Origin: Nitzschia sp. pyKryTriq1
Taxonomy: Eukaryota; Bacillariophyta; Bacillariophyceae; Bacillariales; Bacillariaceae
Assembly: GCA_956465555.1 (NCBI GenBank)
Contig: OY101117.1
Location: forward strand, 3,348,001-3,412,000
Length of the DNA: 64,000 nt
Direction of reading: 5' to 3'
The notes under the pieces were generated by a model. That model did no database searches. It saw nothing but the letters and a program-made list of their open reading frames with translations, and had not been told where the DNA came from. The position numbers and the translations under genes are program-made. Of the stretch, positions 1 to 64,000 are shown one piece after another; position 1 is the stretch's first letter, and every line of letters starts with the position of its first letter.

Positions 1-2
1 CC

Positions 3-230
3 AAGAAACGACCCATTACGGTCAAACCCTTCTTGTGCATTACCAGTCGGGGGGATGACGTACTCGAGTCGCCCGAGACTTTAGGTCGAGCCGATTGGAT
101 CGGGCCTGGTCGGTGGGAAGTGGAGCTCAATGACAATGGCCATGATGTCTTTTTGAGCTACGACGCAAACGATACGGAAATGGCGATTCAAATGTGTCTG
201 ACGTGGATGAAGAATCGAAAGTTTGCTTAG
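3..230 (+). CDS. C-terminal fragment of an unknown protein (cut by window edge)
   Basis: The frame is already open at base 3 and ends at TAG 228-230, so only the last 75 residues are visible. The fragment ends in a Trp/Met-rich stretch (MCLTWMKNRKFA). No catalytic motif or membrane segment is seen, and I do not recognise the family. The first ATG-like position in this frame is only a TTG at 33, so the real start lies left of the window. Codon usage looks coding (no long homopolymers, unlike the AT-rich spacer that follows). Confidence 0.5.
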   Translation, partial: KKRPITVKPFLCITSRGDDVLESPETLGRADWIGPGRWEVELNDNGHDVFLSYDANDTEMAIQMCLTWMKNRKFA

Positions 231-417
231 AGCTCTAGCTAGTAGTACAGTAGAGACTACTAGTTTAGTTACTTTGTACTGCAGTAAAGACAGCAGTCAA
301 GATATTTTTTATAGAGTATAAACAAGATAATATATATATAATATATATATAGCATCTATCTTCTAATACTATACCAGGATTATACAGTAGTAACAGTATT
401 ACTATATACTACTTGTT
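231..417. other. AT-rich spacer
   Basis: Non-coding stretch with (TA)n near 331-352 and repeated TACTAG/GTAGTA words; it contains the word TAGAGACTAC (251-260) that recurs in other intergenic regions of the window. No gene is seen. Confidence 0.6.
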
Positions 418-750
418 CTGTTCGTGCGGATGATTTTTATGCCGCATCCGCCACTTGATGGATGGTGCACTCGAATACAGTCATCATCCTCGGTCACTGA
501 CCATCTGTTCCTAGCTAGAGGACCTTGTTGTTGATGTTGTTGACCCAACATGATATCTGCAACAAAGGCAGCAATTTCATTCCCAAAGGCATGATAAAGT
601 CGTTGCAGCAGTATTAGGAAGGAATAGGAATCGTTGCTATTTGGAATGGCTAAATAAATCCCTTGATTGGTGTTGATCGTACTCGTACATGGCCGATCGT
701 CGACTCCAAAAGAGAGACTACAAGTACAGTCACAACGGTCTCCTCACTGT
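418..750 (-). pseudogene. Decayed duplicate of the 3' end of the neighbouring oxidoreductase gene
   Basis: This stretch aligns in the same orientation with about 858-1220, the last third of the oxidoreductase gene. Shared blocks in order include GCACTCGAATACA, GATATCTGCAA, TTTCATTCCCAAAGGC, AAATCCCTTGATT and CATGGCCGATCG or its near copy. Many substitutions, small insertions and one larger gap (the segment around 1090-1140 is missing) break the frame. It is therefore a relic of a tandem duplication, or a fragment of a lost paralogue, lying directly downstream of the intact copy. Confidence 0.75.
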
Positions 751-813
751 ATGATATGTCAACAGCAACGTGTCGTGGCAGATGCATTCTCGTGATGTCC
801 CATATCGGTACAC

Positions 814-2205
814 TTAGTTTGTGGCAGTACCAGTAATGTATGGCCGCAGTGTCACCACCTGCCCTGTTCGTGCGGATTCTTGTGCGGCATCTGCCACTTG
901 TTGCACTCGAATACAATCGTCCTTGGTCACAGGCCATTTCTTCCTACGACCATCATCATCATCATCTTCTTCTTCTTCTTTTCCCAACAAGATATCTGCA
1001 AAGGCATCCATTTCATTCCCAAAGGCTTGATGAAATCGTTGCGGGAAGGAATGTTGATATTTAGAATGACAAATCCCTTGATTCGTAGACACGACCGTCG
1101 ATGTTTCATGAATATTCCCCACTTGAATGCGTCCCCCACGTCCAAAGAATTCGGCTCGTTGATCGTACCCATACGTGGCCGATCGACTTAGGAAGATCGT
1201 CACGACGGTTCCTCCACTGCAAGTCAGTAGTAATGTGGCATTGTCATGAACTCCGGCACGTTTCAAGGCGGTAGTCGAAGATGTTCCCGTAGCAAAGACA
1301 GATATGACCGATTGCTGCTTTCTCTTTTGTCGCTGGTTGCTATTGTTGTTATTCAAGGCTTGCAAGACGTAATCGACATCGTGGGCGGACAAATCCATAA
1401 AGATATCTCCTCCTCCTTGCAGCAAAAATTCCATGGGTGGAACAGGATGATCTCCAAAGAAAATGTTGGCGTATACCAATACCTCATCGTCATTCTCCGC
1501 ATCCACAATAATATTGGGTAATTGCTCGAGTGCCGCCTGATACGAAGGATCAAAACGACGTTGAAAGCCGCAACATAATTCGACGTTGTGTTTCGACGCC
1601 AAGTCAAATAGAGCTTCAATCTTGGGTGCCGATTCTTCGACTGGTTTTTCCAAGAAAATATGAGAAATCGTAGGGTGATGTCGGATCGCTTGCTCGACAA
1701 TGAGTCGATGGGTCGTCGTTGGACTGCAACAAATCAATCCCTTGATACTAGTATCATCATCATCATCATCATCATCATCAATAGCATTTTCTTCACGGCT
1801 CTTCTTCTTCTTTTGTGTCGTCGTGGTCATTGTTGTCATTCTCGTTTTCTTGACTTCCTCGAGACTTTGAAAGGCAGGAACATGATAGGTTTGAGCCAAA
1901 GCTTGGGCGGAAGACAAGTCCGAATCGACAATTCCGACGAGTTGTAACTTTGGATTGGCATGGATCAATTGGATCCGAATACGTCCCATCCTTCCCGATC
2001 CCACAACGACCACTTTGGCCCGCTTTACTCCGATGGCCGTAGTAGTAGTGCTGCTGCTGCTGCTGCTGGATAGCGACATCGAGGACGACGACGACGATGA
2101 TGATCCGCCAGCAGCATCGGCAGCACTACCAATGGCATTCGAAAGTAACATCCATAAAACGATCACGAGGAGAGATGTTGCTTGTTCTTGCCTCCTCCTC
2201 ATCAT
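814..2205 (-). CDS. Gfo/Idh/MocA-family NAD(P)-dependent oxidoreductase, secreted or ER-targeted
   Basis: A 463-residue protein. Seen: an N-terminal hydrophobic segment (residues about 10-27, LLVIVLWMLLSNAIG) that looks like a signal peptide; a Ser/Thr-rich linker; a Rossmann start VVVVGSGRMG (65-74); the substrate loop CSPTTTH (160-166); the family's EKP motif (186-188) with the catalytic-type Lys; and FMDLSAHDVDY (about 269-279), the family's Asp/His region. Known: this family (inositol dehydrogenase, glucose-fructose oxidoreductase type) oxidises or reduces sugars and polyols with NAD(P). Two low-complexity inserts (Thr/Lys/Asp-rich around 120-152 and an Asp/Glu run near the C-terminus) lengthen it relative to a usual 330-380 residues. 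ATG at 2203-2205 is followed immediately by a second ATG. The substrate is not predictable. A decayed copy of its 3' end lies just downstream. Confidence 0.8.
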   Translation of the reverse strand: MMRRRQEQATSLLVIVLWMLLSNAIGSAADAAGGSSSSSSSSMSLSSSSSSSTTTTAIGVKRAKVVVVGSGRMGRIRIQLIHANPKLQLVGIVDSDLSSAQALAQTYHVPAFQSLEEVKKTRMTTMTTTTQKKKKSREENAIDDDDDDDDDTSIKGLICCSPTTTHRLIVEQAIRHHPTISHIFLEKPVEESAPKIEALFDLASKHNVELCCGFQRRFDPSYQAALEQLPNIIVDAENDDEVLVYANIFFGDHPVPPMEFLLQGGGDIFMDLSAHDVDYVLQALNNNNSNQRQKRKQQSVISVFATGTSSTTALKRAGVHDNATLLLTCSGGTVVTIFLSRSATYGYDQRAEFFGRGGRIQVGNIHETSTVVSTNQGICHSKYQHSFPQRFHQAFGNEMDAFADILLGKEEEEDDDDDGRRKKWPVTKDDCIRVQQVADAAQESARTGQVVTLRPYITGTATN

Positions 2206-2568
2206 CCTTTGCTACGAGTACTACAGTAGTAGAGTTCGGTATAAAGCCAAGAGATATTCGTACAATAGTCAGTCTGCTGTACTCGATATCTTTATTCGTC
2301 TCTGCGTTCTGCTGGTATATACTACTAGAGAGACTACGGTACTCGTACCGATCTCGGCCCTACACGTGGCAAGTGTAGCAGCTTTAATTTTTGCCAATAC
2401 TACTAAGGCTACACCTTAGACACTTCCTACCCTTGTTACTGTCATTGTAACAAGAACATTTGTGAAAAGCGGAACGGATTTGCCCCAACTACAGGGGCGG
2501 TAGAGGTAGTGGCGTTTTTCCGGAGTTGGGGTTTTGCCGCCCGCGGCTGCGCAGTAGGAATCCTACGG
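2206..2568. other. Intergenic spacer with two small hairpins
   Basis: Promoter side of the oxidoreductase gene. It holds a perfect 8-bp stem CTTGTTAC (2432-2439) / GTAACAAG (2447-2454) and a 6-bp stem CTAAGG/CCTTAG (2404-2418), close to where retroelement-like sequence begins. No gene is seen. Confidence 0.45.
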
Positions 2569-2810
2569 GAGCCTACGACGACAACGATGACGACAATCCC
2601 CAATCCATTTCCAACATCCAAAAAGAATTCCGACATTCGATTTGGCACGTATAACATCCAAAGTGGCCGCAATGGCCGCCTTGAGACCTGCCTCCGAGCG
2701 ATGGGGCAGATGGGGCTCGACTGGGGTATCCTCACGGAAACCAAGCTGACCGGCGGCATCCACACTCGATTCTCTTCGGATTATCATGTGTTTGCCACCG
2801 ATGCAGCGAG
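2569..2810 (+). mobile_element. Endonuclease (APE-type) fragment of a non-LTR retroelement ORF2
   Basis: The plus-strand reading contains FGTYNIQSGRNGR followed by a TETKL motif and ends near VFATDA. Known: this is the start of the endonuclease/exonuclease/phosphatase domain of LINE-type ORF2 proteins, with the catalytic Asn in TYNIQSGR and the catalytic Glu in TETK. Only about 80 residues remain. From about 2810-2835 the reading becomes the antisense of the neighbouring minus-strand ORF, so the fragment is cut at a breakpoint. No reverse transcriptase is present. It is a relic, oriented opposite to the retroelement ORF it touches. Confidence 0.6.
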
Positions 2811-2834
2811 CGCGAGCCAACTACGGAGAGCCGT

Positions 2835-3986
2835 TTACGCGACAAAGGTGCGGTCGGAGCCAATTTCCCACAAATCCTCGGATTGCTGCGAGAGCCATTC
2901 TCGGGCTTCGTCGTCGCTGTGGAAACGTTTGGCTCGGGCTCCAGCAAAGCCAACAGTACTTCGAGCGACGTCTTGGGAGCGATGGAAAATGCCTGTGGTC
3001 CTGCCGCGAGAGACGGCGTACACTTTGGTTGCGTTGGGGTCGGCGGGCGAGGATTTGGTGTCCTCCAACACCGTTCGGAGCGTTCGAAGCTGTTCGGCAA
3101 GCTCGACCTGGGTCGCATGGAGCTGCGAATTAGCGCGGTTCATAGCGGCTAGCTGTTTGGTCAGCTCGTGGAGCTCCTGGGCTTGGCGTTCGGAAATACT
3201 GGGGCTAGGAGCAGTGAGGTCAATAGTGGGGCGATCGTCACGGACGGAATCCTGGAGACTCCCATGAACCGGCAAATTAGCCGTGATCACACGGAGAGCA
3301 TTCAAGCGAGGCGCGGGGTTCCTCGGAGGCAGGGCAGCTGGGGCGGAGTCGGTGCCGAAGGTTACATGTGAGGTTCGTTCCTGGAGTGCCTCATCTGCTT
3401 CTCGTCTCTGCAAGGTGTGGAGACTATCCAGCGCTTCGGTGCCGGCCGCCATAGCTGCTTGTTGAAGGGCTTCGCGATTGGCTTCGCGTTCGCGAGAAAG
3501 CTCCTCTTCCGTGATGTGTGAGTCCAGGACTCCATCGAGGGCTGTATTCTTGGAATTCCATTGCGTGAGGTACAAGCCGGTGGGAGCTACTCGTTCAGGT
3601 AGAGCTTGTAGGCGGGCTCGATGTTCCCGACGGCGACATTCGTCGCGGGGATGCCCACATACGAGCTTGCCGGTTCGGGTGTTGCCCGCGAGTATAACGC
3701 GGCAGGCCTGGGGCCCGAACGCACGGCGTCCTTGGTCCCCTATCACGGCGAGAGCTTCGGTATCTTGAGAGTCCTCTGTTGCGGCGTCATCTGCATCCTC
3801 GTCCTCATCGGAGTCCTGTTCTTGTGCCGGCGATGGTTGGTCTGGACCGTATCCTTGATAGGCCATCGCTTCCTCGCCTTCGGCAACGGTGGTCACCACC
3901 TCGTAAGATCCAGTCGCCGACGTTGGAGTATCTCCCATATTAGAGGTACCGGGCGACGGTGTACTGTTCTCGGTGGACTGTACCAT
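2835..3986 (-). CDS. Retroelement ORF1-like protein with RNase H1 N-terminal (viroplasmin-like) domain
   Basis: Starting at ATG 3984-3986 (MVQSTENS), this is a 383-residue protein; the frame is open further upstream, to an ATG at 4242-4244, but that extension is Lys/Arg-rich and unlike protein. Seen: an acidic low-complexity N-terminus, a Cys/His cluster (VCGHPRDECRRREH) that could bind zinc, a long Glu/Arg/Leu helical and probably coiled-coil middle (SERQAQELHEL), and a C-terminal block with VYAVSRGRTTGIF then FAGARAKRF (about 321-360). Known: that block is the N-terminal hybrid-binding domain of RNase H1, also called viroplasmin-like, which occurs in retroelement proteins. Together with the endonuclease fragment lying tail-to-tail with it, this suggests a degraded non-LTR element. 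It could instead be a domesticated gene, since the frame is intact. Confidence 0.6.
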   Translation of the reverse strand: MVQSTENSTPSPGTSNMGDTPTSATGSYEVVTTVAEGEEAMAYQGYGPDQPSPAQEQDSDEDEDADDAATEDSQDTEALAVIGDQGRRAFGPQACRVILAGNTRTGKLVCGHPRDECRRREHRARLQALPERVAPTGLYLTQWNSKNTALDGVLDSHITEEELSREREANREALQQAAMAAGTEALDSLHTLQRREADEALQERTSHVTFGTDSAPAALPPRNPAPRLNALRVITANLPVHGSLQDSVRDDRPTIDLTAPSPSISERQAQELHELTKQLAAMNRANSQLHATQVELAEQLRTLRTVLEDTKSSPADPNATKVYAVSRGRTTGIFHRSQDVARSTVGFAGARAKRFHSDDEAREWLSQQSEDLWEIGSDRTFVA

Positions 3987-4585
3987 GGTAGAATAAGTTC
4001 CCCCCAGCAAAAAAGGGATAGATCGCTTGTCAAGTTGTCTGTTTCGTTTGCGTAGTAGAATTGTAGCGTAGGGTCTTGCAATTCGTTGTCTTTTTGGATT
4101 TCTGAGCTTGTCTCTTGCGGTCTCTTTTTTGGAGTTGTGTTTGTAGATGATGTTGCGCTTCTTGTTCATAAAAGATCTTGTCATACCGGGTCTGCCGTCA
4201 ACGAGAAGGCGCCGAATAGCTTCCCAATCAAGGTAGTGAAACAATATAGTCGACCCCTGCGAGTTCTTTGACTTCCTGGACTCCTCTCTGTGAGTGGTAA
4301 CCTGTCGATTGGTGTAAGCGCTGAGCTTTTCACGTCACATTATTTCCCCGCCAATAAAAAATAAGAAACAAAGCGAGTAAAATAAGTGATACGTATTATT
4401 TTTTTAAAACGAGACACGAGCACACATACACGACTGAGGATGAGAACCATAACAAAAACTTTACGTGGCATTATTTTTTTGCATTCCCATGGTTCCGCAC
4501 TAATCTACTCCTACTTTTTGAGACTTACTTTGTAGAGCTCTCATCAGTACTCTCTCTTTCGAATGATATACATAGTCTTCTCATC
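3987..4585. other. Spacer between retroelement ORF1 and the C1-domain gene
   Basis: About 600 bp, AT-rich on the right (poly-T and poly-A runs at 4340-4420). It probably includes the 5' flank of the retroelement and the promoter of the gene at 4586. No gene is supported; the minus-strand frame open to 4244 is basic and repetitive. Confidence 0.4.
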
Positions 4586-6799
4586 ATGTCCAAATACGAC
4601 GATGATGAATTGATGGAAGAGACTACAACTAGTAGTAGAGCAGTCGTCAGTGGCGGTGTGTTAACGTGCAATACAACAAAATCCGAGACAACAGAAGCAG
4701 AAGTAGAACTAGAAGCCGAAGCGACCTCATCCGAACAACAAACAACAGCAGCAGCAGCAGCAGCGATCGCCGGTAATACTGCAAAAAAGTCCAGAGAGTA
4801 TAATTATTCTTTGTTCGAGGAAGAAAAAAAGGAGGAGGACTTTATCATGATCGATATGGATCCGCCTCCTCTTGTGGAAGAAGGTGATGATGGTGCTCCA
4901 GCAGCACTGGTGATGGCCAGTAGAAATAATACTTCTACTAGTAGCTCCGATGGCGGCGGCGATGCACATCAGGACGCATCAGCCACTGCTGCTGCTGCTG
5001 TTGCTGACGATGCCGACGACGGCAACTTGAATCAGCCAAGCACCAGCACCAGCACTGAGCAAGTTGTGACTGAAAATGACAACGATACGAATACTACTAC
5101 ATACAATGCCCCAGCAGAAAATAATACCCCAACCAAGGATGGCGACACTGAAGAGGCGCTTTTGGAAGAGCCCGCCAAGAGTCTGCCACTAGACAAAGAA
5201 GGAGAGATTACAACAAGAAAACAATTCGACACGATGACGAAGAAGGACGATGACGACGACAAAACGGAAACCACAATACGTCTTTTGGATGCGGCTGGAG
5301 ACGCTTTGGAAAAGTTGGAGCATCATTGTGGCGGGGTCGAGATTCATCCGCAGGATGACAACCACAAGAAAGATCCAGCATCGGCACCACCACCAACAAC
5401 AGACCATGAAACCACGACCGAGGCGACGATAGTACCGACCGATAGTCCCATCAGTACCCATGGGATGCAACAAACAACGCCCGAGGTAATAGAAGTGTCC
5501 CCCGAACGCAAGCTGGATTTCCGTAGCATGTTTGGAATATTTACTGCTCAGCAGCACAAAACCACCACCACATCACCATCTTCTACTACTACCAGAGGAA
5601 GTACCCCTGGAACGATGATGAGTCCAATATCTCCCAATACTACAGACGAAGAATCGAATATGCCCTTGGTGGAAAAACCACTGGTATCGGAACAACCAGC
5701 GACGCTGAATCTGCCATCGTTAATCACCGCCTCTACCATTACTATTACTACTACTGCCAAGTTGGACACTCCTCAGGATGATGACAATCAAAGTCAGAGC
5801 AGTTCTGGGTCGAGTAAAGCCTCTTCTACTGCTGCTGGCTTTCTTCGAGGATCAAGCTTGTTGAGAGACTATACAAACAACAATGGACCCGAACTGGCCC
5901 ACAAATTCAAAGACCATACGTATCGAAAACCGACCAGGTGTGATATTTGTGAAGGTCTTTTGGTCGGTCTCTTCTCGCAAGGATTGCAGTGTGAATGCTG
6001 TGGGATGAACGTTCACCGTGGTCAAGGAAAAGGAGAACACGACGATTGTCGGGCCGAGGCCATTCTAGCATGCTGCAAAGGACCGGACGCCAAGCGCGGC
6101 AAGGAACACGAACAAGCTGTCCCATTGCAACAAGCACTCATGGAAGTCCGCGAGCTAGCCAAAAGTTCTCCCGGTTTCCTGAGAGAAGTGAGAGAACAAA
6201 TGGACAGAGACTTGCGGTCGCATGCCAAAAAGATGGTCGTCAAGTCGGGAACCGAAGAACAACGATCCAAGAATCTACAGCGGCTACGAGAACGACTAGT
6301 GCCATTTCTAAAGAAAGTCAAGGCTATCGAGCAAAGGGGTACAGCCGCTGCAGTAGCGTCATTGCTATACTATCACGCAATCTTCGTGGCTATCATGGTG
6401 GCGTTCACTACATTGGAATTTTCGTCAGCATTGTGGCTGACAAAAGATGGATTGACTATACTCGCGGTGATGCTATACAGTGCCACCGTCCTCCGATCTC
6501 TCCATGTCATTCTACTTGCCTTGTCGATTGGTATCCGATGGGCGTCCTTTGTCTTTCAGCGAAAGCAAGTCATTTTCGATCAATTCCTGACTGACGTTGG
6601 CACTATCAATGCGGAAGCTGATTTCGGAATCTCCGTCGCTGCTGCTGCTGCGACCTTTCGATATTGGAGTGATCGATTTGTTCTCTCTTCCTTGACCACA
6701 TGCTGCGCGTTGGTATCGTTTTGGTACCTTGTGAGGTCGATGCAGACCGTAGTGGACGAATCGATCGTGCTGTCGTCGTACGAAGCATCATACGAGTAG
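4586..6799 (+). CDS. C1-domain (diacylglycerol/phorbol-ester type) protein with C-terminal membrane segments
   Basis: 737 residues, single exon. Residues 1-430 are low complexity (acidic, Thr/Ser/Ala-rich) and likely disordered. Residues about 438-496 form a C1 zinc finger: it starts HKFKDHTY, continues with CDICEGLL and CECCGMNVH, and ends in spaced Cys including the CC of LACC. A helical basic stretch follows (500-585), then two or three hydrophobic segments (about 588-660, for example AIFVAIMVAFTTLEF and LHVILLALSIGI). Known: C1 domains recruit proteins to membranes, often through diacylglycerol, though many are atypical. Inferred: a membrane-anchored scaffold or lipid-signalling protein. 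No kinase or lipase domain is seen. ATG at 4586 is the first in frame. Confidence 0.7.
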   Translation: MSKYDDDELMEETTTSSRAVVSGGVLTCNTTKSETTEAEVELEAEATSSEQQTTAAAAAAIAGNTAKKSREYNYSLFEEEKKEEDFIMIDMDPPPLVEEGDDGAPAALVMASRNNTSTSSSDGGGDAHQDASATAAAAVADDADDGNLNQPSTSTSTEQVVTENDNDTNTTTYNAPAENNTPTKDGDTEEALLEEPAKSLPLDKEGEITTRKQFDTMTKKDDDDDKTETTIRLLDAAGDALEKLEHHCGGVEIHPQDDNHKKDPASAPPPTTDHETTTEATIVPTDSPISTHGMQQTTPEVIEVSPERKLDFRSMFGIFTAQQHKTTTTSPSSTTTRGSTPGTMMSPISPNTTDEESNMPLVEKPLVSEQPATLNLPSLITASTITITTTAKLDTPQDDDNQSQSSSGSSKASSTAAGFLRGSSLLRDYTNNNGPELAHKFKDHTYRKPTRCDICEGLLVGLFSQGLQCECCGMNVHRGQGKGEHDDCRAEAILACCKGPDAKRGKEHEQAVPLQQALMEVRELAKSSPGFLREVREQMDRDLRSHAKKMVVKSGTEEQRSKNLQRLRERLVPFLKKVKAIEQRGTAAAVASLLYYHAIFVAIMVAFTTLEFSSALWLTKDGLTILAVMLYSATVLRSLHVILLALSIGIRWASFVFQRKQVIFDQFLTDVGTINAEADFGISVAAAAATFRYWSDRFVLSSLTTCCALVSFWYLVRSMQTVVDESIVLSSYEASYE

Positions 6800-7150
6800 T
6801 AGCAATAACACCGAATACGACTATCATAGAGACTAGTACAGCTCATAGAGCGTACTACAGCTCATATAAAGTAGAGACTAGAGTACCTCTACAAAATAAT
6901 TATTGGTACTACTAGTAGATCATTCATTCTATTTTAACTTCACCGTCTCTCCTTGATGCGCGGGTGCGACGTTGTTTGAAGCCTCCAATTTACCATGACC
7001 CGAGTATCAGTAGATAAGTAGAGTCTACAGTACTACTCCAAAAGCAGTACCAGTAGTCTACTCTACTAGCTCTACTACTAGTAGTCGTAGTAGAGCTCTC
7101 TCTACTACTAGCAGCGTAGAGCTACCGGTAGTAGCTATTCGTAGAGACGG

Positions 7151-7228
7151 ATATCGTTCCGGCGGAAGAGAGATTAATTGCTCTCGACCGTCAAAGTAGT
7201 AACTAAATTAGACGGTGCACTTTTTCGT
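7151..7228 (+). repeat. Dispersed hairpin repeat, copy 1
   Basis: About 78 bp, closely matched at 7339-7430 and 41464-41556. Its core (7161-7192) can fold as GGCGG - GAGAG - loop ATTAATTG - CTCTC - CCGTC, with small internal loops AA and GA. After the hairpin comes TAGTAACTAAAT and then GTGCACTTTTTCG. It is non-coding on inspection. Confidence 0.65.
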
Positions 7229-7338
7229 ACTATACTACTACAGTCTCTGTAGATGTGCAGACTACTAGCGCTGATGATCCCGTACGGGTGAAGAGAGTCC
7301 ATTGAGTCAATCAATCGGACTGTCTATTGTCGCTGACA

Positions 7339-7430
7339 TTTCGTTCCGGCGCAAGAGAGATTCATTGCTCTCGACCGTCAAGGTAGCAGCTAAATTAGAC
7401 AGAGCACTTTTTCGCTGCTTTACGATATAG
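7339..7430 (+). repeat. Dispersed hairpin repeat, copy 2
   Basis: The same arrangement as copy 1, about 190 bp downstream and in the same orientation. The core hairpin is 7348-7379, with one outer pair lost (GGCGC against CCGTC) while GAGAG/CTCTC is retained. It extends further right than copy 1, ending GCTGCTTTACGATATA, an extension shared with the copy at 41464. Confidence 0.65.
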
Positions 7431-8269
7431 TAGTAGTAGTAGTAGTAGAGCTACATAGTCTACGACAGGGTACCTTTCACCAGTACTACCGGTAGTAGTA
7501 CTTGTATCTCATAATACCTCATCGCAGACGGGCGATCTTCTTCTTCCCAGTAAATTTTTTAACACGCATCTTCGTTGTTCCAGTTCTTCTATCTTCAAGA
7601 CTTGGTCGACTGAATGGATCCGTGCGTCCGTGCGTGCGTTCGACGCGATCCGCCCGATCGATGATACCAGCATGCAGTACATAGTACAACATGGGTATTC
7701 TCTTATTGCCTTTGTGCCTTGTTGAAGGGCTGTATTAAAACTCACTCACACATCACTTATTGATTTCAAGCTTTCTCGTCTTGCTTGATCGTAGTTTTAT
7801 TTCTTCCCATAAGTGGGTGATATGCCGCGATTGATGTTCTCTTGGAAACTATTGTACGGAGATTCAAGATTCGGCGGAGAAAGAATACAGAATCATCAAC
7901 GAGAGCAGTATGTACCGGTAGTTAGTGATCTACCACACTACTGTACCACTAAAGTGCTACAAGTAACTGGTAGAACAAATAATATTCGTAGTAGTAGCGT
8001 TGTTCTTGAAGGTTCCAGCAGCTACGCTAGCGTAGCGCATAGCGCGTAAAAATATCGCGAATCATCAATATCAACGAATAATGCGCATATCTTCTTCGCC
8101 ATTTTTTTCTTCTCGCGTTTTTTTTGGACGAAGAAGAAAGAACGCCCCCAATATTTTGGTTCTCATTGTTGTTGATGTTGTTGCGGTGCGTTTGTTGTTG
8201 ACGCTAATACTGCTACCGGTACGAATAGTCGTCTAATAAAAGACAACAACAACAACAACAACAGCAACC

Positions 8270-9142
8270 ATGGTGATCCTAAGCCATTATAATATTGAAT
8301 CATCGGGAGATACCAACAGTCCTCATTTGACTGTTCGGAGGCCTCTGCGACCGAGACTTCATCACCACGCAACAGCCGCCTCTCCCTCCGATAGCGGCAG
8401 CAGCAGCAGTACTGGTGCTATTATTACTGTGCCTGCATCGCCATCAACCAACTCCTCTTCTTCTCGTACTACCTGTAGGAGCATTCCACGAAAACGGACC
8501 GTCGGAAATGTGGTGATTAAACGAGTGGTGCATGATTCTTCTTCTGCTGCTGCTTCTTCTGCTGCTACTGCTGCTCCTCAAAAGTCAACAATCGCCACAT
8601 CATCAACATTGGCAACTTCCAGTAATACTAGCAGCAGGAAGACCAACCACAAACAAACCGTCGTCTCGTTTGATTCGATTGTCCGAATCAAACTCATTCC
8701 GTCGTTGCAGGACTACACAAAAAAGCATTTGGTCGAACTGTATCATACGACCAAGGAATACAAGGCCATTCGAAAGCAGCTCTTTCAACAACTCAAACTG
8801 ATACGCGAACAAGACATTTTAGAAGGAGATCACGATGATGAAAATGAAAATGAAAATGAAATTGCTGTGTGTGCTCGAGGCTTGGAGGCGGAAACGGCCG
8901 AAGGAAAAGCCGAACGTCGGATGCGCCAAGAGACGGGACGGACCTGTGTCTTGCGAGAACAACAATATCAACGAGAACAAGAGGGGTGTGTGATGGTGGG
9001 GGATCGCGCTCATCGACGACTCGCGAAACTCTATTCGATTCAGGCCCGGGATGCCGTTCAAATGGCACTGGAAAAGGCCAAATACGACGCTTTGGATGCC
9101 AAAGAATATCTTCTCTCCGTATATGATCATGATGATGATTAG
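8270..9142 (+). CDS. Unknown protein of a diatom-type family (conserved RGLE / VLREQ region)
   Basis: 290 residues, single exon; ATG at 8270 follows a CAA-rich leader. The first 130 residues are Ser/Thr/Ala-rich and basic. The conserved-looking part starts at VSFDSIVRIKLIPSLQDYT, continues through a helical TTKEYKAIRKQ, then RGLEAETAEGK, then RMRQE and VLREQQYQ, and ends with a helical tail rich in Ala/Lys (MALEKAKYDALDAKEYL). From memory, proteins with a spaced RGLE ... VLREQ ... Y-A-rich tail are common in diatom genomes and have no assigned function. No catalytic motif, signal peptide or membrane segment is seen; I do not assign a function. Confidence 0.7.
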   Translation: MVILSHYNIESSGDTNSPHLTVRRPLRPRLHHHATAASPSDSGSSSSTGAIITVPASPSTNSSSSRTTCRSIPRKRTVGNVVIKRVVHDSSSAAASSAATAAPQKSTIATSSTLATSSNTSSRKTNHKQTVVSFDSIVRIKLIPSLQDYTKKHLVELYHTTKEYKAIRKQLFQQLKLIREQDILEGDHDDENENENEIAVCARGLEAETAEGKAERRMRQETGRTCVLREQQYQREQEGCVMVGDRAHRRLAKLYSIQARDAVQMALEKAKYDALDAKEYLLSVYDHDDD

Positions 9143-9524
9143 GATTTGGATCATTCATGATCATTCATCATCGTCATCATACACAAGAACAATGCAATAA
9201 CACTTATTGCTTTTTGTTTCCAGGGGGGAGCAACAATTTTGAGGAGTCAATAGTACCAGTAGATACAGTAGAAAGGGATACAGTACTTGTACACTACTCG
9301 TATAGTCTTTAGTGCTTTTAGTCCACCACCACCTCCTCGTGCCTTCGGCTGTACTGTACCGTATAGATAGGATCCTTTTGTTGGCATAACTCTCGGGGTA
9401 GCTTACAACACTACGGTACGATACCATGTACCATACTCCAATCTGCTACGCGGTGGTAGACAGTACAAGTACTCATACTTGCACAAGCTAATAGAGTAAT
9501 AGGAAAATTATTGTCTGGCTACTA
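9143..9524. other. Short spacer between convergent genes
   Basis: About 380 bp between the 3' ends of two genes. It contains TACTAG/GTAGTA words and two short self-complementary stretches; no gene is seen. Confidence 0.5.
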
Positions 9525-12515
9525 TTAAAATGGAACACTGTCGTAGTCTTCTGGTTTGGGGACTTCGGCCCGTTTCGGTCGGAATCCAGAATTGCTCTTT
9601 CCACCACCGCTACCACCACGTGGAGGAGAAGCAGTATTCGTATCGTAATAGGTGTATGGAAGGTTGTTGTTGGTGCGTGCAGTACTTTTCAACCGATCCA
9701 TCAATCGTTGTTTGATAGTGACAAATCCCATTTCATCATAGAATCGAAGGATCCGATCAGGATTCATGACTTGCATTCTCAAATCCGCGACTCGATCGGG
9801 AGGTGCCGCAAATTCTTCTTCCGACGAGGACGAAGGAGAATCAATGAGCATCGCCTCCCAATCCAATCCCCGTTCCAATCGTACCAGTGCTTGAGATAAA
9901 ATGGCTTGGTCCCGATACATTTCCAATTTTTCTCTCCGTTTCGCTTGCTTCACTTGATCGAGATTGTCCAACAATCCTTCCAATGAACCAAACTCTTGCA
10001 TCAATTGCGCCGCAATCTTGGGACCAATTCCGGGCACACCTGGAATATTATCGGCGGTATCCCCCGCCAAGGCCAAGACATCGCCCAATTGATGGGCCGG
10101 AACACCCCATTTCTCCATGACACTGTCATGATCCCAATGCGTCGTCGTCATGGGATCAATCATTTCCACAACTCCACCAGCACGACCACCATGTAAGGAT
10201 GATGCTGTCGTCGTCGAGTTGGTCACGAGTTGCATCAGATCCTTATCTCCCGAATATATATGAACCGTCAATCCTTCTTGTAAAGCCTTGTGAGAGATGG
10301 AAGCAATGACATCGTCTGCTTCGTATCCCGGTGCTTCGACCCACAACATGCCGTAGGCTTGTGCAGCTTTGCGAAAGAAGGGGAACTGTGGAATCAAATC
10401 CATGGGAGCCTCTTGTCGATGCGCCTTGTATTGCGAATACATGTCATGACGCATCGTCTTGGGACCTCCCGAGAGGGGGGAAGGAGCATCGCAACACAAG
10501 ACCAACCGGGGTTGTTTCCCAGCCAATAGTTGCGACATAACCATGCGATTGAGCATGTTGCAAAACCCCAAAACAGCACTGGTAGGCATTCCATCGGCTC
10601 GATGCATGGGTGGCATGGAATAGTAGGCACGGAAAATAAAACTGGAAGTGTCCACGAGCATGAGTGGCTCATTATCATGATCTTGATACTGGGACGAGAT
10701 TTCGCCAGCGGATGATGACGAAGATGATGGCGATGATGATGATGACATACTGGATCGCTCTTGCTGCTGTTGCTGTTGTTGCTTCTGCTGCTTCAAAGTC
10801 TTTTGTTGGGACCGTTCTTCTTGTTTCGACAATCGACTATACAATTGTTTCGTTTGTCGATGTTGTAAAATAAGTTTGGCAAGAATATTGGACATGGCCA
10901 TCCCTTCGAGTACTGATTTGGACGTTGATTCATCCGGATTCCCAAACAAGACCATGGAAACTTGCTTGTAACTCGCCAAATTAAACGACCTTCCATTGTT
11001 GGCCGTCACAATTTCTTTTTCGATACGTTGCAAATCAGTTTCGAGTTGATACAAAGTGTCGAGACGACGGGAAGATTCGACCATGGGGACTGCTGCTGCT
11101 GCTGCTGCTGCTGCTCCCGACCTTTTCGTTTCATCATCCACCAGCATGGATGGAAAATTGATTTCTTGCTCCTGAAAACTGTATTTGGCACGAAATGCTT
11201 CGGCAGATAGGTTAGAATCATCATCATCATCATCAGCAGCAGCAGCATCACCATTGTCACCACGCTGGTTCTGGATATTATTCTTGTTGTTTGAAGAAGA
11301 AGAAGTAGTTGTAGAAGTACCATTGTCCTCCTCCATTCGTCGGCTGGGACGACGAGAGATGGGTGCGGATCGTTTCCACGAGTAGCCGTCGTCTTGGACA
11401 GTACGTGATGTACTACCATTATTGATATCATCGACCGGATCAGGATCGGGATCCGCGATAATGGAAAGGAAACTCAAAGGACTTCGAGGCTCTGCGATTT
11501 CTTCCTCCTCTTGTTCTTCTTTTCGTTTATTCTTTCTTTGTTGTTGTTGTTGTTGTTGTTGAAAAGAAGGTTTTGGAGTTACTTTTGGAGGAGATGATGA
11601 TGATGATGATGATGAATCTGGTAGTGATGCTGGTGCCGGTGCTGGTAGGGAAGTCTTGGAGTAGCTCATCGGCGGCGGAGGCGACTGTGGTGTAGGTTGT
11701 GTCGAGCTTTTTCTTGATGTTGTTGTTGTTGTTGTTGTTGATGATGATGATGTTGTTCTTCGAGGAGAAGATCGGTCCATTGGATCTTGGTCAAAGCCCA
11801 TCATCATCCTGCTCCCCAAAGAGCGGGTATCACCATCATCACCACCATCATAACGTTGTGCATCTGCATCATCATCATCATCATCTTCCCAGTCTTGTGG
11901 ATTGTAATTGGCGGCCATACCCTCCACATCATTTTCATATTCATCCATCATACCGGCCCCTAGCATTAGTGCTCCTGGTGACATCCTATTATTGGATGGA
12001 TCATCATCAAAAGTATTATTGTTATTATCCAGATCGTCAAAGGTCAGAAACTTGGCGGGTCGGCCAGTTCCACCCTGATCATCATCATCGTCATCGTCAT
12101 CCCCTGGTCCTCGGCGTCTGGCCGCCATGGACACCAAGGAAGAAGAATGTCGATACCGATGATGCTGATGATGATGATGATTCCGATGATGATTCCAATG
12201 ATTGATCCATGGCGTAGTGATGGGTGGTGTCGTAATCAAGAATCCGTCCTTATGATCTTGGTGGTGGTGTGATGTTGCTGGTCTTCCTCGACGAGAAGAA
12301 GAAGAAGACAACGAGGATGTGGAGAATCGCGAAACATCCCACGCCGAGGCACACGGAAAGAATACTAATGATAGTGCCCGTCTTGCTGTTGTTGTTGTTG
12401 TTCTTGTCGTAACAGCAGCAATATTATTATTAATAGTAGAATTGCTCCGGATCATTGCTAAAAGCAGAGGCATGATGATGGTACTGGCAATGAATAGTGC
12501 TTTCGCTTGGAGCAT
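9525..12515 (-). CDS. 5'-3' exonuclease (DNA polymerase I exonuclease-domain type), probably plastid-targeted
   Basis: 996 residues, single exon. Residues 1-50 are a hydrophobic leader ending in FFPCASAW, which resembles the ASAFAP plastid-entry motif with Trp at the +1 position. A 550-residue low-complexity region follows (Ser, Asp, Gln, His runs). The nuclease domain begins near 615 with LMLVDTSSFIFRAYYSM, then YEADDVIASI, YSGDKDLMQLV and LAGDTADNIPGVPGIGPK (helix-3-turn-helix, about 815-835), and ends near 930. The acidic metal-binding residues typical of the family are in place. Known: such domains, alone or in PolA, remove RNA primers and flaps. Inferred: organellar DNA replication or repair as a stand-alone nuclease; no polymerase domain is present. 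ATG 12513-12515 is the first in frame; MPLLLAMIRS 14 residues later is an alternative. Confidence 0.85.
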   Translation of the reverse strand: MLQAKALFIASTIIMPLLLAMIRSNSTINNNIAAVTTRTTTTTARRALSLVFFPCASAWDVSRFSTSSLSSSSSRRGRPATSHHHQDHKDGFLITTPPITTPWINHWNHHRNHHHHQHHRYRHSSSLVSMAARRRGPGDDDDDDDDQGGTGRPAKFLTFDDLDNNNNTFDDDPSNNRMSPGALMLGAGMMDEYENDVEGMAANYNPQDWEDDDDDDADAQRYDGGDDGDTRSLGSRMMMGFDQDPMDRSSPRRTTSSSSTTTTTTTSRKSSTQPTPQSPPPPMSYSKTSLPAPAPASLPDSSSSSSSSPPKVTPKPSFQQQQQQQQRKNKRKEEQEEEEIAEPRSPLSFLSIIADPDPDPVDDINNGSTSRTVQDDGYSWKRSAPISRRPSRRMEEDNGTSTTTSSSSNNKNNIQNQRGDNGDAAAADDDDDDSNLSAEAFRAKYSFQEQEINFPSMLVDDETKRSGAAAAAAAAVPMVESSRRLDTLYQLETDLQRIEKEIVTANNGRSFNLASYKQVSMVLFGNPDESTSKSVLEGMAMSNILAKLILQHRQTKQLYSRLSKQEERSQQKTLKQQKQQQQQQQERSSMSSSSSPSSSSSSAGEISSQYQDHDNEPLMLVDTSSFIFRAYYSMPPMHRADGMPTSAVLGFCNMLNRMVMSQLLAGKQPRLVLCCDAPSPLSGGPKTMRHDMYSQYKAHRQEAPMDLIPQFPFFRKAAQAYGMLWVEAPGYEADDVIASISHKALQEGLTVHIYSGDKDLMQLVTNSTTTASSLHGGRAGGVVEMIDPMTTTHWDHDSVMEKWGVPAHQLGDVLALAGDTADNIPGVPGIGPKIAAQLMQEFGSLEGLLDNLDQVKQAKRREKLEMYRDQAILSQALVRLERGLDWEAMLIDSPSSSSEEEFAAPPDRVADLRMQVMNPDRILRFYDEMGFVTIKQRLMDRLKSTARTNNNLPYTYYDTNTASPPRGGSGGGKSNSGFRPKRAEVPKPEDYDSVPF

Positions 12516-13249
12516 GATCTTCTATATACGCAGACGTAACTTTACTGACTGTCTGTATATTAAAATTATACGCACAGGGACAGCAATGATTCTTAGCAAC
12601 TACTACTCTCTCTACTCTCTAGTAGAGTTGAGTAGAGTATAGAGTAGCTCGTCAAGCAGTAACAGGTCTACCGGTATATATATATATCCAGAGAGGAGTG
12701 AGAAATAGTACCGGCAGAGTACTTGGTACGGGTTTCTGGTCCTGCTAATATGGTACTCGCGGTGCAAATGAAGCGAAGGATATGCATGCAATGCTGCGCA
12801 TTCGTCGCCAGGTCTCATCTCGTCGCGTCGTGGCTCGTGGCTACTTGTACTGTACTGGTACGCAATCTGTGTCGCGATCCACGCCCACACCATCACCCTC
12901 TTTTCTTTTCCACAGGCGAGACTACTACTACTGGTAGCTAGTACAAGTAGAGACTAAAATGGGGATTGCCTAAAACATAATTCCTAGAGTACAGTAATTA
13001 CAATTGTTGGTTACATCATACTACTTGTAGTCCTGTTAGACTGCTGTGATAGGAGTTAATAATATTTCAAGGGCAACACCCGGCCATCAGGTCTACTATA
13101 CGTCATGCAATATAGTCGTCGTCGTATCTTCTCCTCCTTTTATCCGATTTCTTGTACTGTGTGTACAAAATCAGAAGTACCCAGTACCCACACGTACACC
13201 ATATACTCCGAGCCGAGCAGCACGAAATCAGCAGCATGCGCAGCTGGTA
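12516..13249. other. Intergenic region with palindromic words
   Basis: Promoter side of the exonuclease gene and 3' side of the kinase gene. It contains (TA)n around 12675, CTCTCTACTCTCTAGTAGAGTTGAG-type self-complementary stretches (12605-12645), and GTAGAGACTA at 12947. No gene is seen. Confidence 0.5.
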
Positions 13250-15514
13250 CTATTGATCTATGGGTGAGTTGCTTGAGGAACCGCCCGAACTTCGATGCAA
13301 GGATGACCCTGGCGTTATGGCCTTGAAGATCTTGGATATGGCTGAAGAAGCCTTTGTTGGAACAGCAGCACCATCCTCCCCACGATTTGCATCTTCAGCA
13401 CCATCGCCGCCGCCGCCGCCGCTCTTCCTTTCCTTGCTCTTTCGTAAGAATCCAAATGGAGAGGACTTGGTGGGGGCGCCGGCGGCACTGGTAGGGTCTT
13501 CTTGTTTCTTTTCTTGTTGCTGGTCACCACTAGTAATACCCCTACCAGAGGATTCCATATCGGCAGGTGCTCCCGGCTCCGCGTAGGCGCCTGGAAACAT
13601 ACCAATACTACCTTCAGTGGTGGTGGGAAGTGCCACCTTCTTGATGACGGATGCGGTAGTAGAGGTTCGCTTATCACCAGCATCACCAGAGGTTGTTGTG
13701 GAATGGTTGGACTGAGAAAGCTGGAGTCGCGATCGAAAGTCTGCCAAGGACAGCGATGCGCTTGTACTAGCATCATCTTCTGGTTGTCGTTCTTGAATCA
13801 TAATGGCCGAGTCAGATGCGCCAAGTGACGGAAGTACGGGGTCTTGATTCCAAGGGGCGTTGGGAAAGGGATCATTCGCATTCGCATTCCGCGGGCTCTC
13901 GTTACTACTACTGTCTAGGTCCATGTAGAGCGAAGCATCTGCGGCTACTCGGGCAGCAGCCGCCGCCATGTTGCTGGAAGACTTGGACGAAGACTTGGAG
14001 GACGAAGACCTGTTGGAAGTTGCGGGGGCACCGCCACCACCACCACCACCACTACCACGGGCAAAGGCGCGAAGGAAGCTGTTTTTCCGTTTCGGATGTG
14101 CCACACGCTCCATAGAGGGCGAGGCAGTGATCGAAGGACGACGCCAAGAGGAGCGTCGCTCCTGTAGTTGGTGTCGCATGGTGATACTTTGTTCGAGTCG
14201 CCATTCCACTTGTTCAGCGTTAGGTCGGGCTTCTGGATCGGAGCACCAGCATTCTTGAATCAGCCTTCTGGTCTCGAGATCTGCAATGTCGGCGCAGTTG
14301 GGCCTCCAATAATTCAGAATAACTTCATTGGTAAATTTGGACTGGGCAAAAACTTCGTTCCTTTTTCGCGAGGAAGGAGGAGAGGACTTGTGATTTCTCG
14401 GCTCTGGTGTGAAAAATGCATCGTAGGGGCGTTCCAAAGTGGCGAGTTCCCACAATATGACGGCAAAGCTGTAAATATCCCCCGGAAGCCCCGAAGGCTG
14501 ACAGAGAATGATTTCAGGCGCCATGTATCGAAAGTTTCCTTCCAGTTGAATATCCAGACGACATTCTTGAGGCGATCGGGCCAGACCTAAATCAAAGAGT
14601 TTGACTTGGCCTGTCCGCGCATCAAAACCAATGGATTCGGGGCATAGGTCTCGAACCACAATATGATGTTGAGTGTGCAGATACGTAACTGCACTGGCAA
14701 TGGCTGTAGCCACGGCAATGCGTTCCGCTAGTTCGCCTCGACTTTCGTTGGATTCTTCTTGTATTCGAGAAGTAGAGGCAGCAGGCGTCATGGAGAAAGG
14801 ACCTTGTTTGGGAGGCGAAGGGGAAAGGGAGGATGAAGATGGTGACTTTTTGGTTTTGGAGAGCCGCCGGCCAAGTCTTCCGGCAATGCCTCGAGGCTGC
14901 TGGTACTCTCGCCATTTGGGTAGCCGTTCTTCCAGCGTCTCACTGATAAGATCCAGAACCAGGAAGTATCCATGTTCCCCTCGAGCGGACAACGGAAAGT
15001 CTGTAGTGCTAAAGCTGCCCACGAGCCCTTCCACGGCATGACCCCTTAGTTTGATAATGTGCGGGTGGTGGCACTCCGCCAGAATAACAGCTTCTCGGTA
15101 GAGTTCTTCCGCCGCACTTGCAAGGATTGTAGAGGTATCCTTGTTATCTTTGGAAGCAGCCGCGCGTTGCTCTATCCTCGTTGGGTTCAACGACTTTAAA
15201 GCGTACTGAAACTGTGGTGGGTGCGTCGCCTTTTTTGAGGACGATGCCGCCGTTCCTCGATTGTCCCCCGTTTGAATATCGGACGGAAGAGTTACTTTAA
15301 ACACCATACTGCATCTCCCACTTCCTATTATGGAGTCAAAGATGACATCCGCAAAGAAGACCTGCGTGGTTGCCATGTACAGCAGCGAGTCTAAATGCTT
15401 CGTCTCCAAATCTCTCATGTGAGACATTACCGCTGGCGTCAGCATGCTGTGGAAGGACGTTAACGGCCGAGCCTGGCTCCGGTTGGACCGGACGGAAGAT
15501 TGGCTATGATCCAT
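13250..15514 (-). CDS. Protein kinase-like protein with degenerate catalytic loop (possible pseudokinase)
   Basis: 754 residues, single exon, ATG at 15512-15514. The kinase fold spans about 55-445: glycine loop IIGSGRCSMVFKV (62-74), ATP-binding Lys in YALKSL (107), alpha-C Glu in YREAVIL (141), a DLG in LFDLGLAR (308-310), MAPE (331-334), and the YSFAVILWELATLERP region. The catalytic loop reads VVRDLCPESIGFD: the base Asp (289) is kept, but the Lys of the usual RDLKPEN is Cys (291) and the metal-binding Asn is Ser (294). Known: loss of that Asn usually weakens or abolishes catalysis. A Pro/Ser insert (about 205-255) splits the C-lobe start, and a long Ser/Gly/Ala-rich tail follows. The closest relative in the window is the canonical kinase at 50608-52452. 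Confidence 0.8.
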   Translation of the reverse strand: MDHSQSSVRSNRSQARPLTSFHSMLTPAVMSHMRDLETKHLDSLLYMATTQVFFADVIFDSIIGSGRCSMVFKVTLPSDIQTGDNRGTAASSSKKATHPPQFQYALKSLNPTRIEQRAAASKDNKDTSTILASAAEELYREAVILAECHHPHIIKLRGHAVEGLVGSFSTTDFPLSARGEHGYFLVLDLISETLEERLPKWREYQQPRGIAGRLGRRLSKTKKSPSSSSLSPSPPKQGPFSMTPAASTSRIQEESNESRGELAERIAVATAIASAVTYLHTQHHIVVRDLCPESIGFDARTGQVKLFDLGLARSPQECRLDIQLEGNFRYMAPEIILCQPSGLPGDIYSFAVILWELATLERPYDAFFTPEPRNHKSSPPSSRKRNEVFAQSKFTNEVILNYWRPNCADIADLETRRLIQECWCSDPEARPNAEQVEWRLEQSITMRHQLQERRSSWRRPSITASPSMERVAHPKRKNSFLRAFARGSGGGGGGGAPATSNRSSSSKSSSKSSSNMAAAAARVAADASLYMDLDSSSNESPRNANANDPFPNAPWNQDPVLPSLGASDSAIMIQERQPEDDASTSASLSLADFRSRLQLSQSNHSTTTSGDAGDKRTSTTASVIKKVALPTTTEGSIGMFPGAYAEPGAPADMESSGRGITSGDQQQEKKQEDPTSAAGAPTKSSPFGFLRKSKERKSGGGGGDGAEDANRGEDGAAVPTKASSAISKIFKAITPGSSLHRSSGGSSSNSPIDQ

Positions 15515-16731
15515 CCTTATTTATCCGTATTTGTTTGCGTTGATAGCGAAACAGTTTCGAGCGCAAAGTGGATTACCCTCTCGCTATAAATTCGATCGGA
15601 ATTCGTTACCCTTCTTTCGACGAGCTTCAAGAGGAAGACTGTGATAGATGAATTCAGTAAAGTCTCTCTCAAGTAGCTATTTTTAGAGGCAAGGGCTGAA
15701 TGTCATGGTTCTTGCTTTTGCTTTGGTATTTGCTATGTTCACTTGTGCTGGTACGGTGACGGCACAATACTGCTGTCTTTCTCCTCTTCCTCCGGGTGTG
15801 CGTTGTGCACTTTTCGGCTTACAATGATTCTTTGGGAAGCAATAATCGTACTACCGGTCTGGTATTGGTTCGTAGAACCAGTACCAGGTCCGAAGTACCG
15901 GGTTAGGTTGTCGGCGTCGCCAACGCGCCAAGGCACGTACACACGAGTACAGAAGGGCGGCAACAGCCGAACTGATGCGCTGACGATAGAAAGCAGCTGG
16001 TTCGTTTTACCGGGTACTATGAGAACCGGCTTTGAAGTTCCAACCTGCCAGACAATTATTATTTAGAAGGGCATAAAATAAATAATGCTGGAACAAATGC
16101 ACATAAGGATGGCTGTTGGATCAAATACTTATTTCAAGAACTCATGCCGCAAGAGTGAAAGCACTTTCACGCTGACGCACAGTTAAAGTAGGATGCCACA
16201 CAACACACAATGCATAATTCGCCTTCGTCCTGCCTTTTCATTAAGAGTCTACTGTACAAGTACAAGTACCCGTACTGTAGGCGCGCGGCGGGCGTGTCGA
16301 GGTGGTGCGTGCGTGGCTACAGTACCATTACCTTTCGTGGCCAAGGTTGAGGTTGGCGTGCATATGTGCATGATGATGGATTGACTACGACGAAAAAGAC
16401 ATTGCAGAGAGGAGCTGCACCGGTACAGCAGTACCGGTACCGGTACAGTCTACAAGTACAGTACCGGCACCGTAGTCTACTAGTTAAATTACTACTGTTT
16501 TATTTCGCTGGTTTACGATATGGTACTCTACTAGCTCTAGCTAGAGGGACTAGTCTATTAGTCTGCTCCTGCGACGCATCTCTAAAGCAATCCAATTTAC
16601 AGTGTGCTATCCAATCTATATGAACTATGAGGAGCCACTACTACTCTAGCGTTTCTTCTTTGCTTCCCAGTGTGAAGCTAAAGAATCAACAACAGTTACT
16701 CCAAACAACAAAAAATAGCACAACTCTTGTG
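15515..16731. other. Intergenic region of 1.2 kb
   Basis: No gene is supported. It is unusually rich in self-complementary words built on GTACCGGTAC (16418-16470) and contains a degenerate partial copy of the dispersed hairpin repeat's tail at 16480-16523 (TTTCGCTGGTTTACGATAT). The left half serves as the promoter of the kinase-like gene. Confidence 0.5.
16480..16523 (+). repeat. Degenerate partial copy of the dispersed hairpin repeat (3' tail only)
   Basis: It shows TAGTTAAATTACTACTG and then TTTCGCTGGTTTACGATATGG, matching the tail of the copies at 7339-7430 and 41464-41556 with a few changes; the hairpin part is missing. Confidence 0.4.
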
Positions 16732-19317
16732 TTACTTGCCACTTTTATATTCGACACCCTCTCCGCATCCTACAAACACCCATCTCACTCCCATCTTGAA
16801 GCGAGTACAATTCCTCTGGATGATACTTTCGACTATCGCTTTCTTATCGACCTTCCCCCATCCTCGCGTGCTACCAAGCATGGTACAGTCCGATATCATG
16901 GCCGACTCATCGGCTCGAGCTCGAACAAAGCAGATGTCATTGTTGGTGTTCACTGGATACCCCGAGGCTTCAATGGCTGGAAAGACGGTGGAATTCAAGA
17001 ATCGTTCCGAGTGCATAACGTAGCCCGGTTCCTGTCGGGCCTTGGCGCGTTCTTCTATCAGTGAGAACCGATGGGTCGCCCATATTTTGACTCCTTCGAT
17101 ATTCCCATAGATCATTCGATCATTTACCGGTGCTTGAGCAAAACCAGCCACTACCACGTGGCGGTTCCGACTATCAATGACGCCTTCATCCAACATGGCA
17201 ATATCAATCGGAGTCATGTATATGACATCCGAACGAAACATTCCCACCCGCGAGTACTGGACCCCCATCTGCCGACCAGTAACTTCCATAAGCCGATACG
17301 AAAACTCAATGGAATGCCACTGCCGTACGATATTGTCCACACTGGACTTTTGATACGTCTTGGCAAGGTACGGAAAATACATGGGAAGTCCGTCTTCTGG
17401 TTTCGTTGTGTTTTGGTACTTGGCAATGATGGGTCCTCGCTTCTTCCAAAAGTCAGCTTCCTTGTCGTAGGTAAAGGCAACCGTGGGTGTGCGATGGGTC
17501 CGGGCTCCTGGAGGTGGGCCGTATTTTGCTTGAACTTCCTTGACGGCCTTTTCCAACAACAAGACTGCATGCGGGTCAACGGCTCCACCACGATTCTTTC
17601 GCCCCGCCGCTTCTTCATATTGTTCAAAGAAATGTACGTAGACATCGCAGTTGTGACGGGCATTGGGGATCAACAGATTCTTCACGATACTTGGCAACAC
17701 CATGGATTGAAAGGCTCTCGGTAACCCGAAAAAGCAAAAGGCGCATCGCTCCTGGTTGGGATCACCTTCGTAGGTAGTCCAAGATTTGGGTTGCAACTTC
17801 CCGACCCCGTCGAGTAACAGTAGGGAAGTAGTAGATGATCGGTTGTTGTTGTTGTTGTTGTTGTGTTTCTGTTGTTGAGTGATGGTAAGCCGTGGTATAG
17901 GAGGATTGTGATGGAATCCTTCGAGCCAGGGTCGAATTTCGTCGTCGTCGGTTTGTTGGGAGGCACCTGCCGATTGCTTTTCAAATTGATCGCGGGATCG
18001 AACTTGATCTTCAATCCGTGCATCATTTTCTCGATACAAATATTGTTCCAAGCTACCCAAATAGTGATGAATCACTAGTAATGATTGTGATTTTCGCATG
18101 TGAAGTCGTTGTTGTTGACATATAGACCGAATGGGCAAATGGATACTATCGACAGGATGAATGTCATCCAGTTCAATTCGGGAAAGATCCAAAAGGGCTT
18201 TCGAAATCTTGTTGAGCTTGTATTCGTGTGCCAATGTATGGTAACGCCAACGCAGGGTCAAGAAGTCACTTCCATTGTATCCCGATGGAACCCGTCGTTG
18301 GATGTCACTTGTGGGACTGCTCTCCTGGGCTCCAAACCGAATCCGGGGTACTTGTACACACGGCGAAGATTGCAAGTGGAACAATGGTGGATTGTCTTTC
18401 AAAAGTTCCGCATTCGGTTGTACCTCTGCTGCTGTTGATGCTGCTGTTGATGCTGTTGATGCTGCTGCTGACGCGGAAGGTCGCTGTGGCGCTGAAAAGA
18501 ACGACATCATCCTCATGCCGGATCCATTATTATTATTACTTCTTGTGGTTGACGGAATCATCATGGTGGCATGTTCTTGAACAAAATGAGCCACATACCC
18601 GGGTTGGCTGGGAGGTTGCAAATACTGATGATCCGTCAGGTTGTATTCTCGCGCGATTTGATAGTTAATGGTCACGAATTCGTCTGTATCTGTCAAAAGC
18701 GTCCAGTGTTGGCCTTGTTGTTTGAGATTCTGAAGACATTTGTAGTAAAAGAGCCTTTGTCTCGCTCGATGTTGAGCTAACGTGGCGGAAATCGAAGGTC
18801 CAAAATAGGATTGGACTTGTCGCAATGCCTCTTGAAATTCCGCTGGATTTCCATAATCACTGTCTTTCCATTCGGTAATATCCATGTTATAGTCTCGCCA
18901 CCGATCCAACACAAATCGTGGCGATGTTTGACTCTTGGGATCCACCGCAATGATCAAGTTCCTCAAATTCACGGCATGATAATGATACGCGATCCACTCC
19001 ATCAAATAATGTGAATCGTCCATAACCAGCAAACAGGCTGCAAACTCGTCTTCCTTGTTATTCTTGATGGTATGATAATATTTGTTGTTGTTGGTACCTC
19101 CTGCTGATGTTTGCCCCAAATAGCTCCGCCAAAGGTTCGCAGCACCATCACCACTACCCCCACCACCACCATGGTCGCTCTGACTCAAATGCCTCGCAGC
19201 AATCCACATGGAAAGAACGGAATATCCACACAATAGTATCACAGTAGTGAGAAGCATCCGTTTCCTTCCTACCCGGAAGATACGCCAGGCAGGGGCGGGG
19301 CGCGATGGCGGAGGCAT
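16732..19317 (-). CDS. Type II membrane glycosyltransferase (GT92/DUF23-like) with a second diatom-type C-terminal domain
   Basis: 861 residues, single exon. Residues 21-41 are one hydrophobic anchor (MLLTTVILLCGYSVLSMWIA), so the body probably faces the Golgi lumen. The first domain (about 92-430) opens ACLLVMDDSHYLMEWIAYH and has a DTDEF motif (210-214) in WTLLTDTDEFV, as in GT92-type or GT2-like enzymes that use a DxD to bind metal-sugar nucleotide. The second domain (about 545-861) opens CAFCFFGLPRAFQSMVLPS and contains CDVYVHFFEQY, FRSDVIYMTPIDIAML and SERFLNSTVFP. From memory it recurs in diatom proteins without a clear function; FRSDVIY resembles the DxD neighbourhood of a second transferase. 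Inferred: a bifunctional or two-module glycan enzyme. ATG 19315-19317 is the first in frame. Confidence 0.7.
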   Translation of the reverse strand: MPPPSRPAPAWRIFRVGRKRMLLTTVILLCGYSVLSMWIAARHLSQSDHGGGGGSGDGAANLWRSYLGQTSAGGTNNNKYYHTIKNNKEDEFAACLLVMDDSHYLMEWIAYHYHAVNLRNLIIAVDPKSQTSPRFVLDRWRDYNMDITEWKDSDYGNPAEFQEALRQVQSYFGPSISATLAQHRARQRLFYYKCLQNLKQQGQHWTLLTDTDEFVTINYQIAREYNLTDHQYLQPPSQPGYVAHFVQEHATMMIPSTTRSNNNNGSGMRMMSFFSAPQRPSASAAASTASTAASTAAEVQPNAELLKDNPPLFHLQSSPCVQVPRIRFGAQESSPTSDIQRRVPSGYNGSDFLTLRWRYHTLAHEYKLNKISKALLDLSRIELDDIHPVDSIHLPIRSICQQQRLHMRKSQSLLVIHHYLGSLEQYLYRENDARIEDQVRSRDQFEKQSAGASQQTDDDEIRPWLEGFHHNPPIPRLTITQQQKHNNNNNNNRSSTTSLLLLDGVGKLQPKSWTTYEGDPNQERCAFCFFGLPRAFQSMVLPSIVKNLLIPNARHNCDVYVHFFEQYEEAAGRKNRGGAVDPHAVLLLEKAVKEVQAKYGPPPGARTHRTPTVAFTYDKEADFWKKRGPIIAKYQNTTKPEDGLPMYFPYLAKTYQKSSVDNIVRQWHSIEFSYRLMEVTGRQMGVQYSRVGMFRSDVIYMTPIDIAMLDEGVIDSRNRHVVVAGFAQAPVNDRMIYGNIEGVKIWATHRFSLIEERAKARQEPGYVMHSERFLNSTVFPAIEASGYPVNTNNDICFVRARADESAMISDCTMLGSTRGWGKVDKKAIVESIIQRNCTRFKMGVRWVFVGCGEGVEYKSGK

Positions 19318-20339
19318 GGTTGGTACTGGTACCGGTACCGGTACTTTATGGCGTGCTTTGTTTTGTCCTGCTTATATTGATCTTGGACGGTGCTGTTGAT
19401 TTATTGCGTCGCCCACAACAACAACAACAACAAAAACACAAGCAAGCAAGCAAGCAAACAAAAGCAAGCAATCGTCCTCTGGCTATAGTAGTAGTAGCGC
19501 CACTACAATAACTCTTCGATCAGCACATGCATTCACTCTGAAGGTTGGTAGTATAGTAGAGTAGAGTAGAGTATACTTCTATTAGCCAGCATATCCATGC
19601 AACCCACAAACCAGCCAATATTAGGCTTTTGTGTTGTTACTTGTTTCGTATTGGGGGTCTCATGCCCGCCGCGGTCTTATCAGCATTCAGCATCTTCCAA
19701 GTTCCATCATCGTCTAAAAATACCGACATCGCGTCTACCGGTATGCTAACTCATCGTCGTCGCGATCGATAGTTTAGCACTACGCATACAGTACCGTACG
19801 ACCAAATACGACTCGATCGATTCAATCGACCATATACCCAAGTTGTTACAAGCAAGCACGTGCGCACGCAAGCACGTGCGGTGCGTAAACGCACTGTATG
19901 TAGTGCGGCCACGTGGCACCGCGCGCGCTCATGCACGGCGCACTTGCTCGCATTCCAACGGCTCGAAAACTTCAAAAAATCGAGCCGGCCGAGGCGGAGT
20001 CTAACATGCACAACTACAACTGCACAACGCAACGCCCGCCCTCGCATCGCGTCAGCGAAGCAAGCGAAGGCGAGAAGAAAGGGCAAAAACCACACCAACA
20101 ACAACACAACACACAACACACAACGAATGCAAGTCTTCTTCTTCTTCCCAAAAAAATAAAGATAACAACGTCTTTTGGGTCTTGGCGTCCAGTCTGATCT
20201 GTTGCCAAACGAGAACGAAGAAAGCTTTTTTGTAGTTGTTCCGTTCCACTACAATACTTTATTGAATAGAATTTTGATTGATAGCCACTCCCATTCCCAC
20301 GCTACGGCACAGTACAGTCAGTCAGTAACTCTTACCAAG
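19318..20339. other. Divergent promoter region between the glycosyltransferase and DGDG synthase genes
   Basis: About 1 kb separating two divergent starts. The left end carries GTACCGGTACCGGTAC-type words (19326-19345), then CAA/AGC repeats (19420-19470). The middle, from about 19850 to 20060, is a GC-rich, CpG-rich island, followed by CA/AC repeats before the DGDG synthase ATG. No gene is supported. Confidence 0.55.
19856..19916. promoter_or_regulatory. Cluster of three CACGTG boxes
   Basis: GCACGTGC occurs at 19856-19863 and 19872-19879, and CCACGTGG at 19909-19916, all within 61 bp and about 425 bp upstream of the DGDG synthase ATG. Known: CACGTG (E-box/G-box) is the core site of bHLH and bZIP factors, including light-responsive ones in plants. 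Inferred: a regulatory cluster serving one or both divergent genes. Confidence 0.45.
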
Positions 20340-23053
20340 ATGGACAGCATTGATTGCAACAATATCTCTATCGATCACACTATCGACACGATATGTACTA
20401 CTTCCACTAGGATATCAACTCGCAGTCTGATGGAAGGTGCCATGGAGCTGATAACATCGCCCAAGAGCAGCAGCAACAGCAACAGCAACACAGAGAATGA
20501 AGAAGATGCCACGATCATTGCCCAAGAAGAAGAAGAGCAGGCAGCAGCAGCAGCAGTAGTAAAGAAAGAACCAAGTCCCATGACTCCCGATTCGGACTTG
20601 TCTCGATTGGATCGCAAGATTTGGGTGGTGACGACTGCTGCCTTGCCATGGCGGACGGGGACCAGTGTCAATCCGTTGGCACGGGCCTTGTATTTGACAC
20701 GAGGACGACCGAAACATTCCGTGACGCTCATGGTGCCCTTTTTGCCCTCCAAAGAAGAACAAGCACAAGTCTACAAAGACAAGTGTTTTGAAACGGAAGA
20801 GGAGCAGGAAGAGTGGATTCGAACGTATTGTATTGAGCGAGTGAATTGTAAAGGTACGTACGACTTGTCTTTTTTGGGGGGGGGGGGAGTTTGTCATCGC
20901 TCACCACCAAATTTGATTCACTCACGGGTACTTGCTTATTGTACTACTGGACCTACTACTGTACGTTTTATTAGAGGAAGCCGAGAATTTACGGATTCGG
21001 TTTTATCATTCCACCTACAATCATTCCTTTGGCTCGATCTTTGCAACCGTCGATGTCTGTGCTCTCATTCCAAACGATGAAGCGGATGTTTGTATTTTGG
21101 AAGAGCCGGAACATATGAATTGGATGCGAGTAGTCGATGAACCACCACCACCCAAGCCCACCAATGATAATAATACCAATGATACTCCTCCTCCTCCTTC
21201 TTCTCCTTCTGAGAATGAAAATACGGATACTGGCACCACTACAAGTACCACGACCACCACGATAACGACTACATCGGAATCATCAATGACGACTCCCGAA
21301 CAAGAAGATTTGAATCGAGATCACGAAATTTGGATTGCACATCTCGGCTGGGCGGTCAAATTCAAACATGTCGTCGGAATTATTCATACCAACTATGATG
21401 CTTATGTCCGAAATTATGGAATGGGGACCGCCTTTTTGGCAGCGTCCGCCCTCCATGCATTGAGTGCCTTGGTGACCAGGGCGTATTGTCACAGGGTGAT
21501 TCGGCTGAGTGATACATTGCCATCGTTGGACAAGACCAAAGAAGTCACGTGCAATGTACATGGAGTGAGGTCAGAGTTTTTGGAACCCGCTCAACCGTCG
21601 GAAGAGAATAACGATACAGCCTTGGCGTCGGTGTACTTTATTGGAAAGTTGGTAAGTAACAAACTACGTACGGAGACTGCAGGCGACTGCATCATGGTCC
21701 AGCCTACGATGATGAGTGGAGTGGAGTGGTTGTTTTGTCATTGTCTCATGCCCATTTTTTCCTTTTCTCTCACTCTTGTGGTATCGTATTGTGCTGTCTA
21801 TTTAGATTTGGGCCAAGGGATTTGAAAAACTGCTGGATATTCAAGAACTCTATAAGAAAGAAACAGGAGAATACTTTGCTATTGATGTGTATGGGTCAGG
21901 ACCTGACGAACGGGCAATTCAACGAGCCTTTTTCGGACGCAAGGGCATTTTGGATACGTCGCCCAAGGAACATCATGCGAGAGAGTCGACGCCCGATCGG
22001 ACTGCGGCGGGATTTTTTCAGAAAACGGAAAATCTGAGAGAACATTTGTTTGGAAAGCTCTCCTCCGCGCCGGCATCGCCTACTACGACAAATAGCAATA
22101 ATGAGAGCGCCTCTGGTGCCATACCGGTAACGCCATCCTCCCCAAAGACGCCAACGCCCGAACCAGAAGTGCCTCATCAGCCGATTGAAGTAGTGTGGGA
22201 TGGACCCGTTATTGTTTCGCCCAAGGAAGCCACCACGACATTGTCCGAGACGGAGTTTCCTAATCCTTTTGTCATTTTGAGTGACTTGTCGGGGGAATTC
22301 ATGGAAACTAGTGTCACTACCACCAAGGCGGGAGCCAAAGTGGGCCAAAATATTGTTGAACTGGGGGTTCATGCCTTTGCATCCGAGGGCTCTTCTGCGT
22401 CGTCGGCGGCTTCCTCCAGCAATAATGAAGATAATGCTTCCACTTCTTCCTCCTCGTCGTCCCAAGGAGAATCCTCGCCTCAAGCCGCCGAAGGATTCAC
22501 ACCCAAATCGGAACACGAGAATAAATCCAAAAAGGAGAAGCATCGACGGAAATTGCGGTTCGATCCTCCCAAATCTCGATACGAACTCCGTCGCTATCCG
22601 ATTCCAGGTCGTTTCTGGGGAATGAAGGATCATGCCGTGGTGCGAGACTTGACGCGCCACAAGATCTTTTTCAATCCATCCGAGAGTGAAGTCCTGTGTA
22701 CCACTTCCGCTGAAGCTTTGGCCATGGGAAAATTCGTCATTCTGCCCAAGCATCCCTCCAATACCTTCTTTTTACAATTTTCCAATTGTTTGGCCTACGA
22801 GTCCAAGCAGGATTGTGTCCAAAAAATGAAATGGGCCTTGGAAAATGATCCTAAACCATTGTCGGAAGAAGAGCACTTTCAATTGACATGGGAAGGAGCC
22901 ACTGAACGACTTTACAAGTTCAGCTCCATGACAGAGGCGGAAGTGGCCGACTGGAAGGAATCTGGACGAGAACAGAGTGATCGAGATGCTGCCAAACTTC
23001 ATTATGAAACTGTCAAACGAGGAAGGGGAGTTCAAAAGCTCCTGCATCGATAG
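20340..23053 (+). CDS. Digalactosyldiacylglycerol (DGDG) synthase, GT4 family
   Basis: Three exons: 20340-20853, 20975-21651 and 21806-23053. Both introns are GT-AG (GTACGT...TTAG, phase 1; GTAAGT...TTAG, phase 0). The joined frame gives 812 residues, close to plant DGD1. Motifs: ALPWRTGTSVNPLARALYL (about 100-118), FYHSTYNHSFGSIF after the first intron, HTNYDAYVRNYG, HRVIRLSDTL, then WAKGFEKLLDI and YGSGPDE after the second intron, and SEVLCTTSAEALAMGKFV near the end, the GT4 E-x7-E region. Known: it adds a second galactose from UDP-galactose to MGDG, a main thylakoid lipid, at the plastid envelope. There is no obvious plastid presequence; the first 95 residues are acidic and Ala/Ser-rich. 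Two low-complexity inserts (Thr-rich near 225-280, Ser/Pro-rich near 480-645) separate the conserved blocks. Confidence 0.9.
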
Positions 23054-23505
23054 AATAGATGGCTCGAGACATTTTAAGATATCAGTAGATAGAAAGTCTA
23101 CTTGTCTACACGCTTATAGTTTACTCCTTTCTCTCTCTACTCTCTAGCTAGAGTACCTGTAGAGAATGCTACCAGTAGATTACTATACTTACTCCACGAG
23201 TGAGTAGTAGAGTATCGGAAGAGTGGCAGATTTTCTGTACTTTCTCACTCGGAGTAGTCGTTTTAATGCCACCGCTTTATTTATTTGTGGGGGCCGAGCG
23301 AGATGAGAGGCGACCCCAAAACAGCATCAGATCACACTGCTGCGCCCGCACACTACAACGCGTGCTTTTACCGTACATCAGTTTTGCTCTCTGCAATCCT
23401 CGCGTACACTGTGTGATGTGTGATATGTGCCATCTGCTCTGCCCATTGACCATATTATTTCCTCCACTGCATGCAGATTGAAGTGCAATACAAAAAATAC
23501 TCGAT
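23054..23505. other. Spacer between DGDG synthase and the PQ-loop gene
   Basis: About 450 bp with TACTAG-type words and CTCTCTACTCTCTAG at 23130-23145; it is the promoter region of the downstream gene. Nothing else is seen. Confidence 0.5.
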
Positions 23506-24621
23506 ATGATGAAGCTTCAAGATATCCCTCTAGTACTACCGTTGGCGGAATGGGTCTGGAAAGGCGACATGTCGGAGGACGTCTCCGCCGAGATCTGTGA
23601 GTTTTCGCGCTGATGGTTGATGATTGGTGATGGGATGGCCTGTCACGCATCTCTTGAAACATTCCATGCTGCCATATTGTGATTATCAGTTTTACAGTTG
23701 TACTCATGAATCCTTACATTGGCACATTGCATAGGCTTGTCCCAAGTTCCATTCTTTAGCTCCGGATGTTTCTCCCAGCTGCTGACCAAGGCCCTCGGAA
23801 CGGCAATCATTTTGGGTTCTTGCCTGAATAAAACGCCAATCATGATCAACATGATGAGTAACAAGGTATGCATCCGTTCCGTGCGCATCCATGCATCATG
23901 CAGATCAAAAAAATGTATCATTTTCATTTCAGCTGACTGACCAAGTTCCTCGTTGTCGACATCTCAATGCTGTATAGTCTGCTGCTGGGATCTCGAGGGG
24001 CAGTCTTTATGGAGAAGCGATTGTCTACAGCTGTGGAGTCTTTTATGGCTTTTTGTCGGGACATCCATTTACTGCGTAAGCAACTACTGTCATGTATATT
24101 TTGAACTTTGCGGACTCTATATCTTATCGCTGGACTTTTATTCGTTCGTTCTGATTTGGCGCAGCTTTGGAGAAAATTTGATGCTACTGATCCAAAATGT
24201 GATTCTGGTGCTCATGGCGTGGCAGTTTAGTTCGACTCGTGTCCAACCACAAGAAAAACTACTGGTTCTTTTAGGTTTTGGGCTTTATGTGGTGGGTGTC
24301 TTGAACTTTCTTCCAGAGGATATGAGATATCTACTCATGTCGTCGACATGGCCTGTAATGCTCTACGCTCGGGGATCCCAGGTACTTGCCACCTTCCAAG
24401 TGAAGCACACGGGTCAACTGTCGATTGTCACGACAGCTATGAATCTAGTAGGCTCTTTGATCCGGATTGGGACTACTCTCAAAGAAACGGGGGACATGGT
24501 GGTCTTGTCGGGCTATCTTTTGTCGGGAGGTCTGAGTTTTCTAATGTTCGTGCAGTACTTTTTGTATTTGAGCAATACCAAGAAGGAAATGGAGAAAAGC
24601 CAAGAAAAGAAGAAGGAGTAA
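23506..24621 (+). CDS. Mannose-P-dolichol utilization defect 1 (MPDU1)-type PQ-loop membrane protein
   Basis: Four exons join in frame: 23506-23596, 23735-23865, 23978-24075 and 24165-24621; donors are GTGAGT, GTATGC and GTAAGC, acceptors ATAG, TATAG and GCAG. The product is 258 residues, the family's usual size. Motifs: EICLSQVPFFSSGCFSQ, KALGTAIILGSCLNKTP, the first PQ-loop-like SNKSAAGISRGSLYGE (Pro here replaced around KTPIMI), then FGENLMLLIQNVILV, and HTGQLSIVTTAMNLVGS with IRIGTTLKETGD near the C-terminus, which strongly resembles human MPDU1. Seven or so hydrophobic segments; Lys-rich tail KSQEKKKE, an ER-retention-like end. Known role: use of dolichol-phosphate-mannose and -glucose in the ER for N-glycans and GPI. 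Two ATGs occur in tandem at 23506 and 23509. Confidence 0.85.
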
Positions 24622-24905
24622 GATTTATGATAACTTTAGGAGAGCTTGGTGGATAGGATGATGAAGGTGTGATACATTAGACTACTCTCTACAAGAGGGA
24701 CAAAAAAGAGTACTCGTAGAGGACGTCGTTGGCCAAGATTGATCCGTGACCCGGGAGTCCCATGTCCGGGTGCCCACTGACTCACAGCTGAAGTAAAGAT
24801 CTTCTTCTCGATCTATTTCCTCTTTCTTCTTCGAAAGTTGACCATGGCGGTACGAGTAGCAAGCAGGTTGCATCGTCGCAGTGTATTTATCTAAATACGA
24901 AAAGC
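24622..24905. other. Short spacer
   Basis: 280 bp between the MPDU1-like gene and the predicted start of the plastid membrane protein; no gene is seen. Confidence 0.4.
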
Positions 24906-25856
24906 ATGAAATCTTTAATCCATTACTGCCTGTCAATTTTTGTCGCCTTCGTCTTGGCCGGTGTTGAAGCAAATAGCTATGTGTGTATCAGACCTGGAAT
25001 CTTGTAAAGATATCCACTTGGTTGCTACAATAGTCTATTGCATCCGATACGTTTCATTGTTCGCACATTTCAATTCATCTACAAGTAATGGTTGGTTGTC
25101 ACACACAAAATATCGTCCCGACATATGATGTCTAACACCACCATACTTCATATATACGTATACCAGCTGTCATACCTTCGTATGTTCAGCCTCCTTCATT
25201 TTTACTCAACAGCCGGCCACCAACAAGCGGAAGCATTTGCTCCTCGCGGTGCTTCCTCCATCGTCTCATCATTGCAGATCCAGCATCATCGGAACTCCGC
25301 TGCCGTGATCCCTTCCGCCTTTGATCATGAGATCCACCGCTCGATCCGCACTTCTCTGCCGGCATCATCTGGAAACAATGATGAAGAGTTTTACACGTTA
25401 ACAGAGTCTGGTCAACTCGCTCTCGGCATTGCTGGCACCCTGGCCGCCTTGATTGTCTTTTATTCGGAATTCACACTCAAGACGACAGGATGTGGAGTTC
25501 CTGCGGGTCCTTTTGGACTCTTTGGACTCACAGAAGGCTTCAGTTATTTGGGTGTGACGGGAATGGCAGCCTATTCGCTAGTCACCAAAATCAAGACGGT
25601 ACGTCTCCTAAACTTCAACGTCATCATGATGCGATGCTTGCTCGTCCTCTGAACACTTTCACTCTTGAACCCGATGTGCTTTTAAAATATTATATAGGGA
25701 AGTGGTCTACCAGCTGGTCCCGGTGGTTTGCTAGGGGCTGCCGAAGGTCTTTCTTTCTTGGCTATCGTCGTGGGGCTGGTGGTTCTGGCTTTGCAGGTCA
25801 CAGACTACGGGTACATTCCAAACGCGCTTCCGACAGAAGGAGGGATCTGCCGCTAA
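24906..25856 (+). CDS. Plastid-targeted membrane protein with an internal duplicated motif (unknown function)
   Basis: My model has three exons: 24906-24960, 25213-25598 and 25698-25856 (199 residues). Exon 1 encodes a clean signal peptide (MKSLIHYCLSIFVAFVLA) and ends in phase 1 before GTGTTG; the intron ends CAACAG and the join restores frame, giving ...GHQQAEAFAPRG. AEAFAP is an ASAFAP-like plastid-entry motif right after a signal peptide, as in diatom bipartite presequences. If this first intron is wrong, translation could start at ATG 25125 or 25182 instead. The body has four or so hydrophobic stretches and two related blocks, CGVPAGPFGLFGLTEGFSYL and SGLPAGPGGLLGAAEGLSFL, separated by intron 2. 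I do not recognise the family. Confidence 0.6.
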
Positions 25857-26069
25857 TAGATAAAACGTCGTAGAGGGTCCGTGTTAACAAAACTGAATGT
25901 TTATCTCTACTGCAAAGTGAGACAAGCCTTAAATTGCGGGGGACCCCGGACGGCTTATATAGTAGGACAGGCTAGCTGCTGATCCATTTGCTCCACCGCC
26001 GGGTCCCATTCTCTATATCATCTATGTCTATTGTTATCAAGAGGAATGAATCATCATCTTGGTTGGTTA
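25857..26069. other. Convergent spacer
   Basis: About 210 bp between two 3' ends; contains a GC-rich block near 25935-25955. No gene is seen. Confidence 0.4.
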
Positions 26070-26881
26070 TTACCATTCCTCGTTCAAAAAGTCGGGCCCA
26101 TCGAAAAAGTTTTCTTCAATGGCACTTGCCAGAATGCCGTCATCCACCTCTTCAGCGTGCGCTTGCCTCTCCTCGGTGGACATGGATTCCAGTAGATTCA
26201 ACTGTTCCTTCAAACCCCGGACAGTAGTGGCTCCATTCTCTTGCCATAACTTATTTACCCCACTATATAGTTGTAACGTCGGGACACCATGGATTTGTAA
26301 TGTTTGTGTGATGAAGCGAGAGGTTTCTGATCCATATTCAATGGTCGCAAAACGCACTGATCCCTCCACCTTTTGGCGATTCTGGATAGTATCACCCAGC
26401 TCCAAAGCTAATCGATCAAAGTGCAATCCTAATCGCTTGCATGTCTTGCACCAAGGAGCATAAAATCTAAAATAAAACAAAAGGATAGTTGATAGTTAGT
26501 TGAGTGACGACTGCTTTGATTTCATGCATGCTTCGCGTTCATTCGTTCGACTTACTTGATTGCTACAGGCCGTGCATCTTCTTCCAAGAAATATTGCAAT
26601 TCATCCAGAGACTTGATCTCCCGCACTTTGGGTTTCGTAACAACTCGTTTCCTTTGAATTTCCACCTTTGCCTTTTGCACTGCAGGAGGCGGTGACGATG
26701 GATCACCGCGAACGTAATACAAGGCGGAAGAAGAAGAAGAACTGCTTGTAGTACTCCTCGTACTTGATGATGATGAGAAGCTTTTGTTATTCTGAGAATG
26801 CTGCGGTGAAAATCCCAGCACCGGACGTTGCGTGGACAGCAATAGAGCCATGAGGACGATGATACTTTGAAGGGATGGCAT
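26070..26881 (-). CDS. Plastid-targeted thioredoxin-like protein
   Basis: Two exons on the minus strand: 26556-26881 and 26070-26466, joined across an 89-bp intron (GTAAGT...TTTTAG, phase 2); 240 residues. Residues 1-22 are a signal peptide followed by VLGFSPQHS, an ASAFAP-like cleavage context (Phe at +1), then a Ser/Thr-rich transit-like stretch. The thioredoxin fold starts at RPVAIKFYAPWCKTCKRLG, with active site WCKTC (a CxxC variant of WCGPC), followed by VRFATIEYG and the cis-Pro segment IHGVPTLQLYSG. Known: such proteins reduce or oxidise disulfides in the plastid stroma. The Lys-Thr between the cysteines differs from the canonical Gly-Pro, so the redox potential and substrate may differ. 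The intron falls directly before the active site. Confidence 0.8.
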
Positions 26882-28278
26882 TGTTATGATTGTTGTTTCG
26901 ATTATTGTGGAAGAGAATTGGTGATGGTAGGAGAATGTTCCATACTAAAAATGTGTGTAGAACAAAAATGATGTCTGCGGCTGTGGATGCGGCGAGAGCG
27001 AGCGAGGACGATAGTAGTGCCGGCGGAACAAAGCGATGAAGAAACAAGTTTTGTTATGGGCCCTTTGTTGTTGATGGCTTCTTCGGTGTCGACGTAGGAC
27101 GTGGTAGCGATTCAACGGACGCACAGAATACGCATTAGCGAGGAAAAGTGACATCGAATGTGACACGGCTAATCGACTCCGAGGAGTGAGATGTCGCATG
27201 AGATGCTCTTTGTATGCCAATTTCCTCGCAGGATTGAATAGGGACTTACCAAAGAGATTCTCTTCGGATATTTCAAAGCTAATTCCTTCGCTGCCTTCGG
27301 ATTTCAGCTTCGTCATCGGATCTGATGCCGACACGGCGCGAACCTGCCATCAAAGCAGTGATCGCAGGATCGATGATCGATGTCGCGTCACAAAATAAAA
27401 CGTGACACCCGCCATCTCACATTTTGGATGAGCGCGTGCACCCGTGATGCATGGAGAGTGGCAATCATTGCCGCCCCCGACCACGTCGTTCTGGATAGAT
27501 GATATAGCGTAATGAGAGGCACCAGCAATCAGAAAGAGGTGTCGCGAAATAATCTAGTCGTTGATTCCTTTCCTGCCAATAGCAATATTCATGACACCAC
27601 CCACCGCTATGAGTGGACCGCCCCCCGTTGACGTTGACGACGAGCATCATCATTGGCGGCCATCACCACATCGTCGGTGGCCGATGGAATAAATTTTTTA
27701 GGTCAGCCGAGAAACAAGGGAGGCTCGCGAAATCGACTAGAAGTCGTTGATTTCTTCCTTCAAGGCAGTGTTGTGTCCAAACAAGGAGAGGACTGATTTT
27801 CTTTACATGTCAAGGATCAAACGGCAGCTGCCGCCCTTCATGAGTGAGTCATGGACGGAATGAATCAAGCAGTTCTCTGGCAGTCGTTTACTTGTCAAAG
27901 TGCAAGCGAAATATCATGGTTGTAGGAGAAAAAGCGGCTATTGCCGGGACGAGCCCCAATGCATCTTCAATTGCATCGAATTAAGCGGTGCCGGGCTAGA
28001 GGGTCGGAGCAATGCCAACATAGCAAATCGTACAAGTTTACTACCATACTCGTATGCAGTATTAGGCAATCGAAATAAAAGCACTCAACATCTAGCACAT
28101 AACACTAACACACTTTTTATACGTATATAAGGCACCCACCAAGACTATGCACGAGGGGAAGGAAAAATTCGCATCCCCCCTTCAATTTATCTCTTCAACG
28201 TATCTCAACATTCAATTCACAATGCATCTTCTCCATTGGCTTTTCACCATCGACATAAACTATCACACATGTAGCTCT
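26882..28278. other. Intergenic region of 1.4 kb
   Basis: No confident gene. A minus-strand frame near 27250-27316 carries a strong donor-like GTAAGT, but no partner exon was found. Two similar short blocks (27539-27578 and 27723-27765, both with CGCGAAAT...GTCGTTGATT) form a direct repeat about 184 bp apart. Confidence 0.45.
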
Positions 28279-30097
28279 TCACTCGGATACGATGGCAATC
28301 TGTTTCATCGCTTTCTTGGTTTTCGGCGCGGCCACGAAAAGGACACCGTTCTGAAGCGTGGCAGTGATATTGCTCGTGTCTACGGTATCGAGGTCCAATG
28401 CGAAGGATTTGGTCATGGTACGGGCAGAAACAGCATCGTCCGCATTGCGGGTTCCGGATACGATAAGCATGTGGCCGTCGAGCTGCACATCCACATCGCC
28501 CATGGTAACTCCTGGCATATCAATAGCAAGCTGGAATTTATCCTCGGTGCTCACGTCTTCAGCGTACGGTCCGCCTGTACCTTCGTCGAGACCAGCAAAA
28601 TGTTTGACATTCGAGAGAATGTTGCGATTGAGCCAATCCACAACCATTTCCAGAAACTGGTCGTTCGCCGCGAAGACACACGTGATCGCAGCACCCCAAG
28701 CGGCGAAATAGCCATTTCCAGTTGTCGTCTGTACATAATATACCATAGTAGTAGGATGAGTGATGAGCAAAAGTTTCGTGATACAATGTGAGATAATGAG
28801 AGTGGATATCAGTATGTATCGACATCCGTAGAATTTACAGTACTTACAAAGGGTCCATCAAAGGTCATCAAAGTAGCTGCGGCCACCCACATGACCGCGA
28901 AACAGGTGATCACTGCGGATTTGATAGTCGCATCGAAATCTCGCAAACGTTCCACAAAAATCAATGTCACAATGGACAAGATCAAGGAGTACATGATATT
29001 GACTTTGTAAGTCTTGTCATCCACTAATTCGGAGCTCAACGCGATAATTACTGATGCGTTATTATGCAAGAACACGAAAAAGGCAAGCAAGCAAACAACA
29101 GCCAAACTTAGATTCAGTAATTCATTCATATCGTCATGACGTGTGACAATATCAAGAGTTGAGTCGCCCAGTCGAAAAAAGAACAAAGCACAACTTACAA
29201 ACGATCGAAAACAATCCCAAACCCAGCAGCGATGTTCCGTCGTAAGCCGATTCTTTCATATGCTTGGCAGTGATGCCCTAATTTAATGAGTATCATGGAC
29301 GCAGCAGCACAACAGATGCAAATGAGGCGATGCTCTTCGTTGAACATTGTTTTTCAAGCATAGGATTGAGAATCAATGACCACTTACCATCGTTTGGACA
29401 CTGAACAAGGCCATCCCCCAAGACGAAAAATAACCGTTTCCTGTCTCGACCTGGGATATTGTAATACCAACAACAATAATGATATCATGGTGAGTGACGT
29501 CCTCCAAGAAGCCCAACAGATCGTACACCAACCACATAACGACAGAGTACTCACAAACGGCCCTCGCCCAAACGTCAAAACTCCGGCAGCGATGAAACTC
29601 CAGAGAAAACAAAGGGCGGATATCCATTTGGACAAGGAGCCTTGATCCCAGGTGGTTTTCCAACTGAGTAGGAGTCCAAACGACGAAAGAACCATGCCGA
29701 CCGGCCCTACCGAAACCGCATACTGGTAGTAGCGATGTGTTGGATCGACAGAAAGACAGGCGGCCATCACATTGACCATGCTAGAAAGGAGCATTCCGAG
29801 CATGGGGACTTGCTTGTCGGAAATGTCAATCGCCACGCCTGCAATCTTTAATTTGACGTCCCCTTCTTCGCCAGTAGTACTAGCTCGTCGGGGAGGAGGC
29901 CCAGACCGCCCTCCGATTGATTGCGGTAAGGACGAGGCGGAGGTGGTGTAGGGAGCAGGGCTCTCAGCAGCGATTTCTACATCTCCAGTAATGTCGGGCT
30001 TGGAAACTGATGGTGTGGCTGCCATAGTTGGAGCGCCCTCAGGGATTTCTACATCTCCAGTAATGGCGGGCTTGGAAACAGATGATTCGTCTGCCAT
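28279..30097 (-). CDS. Eight-pass membrane protein with duplicated module fused to a C-terminal HSP20 (alpha-crystallin) domain
   Basis: My five-exon minus-strand model: 29555-30097, 29388-29450, 29199-29277, 28848-29050 and 28279-28728. Donors are GTGAGT, GTAAGT, GTAAGT and GTAAGT; acceptors CCCAG, TTAG, ATCAG and TACAG. All phases agree, giving 445 residues. The N-terminus is Pro/Ser-rich with a repeated ITGDVEI. Module 1 (about 90-200) and module 2 (about 205-320) each have four hydrophobic segments and end in the same signature, GRGPF|VETGNGYFSSWGMA and FDGPF|TTTGNGYFAAWGAA, with an intron at the same place (bar). Exon 5 then runs without a break into an alpha-crystallin domain: KFQLAIDMPGV, VQLDGHMLIVSGTR and LQNGVLFVAAPK, the usual sHSP strands. 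Known: sHSPs hold unfolding clients. Inferred: a membrane-tethered chaperone. Two separate genes is the alternative, but no stop or start separates them. Confidence 0.65.
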
Positions 30098-30427
30098 GAT
30101 GGTTGGTGCTGATGCTGATGTTGTAGTAGCCGAAGTTTAGTTTAGTTTACAATGGTTGCAGCAACGAGCCTCAAACAAAAAGCAAGAGTTTATGCTTCTC
30201 TTCTCTTTTGTCAAATGGGAACAGTTCTCTTACTACGCGGTATGGTGGCAACTTTCGATTCTCTACTATTGTCGATCTTCGCGAGGATCACAACATACCG
30301 GCATGTCGATCGCGAAGGGTTGTCAGAAGATCGCTGATGACATGCAAAATGAACGGAAAATTTGAGAAAAATCTTAGGCTTCGCCCGCGCCAGTCGCGCT
30401 ATTAATGACTCCCGATACTTGCCGCCA
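30098..30427. other. Promoter-side spacer
   Basis: About 330 bp upstream of the membrane/HSP20 gene; no gene is seen. Confidence 0.4.
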
Positions 30428-30788
30428 GGAACGGTTGACAAACTCACAAAAACGGAATCAGTCACGTCTGTCCGTCGCGCACGTTTCTTCATTGTGGGCA
30501 TATATATAATTTGATACGACATCATCAGGACACACGACGGATTGCAAGCAGTGCGAGGTCTGTCATCCGTCACGAATACATCGCGACGCGTCGCAACGCG
30601 TCGCGACGCGTCGCGATGTATTCGCGACGCGTCACAAACCTCGTGACGGACGATAGACCTCGCATTGCGTGCAATCCGTCGTGTGTCCTGATGATGTCGT
30701 ATATGACTATATATATGCCAATAATGAAGAAACGTGCGCGACGGACAGACGTGACAGATTCCGTTTTTGTGAGTTTGTGAACCGTTCC
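30428..30788. mobile_element. Foldback (long inverted repeat) element, MITE-like
   Basis: The two halves are near-perfect reverse complements: GGAACGGTTGACAAACTCAC at 30428 pairs with GTGAGTTTGTGAACCGTTCC ending at 30788, and the similarity continues through CACGTCTGTCCGTCGCGCAC-type, GATGTCGTAT-type and ACACGACGGATTGCA-type blocks to the centre near 30608. The centre is a CGCGACGCGT tandem. No transposase is encoded; open frames on both strands here are mirror images. A possible TACT/AGTA match lies just outside the arms, but I could not settle a target-site duplication. Confidence 0.75.
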
Positions 30789-31383
30789 AGTATATTGCAC
30801 GATAGTCTGTCAGTCTGTACGAATACTAGGAAGAATCGAATCGGAACAGTGTAAACGTTCGTAAGGGCAATGGGGGGCATAAATATATTCCATTCGCAAC
30901 TCAAAATATCCCATACATAACTACTTGAGGTCCTACCGGTATGGTATCTAGCGCCATTATTTACGATACGATACAAGTAGGCTTCCTCTTCGGTGCGTGC
31001 TTGCCTTCTGTTTTTCTTCCCCTGCACCACCATGAGCTATGTATTACAGTAGCTGTACGTGGTACACGTAGTTAAGGTAGATATGTAACCTCGGTACTAA
31101 CTTAGCCCAAACAAGATTCCACGTGGCCAAAAAGGAATCCTCCATGAGGGAATTCGTGGAACAAAGTGAAGAATTGCGCAGATTGCGCGAAGAAAGCGAG
31201 CGCGGGAAGATCCCAAGGACTAGTTCGAACACAAATTCGGCGAGGAAGATTCCGTTTCGACGAATTTGGCGACTACTATGGTGCTCCACGAAATTCCTCT
31301 AAGAGATGAGGAAGACTAACTCGGCTCTTCGCCAAACTTTGCAACTAGTTAGAACACATACACATACAACTTTTCGTAGCCTT
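30789..31383. other. Spacer
   Basis: About 600 bp without a convincing gene or repeat; short TACCGGTA and GTACGTGGTAC words are present. Confidence 0.4.
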
Positions 31384-31494
31384 AAACTGCACTTATCGGA
31401 GGTGCGTGCTGCAACTGGCAACAATCTAGAAATTTTGATGGAGTTTCACATAGTACCAGTTTCAGTTGGAAAGCCAATCCGATAAGTGCAGTTT
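31384..31494. repeat. Small element with 17-bp perfect terminal inverted repeats
   Basis: AAACTGCACTTATCGGA (31384-31400) is perfectly inverted as TCCGATAAGTGCAGTTT (31478-31494), with 77 bp between. No coding content. The size and perfect ends suggest a miniature transposable element or a small hairpin-forming locus. Confidence 0.55.
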
Positions 31495-31592
31495 TGGCCT
31501 GCGACTATCTTCAGCATACGGATACGAATAAAGTTTAATGCTGAAATATTCATGATGGTTGGATATTCATTGATGTAGAAAGGTGTGATGGT

Positions 31593-31898
31593 CTAGCAAA
31601 ATAGTTCGGTCGCTCTACGCGCGCATGTACCAGAGTCTACGCGTGACATCATCAAAAATCTATTTTCGTACTTTTGGTTACATATCCACCTTAAAGCGTA
31701 CTTAGCCTTCTTTCGTGCCATCTTTTTCTCTTCCGTGTCATCTTGACTTTTAGGGGCTTCAAGTGCTCCCCACCATTTCTTAAACTCGCCGTAGGCGTGA
31801 AACTTATCATAGAAATCCTTCCACGCCTCATCCATTCCGTTGAACGCGATTTTGAACGTACCGTCACGTTCCTTCTCTTCTTTATCTTCTGAGCTCAT
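31593..31898 (-). pseudogene. Gag-like fragment, possibly of a copia-type retrotransposon
   Basis: Starting at ATG 31896-31898 (MSSEDKEE), a 101-residue frame contains FNGMDEAWKDFYDKF and KKWWGALE, then a Lys/Glu-rich stretch and ALRWICNQKYENRF. The Trp/Phe spacing resembles the N-terminal gag region of Ty1/copia polyproteins, including those common in diatoms, but the resemblance is from memory and weak. No protease, integrase or reverse transcriptase follows; the frame stops at 31593. A small unrelated gene is possible. Confidence 0.35.
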
Positions 31899-32802
31899 CT
31901 TACTAGTTTTCAACTTTCGAATCCACTGAAGTAAACGTTTTAAAACGTGTTAAAGTAATCGAAATACTTGTACGTACGACTGACAGACTTTATTGTAGAA
32001 TTGAATCTACGTAGTCAACTGTTCTACACGAGAGTGATCAAATTCCCGTGGCACAACTCAAGATACTACACGTCTGTATATCTCCTTTTGAATTGTGAGC
32101 TAAATAGATTGATTACTCTACTCTATCCGTTTTCTCTTTCAAGATCACAATCTTGATTCCAAGATCAACTTCACGATCAATCTATCGCTCCGTCTTGACA
32201 TCCAACGTTCTAGATTCAACGCTAGATATTTGCCTATTCTAGCTGGGACTGTTCCTCCAGTAGAATACGTCTGACATTCGTCTTGAATGTCTCCAACACA
32301 TATCGTATGCTCAATCATGGTTCAAGAGACATTTGTAAAGTGTTAGATCTCATCACACCCAAGGTTGTCAACGATCGCAATAGACATTGTAAGACCTTTT
32401 TAGATTCCACGATCGCTGTCAATCATGTGTGTTCGCCTGGGAGTGAATCGTCCTTGATCGAATCACCAGTGTCTGTCCTTCGCTCGGTGTTAGACTCTTC
32501 CGATCGAAGTCCCTCTTCAACACGTATACACATCCACTGCACCACACTGTTCCGTCCCTAGTAGTAGGCGTTTGCAACAATCTCACAAAACATCTCCCCC
32601 GCGTGCGCCATCGCACACAACATATTCATAGCATCAGGAACCCGCGCATCCCGCATCCCACATCCCGCATCACGAATCAACGACTAAAAACAAAAATAAT
32701 AAAGAAGCCAAACGCCACAAGACGGAACATACAAATAAAGTCAAAAGTTAGTGACGACAGCTTCCTGCTTCCTGCAATAACTCACGATAGCACGAAGAAT
32801 TG
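31899..32802. other. Intergenic region of 0.9 kb
   Basis: Lies upstream of both the gag-like fragment (minus) and the hydrolase gene (plus). It could include a decayed LTR on the gag side, but I see no matched LTR partner. (CCCGCAT)-like repeats occur at 32640-32675. No gene is seen. Confidence 0.4.
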
Positions 32803-33828
32803 ATGAGTGCTTGTGAAAGTTGCCTATCGAGTCTGGGGTGTTGCGGCAAAGCAACGCCTTGCGCCAAATGCTCCAAATTGTTATGTTCCACTTGCGCTGG
32901 AACCAACGCCTTGATCCCTTTCGACCAAGCAAACGCCGAACTTTCCAATGATTTGACAAATAACAGTACTATTGAGTCCTACTGCAAAGAGTGCTATCAC
33001 GAAGTTTCTATATTGGACTATTCCAAAGCTTACGATGACTTTGGAGGCGCTGCAGATGAGAGCGCTCCTACCATCACCTTTCTTATGGTTCATGGTGGTG
33101 GAGGCTCTCGGGCGATGTTTCGCCCTCATGCTCAAGAGCTTGTCAAAAGAGGATATCGCTGCGTCTTGATGGATTTACCTGGACACGGGACTCTTGTCGA
33201 CTCACCCTTGACTTTGGACTCTTGCGTCGAAGCGACAGCCAAGGTCTACAAAGCGTGTGGGTTGGCCCCAGAAACAACTGTGTACGTCGGCGCTTCTCTG
33301 GGTGCCTACATTGGTTTCTACATCTTGGACAAACTCCCCAAAAAGAGCTTTTGTGGTGCCATTCTGATGGATTGTGGCCAAAACGTGGGGCCAGATTGTA
33401 GTCTCAAGGCACGGGTGGGGATTTGGTTTCTCAAGATGGCAGCTGGAAATATGTCAAACAAAGCATTAATGGGCGCCATGCTCGGCGTGACTAAAAAGTC
33501 TCCCGCCAAGTACAAGCTTGTCGAGTCCGTTTTTGGAGCAGGAATGCATTTTCAACAAGGAGTCGAACAAACTATCTGTATGCACACTGTTGCCCCGGCG
33601 GACTACATCCCTAACTACGAGTTCCCTGTCCTCTTTTTCAACGGAACTGAAGACTATCGCGATAGCGAAAACAAGTGGCTGTCATTGTGTAAGGACCAGA
33701 AGCGATCCGCGCTCAAAGTTTATGAGGGTGGCGATCACTTCTTTACTCACGACGAAAAGTTCGTGGACGATCTGCTCGATCGAATGGACTCATTTGCGAA
33801 ACAAGTTGCAAGCCTCAACAAGAAATAA
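32803..33828 (+). CDS. Alpha/beta hydrolase with an N-terminal Cys-rich (zinc-binding-like) region
   Basis: 341 residues from ATG 32803 (MSACESCLSSLG). The first 65 residues contain four Cys pairs or clusters (CESC, CCGKATPCAKC, CSTC, YCKEC) in a FYVE/RING-like spacing. The hydrolase fold follows: oxyanion-side VHGGGGSRAMF, MDLPGHG, the nucleophile elbow VGASLGAY (GxSxG; Ser), the acid in NGTEDYRDSEN and the His in EGGDHFFTHDEKF. Known: alpha/beta hydrolases cover esterases, lipases and thioesterases, so the substrate is open. Single exon; an upstream spliced exon is possible since the region before the ATG has CAG-like acceptors. It converges with the next gene, leaving 46 bp between. Confidence 0.75.
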   Translation: MSACESCLSSLGCCGKATPCAKCSKLLCSTCAGTNALIPFDQANAELSNDLTNNSTIESYCKECYHEVSILDYSKAYDDFGGAADESAPTITFLMVHGGGGSRAMFRPHAQELVKRGYRCVLMDLPGHGTLVDSPLTLDSCVEATAKVYKACGLAPETTVYVGASLGAYIGFYILDKLPKKSFCGAILMDCGQNVGPDCSLKARVGIWFLKMAAGNMSNKALMGAMLGVTKKSPAKYKLVESVFGAGMHFQQGVEQTICMHTVAPADYIPNYEFPVLFFNGTEDYRDSENKWLSLCKDQKRSALKVYEGGDHFFTHDEKFVDDLLDRMDSFAKQVASLNKK

Positions 33829-33874
33829 TTGATACATACGTGTTATGTTCAAGTCCTCCTTTGAAATTATGTTT

Positions 33875-35050
33875 TCAGTCTCTAAGTAGCCAGTCAATGT
33901 CTAGCCCACTTCTATACTTCCTCTCGTGCTCGTCGTCTAAACCACGCAAAACCTGTAGCAGGACGCATCGTTTGCCCCATTCATCTGTTCGCTTTTTTAT
34001 GCTTCTCACGAGGGGAGGAATCACATTCATACTCCGCTCCTCGAGACAAGTTCGAAGAAAGTCACCAACAGTATGTATTGCCTCAGCATTGTACGGAGAG
34101 TTACGGTCAAGGAATCGATGAAGCGGTAGAATGTCATCGTCGAACAAGTCCGTGCGGGGCTTGACGCCACGGTCCGCTTCGTCATGCGTTTGGGCTTGGT
34201 TCTCCTCCGCATCATTGGTTTCATCATCTCTTTCATTCGTCAAATCAATCCCGTGGACTCTTCCGGGTGCTTGCTTTCCAGCAGCAGCCCGTTGCACGCC
34301 CGTTTCATGTTTGAAGGCCTGACGCGATCTGGTAAAATTGCCATGAGAGCTGCTGCGTGGTTTTTGTGACAACATGCCAACAGGGTCCGAATCCTGGTTC
34401 GCAATTTGAAGCTGGATTTCCAAAGGCAAATGCTGAAGCTCAGTCAAAGACATTTCCGGTCTTGCTTGTCCTGACTTCACAGCTGCTAGCTTCATCATCC
34501 GCTTTAGACTTGTCTGTCTGAAATGATGCCGTTCGTGACCAAATGTACATTTCGGCAATTGTGATTCTTTGCCAGATGTCGACGGTAATTCCATAGTTGC
34601 ACGATGTATTTCATCCACATCGATGGGCTCGACGGGCGCGGTGTTGGAACTCACAGACTGCTTCCTCTCCTGGCAAGCAAATCGAGAATATATCTCCTCT
34701 TGCATTTCTGAGGGTAATTTTAATACTTGGCTCATGCAAATTTGACTCAAAGGAGGAAGTGCGAGACTTCCTTCGGGCACGGCGTCAACACGGGCCTCTT
34801 CTGGGATGTCTTCATCAAAGTTACTGCTCTTGACAGGGACGCCTTCGTTGCTCGGCTCCGGGACGTGGCCACTTCGGTCGCCCGTAGAGTCGCTCTGGAC
34901 GTCCTCTGTGTTTTTCTTGGAAGACTCATTCTTTCTAGGTTGAGTTGCGTCTGAGTTTTGCTTCGATGCATGCTCGAAAAACGTCGCAATACCAGCCCGG
35001 GCAACGTCGATATTGTTAGAACAAAAGCTGCAAGTACTAGTCGAAAGCAT
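33875..35050 (-). CDS. REV1 C-terminal-domain-like protein without polymerase domain
   Basis: 391 residues, single exon, ATG 35048-35050. Seen: a CSFC start and a PIP-box-like RAGIATFF (18-25); a Ser/Asp/Glu-rich linker; two repeated short helices VLKLPSEMQEEIYSRF (109-124) and LQHLPLEIQLQIANQ (205-219), each with the LP-x-E-hydrophobic-Q core of REV1-type ubiquitin-binding motifs; and a C-terminal 85-residue helical domain (LHRFLDRNSP, IHTVGDFLRTCLEER, LVRSIKKRTDEWGKR, GLDIDWLLRD) resembling the REV1 C-terminal domain that binds other translesion polymerases. The polymerase palm/fingers and BRCT are absent, and the next gene begins 127 bp upstream. Inferred: a scaffold for translesion synthesis or a truncated REV1. 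Family resemblance is from memory. Confidence 0.55.
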   Translation of the reverse strand: MLSTSTCSFCSNNIDVARAGIATFFEHASKQNSDATQPRKNESSKKNTEDVQSDSTGDRSGHVPEPSNEGVPVKSSNFDEDIPEEARVDAVPEGSLALPPLSQICMSQVLKLPSEMQEEIYSRFACQERKQSVSSNTAPVEPIDVDEIHRATMELPSTSGKESQLPKCTFGHERHHFRQTSLKRMMKLAAVKSGQARPEMSLTELQHLPLEIQLQIANQDSDPVGMLSQKPRSSSHGNFTRSRQAFKHETGVQRAAAGKQAPGRVHGIDLTNERDDETNDAEENQAQTHDEADRGVKPRTDLFDDDILPLHRFLDRNSPYNAEAIHTVGDFLRTCLEERSMNVIPPLVRSIKKRTDEWGKRCVLLQVLRGLDDEHERKYRSGLDIDWLLRD

Positions 35051-35177
35051 CGCTCAGAAGAATTGCACCAGCTTCCCACCATATAATGATTGAATCAATA
35101 ATGCAGGAAGATCCTGTGTTGATTCATATCGGAGTTATTATTTTAGTATCGTAAGTTGATCATCATGATCATCACGA

Positions 35178-35705
35178 TCATGATGTGGTGCTTTGACTCC
35201 AATCTTCGTCGTCGAGTTCCTCGTCTACCTCGTCAAAAAAGGTGAAAGTTATTTCATGGGTCTTGGTAGCCGCTCGTTCCTCTTCCATTTCATGATAGTA
35301 TTTTGTTAAGGATTGTATTTGTATCTTGTAAAGGTCTAACCGATCTTGGAATTCTGCGTCGCCACCCGCCTTTTGAGCTTCCAAATGCATTTTCTGAAAG
35401 ACGACGCGACACCGTGAAAACAACTTGCAAAGAGGAATAATACTTTCATCTGACTTTTCTTGTTCAGAATGATCCTTGGTGCTCACTGAGGAGTCACCCA
35501 CAAAGGATCCTTCCGTTGCCGCTGCTGCGTCAAGAGAGTAATCGTACGGGTAGTCGTCATATCGCCTATCTACTACTTGCTGTTCGTCGTTGGCTAGCTG
35601 TAGCTGTAGCTGCCGCTCCTGCTCTTCTTCGGCAAGGGCCTTTTGGACTCGACTCGTCAGAGACTGAAATGCTTCTTCAAGGTATTCAAAGTATGATTTT
35701 CCCAT
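35178..35705 (-). CDS. Small helical protein, paralogue of the one at 38787 (V-SNARE N-terminal-like)
   Basis: 175 residues from ATG 35703-35705 (MGKSYFEYLEEAFQSLTSR). It shares its plan with the gene 3.6 kb away on the other strand: a MGK-x-(Y/F)FE-(Y/F)LEE start, a Gln/Glu-rich linker, a LFSRCRVVFQKMHLEAQKA helix, FQDRLDLYKIQIQSL, and a C-terminal HEITFTFF. The three-helix pattern (FEYLEEAFQSLTSRVQ ... Y-x-x-QI) resembles the N-terminal domain of Vti1-type v-SNAREs, but there is no SNARE motif or membrane anchor. The frame is open 37 codons further upstream, but that leader is hydrophobic and not shared by the paralogue. Confidence 0.6.
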   Translation of the reverse strand: MGKSYFEYLEEAFQSLTSRVQKALAEEEQERQLQLQLANDEQQVVDRRYDDYPYDYSLDAAAATEGSFVGDSSVSTKDHSEQEKSDESIIPLCKLFSRCRVVFQKMHLEAQKAGGDAEFQDRLDLYKIQIQSLTKYYHEMEEERAATKTHEITFTFFDEVDEELDDEDWSQSTTS

Positions 35706-36422
35706 AATAACGCGGATGCTCCCAATGATGATGGATTCTCCTCTTTGTAGTCCTAGACATTCACCAGCACACTCCACCAAGAAGAATATGAATATCGTCT
35801 CTGTGATTGCTTTCACTGTCTGTAAAAGCTAGTAGATACAGACAGGCAGACAGTGGTAGAATAGTTTTTCGTTTTTTGTGTCCATCGATGAAATAGTGGC
35901 GATTGGCCAGATAGATGGGCCACCACCACCATCACCATCATCATCCTCCTCTTCTCGTTTCTTCTCTGTCATTGCGATCGTTCAGTACGTACTTGTACTA
36001 TGTATCTCATGGTCGGCGCGCCCTTTTTTTGGCGAACGAAATTTTCGTTCACGGGATCTGACCGTTCGAAGGTTGGACGTTGGAGTTGGTCGGATGGGTC
36101 TTCCGCACGCTCACGCGCATACGGGACCGCAGACGGGACACGGACAGTCATTCTAAACAAAATAATGATATTTTTTGGTGCCAAAAGCTCGCGCGACGAC
36201 GACTACGACTCGCCTCGCGCGGCTCTCGGCTCTCGACGATCGACGATGTACAACACACACACCTTTCATCCTCTCCGCACTTACTACTTTTGCATCTAAT
36301 ACAGACAGTACAGTATACTTCGAGTATCGAAAAGATGCTGCGCTATATCCAGTAGCGAGTAGTCAGTCGTCAAGTAGTACAGCAGTGCTGTGCCGCGGCG
36401 CCAACACGACCAACACAAGAAG
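35706..36422. other. Divergent spacer
   Basis: About 720 bp between the starts of the small helical protein and the GT90 gene. The middle (36010-36250) is GC-rich and CpG-rich with GCGCGC words. No gene is supported. Confidence 0.45.
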
Positions 36423-38252
36423 ATGGCCATCCATAAGAGGAAAATAAGGCAGACACGAGGACGGCCACTGGTTCTGGTTTTCACTGCGTTCGTGCTTTTA
36501 CTGGGAATCTGGCAGAATATCAGTCTTTCCGTCAGTGTTTCCTTGTGGAGTGATGGCATGGGCATGGATGAACACATGAACAACGATGCTCCACAAACAT
36601 CATCCACAAGAAGAGAGAACGAGGAGAAGAATAGAAACAACTCGGCTTCTTCTACTGCGACGCCATTTCCAAGATGGAACGACCCCAGAGGAATTCAGTG
36701 GGAAGCGATTGAATCTTACATACGATATGCCGATGAGCATTTGACAAAAGGCCAAGCTCTCTTGGAGTGTCCCAATGGTGGGTGCCCGAACGATATGCCT
36801 TGTGTTTTGTACATTTTTGGAGCTCGCTTTCATTCTACCACTATGAGCGTTGGTGCCAACAACAACAACAACAACAACACAGCAGAGAATAGTCCTTTGT
36901 CCAATAATGAGCCCATGGTGTGGGTCGAGGGACGACGGCGAAAATTGGTAGGACGAGGTTTTTACAACCGATATCCGATTATTGAAGAACTCATGGACCG
37001 ATCCTTGCAGTACCTCTTGACAAACCAACACCATATCGCCGCCAAGAAGCGGTATCCTCGACTTTTACGAATCATTGCACCCGACAAAAACAACAACAAC
37101 AACAACAACAACAATCATAATCATACACTGCTGTTGGGCATTCCATTAATTATGAACTTTGGCGACAATCGACAGTGTCACTTTCAGAATTTATTAAAGA
37201 AACAAAGCGACAATGATCAAGAAGAACGGTACAATGTTCCCGTCTTTACCTTGGCAGTTCCCACGGATTGCTTATTTGCCTTTCCGATACCGCATCCTGC
37301 TGCCTTGGATACGGCATCCGTTTACGGAAACCAATGGAAGTCTATTTTGGATCGTCGTCGGCGCATGTATCCTCTATGGAATCAAACCCAACAAGCCGTT
37401 TGGAGAGGATCACCAACAGGATGGCCCATGATGGAGGATGAGAACAAGAATAATAGTGGCTGGAATATGCGACAAAAAATGGTATATACAGCGAATCATC
37501 TCCCGCAAGACAACGAGACTTTGATGCGACAACTCGACATGTACCAACACCAGCAACCACCACTAGCACTGATGTTGCCACCACCAAATTCGTCTGTCAA
37601 CGACGATAGCACCAACACAACAGTGTATTCTTTCCTTGATGTTGGCTTTGGTAAACCCTTTCACAAGATTGTTTCTTCGTACAAAGGACCGCGAATTCGC
37701 GGTCGATCTCGACTTTGGTTTGAGGATTTTGCTCAGTATCGAGTGGTACTGGATGCCGATGGGAGCTCGTGGTCGGAACGCTTTGGTCCCCTCTTGTGCT
37801 TGAATACGGTTGTCGCTAAGCTAGAGCCAGCCTTTGTCGACTGGCTGTGGCCTCACGTCCAAGCCAATATCCACTATGTGCCGATTCGAAAGGATTCCTC
37901 CAATCTCTGGTCCGCCGTTCTTCCATTTCTGATAGATGAAGAAGAAAAAGACAAGAATTCGACCAACCATCGTCGCCGCGAACAAATGATTGCCAAGGCG
38001 CAGGAATGGTGTGTCGAACACATGACCTATGATCGAATGATCCAGGATTTTTTGGGATCGCTGGAACAATATGTCACTTGGTTGGATCAAGGGGATCAAG
38101 AGTGGTCCACGAAATGGCATCGATTGCTCCTCCACGATATGCCACCCAAACACCATCATTGGCAACGTCTACCAGTCAAACCGGCCGGAAACTACTTTCC
38201 CCTCTGGCGAGAGGAGGGCAATGAAGGAAGCCCTAATCCTCGCTCGGACTAA
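36423..38252 (+). CDS. GT90 (CAP10/Rumi-type) glycosyltransferase, type II membrane protein
   Basis: 609 residues from ATG 36423; an upstream GTG at 36390 is not needed. Residues about 14-42 (RPLVLVFTAFVLLLGIW) form a single anchor. The CAP10 domain occupies the C-terminal half: AVWRGSPTGW, RIRGRSRLWFEDFAQYRVVLDADGSS (split across two helices), ERFGPLLCLNTVVAKLEPAF, HYVPIRKDSSNLWSAV and a final WCVEHMTYDRMIQDF. Known: GT90 enzymes add xylose or glucose to proteins or glycans in the ER/Golgi (Rumi/POGLUT, CAP10, plant relatives). The acceptor here is unknown. Asn/Gln runs from CAA/AAC repeats sit between conserved blocks. It is flanked by two inverted paralogous genes. Confidence 0.8.
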   Translation: MAIHKRKIRQTRGRPLVLVFTAFVLLLGIWQNISLSVSVSLWSDGMGMDEHMNNDAPQTSSTRRENEEKNRNNSASSTATPFPRWNDPRGIQWEAIESYIRYADEHLTKGQALLECPNGGCPNDMPCVLYIFGARFHSTTMSVGANNNNNNNTAENSPLSNNEPMVWVEGRRRKLVGRGFYNRYPIIEELMDRSLQYLLTNQHHIAAKKRYPRLLRIIAPDKNNNNNNNNNHNHTLLLGIPLIMNFGDNRQCHFQNLLKKQSDNDQEERYNVPVFTLAVPTDCLFAFPIPHPAALDTASVYGNQWKSILDRRRRMYPLWNQTQQAVWRGSPTGWPMMEDENKNNSGWNMRQKMVYTANHLPQDNETLMRQLDMYQHQQPPLALMLPPPNSSVNDDSTNTTVYSFLDVGFGKPFHKIVSSYKGPRIRGRSRLWFEDFAQYRVVLDADGSSWSERFGPLLCLNTVVAKLEPAFVDWLWPHVQANIHYVPIRKDSSNLWSAVLPFLIDEEEKDKNSTNHRRREQMIAKAQEWCVEHMTYDRMIQDFLGSLEQYVTWLDQGDQEWSTKWHRLLLHDMPPKHHHWQRLPVKPAGNYFPLWREEGNEGSPNPRSD

Positions 38253-38685
38253 TACCATAGTATGCTTCTCTGTCCGACGGAAACAACAAAATATGACGCA
38301 CGAAGAAGCAGGCATTCTTCGTTACATACAGTACCAACAGAGTCAACTATGATTTGAAGTACTGAATATCAACTAGCTGCTACTACTCCAACTCGTACAA
38401 TACTTCTTTAAGACATCATGATACTGTAGTTTTAGACGCCTACTAGCTAGTACTCGAGGGCAGATGATAAAGGAACATCTGCTATGACATGGCTGAATTT
38501 GACTCAGACGACCCACGTGTGGCGCGCGGCATCACGCGCGTAACCGCCAAAAACACCAAAAATTTCCCGAAAGCAATTTTGTCGTGGTTTTGGTTTGGTT
38601 GCATCCCGTGGCTTTTGCTTCGTTGCCATTATCATCTGCATGTTGCATGCATTACAGGTACAGGTATCGGTAGTTTCCATTCTGT

Positions 38686-38717
<32 letters not shown>

Positions 38718-38786
38718 CTCAATCAATCAATCGATCAATTGATAGATCTTTTCCGTGTCTTTCGTCAACAATAATACGAATAAATC
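38253..38786. other. Spacer with (ATCA)n repeat
   Basis: Non-coding; an imperfect ATCA tandem spans about 38688-38742, directly upstream of the small helical gene at 38787. GCGCGC is present at 38522-38537. No gene is seen. Confidence 0.5.
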
Positions 38787-39203
38787 ATGGGAAAGGAGTT
38801 TTTTGAATTTTTGGAGGAAGAGTTTCAAGGATTGACGAGTCAAATCCAAGAGGCCTTGAAGCAAGAATTGTTGTTGTTGCGCAACGCACAATCTTCCACC
38901 GCCAGTGGCAACGAAGACAACACCCCACCGATTGATATCCCCGTCTTGTTTACTCGATGTCATGCTATCTATCAACAAATGAGAGCCGAAGCCAGGCAAG
39001 CAATGAAGCGCACACCCGAGTTCAAAGATCGATTGACACTCTACTCGATCCAATTGACAGCCTTGTTGGAACACTACCAGAACTCGCAATTCGGAGAGGA
39101 GCCAACAGTAGTACCCTCCGAAGCCCCTTCACCGAAACTACACGAATTGACATTTACATTCACAATCGACGATGAGGATGAAGAAACCAGCACCATGCTA
39201 TGA
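38787..39203 (+). CDS. Small helical protein, paralogue of the one at 35178
   Basis: 138 residues, single exon, ATG 38787 (MGKEFFEFLEEEFQGLTSQ). It keeps the paralogue's order of elements: FEFLEEEFQGLTSQIQ, FTRCHAIYQQMRAEARQA, FKDRLTLYSIQLTALLEH and LHELTFTFTIDD. The linker after the first helix is shorter and lacks the Gln-rich run. No membrane segment. The shared plan resembles a v-SNARE N-terminal three-helix bundle but this is inference. Confidence 0.6.
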   Translation: MGKEFFEFLEEEFQGLTSQIQEALKQELLLLRNAQSSTASGNEDNTPPIDIPVLFTRCHAIYQQMRAEARQAMKRTPEFKDRLTLYSIQLTALLEHYQNSQFGEEPTVVPSEAPSPKLHELTFTFTIDDEDEETSTML

Positions 39204-40334
39204 TGCCGCGCCGGTTGCTCACAGCAGAGCATCCGTCCTGGAGCTGGATATGGAGCTGGAACTGGAACTGCAATTTTTTTCAATAGCTAGAGAAGCGACC
39301 AGACTGAGTTTCGTGTATCCCCGTGACGTACAGACAGGGAAAATAGGACTTTTTACCGCTATGCGCTGCTTGGGAATGAATGTATTATTGTTGGTGCGAC
39401 TGCTACTATTCCAGGATCAGGTGCTGGCTACTCCTCTAGCTACGAGTAGTAGCTCTTGTTCGATCCTCTTGTCGCCCTCTCCCTTCAAAACAAAATTGAA
39501 AGTTTCGCAACAACTACTACATGTACTAACTAACCAGAACAATACCTATAGCTAGCTAGCCAGCTAGCGTTACCAAAGATATCACCTAATATCTTTGGAC
39601 AATACAAGTAGCAGCCTCGACACTATTTAGTACTTCTTTGCGGTAATTCTTAGAGCAGACGACCACGACGGTAATAGTAGTAGCTGCTCTCGTTGCCATT
39701 GAAGTGCGGGTTGTTGCAACACATCCTTGTCTCTTCACTTACCTACTACAACTACTACTATTACACGTAGCTAGTAGTGGACTTGCGAGATAGATAGATA
39801 GATAGATAGATAGAGAGAGAGAGCTACTATGCCCAAAAATAGCCTTCCATGCTAGTACTACTACTAGTAGAAGATATCTTTTTCCATGCATGGCCTAAAA
39901 CGGACGCATCCCACCAGCCAAACGCAAATAGCAGCAAATGCTGCATATGCAGACTACTAGTACCGGTACGTACTACTACTATGAAATTTATTATTATGAG
40001 AACAACGAGAATCCAAAAATCATCATCGGCTTGCACATGGAAAAAATGGCGCCAAAAAAGAGAATGACATGCATCACTTAGAGGCCAAAGTCTTCTTATT
40101 TAACGCATCTTCGGCCATTCGACCACGCATGCGTGGACCAATTTTTTTCGTTCGCAGAAAACTCTCACGTCAAAATGATGCACAGAATTCTTCGTGTCTT
40201 GGGAAGCAAAGACGCGCTCAAAGCACGAAACAAAGAAAGAACCAAGGCTCCAAAGTATCTGCGTAATACAAAGCGCATGCAGAGAAGTGCATTGTAGAAA
40301 GGTGTTCTCGTTGTAGCATATTCATTCATTCACC
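39204..40334. other. Intergenic region with (GATA)n
   Basis: About 1.1 kb, rich in CTAGCTAG, CTACTAGTAG and TACCGGTA words. A (GATA)6-like run and a following (GA)n run lie at 39787-39825. No gene is supported. Confidence 0.5.
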
Positions 40335-41259
40335 ATGGCGATGCATCCTTCCTCCGATATCAACGATCTTAACCTCCACGAGGTAGAGGATTACTCTTCG
40401 GACGTTCCTCACGATCAACTGCCTTCGGTCGAAGAAGCGCGCTTCGCCGCCGGTGTGACTCTTCGCAAAGCGTCGTCTCGCCCTCCTTCTCGCAAGAAGG
40501 TCTGGTACGTTGCCTTCGGTCTCCTGGCCTTGACGCTGTTGATTGTTGCCATTGCAGTTCCCATTTCCAACAGCAAGACGCCCAACGGCGACGAGCAAAT
40601 TGGAAATAGCGTGAAAAAGGCAGTTCACCAGATCGCTCTTAATGGCAGAGCGGACTTTAAAGACAAGAAGAGTTATCAATCGTTTGCCAAGCGATGGCTC
40701 ACGGAAGATGATCTAGTGAAAGACTATACTTATGACAAGCTTCAACAACGCTACGCCATGTACTCTCTTTATCATGCCACCAACCCCGAAGAATGGGTCG
40801 ATGCGACGGGATGGAAGCGCAAGGGAGTTCCTGAATGTGACTGGTATGGAGTCTCTTGCAATCCCACCACGGGTATGGTCACTCGTATCAGTTTGCGAAA
40901 CAATGGACTCAGGGGAGAAATTCCTCCGGAAGTGTCGTTGATTCCCGAACTCGGTGAGTACAAGTATTTGGCTGCAAAGCAGTCTCTACTACTAGTAGTG
41001 GCGAATCAATCATCATGGACTTGCTAACATGCACCCTTCTCCGCTCGTCTTGTGTTTTTTTATAAAATTTTTGACAGTTGTGTTCAATGTGAGAAGCAAC
41101 GAGAAACTGAAAGGTACCATTCCTGATCATATTTGCGACTTGCATAGCGAGCGGAATTTGGATGTCAAGGTGGATTGTGACGCTGTGTCTTGTAGCTGCT
41201 GCACCGGTTGCCCTGCTGCTGGAGCGGAATCCATCGTTTTTGCTGATGGTGAGGACTAA
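40335..41259 (+). CDS. Short LRR membrane protein with LRR N-terminal cap
   Basis: Two exons, 40335-40953 and 41078-41259 (GTGAGT...GACAG, phase 1), give 266 residues. Cytosolic N-terminal 60 residues contain a conserved-looking Ser/Arg patch; one transmembrane segment follows (VWYVAFGLLALTLLIVAIAV, about 57-76). The outside part contains a cap (ATNPEEWVDATGWKRK, CDWYGVSC) of the plant LRR N-terminal type, then two repeats (VTRISLRNNGLRGEIP and FNVRSNEKLKGTIPDHIC) and a Cys-rich tail (SCSCCTGCP). Known: diatoms have many LRR receptor-like proteins. With only two repeats and a capped end, this is a small member. No kinase is attached. Confidence 0.75.
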
Positions 41260-42035
41260 GACGACATACGAATAGTTGTTAGGGGTATGTTGCATGTGAA
41301 TGCCATCTCGATATTGCCATTCCTAGTCATCTTTATTTTTGCGACTTACCAACACTGAACTCCACTACTACTAGTAGTAGAGTAGAGAAAAGAGAAACAA
41401 GAGTTTGGAACCACCACATACTGGCACAACCACTATAGTATGGACTGACTGGCGTGGCTACTAATATCGTTCCGGCGGAAGAGAGATTAATTGCTCTCAC
41501 CGTCAAGGTAGTAACTAAATCAGACAGTGCACTTTTTCGCTGCTTTACGATATATTATTAGACTAGTACTAGTCGTAGATAGACTGCAGCGTTCTGTACC
41601 TATTCATACGGTACCAGCGAGGAAACAAGCAAACACCTCCAGACTACGGTACTACCACAGTTCATGTTGCCAAGGAGAAAAGTCAATAGTAGCTACTACT
41701 AGAGTACTACTAGCACTACTTCTTCGCTAGCTACTACGAGTAGTAGAGAGTCGAGTTCCTTCTCTACCGAGCGTCAATGTACTACTCTAGAGTAGAGTAG
41801 TAGTAGCTGAATTAGACTGCACTTTTTCGCTGCCAAGTTGAACATCTACCGGTACGGTAGATCACGCTGTGTCATAACTACCGGTAGTAATAGACTACCG
41901 GTACTGTAAGTACTGTTTGATACTATTTTTTTCATGCATAACATCTACCGGTAAACGTACTTGTTGCTGTACGCTAGAGATCTCGCTGGCTCACAATATT
42001 TGATATATATAAAAAAGCACAAGGCTGTCGTCTAT
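41260..42035. other. Repeat-rich spacer upstream of 5S
   Basis: Contains the third dispersed hairpin repeat (41464-41556), a partial copy of its tail near 41811-41835, and several CTACCGGTAG palindromes at 41845-41955. A TATATATAAAAAA stretch lies just before the 5S gene. No protein gene is seen. Confidence 0.55.
41464..41556 (+). repeat. Dispersed hairpin repeat, copy 3
   Basis: Nearly identical to the copy at 7151, 34 kb away, in the same orientation. Core hairpin 41474-41504: GGCGG with CCGTC and GAGAG with CTCTC, loop ATTAATTG. It carries the longer 3' end GCTGCTTTACGATATA shared with 7339-7430. The GA before CCGTC is reduced to A, which leaves the pairing intact. Confidence 0.65.
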
Positions 42036-42153
42036 GGGAACGACCATACCAGCATGACAGCACCACATCCCGTCCGCTCTGTGAAGTTAAGCATGCTCGG
42101 GCTCGGTTAGTACTACGGTGGGGGACCACGTTGGAATCCCGAGTGTTGTTCTC
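42036..42153 (+). rRNA. 5S ribosomal RNA
   Basis: 118 nt. Helix I pairs GGGAACGA at the 5' end with TGTTCTC-type sequence at the 3' end (GTTGTTCTC, wobbles allowed). Diagnostic segments in order: CCATACCAGC, CATCCCGTCCGC, GTGAAGTTAAGC, the box A/IE region CATGCTCGGGCTCGGTTAGTAC and GGTGGGGGACCACGTTGGAA. A T-run follows directly. It is transcribed by RNA polymerase III from an internal promoter. It is a lone copy here, not part of a tandem array in this window. Confidence 0.9.
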
Positions 42154-42158
42154 TTTTT
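42154..42158 (+). terminator. RNA polymerase III T-run terminator of 5S
   Basis: TTTTT immediately after the 3' end of 5S, followed by a second T-run near 42162-42168. Confidence 0.7.
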
Positions 42159-42297
42159 GTCATTTTTTTGCATCAGCCTCTATCTCTCGTCTCGCAGTGA
42201 CGCATATTTGTCAAAATTGGCAAAAGCTTGTTGGAATGTTGGAATTTGGAATAATATACTCTACGAAGTACAAGTATATAGTCTATTCTCTACTAGT

Positions 42298-43290
42298 CTA
42301 AACATCGCCACACCAATCCACTCGAGTTTTCAAGGTGCGCTTGCTGTATCTCTTCTCGGAAGTCGAGGTCGACTTACTTCTTGTACTCTTAGCGGTAGGG
42401 GCGAGCGACTGTTGATTGGCAACGTCGCCTCCTGCTTTGGTGCATCGCTTGCTGTATCTCTCGCCGGAGGTCGACTGACTTCTTGCTCTCGTGGCGGTAG
42501 GCGCGAGCGACGGTTGATTTTCAACGTCGTCAGAGTTCGAAGAATCATCTGCTTCGGTGGTCTGCTGGATAGTCGCTGGGCTTGTTGATCGCGACTGTTT
42601 CTTCTTCAATGCTTGTTTCCTGAGCGTCGCGTTCTTTTCTTTTCTTTGTTGGAAGTATTGGTACAGCTTCTTCGGTTCGTGGAAGTAGTGCAACCGAATG
42701 ATCGCACCACAAATTCCAACAAGCATCACCAGGAAAAATACCAAAATAGCGACGAGAATAATTGTTTTCTCCTCTTCGCTCAAGCTACTACCGATAGTAG
42801 AATCATCGATTCCCTCTGTTAGGTATTTGTCGGCATCTTCGTTGGTTAATGCTATGAATACCAACAAGATGCGCCCAGCTCCTTCCCCACTGGGCGCCGG
42901 TTGTTCCTCTTCGTCAAGTTGACGACGATTGGCGGTGTTGTTACCAAACTGGAGAGTGGCTTTTCCGGTTCCCACAACGGCGCCACTTTCCCTGTAAAAG
43001 GAACCCACGAGCATGGTGTCAAACCAACAGATACTGCTTCCACCTTCGCAGTGAACCTCCGTCAAGCCATCCGAGGCAGCCTGAGCGGTGGGCTCGATCG
43101 CCACTTGTCGGACCGAGTCATCACCATCTTTGAAAAACGAAAAGGCATCGATATAGCGCAGGTAGAGTCCATCAGTAGCAGCGTCGTCATCGGGAACCAA
43201 CGCTCGAGACCATACAAGGACAATATTCAATGATACAAGGATACCAATCCAACACCACCACCACCCACCCAATCGTGAATGCCGTGCCAC
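42298..43290 (-). CDS. Single-pass membrane protein with tandemly repeated C-terminus (unknown; 5' end unresolved)
   Basis: About 330 residues. N-terminal hydrophobic stretch (WWWCWIGILVSLNIVLVW) looks like a signal peptide; the outer part is acidic and contains CEGGSSICWFDTMLVG; one transmembrane segment (ILVAILVFFLVMLVGICGAII) precedes a basic Ser/Thr-rich tail. The tail contains two related blocks (QPSLAPTATRARSQST and QQSLAPTAKSTRSKST, each followed by RYSKR). The first codon shown is a GTG at 43290 with an in-frame stop five codons before it, and no ATG precedes the signal-like segment. So the true start is probably in an upstream exon, possibly near the frame at 43415-43717. Function unknown. 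Confidence 0.5.
   Translation of the reverse strand: MARHSRLGGWWWCWIGILVSLNIVLVWSRALVPDDDAATDGLYLRYIDAFSFFKDGDDSVRQVAIEPTAQAASDGLTEVHCEGGSSICWFDTMLVGSFYRESGAVVGTGKATLQFGNNTANRRQLDEEEQPAPSGEGAGRILLVFIALTNEDADKYLTEGIDDSTIGSSLSEEEKTIILVAILVFFLVMLVGICGAIIRLHYFHEPKKLYQYFQQRKEKNATLRKQALKKKQSRSTSPATIQQTTEADDSSNSDDVENQPSLAPTATRARSQSTSGERYSKRCTKAGGDVANQQSLAPTAKSTRSKSTSTSEKRYSKRTLKTRVDWCGDV
42336..42535. repeat. 108-bp tandem duplication within a coding tail
   Basis: CGCTTGCTGTATCTCT recurs at 42338 and 42446, with the flanking sequence also repeated (GGTCGACT..ACTTCTTG, GGTAGG.GCGAGCGAC.GTTGATT). The period of 108 bp equals 36 codons, so the frame is preserved; sequences have diverged. Confidence 0.65.
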
Positions 43291-43414
43291 TCCACGAGAA
43301 GGTCATCTCGAATTAGCACAGCGAGTAATGGGATTCCTCAAGAAATATCCAAACAGAGGATACTCCATCAACCCCGAACCTCCAAAGATGGACTTCCCCA
43401 CCGAAGGAGTAACT

Positions 43415-43717
43415 CTACCCAACGACTTCGGGAACAAAGTCAGCGCTGTCGTCGCAATAGAAGATATCTGGAGGGGGCATCTGGTACATCTTTCCCAAAT
43501 CGAAACCTTCAGTTTGTAGGACTCGATTATTATATTCATCGCTTGTCGAATAGTTGTTGTCAAACATCCTCATGTCAAAATCACCTGGCACGTGCTGGCG
43601 ATTCCCCGCCGGTTCTTGCCAGCTACCATCCATACTAGTAGTACCATCCGCAAATATAATTAGGAAGTAGGCAAATATCGAGAAGGCGAGAGAAGAAGAG
43701 CATTGTTGGACGATCAT
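43415..43717 (-). CDS. Small secreted protein or 5' exon of the neighbouring membrane-protein gene
   Basis: From ATG 43715-43717, 100 residues: a hydrophobic leader (SLAFSIFAYFLIIFADG) then an acidic, Asn/Tyr/Asp-rich body (MRMFDNNYSTSDEY, MPPPDIFYCDD). No known domain. Its leader could supply a missing signal peptide to the gene downstream, but the donor sites I could see did not give an in-phase join, so I keep it separate. Confidence 0.35.
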   Translation of the reverse strand: MIVQQCSSSLAFSIFAYFLIIFADGTTSMDGSWQEPAGNRQHVPGDFDMRMFDNNYSTSDEYNNRVLQTEGFDLGKMYQMPPPDIFYCDDSADFVPEVVG

Positions 43718-44268
43718 GGGGTCGATATGGAGTGCTAGAGATGTTTGAGTGCTGTCGGCTGCTTTCGACTTCGGCTGCTTTCGACTTTTTTGGGCTTGCA
43801 GCAAAAATGCAATTTTTTAATTGTGAGGTGAAAGAACCAGCTCAAAAATAATGATATCATCCTCTCTATCTACTATGGGTAGTAGCGACTACTACTGTAC
43901 TATTAGCTACTCTCTACCGGTACAGTAGTAGTAGAGTAGGTGCGAAGAGGCCCACTTGCATTATAAATAATGCATAAATAATGCAAAAATGCATGAATGC
44001 ATATAAAAAGAGATTTATATAATGAGATAGGAAATAGATTCCCCGAAACCCGGGTCAAAAATGCATAGCATTATTTATTTGTATATATATTCATTCATTC
44101 CAATGGAACAGCAAGCACGGCGACGGCGGTTCGCAGTGGTTCGCAGGAGATGTGTCAACGTCAGTTTTCTCCCCTCGTTTATACCCCCAAATCTATCAGC
44201 AGACTGCCATTTCAAATATCCAATAATTAAAGCGCTCGTTATCCCTCGTGCCTTGCCAATAATTTCCG

Positions 44269-44442
44269 CGCCAGCCGAACCCACAAAGTTGTAGCGTATG
44301 GTTCATACCTATGACATAGAACCCACAAAGTTGTGGGGTCGCGCCGGGCAGTCACCATTTCCCGCAACGCCGACCCACAATGCTGTGGGTATGGTTCATA
44401 CCTATGACCCAGAACCCACAAAGTTGTGGGGTCGCGCCGGCC
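44269..44442. repeat. 93-bp direct repeat with embedded ACCCACAA...TTGTGGG palindromes
   Basis: GTATGGTTCATACCTATGA occurs at 44296 and 44389 (93 bp apart). Each is followed by AGAACCCACAAAGTTGTGGGG and GTCGCGCCGG. Within each copy the sequence CCCACAAAGTTGTGGG is self-complementary. A third partial unit (GAACCCACAAAGTTGT) precedes the first. The next block has CCCACAATGCTGTGGG, again palindromic with a changed centre. Confidence 0.6.
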
Positions 44443-44642
44443 GGAAATTCACATATTGACATTCGCGACCATGTGAAATTTCAGCGCGCGGTAAAAAACA
44501 TGCTCGGAACGCAAAAGACGTGGCCGACTGTAAAAGGGGAGTTCGAATTATTGGGGGAAGCCAGGTTTGACACATCATCTCCCAGTGGTTCGCAGTGGTT
44601 CGCGGCAGCCTTATTTATTGCTTGGATTGTTACGTTGTTGAC

Positions 44643-44685
44643 AGGGGTCCATGGCGCGGCTCTTCGCGCCGCGCTATGGACCCCT
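44643..44685. repeat. Long perfect-type hairpin
   Basis: AGGGGTCCATGGCGCGGC (44643-44660) pairs with GCCGCGCTATGGACCCCT (44668-44685) with a single mismatch and a short loop of about seven bases. It could be a transposon end or an RNA hairpin. Confidence 0.55.
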
Positions 44686-45128
44686 GGTTGTTGAGTTGCG
44701 AGGCTATGGAGGAGGATGGACTTCCATGAGAACGTAATGTATTCATACCTGCTGGTACATGCTACAAAAGTAATGTACAGTACCGTAGTTGTTACGTAGC
44801 AGTGAGTGGTTCGTTAGTTAGTGACAGTCGTCGACCCGCACGACCGCTGGCTGCACGCGTCCGTACAGTAAGATCTTTTTCTTTTGCCTATCGCCATACT
44901 TTTGTCGCGACGCGCAGGATCTGCATAAACGCAAGCGCTGAACAAAACAATTATATTTTCAAAGCAGCAAGGCGGTAATACTGGTCATAGCAAGTTCGGA
45001 ACTGCGCGTCGTGATCAAACCACTAAGGACTGGTATGCGAGATGCTAAAGAATTAAAAAAAAGTACGAGTAGTTCGTCATACACATTGAGATCAAGCAGC
45101 CGCGGCTCTAACTTTATTTTTATGTATT

Positions 45129-48100
45129 TTAACATGCATACAGGTCGGAGAGCTCCCTCAATTGCTCCGCCAGGTGTTCTTGTACTTCATTCACGTCGCC
45201 TGTTGTCGTTACTTCACTGATGGTGGTATCACAGGAATACTGGGGCGCGATCTTTCTCACGGAACCATCCATTTGAATCTGAGCCTGGTGTGTGCCCATC
45301 TCATCCCTGCAGTGGACTTCAACAAAGTGATCCTTGTTAGAAGTCGAGAAGGAATGCTGAGAGTGAGAAGAGCCGGTAGAAATGTGCGTGGAGTGGGTGG
45401 CATGGCTATTGTTTTCACCCGAGTCTTGTTTTTCAAGAACGAGTTTGGCAGGACAATCCTTGGTAGTCTTGGTGGGATCATTCTCTGCTAGGTGGTAGTC
45501 GTCTGTGGGTGCAGGCGAAACATCATCCTCTTCTCGCTCGGTCAGCGTAGGATCGTCCTCTTCGCGTTCTGTGACCGGTTCCAAGGATACTTCGTCGGTT
45601 GGCATCATGGGAGGAGGAACGGGTCCTTCGACTAGGTTGTCGTCGCCAACCCAATAGGTCTTCATCTTGCCCTTTCCCTTGACATTGATCATTCCTCGCA
45701 ACTTCAAAGGAATGTCAGGTGCTTGCTGAATTAGCAACTGGGCAGTGGAAAACGAACAATGGACTTTGCCGGGCATGGAATTGGATTCCATTCGAGACGC
45801 CGTATTGACAGTGTCACCAAACAGACCGTAGCGAGGATTCAAGGATCCAATAACGTTCGAGACCACTGGACCAGAGTTGATACCGACGCGAATCTGGACG
45901 CACCCCAAAGAGGGATCGTCCTCATCGATCAATATTTTGGAGGCAGCTCGAATGGCGTCTTGGGCATACTCGGCGCATTGCTTGGCGTGCGTTTCAAACT
46001 CGCTTCCATCAAGATTGGTCACACCCATGTAGGCATCTCCAATGGTTTCGACCTTGAAGATGTGGTACTTGTTGGCGAGGTTGTCAAACGCTTGGTACAA
46101 GCGATCCAGCATCGTCGAAACCTTCATGGGCGAGAATTTCTGAGAGATTGTGGTGAAACCAACAATGTCGGAGAAGACAATGGTGACAGTCTCATGAGAT
46201 TCCGCTTCGACCTTCTTGCCAGCATTAAGAGCGTCAGCAATGTGCTTGGGGAAGACATCATACAACGACGTCGGCTTTCTCTTCATATTCTTCGCGATAG
46301 CATCCTTGGCGGTTTCCAATGGCTCGGTATCCTTGGAGTTCATTTCCACGAGAACGTAATCCATATCCTTGGCTGTCGGGCGGAAAAAGGCGTTGGCGCT
46401 CCAGCACTTCTTCATGAGTTCGACCATCTTGGGGGGCATGCTTTCTGGAATATTTGGTCTCTTGTTGAGTCGAGGATGGCAGACCTTGGGAAGAATCTTG
46501 CGCGGGTCTTCGCCGTCAAAAGGACTTTGTCGGGCATAGATCTCATAGATGATCATGGCCAAGGAATAAATATCGCAAGCTTGAGTGTACTCGCTGCGAC
46601 GACGCAAGTATTCTGGGGCCATGTAAAAGGGCGTACCCTGCAGGATGTTGCGTTGTTTGGCGGTCTTGAAGTGAGAGAAGCCAAAGTCGGCCACCTTGGC
46701 TCGGAAGCGCGAGTCGACAAGGATATTCTTCGCCTTGAGATCCCCATGGAGGATCGGTGGCTTGGAAGCGTGCAAGAACTGGATTCCTTGGACGATATCA
46801 CGGATGACCTGCAGGATGATCTCTCCACCTGGAGTCATTGTCTCATTGTGAAGGAGATCATAGAGAGAACCATATTCCATGTATTCCATCACCAACATTG
46901 GATCAACCTTGTTCGAAACGACTGCTCCCATGACGGTTGTGATACATGGGTGGCGGAGCCGTGACAGCATTCTCATTTCAACGACGAATTCATTCACTCG
47001 TCTTGAATGTGCATCAAAGCGCGCCCACATCGGGAGGCAGCGCAGAAGGACGCTCTGAGATTTCGTGACCGACGCCATCAGAGTTCCACTTCCATGGTCG
47101 GAAGCGGTAGCACTCTCAAGTATCTTCAAGATGTCATTATCCGAGTGGTGAGCCATAATCAAGCGTTCCCAGCTCCTGTTTGACGCGCTCGTGCTGCCTC
47201 TCTTGTCCTGAGAAAACGATTGGGACTCAATGTCACCAGAATTTTCTCCAAACTTCACGTTCTTGCCTTTTTTCATGGCGCTCTTTTTTGATTCCTTCTT
47301 GGTGGTGGTTGTTGTTTTGGGAATCTCGGCACTGGCTCCCCCAACAACCTGTTCGGCACTGTCGGTGCTGAGTTGTCCCGAAGAAGTGAGGGACGTACTG
47401 CCCTTCCTGGCCACCACAGGAGGCAGCACGCGTTTGACGGCCACCTTGGTACCTCGGTACTGTCCCAGAATGACAACGCCAAAGCCACCTTGTCCAATAA
47501 TCTCAGGAGGCTCATTGAAATGAAGCTCTTCTGCGTTGATGTGCCAGATAGAGTCGCTTTGTTGTTTCTTGTATCCCAGGTAAACGAAAACGAGAACTCC
47601 GAGGGCGATGAATACTGCGGAGAAAATGATGAGGAAGAAATAGGCGGACTCCAGACAGCTTCCGCCCAACTCGTACGTGTTCCCAGCACAAACACAGTTG
47701 CCTTCTTCATCGGGCACGCGATGGCTTCCGTGACCGTATTCTGCTTCACAATCGTAGTCTCTCACGATCACGCGGATGGGCGACTGTGAGATTGGCTCCC
47801 CATCGACGATGATGTCAATAACTTGGACTTGAACCGTTTTGTCTGTGACTGTGAATTCAAATCCATGCCCTTTCGACCCTGGAACTTCTGTCAGCTCCAA
47901 GGTCCTTCGCTGGTCTCCAGCATTGGCAACTACTTCAATCTGGGCTCCATTCCTCACCAAGTTGTCGTAGATGCGAAGAGTGATACTTTCGCCCTGCTCG
48001 ATGGTACCACAGATACTCATCTTTTCGCATCCAGGGAGAGAATCACCGTAGTACGTTTCGAGGTGAGGATCTTCTGTACCATCAATGTGATGGTAGACGT

Positions 48101-49475
48101 CAACTTCAAACGCCTCGACACAAGGCTTGCAGAAGCAGTCATACTCCTCATTGTCATTGCAGCTCAATCCGATCTCGCTGCACCCCGAATGGAACTCGTC
48201 TTCGTGCCTCTTGAAGTGTCCCTCGGGGCATGTGATACCCTCGTATAGATTTGTAGGGCGTGTACACGCCCAGTTGCCCTTGTGGTCTTGGACCAAGAAG
48301 CCAGCTTCTTGCTGCACGGATCGAAGTTCGAAATACGAGCGTGCAGTACGAAAGCCCGAAATCTTGCTTATATGTGCAGCCGCTTCAGCGAGGTCAGCAA
48401 GGTAATTCGTCACCTCGCAAGCGGCATCTATATCGAAATCTTGTGGGGACAAGCTGTCGCAGTACTCTGCCGTGTTGGTTTCGAGACAGATCGATCGAAG
48501 TTCGCCAACGTGGGCAAAATGGCTAAACGCAAGCAAAGCGTTTTGAACTTCTGCTTGAACGTCCCCTGGGACACTGGGAAGGGCCGCAAAGGGCCACTCG
48601 GGGAAAATGTCAGTCGAGTGGAGGAAGGGAAAGAGCTCGCCTGAATCCATGACATAGATCTTCGGTTCGATGATCTTGAACAGGTCAGGATCGACGAGAT
48701 TACCTTCCTCGTCCCTTGTCAGCTCAATCTGATCGGTTCGAATAAAACCAACATCGAATCGACCACTGATCAAACCCTGTACGACATCTTTTTGATCCTT
48801 GGTGAACACAACTTGCTTGGGGTCGTTGACATAGGACATGCCCGCCTTTTCCATCTCGTAGATCTGCATTTGACCTCCCATAAGATCAATGATGGCACCA
48901 GCTCCAATAACCTTGTCTTTGAGGTCAGCGATGGTGTTAATGTCGTCGTTGTCATGGCGAACAGCGATGACACCGCCATAAACGTCGAGATCGAAGGTAC
49001 GACCTCGGGTCTCGAGCTCCTTGATGACAGTTGCCAAAGCGCTTGCGCCCACTTGAGTACCAATGCAGGAGTATACTCCGGGATTGGCGTAGAAAAAGTC
49101 CATTTCTTCATTTTCAATTGCGGTGAAAATCCCTTCAAAGAAGTAAGGGATCACATTGAATTCGATCGGAGGATCGAATTTCGTGCCGGCTGTTGCGGTT
49201 AGGTAGTCTCCTAAAGCCATCTCCACCTCCTCTAGGGCAGCATCCAAGCCACGAGTTGCATGAACTCCGATCGTGTAGGAAGCCTTGTGAATATATGGGT
49301 CGAATTTGATCTTTTCCGTTCCGCAGGAATCAGCTCCCGCACTATTGGTGACGAATGCTTGTTCGTCTACACCCTCTGGGATGATGGTTGAATTCTGGAG
49401 ATTCGCCGCCAGTCCCAAAGTAGCAGCGCTTGGCAATACTGCGATGCCGAATAGCAAGTGGAATGAGAATGTCAT
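45129..49475 (-). CDS. Receptor-type protein kinase / nucleotide cyclase with PhnD-like ectodomain
   Basis: 1448 residues, single exon, ATG 49473-49475. Signal peptide 1-24; solute-binding-protein fold of the phosphonate (PhnD) type (about 50-330: IGVHATRGLDAA, FEGIFTAIENEEMDFFY, ADLKDKVIGAG); Cys-rich linker; one membrane segment (FLIIFSAVFIALGVLVFVYLG, about 612-635). Kinase domain about 656-1035: GQGGFGVVILGQY, VAVKRVL, a Ser/Lys-rich insert of about 140 residues, HGDLKAKNILV (Gly replaces the Arg of HRD), DFGFS, APEYL. Class III cyclase domain about 1098-1280: VFSDIVGFT and FGDTVNTASRM keep both metal Asps; KVETIGDAYM keeps the guanine-type Glu, while the usual Cys before LFGD is Gly. Known: animal receptor guanylyl cyclases share the kinase-cyclase order. 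Inferred: a ligand-binding surface receptor making cGMP (or cAMP). Confidence 0.9.
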   Translation of the reverse strand: MTFSFHLLFGIAVLPSAATLGLAANLQNSTIIPEGVDEQAFVTNSAGADSCGTEKIKFDPYIHKASYTIGVHATRGLDAALEEVEMALGDYLTATAGTKFDPPIEFNVIPYFFEGIFTAIENEEMDFFYANPGVYSCIGTQVGASALATVIKELETRGRTFDLDVYGGVIAVRHDNDDINTIADLKDKVIGAGAIIDLMGGQMQIYEMEKAGMSYVNDPKQVVFTKDQKDVVQGLISGRFDVGFIRTDQIELTRDEEGNLVDPDLFKIIEPKIYVMDSGELFPFLHSTDIFPEWPFAALPSVPGDVQAEVQNALLAFSHFAHVGELRSICLETNTAEYCDSLSPQDFDIDAACEVTNYLADLAEAAAHISKISGFRTARSYFELRSVQQEAGFLVQDHKGNWACTRPTNLYEGITCPEGHFKRHEDEFHSGCSEIGLSCNDNEEYDCFCKPCVEAFEVDVYHHIDGTEDPHLETYYGDSLPGCEKMSICGTIEQGESITLRIYDNLVRNGAQIEVVANAGDQRRTLELTEVPGSKGHGFEFTVTDKTVQVQVIDIIVDGEPISQSPIRVIVRDYDCEAEYGHGSHRVPDEEGNCVCAGNTYELGGSCLESAYFFLIIFSAVFIALGVLVFVYLGYKKQQSDSIWHINAEELHFNEPPEIIGQGGFGVVILGQYRGTKVAVKRVLPPVVARKGSTSLTSSGQLSTDSAEQVVGGASAEIPKTTTTTKKESKKSAMKKGKNVKFGENSGDIESQSFSQDKRGSTSASNRSWERLIMAHHSDNDILKILESATASDHGSGTLMASVTKSQSVLLRCLPMWARFDAHSRRVNEFVVEMRMLSRLRHPCITTVMGAVVSNKVDPMLVMEYMEYGSLYDLLHNETMTPGGEIILQVIRDIVQGIQFLHASKPPILHGDLKAKNILVDSRFRAKVADFGFSHFKTAKQRNILQGTPFYMAPEYLRRRSEYTQACDIYSLAMIIYEIYARQSPFDGEDPRKILPKVCHPRLNKRPNIPESMPPKMVELMKKCWSANAFFRPTAKDMDYVLVEMNSKDTEPLETAKDAIAKNMKRKPTSLYDVFPKHIADALNAGKKVEAESHETVTIVFSDIVGFTTISQKFSPMKVSTMLDRLYQAFDNLANKYHIFKVETIGDAYMGVTNLDGSEFETHAKQCAEYAQDAIRAASKILIDEDDPSLGCVQIRVGINSGPVVSNVIGSLNPRYGLFGDTVNTASRMESNSMPGKVHCSFSTAQLLIQQAPDIPLKLRGMINVKGKGKMKTYWVGDDNLVEGPVPPPMMPTDEVSLEPVTEREEDDPTLTEREEDDVSPAPTDDYHLAENDPTKTTKDCPAKLVLEKQDSGENNSHATHSTHISTGSSHSQHSFSTSNKDHFVEVHCRDEMGTHQAQIQMDGSVRKIAPQYSCDTTISEVTTTGDVNEVQEHLAEQLRELSDLYAC

Positions 49476-50607
49476 TGTCCTCGATTTAGGTTTGAATCTC
49501 GGAAGATGATGGCGATCCTTGATTGCTTTTTGGTTTGATTCTAATTTATTTTATGGCATCCATCGCTCGCTGTTGGGTGCTATCGGCTCTTCGTTTATCT
49601 GGTGTGGTTGATGCGATGCGGGATGCTGGGGAGACGAGATTTTTGGTGGTCCTTTTCGAGTTCGCAATTAATCCAAAAATAGGCCCAAAACGTGTCGATA
49701 AATTCTTCAATAGCCCTTCTGCGTCACAATACATCTGAACCTAAATGTTGGTGCGGCCGGCGGCTTCGCGTTTTTCGAAAGGCAGCGCTATTAGACGAGT
49801 CTACCCATGGTTCCAATCAATTCCTCGGTGTTCGCTTATTGGCATGAGCTCGTGTTGTAGCTTGGTTGTAGCTGATGTTGAAGAGTAGATTGCTTAAGCC
49901 CGGTGGTCACATGACCCTCATCGTTAAATGAATTGCATCGTTCTTTTGATTGCCTTCGTGTTCCATCCCACCGGACGGGCCCAAACACACACGTACTGTA
50001 CGCAGCTGCACACCCACCCGCGTTATTGTTATTGTCTTCTTCTTCTCGCAACAACAAAATGCGAAGGAGGGAAGCCATAGCAGTGCCGGACCGACATGTT
50101 GAAATACTACTGCTACTACTACTACTACTACTAGTATTAGTTGCTACTAGTAGTAATAGACTACTGAAACGGTACCGGCACACTTTTGGGGGGGCGAAAC
50201 AGGAAACCGAAGACTGGCACGAGGGCGGCGGGAAACCTTTGGCGCTTGCTGCTCAGAGGTTCAGAGATAATATACGACGAACATAATGACTTCTACTTCG
50301 TCTTCTTCTTCTTCGACACACAACACACAGGGCTGACGCGAAAAGGTGCCTCGTACGTATCCTTCTACTCGTGCGGGTCGCAATAAGCCGCCCCGATAGA
50401 TGCAGAGCGATACTAGTGACTGGATACTACTTCGATACCGGTACGGTACTATCATACACACGAAGCTAACAATGGTACTACTAGTAGTAGGACGAAATTC
50501 AACTGACGACTCGTCGATCCTTCTACTACATAGTACTATTACTAGCTGCTACTGCTACTAGTAGACTAGTAGACTATAACAAAACTATCATTATTCTTCG
50601 GTTATTA
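49476..50607. other. Intergenic region of 1.1 kb
   Basis: Promoter side of the receptor cyclase and 3' side of the second kinase. Contains CTACTACTACTAGT-type and TACCGGTA words (50105-50180, 50440-50580). No gene is supported. Confidence 0.5.
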
Positions 50608-52452
50608 TTATTTTTTCTTTTGAAAAAAAAAGCCAAACGAATGAGCCCGCTTGGGTATCTTGCGCTGCTGTTGCTGCTGCTGTTGCTGCTGCTGCTGTTC
50701 TTTGGATTTGGTGATGGTATTACCATTCGCTGCCGCCGTCATCGTCACGCTAATATTCGTCGTTGATCTGCTGGCGGGTGGCATGCTATGTACCGACAGT
50801 CCCATTCCACTCGATGTTACGGAGGAATCCAAAAAGTCTCTTTCCTCTGATGATGCTTCACAAATAATGATTTGTTCCAATTCTTGTTCCATTTCCTTGG
50901 CCGTAGGTCGATCGTCCGGTTTCGTTGCCCATCCTCTGGTAATGACGGATGATTTATGGTTTCTCAATTGTTTTACTGGAATTCCCGACACGGATGGTCG
51001 CCACTGTCCTTTGGCGACACGTTGTTGGATTTGTTCCATCGTTTGAAACCGTGCCATGGGCAAATCCAAGGTACACAATTCCCACAGGACCATGGCCATG
51101 GAATACACGTCACTTTTGAGTTGCGTTCCCTGACTCAGTAGAATCTCCGGTGCCATGTAACACACACTTCCTGCAATATCATCCTGGGGGACAGTGTCTA
51201 CAATGCGGGCCAATCCAAAATCAAAGAGTTTGACCGTATGGTGGTGGGTGGCATCAAAACCAATATTTTCCGGTTTCAAATCTCGCAAGACGATTCGATG
51301 AGAATGTAAATATTCCATGGCACTCAATACGGGCAAGGCAATCGTCAAGAGACGTTGCAACACGGCATCTTTGGAAAGTAAATAACAGTTACGTCGTCGT
51401 GCTCGTCGTTCTTGTTGTTGTTGTTGCATTATTTGACGCCGCCACTGGCCGAGTTTATCCAACAATGTAGTTTCCATAATTTCCAATAACAAAAAGGCTC
51501 CATCGGTGGTTTGATACGATTCTCCCAGTGACGACGAATTATTATTATTGTGGTGGTGGTGGGACGACGACGACGACAATCCCCGCAGTTGAATAATATG
51601 TTCATGTCGGACACGGGATAGAATGAGAGCCTCGACTTGTAAATCCATGGCATTAAAGAGGAATTCCTGTGTTTCCGAAATCGCCTTGGCCTTGAGACAT
51701 TTGAGAGCGTAATGTTGTGGTGGTTGTGGTGGTTGTTGTGGCGTTGCAGTAGTAGTAGTGTCAGCAGTAGCAGTAGTATTTTGGCTCTGGCTATTGCTTG
51801 TCACTTGCACTTGAAACACAAAGGAAAAAGCGCCTTCGCCCAAGACGGTTTCAATAGAAATATCGGCCCACGACAATAACATGGGCATTGTTGCTGCTGC
51901 AGCTGTTATCAAAGCGGACGACGATAATGCGGATGCGGATGCCGATGCGGATGCTACTGCTGATCCTTCTTCCGCATCGCCACCGACGATGCTGCGCCGG
52001 GATGTAGTATGGATTGGTGGTGGTACCGGTAGAAGTAGTGGCGGCGGCGGCGGCAACGGCAAAACCTTGTCGTATTGTTGTTTCATCTCGGCTTCCCATT
52101 GATTCAGTTCTTGGACAATCTCGGGAGTAGCAACATGAGCAAACGGTAATACCGGAACAGCAGAGGCGGTGGATGACGTTGTGGATGTTGATGATGATGA
52201 TTCTACTGCTGCTGCTACCACCGATGCCATATTAGTATCATCTTCGCAGGACGTGTCACTGTAATCCGCATCCTCCGACGCCAAACAGGGGAGTGATGCT
52301 GCGCCGTGTTCTCCTGCTTTGACTTCATCTTTATCTTTAACGTTGTCTTTGTCTTGTTCTTGTTCTTTTGTTGAAGGAGGAGGAGAATTCGTCGTGACAT
52401 TATTGGCGTCCACGCAGGGAAAGAGGTTCGATAACAGTTCGTGTGCCATCAT
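50608..52452 (-). CDS. Protein kinase with canonical catalytic motifs (paralogue of the 13250 kinase)
   Basis: 614 residues from ATG 52450-52452 (MMAHELLSNLF); a longer frame begins at a TTG and encodes only His-rich repeats, so I use the ATG. N-terminal 200 residues are acidic then Ser/Ala/Pro-rich. Kinase domain about 200-520: VLGEGAFSFVFQV, YALKCLKAK (Lys 251), RHEHIIQLRG, then LRDLKPENIGF (catalytic Asp 391, Asn 396), FDFGLAR (411-413), MAPEILL, VYSMAMVLWELCTLDLP. A poly-Gln run lies near the C-terminus. It shares the order and wording of the IGFD...LFDFGLAR...WELxTL region with the degenerate kinase at 13250, so the two are paralogues; this one has intact catalysis. Confidence 0.8.
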   Translation of the reverse strand: MMAHELLSNLFPCVDANNVTTNSPPPSTKEQEQDKDNVKDKDEVKAGEHGAASLPCLASEDADYSDTSCEDDTNMASVVAAAVESSSSTSTTSSTASAVPVLPFAHVATPEIVQELNQWEAEMKQQYDKVLPLPPPPPLLLPVPPPIHTTSRRSIVGGDAEEGSAVASASASASALSSSALITAAAATMPMLLSWADISIETVLGEGAFSFVFQVQVTSNSQSQNTTATADTTTTATPQQPPQPPQHYALKCLKAKAISETQEFLFNAMDLQVEALILSRVRHEHIIQLRGLSSSSSHHHHNNNNSSSLGESYQTTDGAFLLLEIMETTLLDKLGQWRRQIMQQQQQERRARRRNCYLLSKDAVLQRLLTIALPVLSAMEYLHSHRIVLRDLKPENIGFDATHHHTVKLFDFGLARIVDTVPQDDIAGSVCYMAPEILLSQGTQLKSDVYSMAMVLWELCTLDLPMARFQTMEQIQQRVAKGQWRPSVSGIPVKQLRNHKSSVITRGWATKPDDRPTAKEMEQELEQIIICEASSEERDFLDSSVTSSGMGLSVHSMPPASRSTTNISVTMTAAANGNTITKSKEQQQQQQQQQQQRKIPKRAHSFGFFFQKKK

Positions 52453-52993
52453 GGTGGTCAATATTAGTTTAGTCTGACGATGATGACGATGATGATGATG
52501 ATGATGCAATGGCAATGATGTAGCAGACGGAAGTGTTTTGCTTGCGACTACTCTCTATACTCTCACTTTGGAAGAGAGAGATGAGAGAGACAAAACCAAC
52601 TTCTTGTGCTTGTGGCGGCACATCCTACCGGTACCTGGTACATACGGCGCGGGTCGCGGTACTGTGCTCCTGCAGTGCGTGGGCGATTTTATTGGAGGAA
52701 AAAACGAAAACGCGAAAAAACAACAACGAAAATGCAGGGTCGGTCTTCATGCTGATGGGAATGCATGATGAATGAGGAGGCGAAGCAGAAACCCACGATC
52801 TTCATTATTTAACACTTCAAGTCAATTCGTTAAGTAACGAAGAGGAAACATGTTAAGTATTTCGTGTCGCATGCATGTGGCTGTCTTGCTTCTTCCCGGC
52901 TCTATTATTATCTGCCCAAAATACTATCAACGCCAGCGGGATGACGAATCTTCGGGCTTCGCCAGCCGCTGGCTCCAGTTGTTTCAGGGGGTG

Positions 52994-53639
52994 GAATCTA
53001 CAGTTCGCTAATCCCTATGTAAGGGGGTCGCGAGCAGGCCATCCCTACATAACCTTATAATAAATATCCCGATTTGAATGCCTAATAGTCGCACGCATCA
53101 TTGACTAATACACGTTTATGGATGCTTAAATGTCGCACTGCGTTAAATAGATCATGTGTGTCACATGAGAAAGATACCTGTAATAGTGCACGCACATGAG
53201 AAAGATACCTTTAATAGAGCAAGCCGACGATGATGAATGATGGATGGAATGGAAGATATTTGAACCATGAAAACAGGTTTTGTTGCAACAGTACACCACC
53301 AGAAGTACATTTGCCGTCGACAATTCAAACAACAAGCGCAGTATGTATTGTTTTCACAAACCGAAAAGGTGGGCGCTATTTGTCAACATATTATTTTGTC
53401 GATCCTTGCCGTCGGTACCGTACTGTACTCATGCCGGTACAAAATGACCCGGAAATGAGTGGTATGGCATGATCGTGATAGTAAAACCGCCCTTTGGTTG
53501 CAGTCGAGTAAATCCTGTCTCATCCGTTGAGACTTGAATGTAATAAACAGATACTAATATGAATATAAAAAGAACCTCTATTGAAATATTCATGTCTGAA
53601 TAAAAATCCCGTTGTTATAGATTAGCGAACTGTAGAATC
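52994..53639. mobile_element. Candidate non-autonomous DNA transposon bounded by inverted repeats
   Basis: GAATCTACAGTTCGCTAATC (52994-53013) is inverted at 53620-53639 (GATTAGCGAACTGTAGAATC) with one mismatch in 20. The internal 606 bp contains no transposase. TSDs were not identifiable, so the call is tentative. Confidence 0.4.
53162..53223. repeat. 31-bp direct repeat
   Basis: CACATGAGAAAGATACCT occurs at 53162 and 53193, followed by (G/T)TAATAG(T/A)GC; period 31 bp, two copies. Confidence 0.6.
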
Positions 53640-53875
53640 TGGAATCATCGAATCAATCATCTGAAAAAGCCGCTCGACAATAGAGATGCGCTTTTCCTGC
53701 GCGCGCGAGCGGCACATTCCAAAATCCATCCAAAAAATCCAAAACTCCAAACGATGATGTTTTTTGTGATGCGATGATTCCTTTATCTCCGCATCACAGA
53801 TATAATATATTGACATACCGGTAGTCCACTACTACCAGCACCGCAAACAATTATAACAACAACAACAACAACAAG

Positions 53876-54073
53876 ATGAAACATAACCACCACTCGATGA
53901 TTTGGCTGGCTTCTGCTGCTGCTGCTGCTTCCATCATTACCTTTTCTAATACTACTACTACGGGAGCAGCAGCTTCAGCTTCAGCAGCAGGCAGCCGATC
54001 ATTCTTCTTCTTTGTCTTCTTCGCCAACGCGTACGTCACTCCTCCCATCGTCGCTCACAATCCCTATAGCAAA

Positions 54074-54104
<31 letters not shown>

Positions 54105-55117
54105 AACCATCCTTTTCTCTCTTTCTTTCCCAAGAATCATCATCACCATCATCATCGTCCCCCTTGTTTTTATTATCAGTCGATCAAGCCCTCCAATCAC
54201 GATATGCTTGTACTCGCTTTCAACGATTCGATGGCATCCGCAACAACACTACCACCACGGCATCGATCAGCAATACGACCGTCGTCCAAGCCGCCTTGCA
54301 AGCCTTGGATGTGGCGCGTCGGGCACCCAGCGGCTTTAACGCACAACCGTACAAATTATTGGTCGTCTCGGATCCTCAACAAAAACAAGCCATGGCCCAG
54401 TATTGTATTGGACGCAATGCTCATCGCGTCCGTGATTCGGATTGTACCGTCATCTTTCTTGCCGATCGACAATCGATGCGAGAATTAAAGCACTATCGAA
54501 CAGAACTATTGTTTTCTCCTCGAAGAAACGAACAAGCCCAAAAATGGAAAGAAGGAAAAAATAGTAAATGGGCCTTGCTCAAAATACAAGTATTGGTCGG
54601 AATGTTTTCTCAAGGCTGGCCCTTTCCACATTGTATCAGTGGCCCGATCAGTTGGACCTTTCGTGTCGCAATGCGAGTCGCTTCCTGGATGACACGGAGA
54701 CGACTCGTCCTTCCTACCCTAACCAGTGCCGAAACATGGTCCCAAAAGAATACCATGCTCGTCGCCATGGCGTACCTGTTGGCATGTACCAGTCGCAATC
54801 TAGCCACGTGTCCTATGGAAGGCTACTCGACCTGGGGGATTCGACGCGCCCTTCAAATCCCACGACGATATACCATTCCATTGATTGTCGCAACAGGGAC
54901 GCCGTATCACCACTCTGGACGACCTACTACTACTACTACCACTACTACTACCACTGATGACATTAATAATAACAAGGCCTCCTCGTCGGACGATGCGGGC
55001 ATGTCACATGGAACGACTCCAGAGACGGCTACCTTACGCTATCCCACCGATCAAGTCATCTTTCAAAATCATTTTCGGGGTCCACAAGAAACGGCACAAA
55101 ACGAAGAACAAGAATGA
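53876..55117 (+). CDS. Nitroreductase-family (FMN) protein, possibly organelle-targeted
   Basis: 413 residues, single exon, ATG 53876. N-terminal 100 residues include a hydrophobic stretch (SFFFFVFFANA, about 42-52) and a Ser/Gln-rich linker; the stretch may be a targeting leader. The nitroreductase domain begins SVDQALQSRYACTRF (101-115) and contains ARRAPSGFNAQPYKLLVVSD (about 148-167), the family's FMN/substrate region, and near the C-terminus LLACTSRNLATCPMEGYSTWG and IPRRYTIPLIVATGTPY. Known: the family reduces nitro, quinone or flavin-like substrates with NAD(P)H. The central part (about 200-290) is Lys/Arg-rich and less conserved. Confidence 0.75.
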
Positions 55118-55659
55118 ATAAAATAATACTACTTTTGTTTTATTTTGTTTTGTTTTGTTTGGTGTCGTCTATTATTTCAATGAAACCAGTTGTCGTTGGT
55201 GGTACTGTATAGGAGCAGAACCATTGGTCGTCGACTACGTACTTTAGTAGTAGTGCGGCCATTTTTGTTTATAGAGTTTGTTGTTATGGGGTGGATTTGC
55301 TGCTGGCAGGGTCAAGGCTCTAGTAGTACGACCCATTAAAAACGATTAGCCCTCGTCCAAGCTAGCTAGCAACAGGAGGAGACCACCACTCACGAATCAT
55401 CATCCAAAGCGCAAGGATGAGCGTTCGTACCGATATTAAAGTAGGTGGCGGTCAGTCAGTAGCAGCTACTACTACTACTGCTACTACTACTACGTTCAGT
55501 GCAGTTCAGTCCAGTTCTTCCTTTTTGATTCGTCCGGACCACACCATCCAACAATGTCATAATACTAGTACTAGTAGATATATCACCAGCTGAAGATGAT
55601 GATGGAGGTGGTATTACAATATAATATAATCTAATCTAATCTAATGTACTGTGATAATA
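55118..55659. other. Convergent spacer
   Basis: About 540 bp with TTTTGTTTTG runs at the left end and CTACTACTACTG repeats around 55465-55495. No gene is seen. Confidence 0.5.
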
Positions 55660-57129
55660 TTATGTAATACTACTAGCAGCAGTAGCAGCAGTAGTAGCAG
55701 CAGCAGGAGGAGGAGGAGGAGGGATACCTCGTTGGTTTTCCTTATCCCACTTCCAGCCATTCCGACGTGCGTGCATGTACCGGCAGGTCCGACATTCCGT
55801 CGTGACCCAAGTAAAGTTGAATTTGCGTTGAAACCATTCGGGAAGGGGTTTGGATCGCCATGCATGATACGAATTGTACAATGTTTCATTCCGCATACAG
55901 TCTTGCAAATGCTCTGCCAAGCGCGTTACGTTACGCTTAAAATCCATGACATTTATAATGGAACCATCCGGAACAAAGTCACGAATATCCGGCGCACCCA
56001 TATAGACGGGTACCACCCCGGCGGCAAGTGCCTGATAGACCTTTTCCGTCACATAGTTTTCGACATTGCCATTTTCAAAGGCCAAATTGAACTTGTACGG
56101 CCTCATCATTTGAATTTTATCACTTCTGTCGACGCGGGGAATGGTGGTAGTAGTGTTTGTGTTGGTGTTTGTGGTGACAGGAGTTGGCAGACAAGACGAC
56201 AAGCCATCGACACGAATGTTAGCATTCCTTAGCTCCATGACCAAAGATTCTCGATGATTTAGTGAATCACAGTTCCGGGCAATAAAGGAAGCGCCATTGA
56301 TCGTGTCATGGAAGGATACTGGGGGGTTGGAAATGTTGTAGTAATCTTGATGATAGTGGACCCATTCAAAGTATGGTTTTAACAGTGGCGACGAGGTCCA
56401 TCGATAGGAATTCTCCAAGTCATACGTATCCAACAATGTTTTTCTGATGGGGTAATAGTGGGTACCCTCCATTTGCAAATAAATCGAGAACTTATCCCCC
56501 GCGTATGGTTTCTGCCACCCCCTTCGCTCATAGACGGATGCGTCGGCATCCTTGCGACGACTATGGTCACTGGTATATTCACAAGGCACATCACAGGGCT
56601 CGTGACGGTTAAAGTCCATTGTTGTCCAAATAAGAATCGGCGTTGATGATGATGATGATATTGTTGACGATGATAATGTTGATGATGATTGATCCGTATC
56701 GTTCTTATTGGGCTGCTGGTGCTGCTGTTGATGCTGGTGCTGTTGGTGTTGGTGCTGTTGGTGAGGGTCAACAACAAGATCAGCAGCAGGTTCTTGATGA
56801 CGGACCACCGGGGGTTTTGTTTTGGGCGGCACGAGATCCCCGGCAAGATCACGATGATGACCATGATGATGACCACGATGATGATTCTTGCTGTTGGTTG
56901 GTAGATTTATTTGTTCATCTTTGTGTTTGTCATTATTCTTTCTAGTATACAAAAATGATGATGACGACGACGACTCTGATGATTCGCTGCTGCCCATCAA
57001 CCTTTGCATCTGAAAGACGACAACGGACAGTTTCGAAAAGCACAGGATTGCGAATAAAATCATCAACGTAGAAGCAGCAGTGGCTCGTCGTCGTTTAGTA
57101 TTAGTACGTGTACCGGTACGGCACAACAT
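55660..57129 (-). CDS. GT10 alpha-fucosyltransferase, type II membrane protein
   Basis: 489 residues, single exon, ATG 57127-57129 (MLCRTGTRTNTK). One anchor near the N-terminus (STLMILFAILCFSKLSVVVF, about 20-39); a stem rich in Ser, His and Gln runs. The GT10 domain has TMDFNRHEPCDVPC, the substrate-side RWTSSPLLKPY, and the family signature YKFNLAFENGNVENYVTEK, followed by YQALAAGVVPVYMGAP (binding of GDP-fucose in this family) and WVTTECRTCRYMHARR near the end. Known: GT10 enzymes add fucose in alpha-1,3/1,4 linkage to N-glycans or other glycans in the Golgi. Ends in a Pro/Ala-rich tail. Confidence 0.85.
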   Translation of the reverse strand: MLCRTGTRTNTKRRRATAASTLMILFAILCFSKLSVVVFQMQRLMGSSESSESSSSSSFLYTRKNNDKHKDEQINLPTNSKNHHRGHHHGHHRDLAGDLVPPKTKPPVVRHQEPAADLVVDPHQQHQHQQHQHQQQHQQPNKNDTDQSSSTLSSSTISSSSSTPILIWTTMDFNRHEPCDVPCEYTSDHSRRKDADASVYERRGWQKPYAGDKFSIYLQMEGTHYYPIRKTLLDTYDLENSYRWTSSPLLKPYFEWVHYHQDYYNISNPPVSFHDTINGASFIARNCDSLNHRESLVMELRNANIRVDGLSSCLPTPVTTNTNTNTTTTIPRVDRSDKIQMMRPYKFNLAFENGNVENYVTEKVYQALAAGVVPVYMGAPDIRDFVPDGSIINVMDFKRNVTRLAEHLQDCMRNETLYNSYHAWRSKPLPEWFQRKFNFTWVTTECRTCRYMHARRNGWKWDKENQRGIPPPPPPAAATTAATAASSIT

Positions 57130-57909
57130 GCTGATGGCGGGTTATGATAATGAATGATAATGATAATGATAATGATGATGAGAAGGATAATGAGAATGAG
57201 AAGGATCACTGTCTATGTCGTGCTGTACACTGCCGGTACAAGTAGTACAATAGTACATTAGGAATGGAATAGAGGAGTGTCGATCTCAAGCTATGAGTAC
57301 GAAATAGTTATACCCAGTCTCTAAAACTGAGCTACCCTCGATAGAAAGTAGTCGTCAAAGATATTTGTGAAACTAAGACCGTCGTCGCCAATGAGGTACG
57401 TATCGCCAAATGCTTACGTCACTTCCCACTCGTCCGAACTTGTGTATCGGACGACGGGCAGAACGGTCCTTTCGGACAGGGTACTGCATCTACCGGTACT
57501 AGGTACCAGGTACCGCGGTACAAGGACCTACTACTTGTATCATACCTACTCGTACCGAGAGATTTGAAAAATACGTTGGACTCGTTGGATTCGACTCCTC
57601 GACTTTTGTCGCTGGCGTTCCTCATCCGTCCCCGGCCCTTTTAGCTTTGCAATTTCAATTTCGCTCCTGACACACTTTCTACCGACCGCTAAATCTGGCA
57701 ACTTCGGCAATCGTAGGGAGGGTGCTTCACTAATTTACTTAACGAAATCATTCTCAATACGTTAAGTAATGGCGAATAGTGAGGCAGTTCGTTCCGAACT
57801 GCCTCAGTTCTTTGACGAACTGCCTCACCTAACTTGAGCTTGTGATTGGCTATCTAGAGTTCGCCGAGGAATTATCGTCGTCATCAATAACGCTCGTCAT
57901 CATACGAAC
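57130..57909. other. Intergenic region
   Basis: About 780 bp. Contains (TGATAA)-like runs at 57140-57190, GGTACCAGGTACCGCGGTAC palindromes near 57500-57520, and a GAACTGCCTCA/CAGTTCGTTCCGAACTGCC cluster (57783-57832) of inverted and direct copies. No gene is supported. Confidence 0.5.
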
Positions 57910-58181
57910 GAATGTACAATAATATCTATTTCTAGCGCTATCGCGTGCTCGAATGTACAATAATGTCTATTACTAGCGCTATCGCGTGAATGAATGTACA
58001 ACAATGTCTATTACTAGCGCTATCGCGTGAATGAATGTACAACAATGTCTATTACTAGTGCTATCGCGCGAACGAATGTACAAAAATGTCTATTACTAGC
58101 GCTATCGCGCGGATAAAAATAAAATAATGTCTATTACTAGCGCTATCGCGCGAACGAATAGACAATAACGCTATTCGTACT
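57910..58181 (+). repeat. 41-bp minisatellite, about 6.5 units
   Basis: GAATGTAC-starting units begin at 57910, 57951, 57992, 58033 and 58074, then degenerate units at 58115 and 58156: an exact 41-bp period. The consensus unit is GAATGTACAATAATGTCTA plus TTACTAGCGCTATCGCG. Each unit contains the palindrome AGCGCT and the near-palindrome CGCTATCGCG. The array ends about 10 bp before an open reading frame. Confidence 0.85.
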
Positions 58182-58190
58182 CGTAATGCA

Positions 58191-58843
58191 ATGTTCATGA
58201 TCATGAAGACAGACAATGAACGATGCTTCCAAATAATCAAGCTCGCCGATTCTTTCAAAGGCAAAGCTGATGGAGCCACAGTATTCCCAAAGTTGCCGCA
58301 ACAGCTGAAAGCATACTACAAAAGGTGGAAAATGAACAATGCAATCAAGTTAGCATATGCCCACATGAAGATACCCTACGATGAACTCCTTCTGGACGTC
58401 GCAAACTTACCAGCGCTTCGATATGCAACACGTAACACCAGTAACACCAATCCTCGAACCCAGCTGGACACCGATCCTAGAGCCGAGCTGGAGGAAGAGT
58501 TCAAGCGCCTGAATCAGCAGTTGAGATAGGAAAGGGTGACAGCAACAGTCAAGACAAGTCCAGCGAACGTACCGATTCCAGCGAACGTACCCCAATTATT
58601 GTTGGTGGTGGCAGCAGTGTAGCAGTCGACGATGTATTGGATCTAGAGAATCAATCCGACCTCGAAGAGGAGGACGGTGAGAAGGAGGGCTACCGACAGT
58701 GCATTTTTATTAAAAACAAAGACATCATCATTGATGACTGGTCAGCCTTCCTCCAACTGAAGAAAAAGAGGAAGAAAGAGCTGAAGAGTCAACGTCAGAA
58801 GGAGGATCGAGGGGCCAAGAGGATTTGTACGAATAATAAATAA
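58191..58843 (+). pseudogene. Unknown coding fragment interrupted by a frameshift
   Basis: Two open frames abut: 58191-58529 (112 residues: KLADSFKGKADGA, KAYYKRWKMNNAIKLAYA, then Asp/Glu-rich) and a shifted one continuing to 58843 (SSERTDSSERTPIIVGGG, then DLEEEDGEKEGYRQC, FLQLKKKRKKEL). The second frame is open through about 58528, overlapping the end of the first by a few codons, so a one- or two-base shift near 58525 would join them. No domain is recognised. It could be one frameshifted gene, an intron-containing gene or a retroelement relic. Confidence 0.35.
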
Positions 58844-59398
58844 TAATGGTAACAACTCAATGCGATGATGAGGACGGCGATATTATCATCTCGCGTCCCC
58901 GCCCACCGCCTCCCTTTTTCCGCATGCGCGCTGCGCTGCGCGCTGCGCGCTTACGCGCGCTTTTTTTCTGGTCCCTACAGCCCGAAAATTTGCCCTAAAT
59001 CTATCGTTTTGTTGTTTCCCGCCCGCTTATTATTCTACTAGACTAGTAGTACAACATAGTAGTACAGTATAATTTTTATCATCGTATCATGCATCATCTT
59101 CAACCAAGAAGGCGAGAAGAAATATTAGAGCCCTAATGCTCCGAAAGTTCCGATGCGGGTAGAGATGCTTTTTAAATGAAGTTGATGATTCTTCGGCCGT
59201 CGGGCCTTTTCACTCTACTCGCGTTCTAAATAATTACGCCGAATTCCAGCTCACATTTTATTTTTCGGAACGGAAATGTAGTAGGTGCTTGTACAATACC
59301 GGTAAGTACTACACACAAAAACAAAACAAGCAATCGAACAAAAAGAGTTGGTGGAGGCTAACAAACCAAACTGGCGAAAATAATAATACCCTACGACA
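58844..59398. other. Spacer with a GC alternating tract
   Basis: A GCGCGCTGCGCTGCGCGC tract (58921-58960) could form a hairpin or Z-DNA; the rest is AT-rich with a CAAACA-type stretch before the next gene. No gene is seen. Confidence 0.5.
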
Positions 59399-60742
59399 AT
59401 GGTGCAACAACAAAACCACAGCCATGCCGCCCTTCTTCCTTCATTTTTATTTCAACTGATGGCGGATCGAAACATTGATCCAGTCAACGTCGGCCTGGTC
59501 GTTGACAATGCCGCGGCGAGTCCGTATCCACTAATGAAAGAGACGTTTTCAGCGCCCTCCCTTTTCACAGCAGGTCCAGCAGCAGCCCAGCATCCCATCA
59601 CGCTTCTTTCCTCCAATCGTCACTACAATTCGGCATCTCTCGTGCTGGCATCTCCTGCTCACCAAAGTATTAATATGAGCATGATTGCAAAGGGGAATGC
59701 CCGATGGTCGCCAATTGGAAGCTCGCCAGCAAGACGAGGAGCAGCAGGGAGTCCAAGCCCTGTCTCGGTTCGATCTCAAACAATCAAAGATCTCCTCAGT
59801 CGTAAATCATCGTCAAAGAGGGCGACCAAAACGGGGAAACAGTTTCCTCTTACTACCGGCGGTATGAGCAAGTCCAAAAACAACGAGCTGCCAGTTGCGC
59901 CACAACAACGCGGCGACGGATCCGAAGTCTCTCCTCCTGCTTCTAGTAGTACTCCCTTCTCGATGATCCCGCGGCTTTGTGCTGATGAAAGAACGGGCTC
60001 TGTCTCTTCGTCTGCTGGTGGTGGCGATGCGTCTACGTTGGGCGGCAATCGCTCCTTTTCCATGGACTCCTTGTTAATTAAGCCCAGTCGACGAGGATCT
60101 CCCAACCTACTAACAAGAACGCTGCAAGAAAAATCCCTTTCGTCCTCCTCCAATGATGCATCCTCCGCCAGCACCCCCACCCAAACGCTGCGAAAATCCG
60201 TATCCTCGTCAGCACTACCTTCAGGTGGTGTGAGCAACACCAGTTTACTGCCGTCAGCGCTACTAGTACCAGTAGTACGACTACAAGAAGAAGATTTGTT
60301 GCGAACCATTCCCGAGGAACGTCAACTGAAGACGACGACGACGACGGGTTGCAGCAAGAAGAACAAGAACAAAAAAGAACAAGGAGGCAGCAGTACGACT
60401 ACTACCAGTGAAGGACGCAATCATCATCATCATCATCGAAGTTTCAATTACAAAGTCAAACGAGTCGACATTAGAAATATGGAAACCCAACTGAGAAAGA
60501 GCCAGAGCTTGGAAGACGTAATACTACAAAAGGACAAGAAAAAAGAAAACAGTCACCAGGACCGCCGCACCGCGCACAGTTTTGATGGGCAAATCTTGTT
60601 GCTCAAGAGAGGTACTAGTAGTAGTAGTAGTACCGGTACTACTGGAGCAGCCAGCACGACGACATCATCTGCTGGTTCTCGAAACTTTGATTGGAACAAC
60701 GCTAGTACCAAGCCGACATGTCGAAGTGCTAGTACTACTTGA
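59399..60742 (+). CDS. Ser/Thr-rich protein with phosphosite-like motifs (unknown)
   Basis: 447 residues, single exon, ATG 59399. Low complexity throughout but with recurring short motifs resembling basophilic kinase sites: RKSVSSSAL, NRSFSMDSLL, KSQSLEDVILQ, RKSSSKRATK. N-terminal FLFQLMADRNIDPVNVG is the most ordered-looking segment. Near the end, RVDIRNMETQLRKSQS resembles a helix. No catalytic domain, signal peptide or membrane segment is seen. Possibly a scaffold or regulator phosphorylated at these sites; function unknown. Confidence 0.55.
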   Translation: MVQQQNHSHAALLPSFLFQLMADRNIDPVNVGLVVDNAAASPYPLMKETFSAPSLFTAGPAAAQHPITLLSSNRHYNSASLVLASPAHQSINMSMIAKGNARWSPIGSSPARRGAAGSPSPVSVRSQTIKDLLSRKSSSKRATKTGKQFPLTTGGMSKSKNNELPVAPQQRGDGSEVSPPASSSTPFSMIPRLCADERTGSVSSSAGGGDASTLGGNRSFSMDSLLIKPSRRGSPNLLTRTLQEKSLSSSSNDASSASTPTQTLRKSVSSSALPSGGVSNTSLLPSALLVPVVRLQEEDLLRTIPEERQLKTTTTTGCSKKNKNKKEQGGSSTTTTSEGRNHHHHHRSFNYKVKRVDIRNMETQLRKSQSLEDVILQKDKKKENSHQDRRTAHSFDGQILLLKRGTSSSSSTGTTGAASTTTSSAGSRNFDWNNASTKPTCRSASTT

Positions 60743-61515
60743 AGAAGCAAAGCTGACTTGACGGGGGAAATCAAGAAGGCCATGATGATTCTCTGATTAT
60801 TGCTGTTCTTCCTCCTCTTTCATGGTGGTGCTGATGGTGGTGGCGTGACAGCAGCAGCAGTTCTTGTTGATACTGCTGCTACTACTACTACGACTCTAGT
60901 ACTAAAGTGATAAACAATAATACTACTAGTAGGAGCATATCTTGTTAGAACATGGGATTTCCTACCTGTTCCTACCCTTTTATCATCGTACATTTGAGAA
61001 GCAAGTGTACACTGTAGTAGTACTAGTAAACGACGAGCTCAATCATGAATATACGCCAGTGTAGATTAGAAACACCGAGCTGTCGAATTAGTCTACTTTG
61101 ATGAGTGCGGCCGCCTGCCGCCACGACGAACAACACGTACGACGCGACCCGACGCACGACTACGATATGTATCTCCTCATCGTCTGCGACAAATTTTTTG
61201 TCCGACAACACTATATTACTTCGATGCGATGACTGAATGACTGCGTGTATTTTCTGGTTTCATTGGACGCGCATATTATTCTGGGACATTATTTTTTTGT
61301 CCAACAACGCGACTCAATAAGACACACGATCGATGATGATGATGAGATCGAGATCCGCCAAACCCCAACATCGCAATGACCCGCATATTATAATCTCATG
61401 CACTCGTAATTCGTAATATCACAGTCTCCATTCCATTCCATTCCAATCCAAAACAAATCATGCCAAGGCGCAGCAGCATGTAAGGCAGTAAGAAATGTTC
61501 ATAAAAATAATAATC
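60743..61515. other. Intergenic region
   Basis: About 770 bp with TACTAGTAC-type palindromes (60895-61030) and ATTCCATTCCATTCC repeats just before 61460; no gene is supported. Confidence 0.5.
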
Positions 61516-64000
61516 ATGAAGCCTCTTCTATTGCATCTTTGCTGGAGCTTCTTGATCATCGTTCCTTCTTCTCTGGCGTCTGGGCCGCTAATAATCCTCG
61601 AGGATGCTGCTGCTGCTCCTCGATATCTTCAAGACGATCTTGCGTGCCCCGATGCCAATGGATTCGAACGCATTGCGCTTGAAGAATACTTTATCATTGA
61701 TCTTTTGGGTGCCCCTGGCCAAGTCGAACGAGATGATTTGGAGGATTTGGAGTCGAGCTTTATCAGTAGCTGGAACTTCACCATTTCGAATGGTGCGGAT
61801 GAACAAGCCTGTCAGTGGGATTCTTTGCAAGCCACCATTCTCGCCGATGATTCCGTAATTGATGGCTACAGCAACATCGACAATCCGACTGGTTTTTCTA
61901 CTGAGAGGCAATTCTCATACGTCTTGATGGTCCAGGCACAAAAGTGTCAGCCCGTCGGTTGCGAGGCTCCGGCTTCTATATTTTCTTCCTCCGACAGTCC
62001 TCCTTCTTCTCCAGCTAATACTCGACGAAATCTGATGCTGTCAGCAAAGGCCGAGGAGTCTAAGCAGCCATCGCTCCGCTCTAGTAGTCGTGCGAAAGGT
62101 TCACTCTCGAAGAAGCGCAATTTACAAGAAGGTGAAGATGAAGATGAGTGTTTTGCCTCGACATGCAATTCAGCGCCGACGCTCTCCCGATTTCTCGCGG
62201 GTTGGCGGAAACAACTACTCGAAGGATCCTTATTCGAGCTCCAAGGAGTGACTCCTCTCATCATTACAGAGGGTTGCCCATTGACTCCTTTTGGCAAGTT
62301 TGCCTCTCAAGTCTACGTGACTGTAAAGAACAATAATGAAGCAGCAGCATCCGAGTGGTGGACCAACCAAATGTTGGACAACGTCGCACAGCTCTTTGCC
62401 GAATCGTATAACCAGCTCAATATCTTGAATACCGAAATGTGTGATCCTCTCAAGAGACAAGTGACGTATTTCTCGGCAAAAGTCGTCGAGCTGACCGCCA
62501 ATACTACCACTTTGGAACTGTACTTGTCGGGAAGTTGTCAAAACTGCAATACTACGACCAATCTTTTTGACTCGGCACAACCACAAGGCAATAACACCGA
62601 TGATGATGCAATTAGATTTCTCCAAGAAGAAGAAGAAGAGGAGGAGTTGTTCGATCCAGCGGTAGTGGCCTGCGCATGTCCCAACAACGATACCGATACT
62701 ATTGTTCGCCGAGGGCCTACTCTTGCCGAATTCGTTTCAGAATTCCAACCGGCAATCGAGGGCGATCAAAGTGCGATCCTACAAGAGCTATCCAAAGTCC
62801 AAGAAGTCAATCCTATGTGGTGCCAAGATCCGGCGACTCCCTTTGAAGCGACTGTGTTTATCGACTATAATAATTATCAACAAGAAGCTAATACTTCCTC
62901 CTGCAGCAGCTTTTTGGACGACAACCACACCGCGATCCTCGGGGCGGGTATTTTGGAAAGCTACAACACGTTACAAGGCAACGACTATTGCGATCCTCTC
63001 TTCCGATCCTTGTCGACCGTCACCCACATTGCGACTAGTCCCCGTACTGATGACGGACGCTCATGGACTTTGGAATTCTTGGTCCAAGGAATGTGTCGCG
63101 GGTGTGGAAGGATTTCTACCTTGTTCTCTGATGATGATTATCATACTACCAGCTCGACGGCTTCCAGTGCCAGTGCCAGTAGTGGTAGTGGTAGTGGTAG
63201 TAGTAACGGAAGACTACTACTGGTGCAGCAGGATGACTTGTTCGGCCGGGTTCCGACACGAAGCCGAAGCTTGTCGGAAGCCTGTTCATGTCCGACGCAA
63301 ATCTTGGCCGAACGAGCCCCTACCGAAGCCGAGTTTCGGGAGGTCTACGAGGAGGTACTGGCGGGGCTCTCGGACGAGCTGGCATGTACCGACTCAGCTA
63401 AAACCGTGGCTCCCACGGAAGCCCCAACTACCATGGCTCCCACGGAGGCTCAAGTGAACTGTACGATTGATCTCTCGTCTACAAGTACGTTGCAATCGAA
63501 AGTGCTTGTGATGACAAATATAAATGCAGCCCAGGCCTCGATAGAAGCCTTGGGGCAATCGTTAATCGACACATACAACAGTCTCATCAACGAGACGTAC
63601 AGTATCTGCCAAACGTCCCCTCGACAAATGACAAGTTTTTCCTTCGAGGGACAAAATGATCAAAAGGAGACTGACATCGAAGCGTTTTCTGAAATCGACT
63701 TTCAGTTCGAAGGTACATGTGTCGGCGATTGTGACGAGCCGTTGTTTTTCTTTGATCCGGATGTTTTGAGTCAAGAAGAGTTTCTTATGTACTACTCCGA
63801 AGTGGTCGATACCGGCTTGGACTTTTTCAGTGAACGAGAGTCCATTGAGTGTCCCAGTACCGATGATACAATCATCTTTGAAGACTTTGTCGTGATTGAA
63901 TTTGAAGTGGATTGTTTGGATGGTACTTCCTTGTTGCAGGATGCATCACTTCTCGAGGAACTCCAAGACGCATACGTCACGACCTACAATGATCTGAGTC
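61516..64000 (+). CDS. Very large secreted protein with repeated Cys-containing modules (runs off window)
   Basis: From ATG 61516 the frame stays open for at least 828 codons to the right edge. Signal peptide 1-22 (LLHLCWSFLIIVPSSLASG). The body repeats a module of about 200 residues: a helix-like segment with (S/T)YN-x-L (QLFAESYNQLNIL; LESYNTLQGN; LIDTYNSLINET; DAYVTTYNDLS), then a Cys-x-P/Q segment (MCDPLKRQVTYF; YCDPLFRSLSTV; ICQTSPRQMTSF), and an aromatic/acidic strand ending in C-x-x-C (GSCQNC; GMCRGCG; GTCVGDC). Between modules are Ser/Gly linkers and one with repeated APTEAP (VAPTEAPTTMAPTEA). At least four modules start in the window. Known: PTEAP linkers are typical of diatom surface or secreted proteins. 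Inferred: an extracellular matrix or adhesive protein. No known domain is recognised. Confidence 0.75.
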   Translation, partial: MKPLLLHLCWSFLIIVPSSLASGPLIILEDAAAAPRYLQDDLACPDANGFERIALEEYFIIDLLGAPGQVERDDLEDLESSFISSWNFTISNGADEQACQWDSLQATILADDSVIDGYSNIDNPTGFSTERQFSYVLMVQAQKCQPVGCEAPASIFSSSDSPPSSPANTRRNLMLSAKAEESKQPSLRSSSRAKGSLSKKRNLQEGEDEDECFASTCNSAPTLSRFLAGWRKQLLEGSLFELQGVTPLIITEGCPLTPFGKFASQVYVTVKNNNEAAASEWWTNQMLDNVAQLFAESYNQLNILNTEMCDPLKRQVTYFSAKVVELTANTTTLELYLSGSCQNCNTTTNLFDSAQPQGNNTDDDAIRFLQEEEEEEELFDPAVVACACPNNDTDTIVRRGPTLAEFVSEFQPAIEGDQSAILQELSKVQEVNPMWCQDPATPFEATVFIDYNNYQQEANTSSCSSFLDDNHTAILGAGILESYNTLQGNDYCDPLFRSLSTVTHIATSPRTDDGRSWTLEFLVQGMCRGCGRISTLFSDDDYHTTSSTASSASASSGSGSGSSNGRLLLVQQDDLFGRVPTRSRSLSEACSCPTQILAERAPTEAEFREVYEEVLAGLSDELACTDSAKTVAPTEAPTTMAPTEAQVNCTIDLSSTSTLQSKVLVMTNINAAQASIEALGQSLIDTYNSLINETYSICQTSPRQMTSFSFEGQNDQKETDIEAFSEIDFQFEGTCVGDCDEPLFFFDPDVLSQEEFLMYYSEVVDTGLDFFSERESIECPSTDDTIIFEDFVVIEFEVDCLDGTSLLQDASLLEELQDAYVTTYNDLS

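Follow-up and report, generated by a model that had tools for sequence, protein, structure and literature searches.

A single reading frame in the genome of the diatom Nitzschia sp. pyKryTriq1 is predicted to join two tandem four-helix membrane modules to a complete alpha-crystallin domain, and the join is kept in diverged relatives. This suggests a chaperone that is probably anchored within a membrane, not freely soluble. On balance we favor reading the gene product as a small heat-shock protein (sHSP) that is polytopic and embedded in a membrane, in which a MARVEL-like tetraspan with cytosolic termini would tether an ATP-independent holdase. The architecture is well supported; the function is one that we infer. 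The gene lies in a 64,000-nucleotide stretch of contig OY101117.1 (positions 3,348,001 to 3,412,000), here called the window, whose numbering is used below.

Gene structure and a second copy

The fusion gene is on the minus strand, where five joined exons give 445 codons and a stop. Exon 1 (29555..30097) holds the start codon, a disordered N-terminus (residues 1-74), a beta hairpin and TM1-TM3; it covers residues 1-181 and ends in ...TFGRGPF. Exon 2 (29388..29450, residues 182-202) carries the signature VETGNGYFSSWG and TM4, and exon 3 (29199..29277, residues 203-228 with the last codon split) carries the link between modules and the start of TM5. The rest of TM5, TM6 and TM7 are encoded by exon 4 (28848..29050), which runs to residue 296 and ends in ...TFDGPF. 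Exon 5 (28279..28728, residues 297-445) holds the signature TTTGNGYFAAWG, TM8 and its stalk, a linker, the HSP20 domain and the stop. These assignments come from the gene model and alignment to a second copy of the gene, together with AlphaFold2 for exons 1 to 4 and Pfam and the continuity of a relative, P0001, for exon 5. All four introns are GT-AG with compatible phases, and are 104, 110, 148 and 119 bases long, from intron 1 to intron 4. The uncertain junction is intron 3, where the chosen acceptor restores the frame. We rejected a start of exon 4 near 29109, for which no compatible donor was seen and which would place a net +5 of the second copy inside the exon. The N-terminal coding part also contains a 58-nt direct repeat (29968..30097, minus strand), two units 88% alike and 72 bases apart, which encodes a repeated SVSKPxITGDVEI stretch.

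The near-identical second copy lies on contig C1. Its five exons align to those of the window copy without gaps, and the coding spans (1,825 bases on C1, 1,819 in the window) differ in length only in intron 2 (+1) and intron 3 (29198-29051, net +5). Ten codons differ, four of them amino-acid changes. A preliminary description of this DNA had proposed five phase-matched exons, with exon 4 ending at 28848 and exon 5 starting at 28728, and an unbroken frame from the membrane helices into HSP20. The joined coding sequence and the C1 copy bear out this model, and both boundaries are exact.

The copies sit in a larger shared stretch. The window (1-64000) is collinear with G000:C1:4485283-4560000, in the end region of contig C1, through 18 blocks of more than 300 bp that are 87-99.6% identical. 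Four 4-kb pieces of contig C3 outside the window (C3:3110001 to C3:3544000) also match C1 in the same order, one of them over only ~1.7 kb, so the stretch common to C3 and C1 is at least ~430 kb. Either a large duplicated terminus, or two haplotypes assembled on separate contigs, would account for it. Immediately upstream of the fusion gene, at positions 30428-30788, lies an inverted repeat rich in CGCGACGCGTCGC, whose 148-nt arms (30428-30575 and 30641-30788) are 92% complementary and which encloses a smaller palindrome at 30554-30643. Its structure resembles that of a foldback or MITE-like element, and in the C1 copy extra sequence interrupts this stretch. Downstream of the gene, a minus-strand frame at 26070-26495 encodes a thioredoxin domain (PF00085, E 2.9e-8).

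A protein search recovered the whole fusion as P0001 (445 aa), encoded on one 1,577-bp contig. Its sequence is identical to the C1 product; against the window product it has 4 substitutions in 445 residues (94, 125, 140 and 247). The contig is shorter than either genomic coding span, and so does not represent the C1 locus (1,825 bp). It derives from a spliced transcript or from a copy without introns, going by a single contig that represents the sister copy and whose library type we infer. The joining of exon 4 to exon 5, singled out earlier for examination with transcripts, is thus supported indirectly by a protein that is continuous across the join without introns. Searching the genome itself with the exon 5 protein gave ten matches, of which two are near-identical: the locus in the window and the one on C1. 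Since both have introns, this search speaks against an intronless retrocopy in this genome as the source of P0001; a retrocopy in another strain may be the source.

The chaperone domain

The alpha-crystallin domain spans residues 348-442 (28291..28575, minus strand). Pfam HSP20 (PF00011) matches residues 355-439 (E 6.8e-14; 52.3 bits, cut-off 20.8), confirming the domain read earlier in exon 5, and matches the relative P0059 at 53.1 bits. The best PDB sequence match of P0001 is chloroplast HSP21 (E 3.7e-9, residues 357-440). The C-terminal tail carries IAI (residues 440-442, 28291..28299, minus strand), which we take to be the I-x-I motif found in working sHSPs, and all five fusion proteins have a tail of this type (IAI, IAI, IVI, IHI and ILV).

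In the AlphaFold2 monomer model no strand is assigned between residues 389 and 400, leaving a short beta5-beta7 loop without beta6. The protein may therefore be unable to form the strand-swapped dimer that plant-type sHSPs make. Heat-shock elements in the window are at chance (21 against 21.8 expected, and 21 against 22.9). Both observations would fit a domain that is no longer a holdase and instead serves assembly or docking, multimerizing the membrane protein or tying it to a partner. RTM2- and SLI1-type proteins, which act in resistance and phloem functions and are not described as classical chaperones in the account given in PMC7077274, also point this way. However, the predicted fold is otherwise complete and the I-x-I type tail is kept throughout the fusions, and we regard the loss of holdase function as rather unlikely.

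The genome has 11 HSP20 places, two of which are the fusion copies. In the stop-to-stop frames of the other nine we found neither the membrane signature nor a 19-mer above Kyte-Doolittle 1.6. Three of the soluble sHSPs (L003, L004 and L005) have, by eye, signal-like N-terminal segments. Two near-identical soluble sHSP genes lie in opposite orientation ~6 kb apart (G000:C4:635486-635764 and 642005-642283).

The membrane modules

The membrane part is internally duplicated. Module 1 (residues 92-208) and module 2 (209-325) align with an hhalign probability of 99.8% (E 8.4e-29, one comparison), as the preliminary description had supposed, and each of these tandem homologous four-helix modules carries the family signature TFxGPFxxTGNGYFxxW. 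Across 55 family sequences W283, T291, F296, N301, Y303, F304 and W307 are invariant. Introns 1 and 4 each follow the same GPF, one in each module, which suggests that the intron after GPF is older than the module duplication. The eight hydrophobic segments reported earlier hold as eight predicted transmembrane helices (AlphaFold2), but less well as hydrophobic peaks: helices 4 and 8 are weakly hydrophobic, and only six 19-mers exceed Kyte-Doolittle 1.6. The last helix is predicted to run on as a stalk towards the chaperone domain (residues 301-343, 28588..28716, minus strand).

The module was at first said to belong to no nameable family. No Pfam family matches it, and a PDB sequence search with the family profile gave one match at E 0.3, which is not meaningful. 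That statement is qualified by the predicted fold, whose top match among solved structures is a MARVEL tetraspan, barely above unrelated helical bundles. The Pfam MARVEL profile matched 1 of 43 family members, at E 0.016, and none of the others at E 0.1; by sequence profile the family is not assignable to the MARVEL superfamily. From the predicted structure, we tentatively take the module to be a MARVEL-like tetraspan that would sit in the endomembrane system or the plasma membrane with both termini cytosolic.

Eight helices place both termini on one side of the membrane. With loop limits set by us, the terminal side has 10 K/R in 75 residues and 11 D/E, and the other side 3 in 32 and 5 D/E, which weakly favors cytosolic termini in the modeled topology. 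Because these charges are nearly balanced, we considered a membrane chaperone whose sHSP domain faces the lumen, the outside of the cell or the interior of an organelle, a placement also suggested by the signal-like starts of L003, L004 and L005 and by the chloroplast protein as closest PDB match. Against this, the ~95 residues before TM1 lack a signal-like start, and MARVEL tetraspans, if the resemblance counts, are described with both termini in the cytosol (PMC8145151). We judge such an orientation improbable.

Relatives and the origin of the fusion

We found four further fusions, P0002, P0003, P0004 and P0059, which are 58%, 59%, 41% and 42% identical to P0001 over the match. The preliminary description had proposed a search for the fusion in diatom proteomes; the same join is present in at least four diverged relatives besides P0001. 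All four are incomplete, beginning in or just before module 2, and are known from the second module onward. Each has the order TM6-TM8, long helix, variable linker and HSP20. P0003 and P0059 carry the membrane helices and HSP20 in a single open reading frame, on contigs that are too long for transcripts (up to 53,145 and 28,669 bp); in both, the frame seems to begin where intron 3 would lie and to lack intron 4.

These relatives bear on the possibility that the gene model merges two neighboring genes, one for an eight-pass protein and one for a soluble sHSP whose transcript begins in exon 5 or shortly before it. Members of the membrane family that stand alone do end near the join, and the window protein has a single methionine, Met324, in the stretch from the last membrane signature to the chaperone domain. 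However, P0001 spans both parts on one short contig, P0003 and P0059 do so in one frame on long contigs, and the position of Met324 holds no methionine in any of the four relatives. The misreading is largely rejected on these grounds and we consider it highly improbable; a separate sHSP starting within exon 5, raised earlier as the contrary case, is likewise not favored. The linkers of P0004 and P0059 contain methionines and may provide an extra internal start.

The [GS]NxYF signature occurs in 124 of the 133 matches listed, and in five of these 124 it is accompanied by HSP20 (precomputed Pfam). Among 92 proteins with exactly two signatures, 91 have only 2 to 75 residues after the last one; P0001 has 141. 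Seven proteins have tails of 124 to 449 residues after their sole recognized signature (P0032, P0042, P0045, P0046, P0050, P0126 and P0130), none with a precomputed Pfam domain. A paralogue on contig C17 ends ...GNGYFSAWLGCGLSLMIAGSLVP at its stop. This stop and the short tails of the two-signature proteins suggest that a pre-existing eight-helix protein most likely gained HSP20 at its natural end. Another relative, P0095, carries a WW domain at its N-terminus (E 6.7e-10), so HSP20 seems not to be the only soluble domain with which the eight-helix module was combined; P0009 carries four signatures.

In a tree of the last module (44 rows, comprising 43 of the 124 signature proteins and the C17 paralogue), the five fused proteins form one clade with support 98/92. 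A chaperone-domain tree of 18 rows combined the five fused proteins, five of the genome's nine HSP20 places outside the fusions and eight signature-free HSP20 matches that we labeled bacterial, two of which bear bacterial names. Here too the fused proteins group together (89/94), adjoining the genome's own sHSPs. One fusion event explains this most simply. The number of fusions, at least five, is a lower bound because a region search missed P0004 and P0059; all three protein searches require shared 5-residue words, and two of them score the best 7,999 and 7,996 candidates by shared words. All five proteins come from the source 'lgn', which we guess denotes Logan assemblies, and P0059 also from 'ena'. 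Source labels of family members include the diatoms Skeletonema, Thalassiosira and Attheya. Profile scans of GTDB contigs and of IMG/VR, the latter with two alignments, confirmed no relative, and we set aside a prokaryotic or viral origin. In predicted structure, the stand-alone relative P0006 resembles two entries of BFVD, viral G8DGJ7 (E 2.8e-5) and A0A2P0VNE3, a transmembrane protein of Tetraselmis virus 1 (E 1.6e-4), which hints at a related membrane protein in at least one algal giant virus. A fusion that arose recently by accident and has no function could explain why full-length examples are few (one complete protein and four fragments), but it is hardly credible given that relatives only 41-59% identical retain both halves and a juxtamembrane AAND/SAND-x-FL and that the fused modules form one clade.

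A membrane-tethered holdase

In the mechanism we propose for a tethered holdase, the helix following TM8 would hold the alpha-crystallin domain at the cytosolic face of the membrane, where the domain may act, independently of ATP, on membrane or membrane-near proteins that unfold under stress. The I-x-I tail and the beta4/beta8 groove may dock with their own kind or recruit soluble sHSPs to the membrane, the possible partners of the tail being the protein's own domains or the other HSP20 places of the genome. A more specific proposal, which we offer only tentatively, is a dedicated diatom membrane chaperone whose doubled MARVEL-like tetraspan stations sHSP domains, and seeds co-assembly of soluble sHSPs, at one membrane.

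The usual view of sHSPs is that of soluble oligomers which associate with membranes transiently when the cell is stressed, and the membrane stabilization proposed for them is hard to separate from their soluble function. HSPB1 has been proposed as a 'membrane chaperone' in this sense (PMC9266964). A permanently anchored sHSP domain would make membrane-localized holdase function testable, with one gene and one location. If the more specific proposal is true, holdase capacity is stationed permanently at the membrane, not recruited under stress. The fusion also offers a first functional handle on an unnamed diatom membrane family.

Comparison with known systems

Like soluble plant and algal sHSPs such as HSP21 (5nms, 7bzw), the window protein has an alpha-crystallin domain; unlike in HSP21, its model has a short beta5-beta7 loop and no assigned beta6 strand. 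HSP21, to our knowledge, lacks a transmembrane anchor. It associates with thylakoid membranes in heat-stressed plants (PMC5563132).

The MARVEL tetraspans, synaptogyrin (8a6m) and MYADM among them, have no significant sequence match to the modules, whose signature is specific to the diatom family. MYADM shows that a MARVEL module can occur doubled (PMC8145151). Descriptions of MARVEL proteins in the sources cited here mention no chaperone domain such as the window protein has.

RTM2 and SLI1 of Arabidopsis have a C-terminal anchor. They are hsp20-like proteins with a predicted transmembrane domain and, like the window protein, unite an hsp20-like domain with a membrane anchor in a single polypeptide (PMC7077274). 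By that description they differ from the window protein, which has two tandem four-helix modules and eight predicted helices instead of a single anchor. The kinetoplastid protein ATOM69, a protein-import receptor of the mitochondrial outer membrane, is likewise integral to its membrane and exposes an ACD-like domain on the cytosolic side; in ATOM69 the domain is N-terminal and accompanied by TPR, unlike the C-terminal HSP20 of the window protein (PMC6197667). Our literature search, from which subscription papers mostly fell outside coverage, found no polytopic sHSP and nothing on the membrane family. The initial view that a membrane-embedded sHSP would be a new architecture therefore has to be narrowed, since membrane-anchored RTM2 and SLI1 were known (PMC7077274). 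A membrane-tied alpha-crystallin-type domain is, from these accounts of RTM2, SLI1 and ATOM69, not unique; the polytopic anchor built of tandem modules is the new element.
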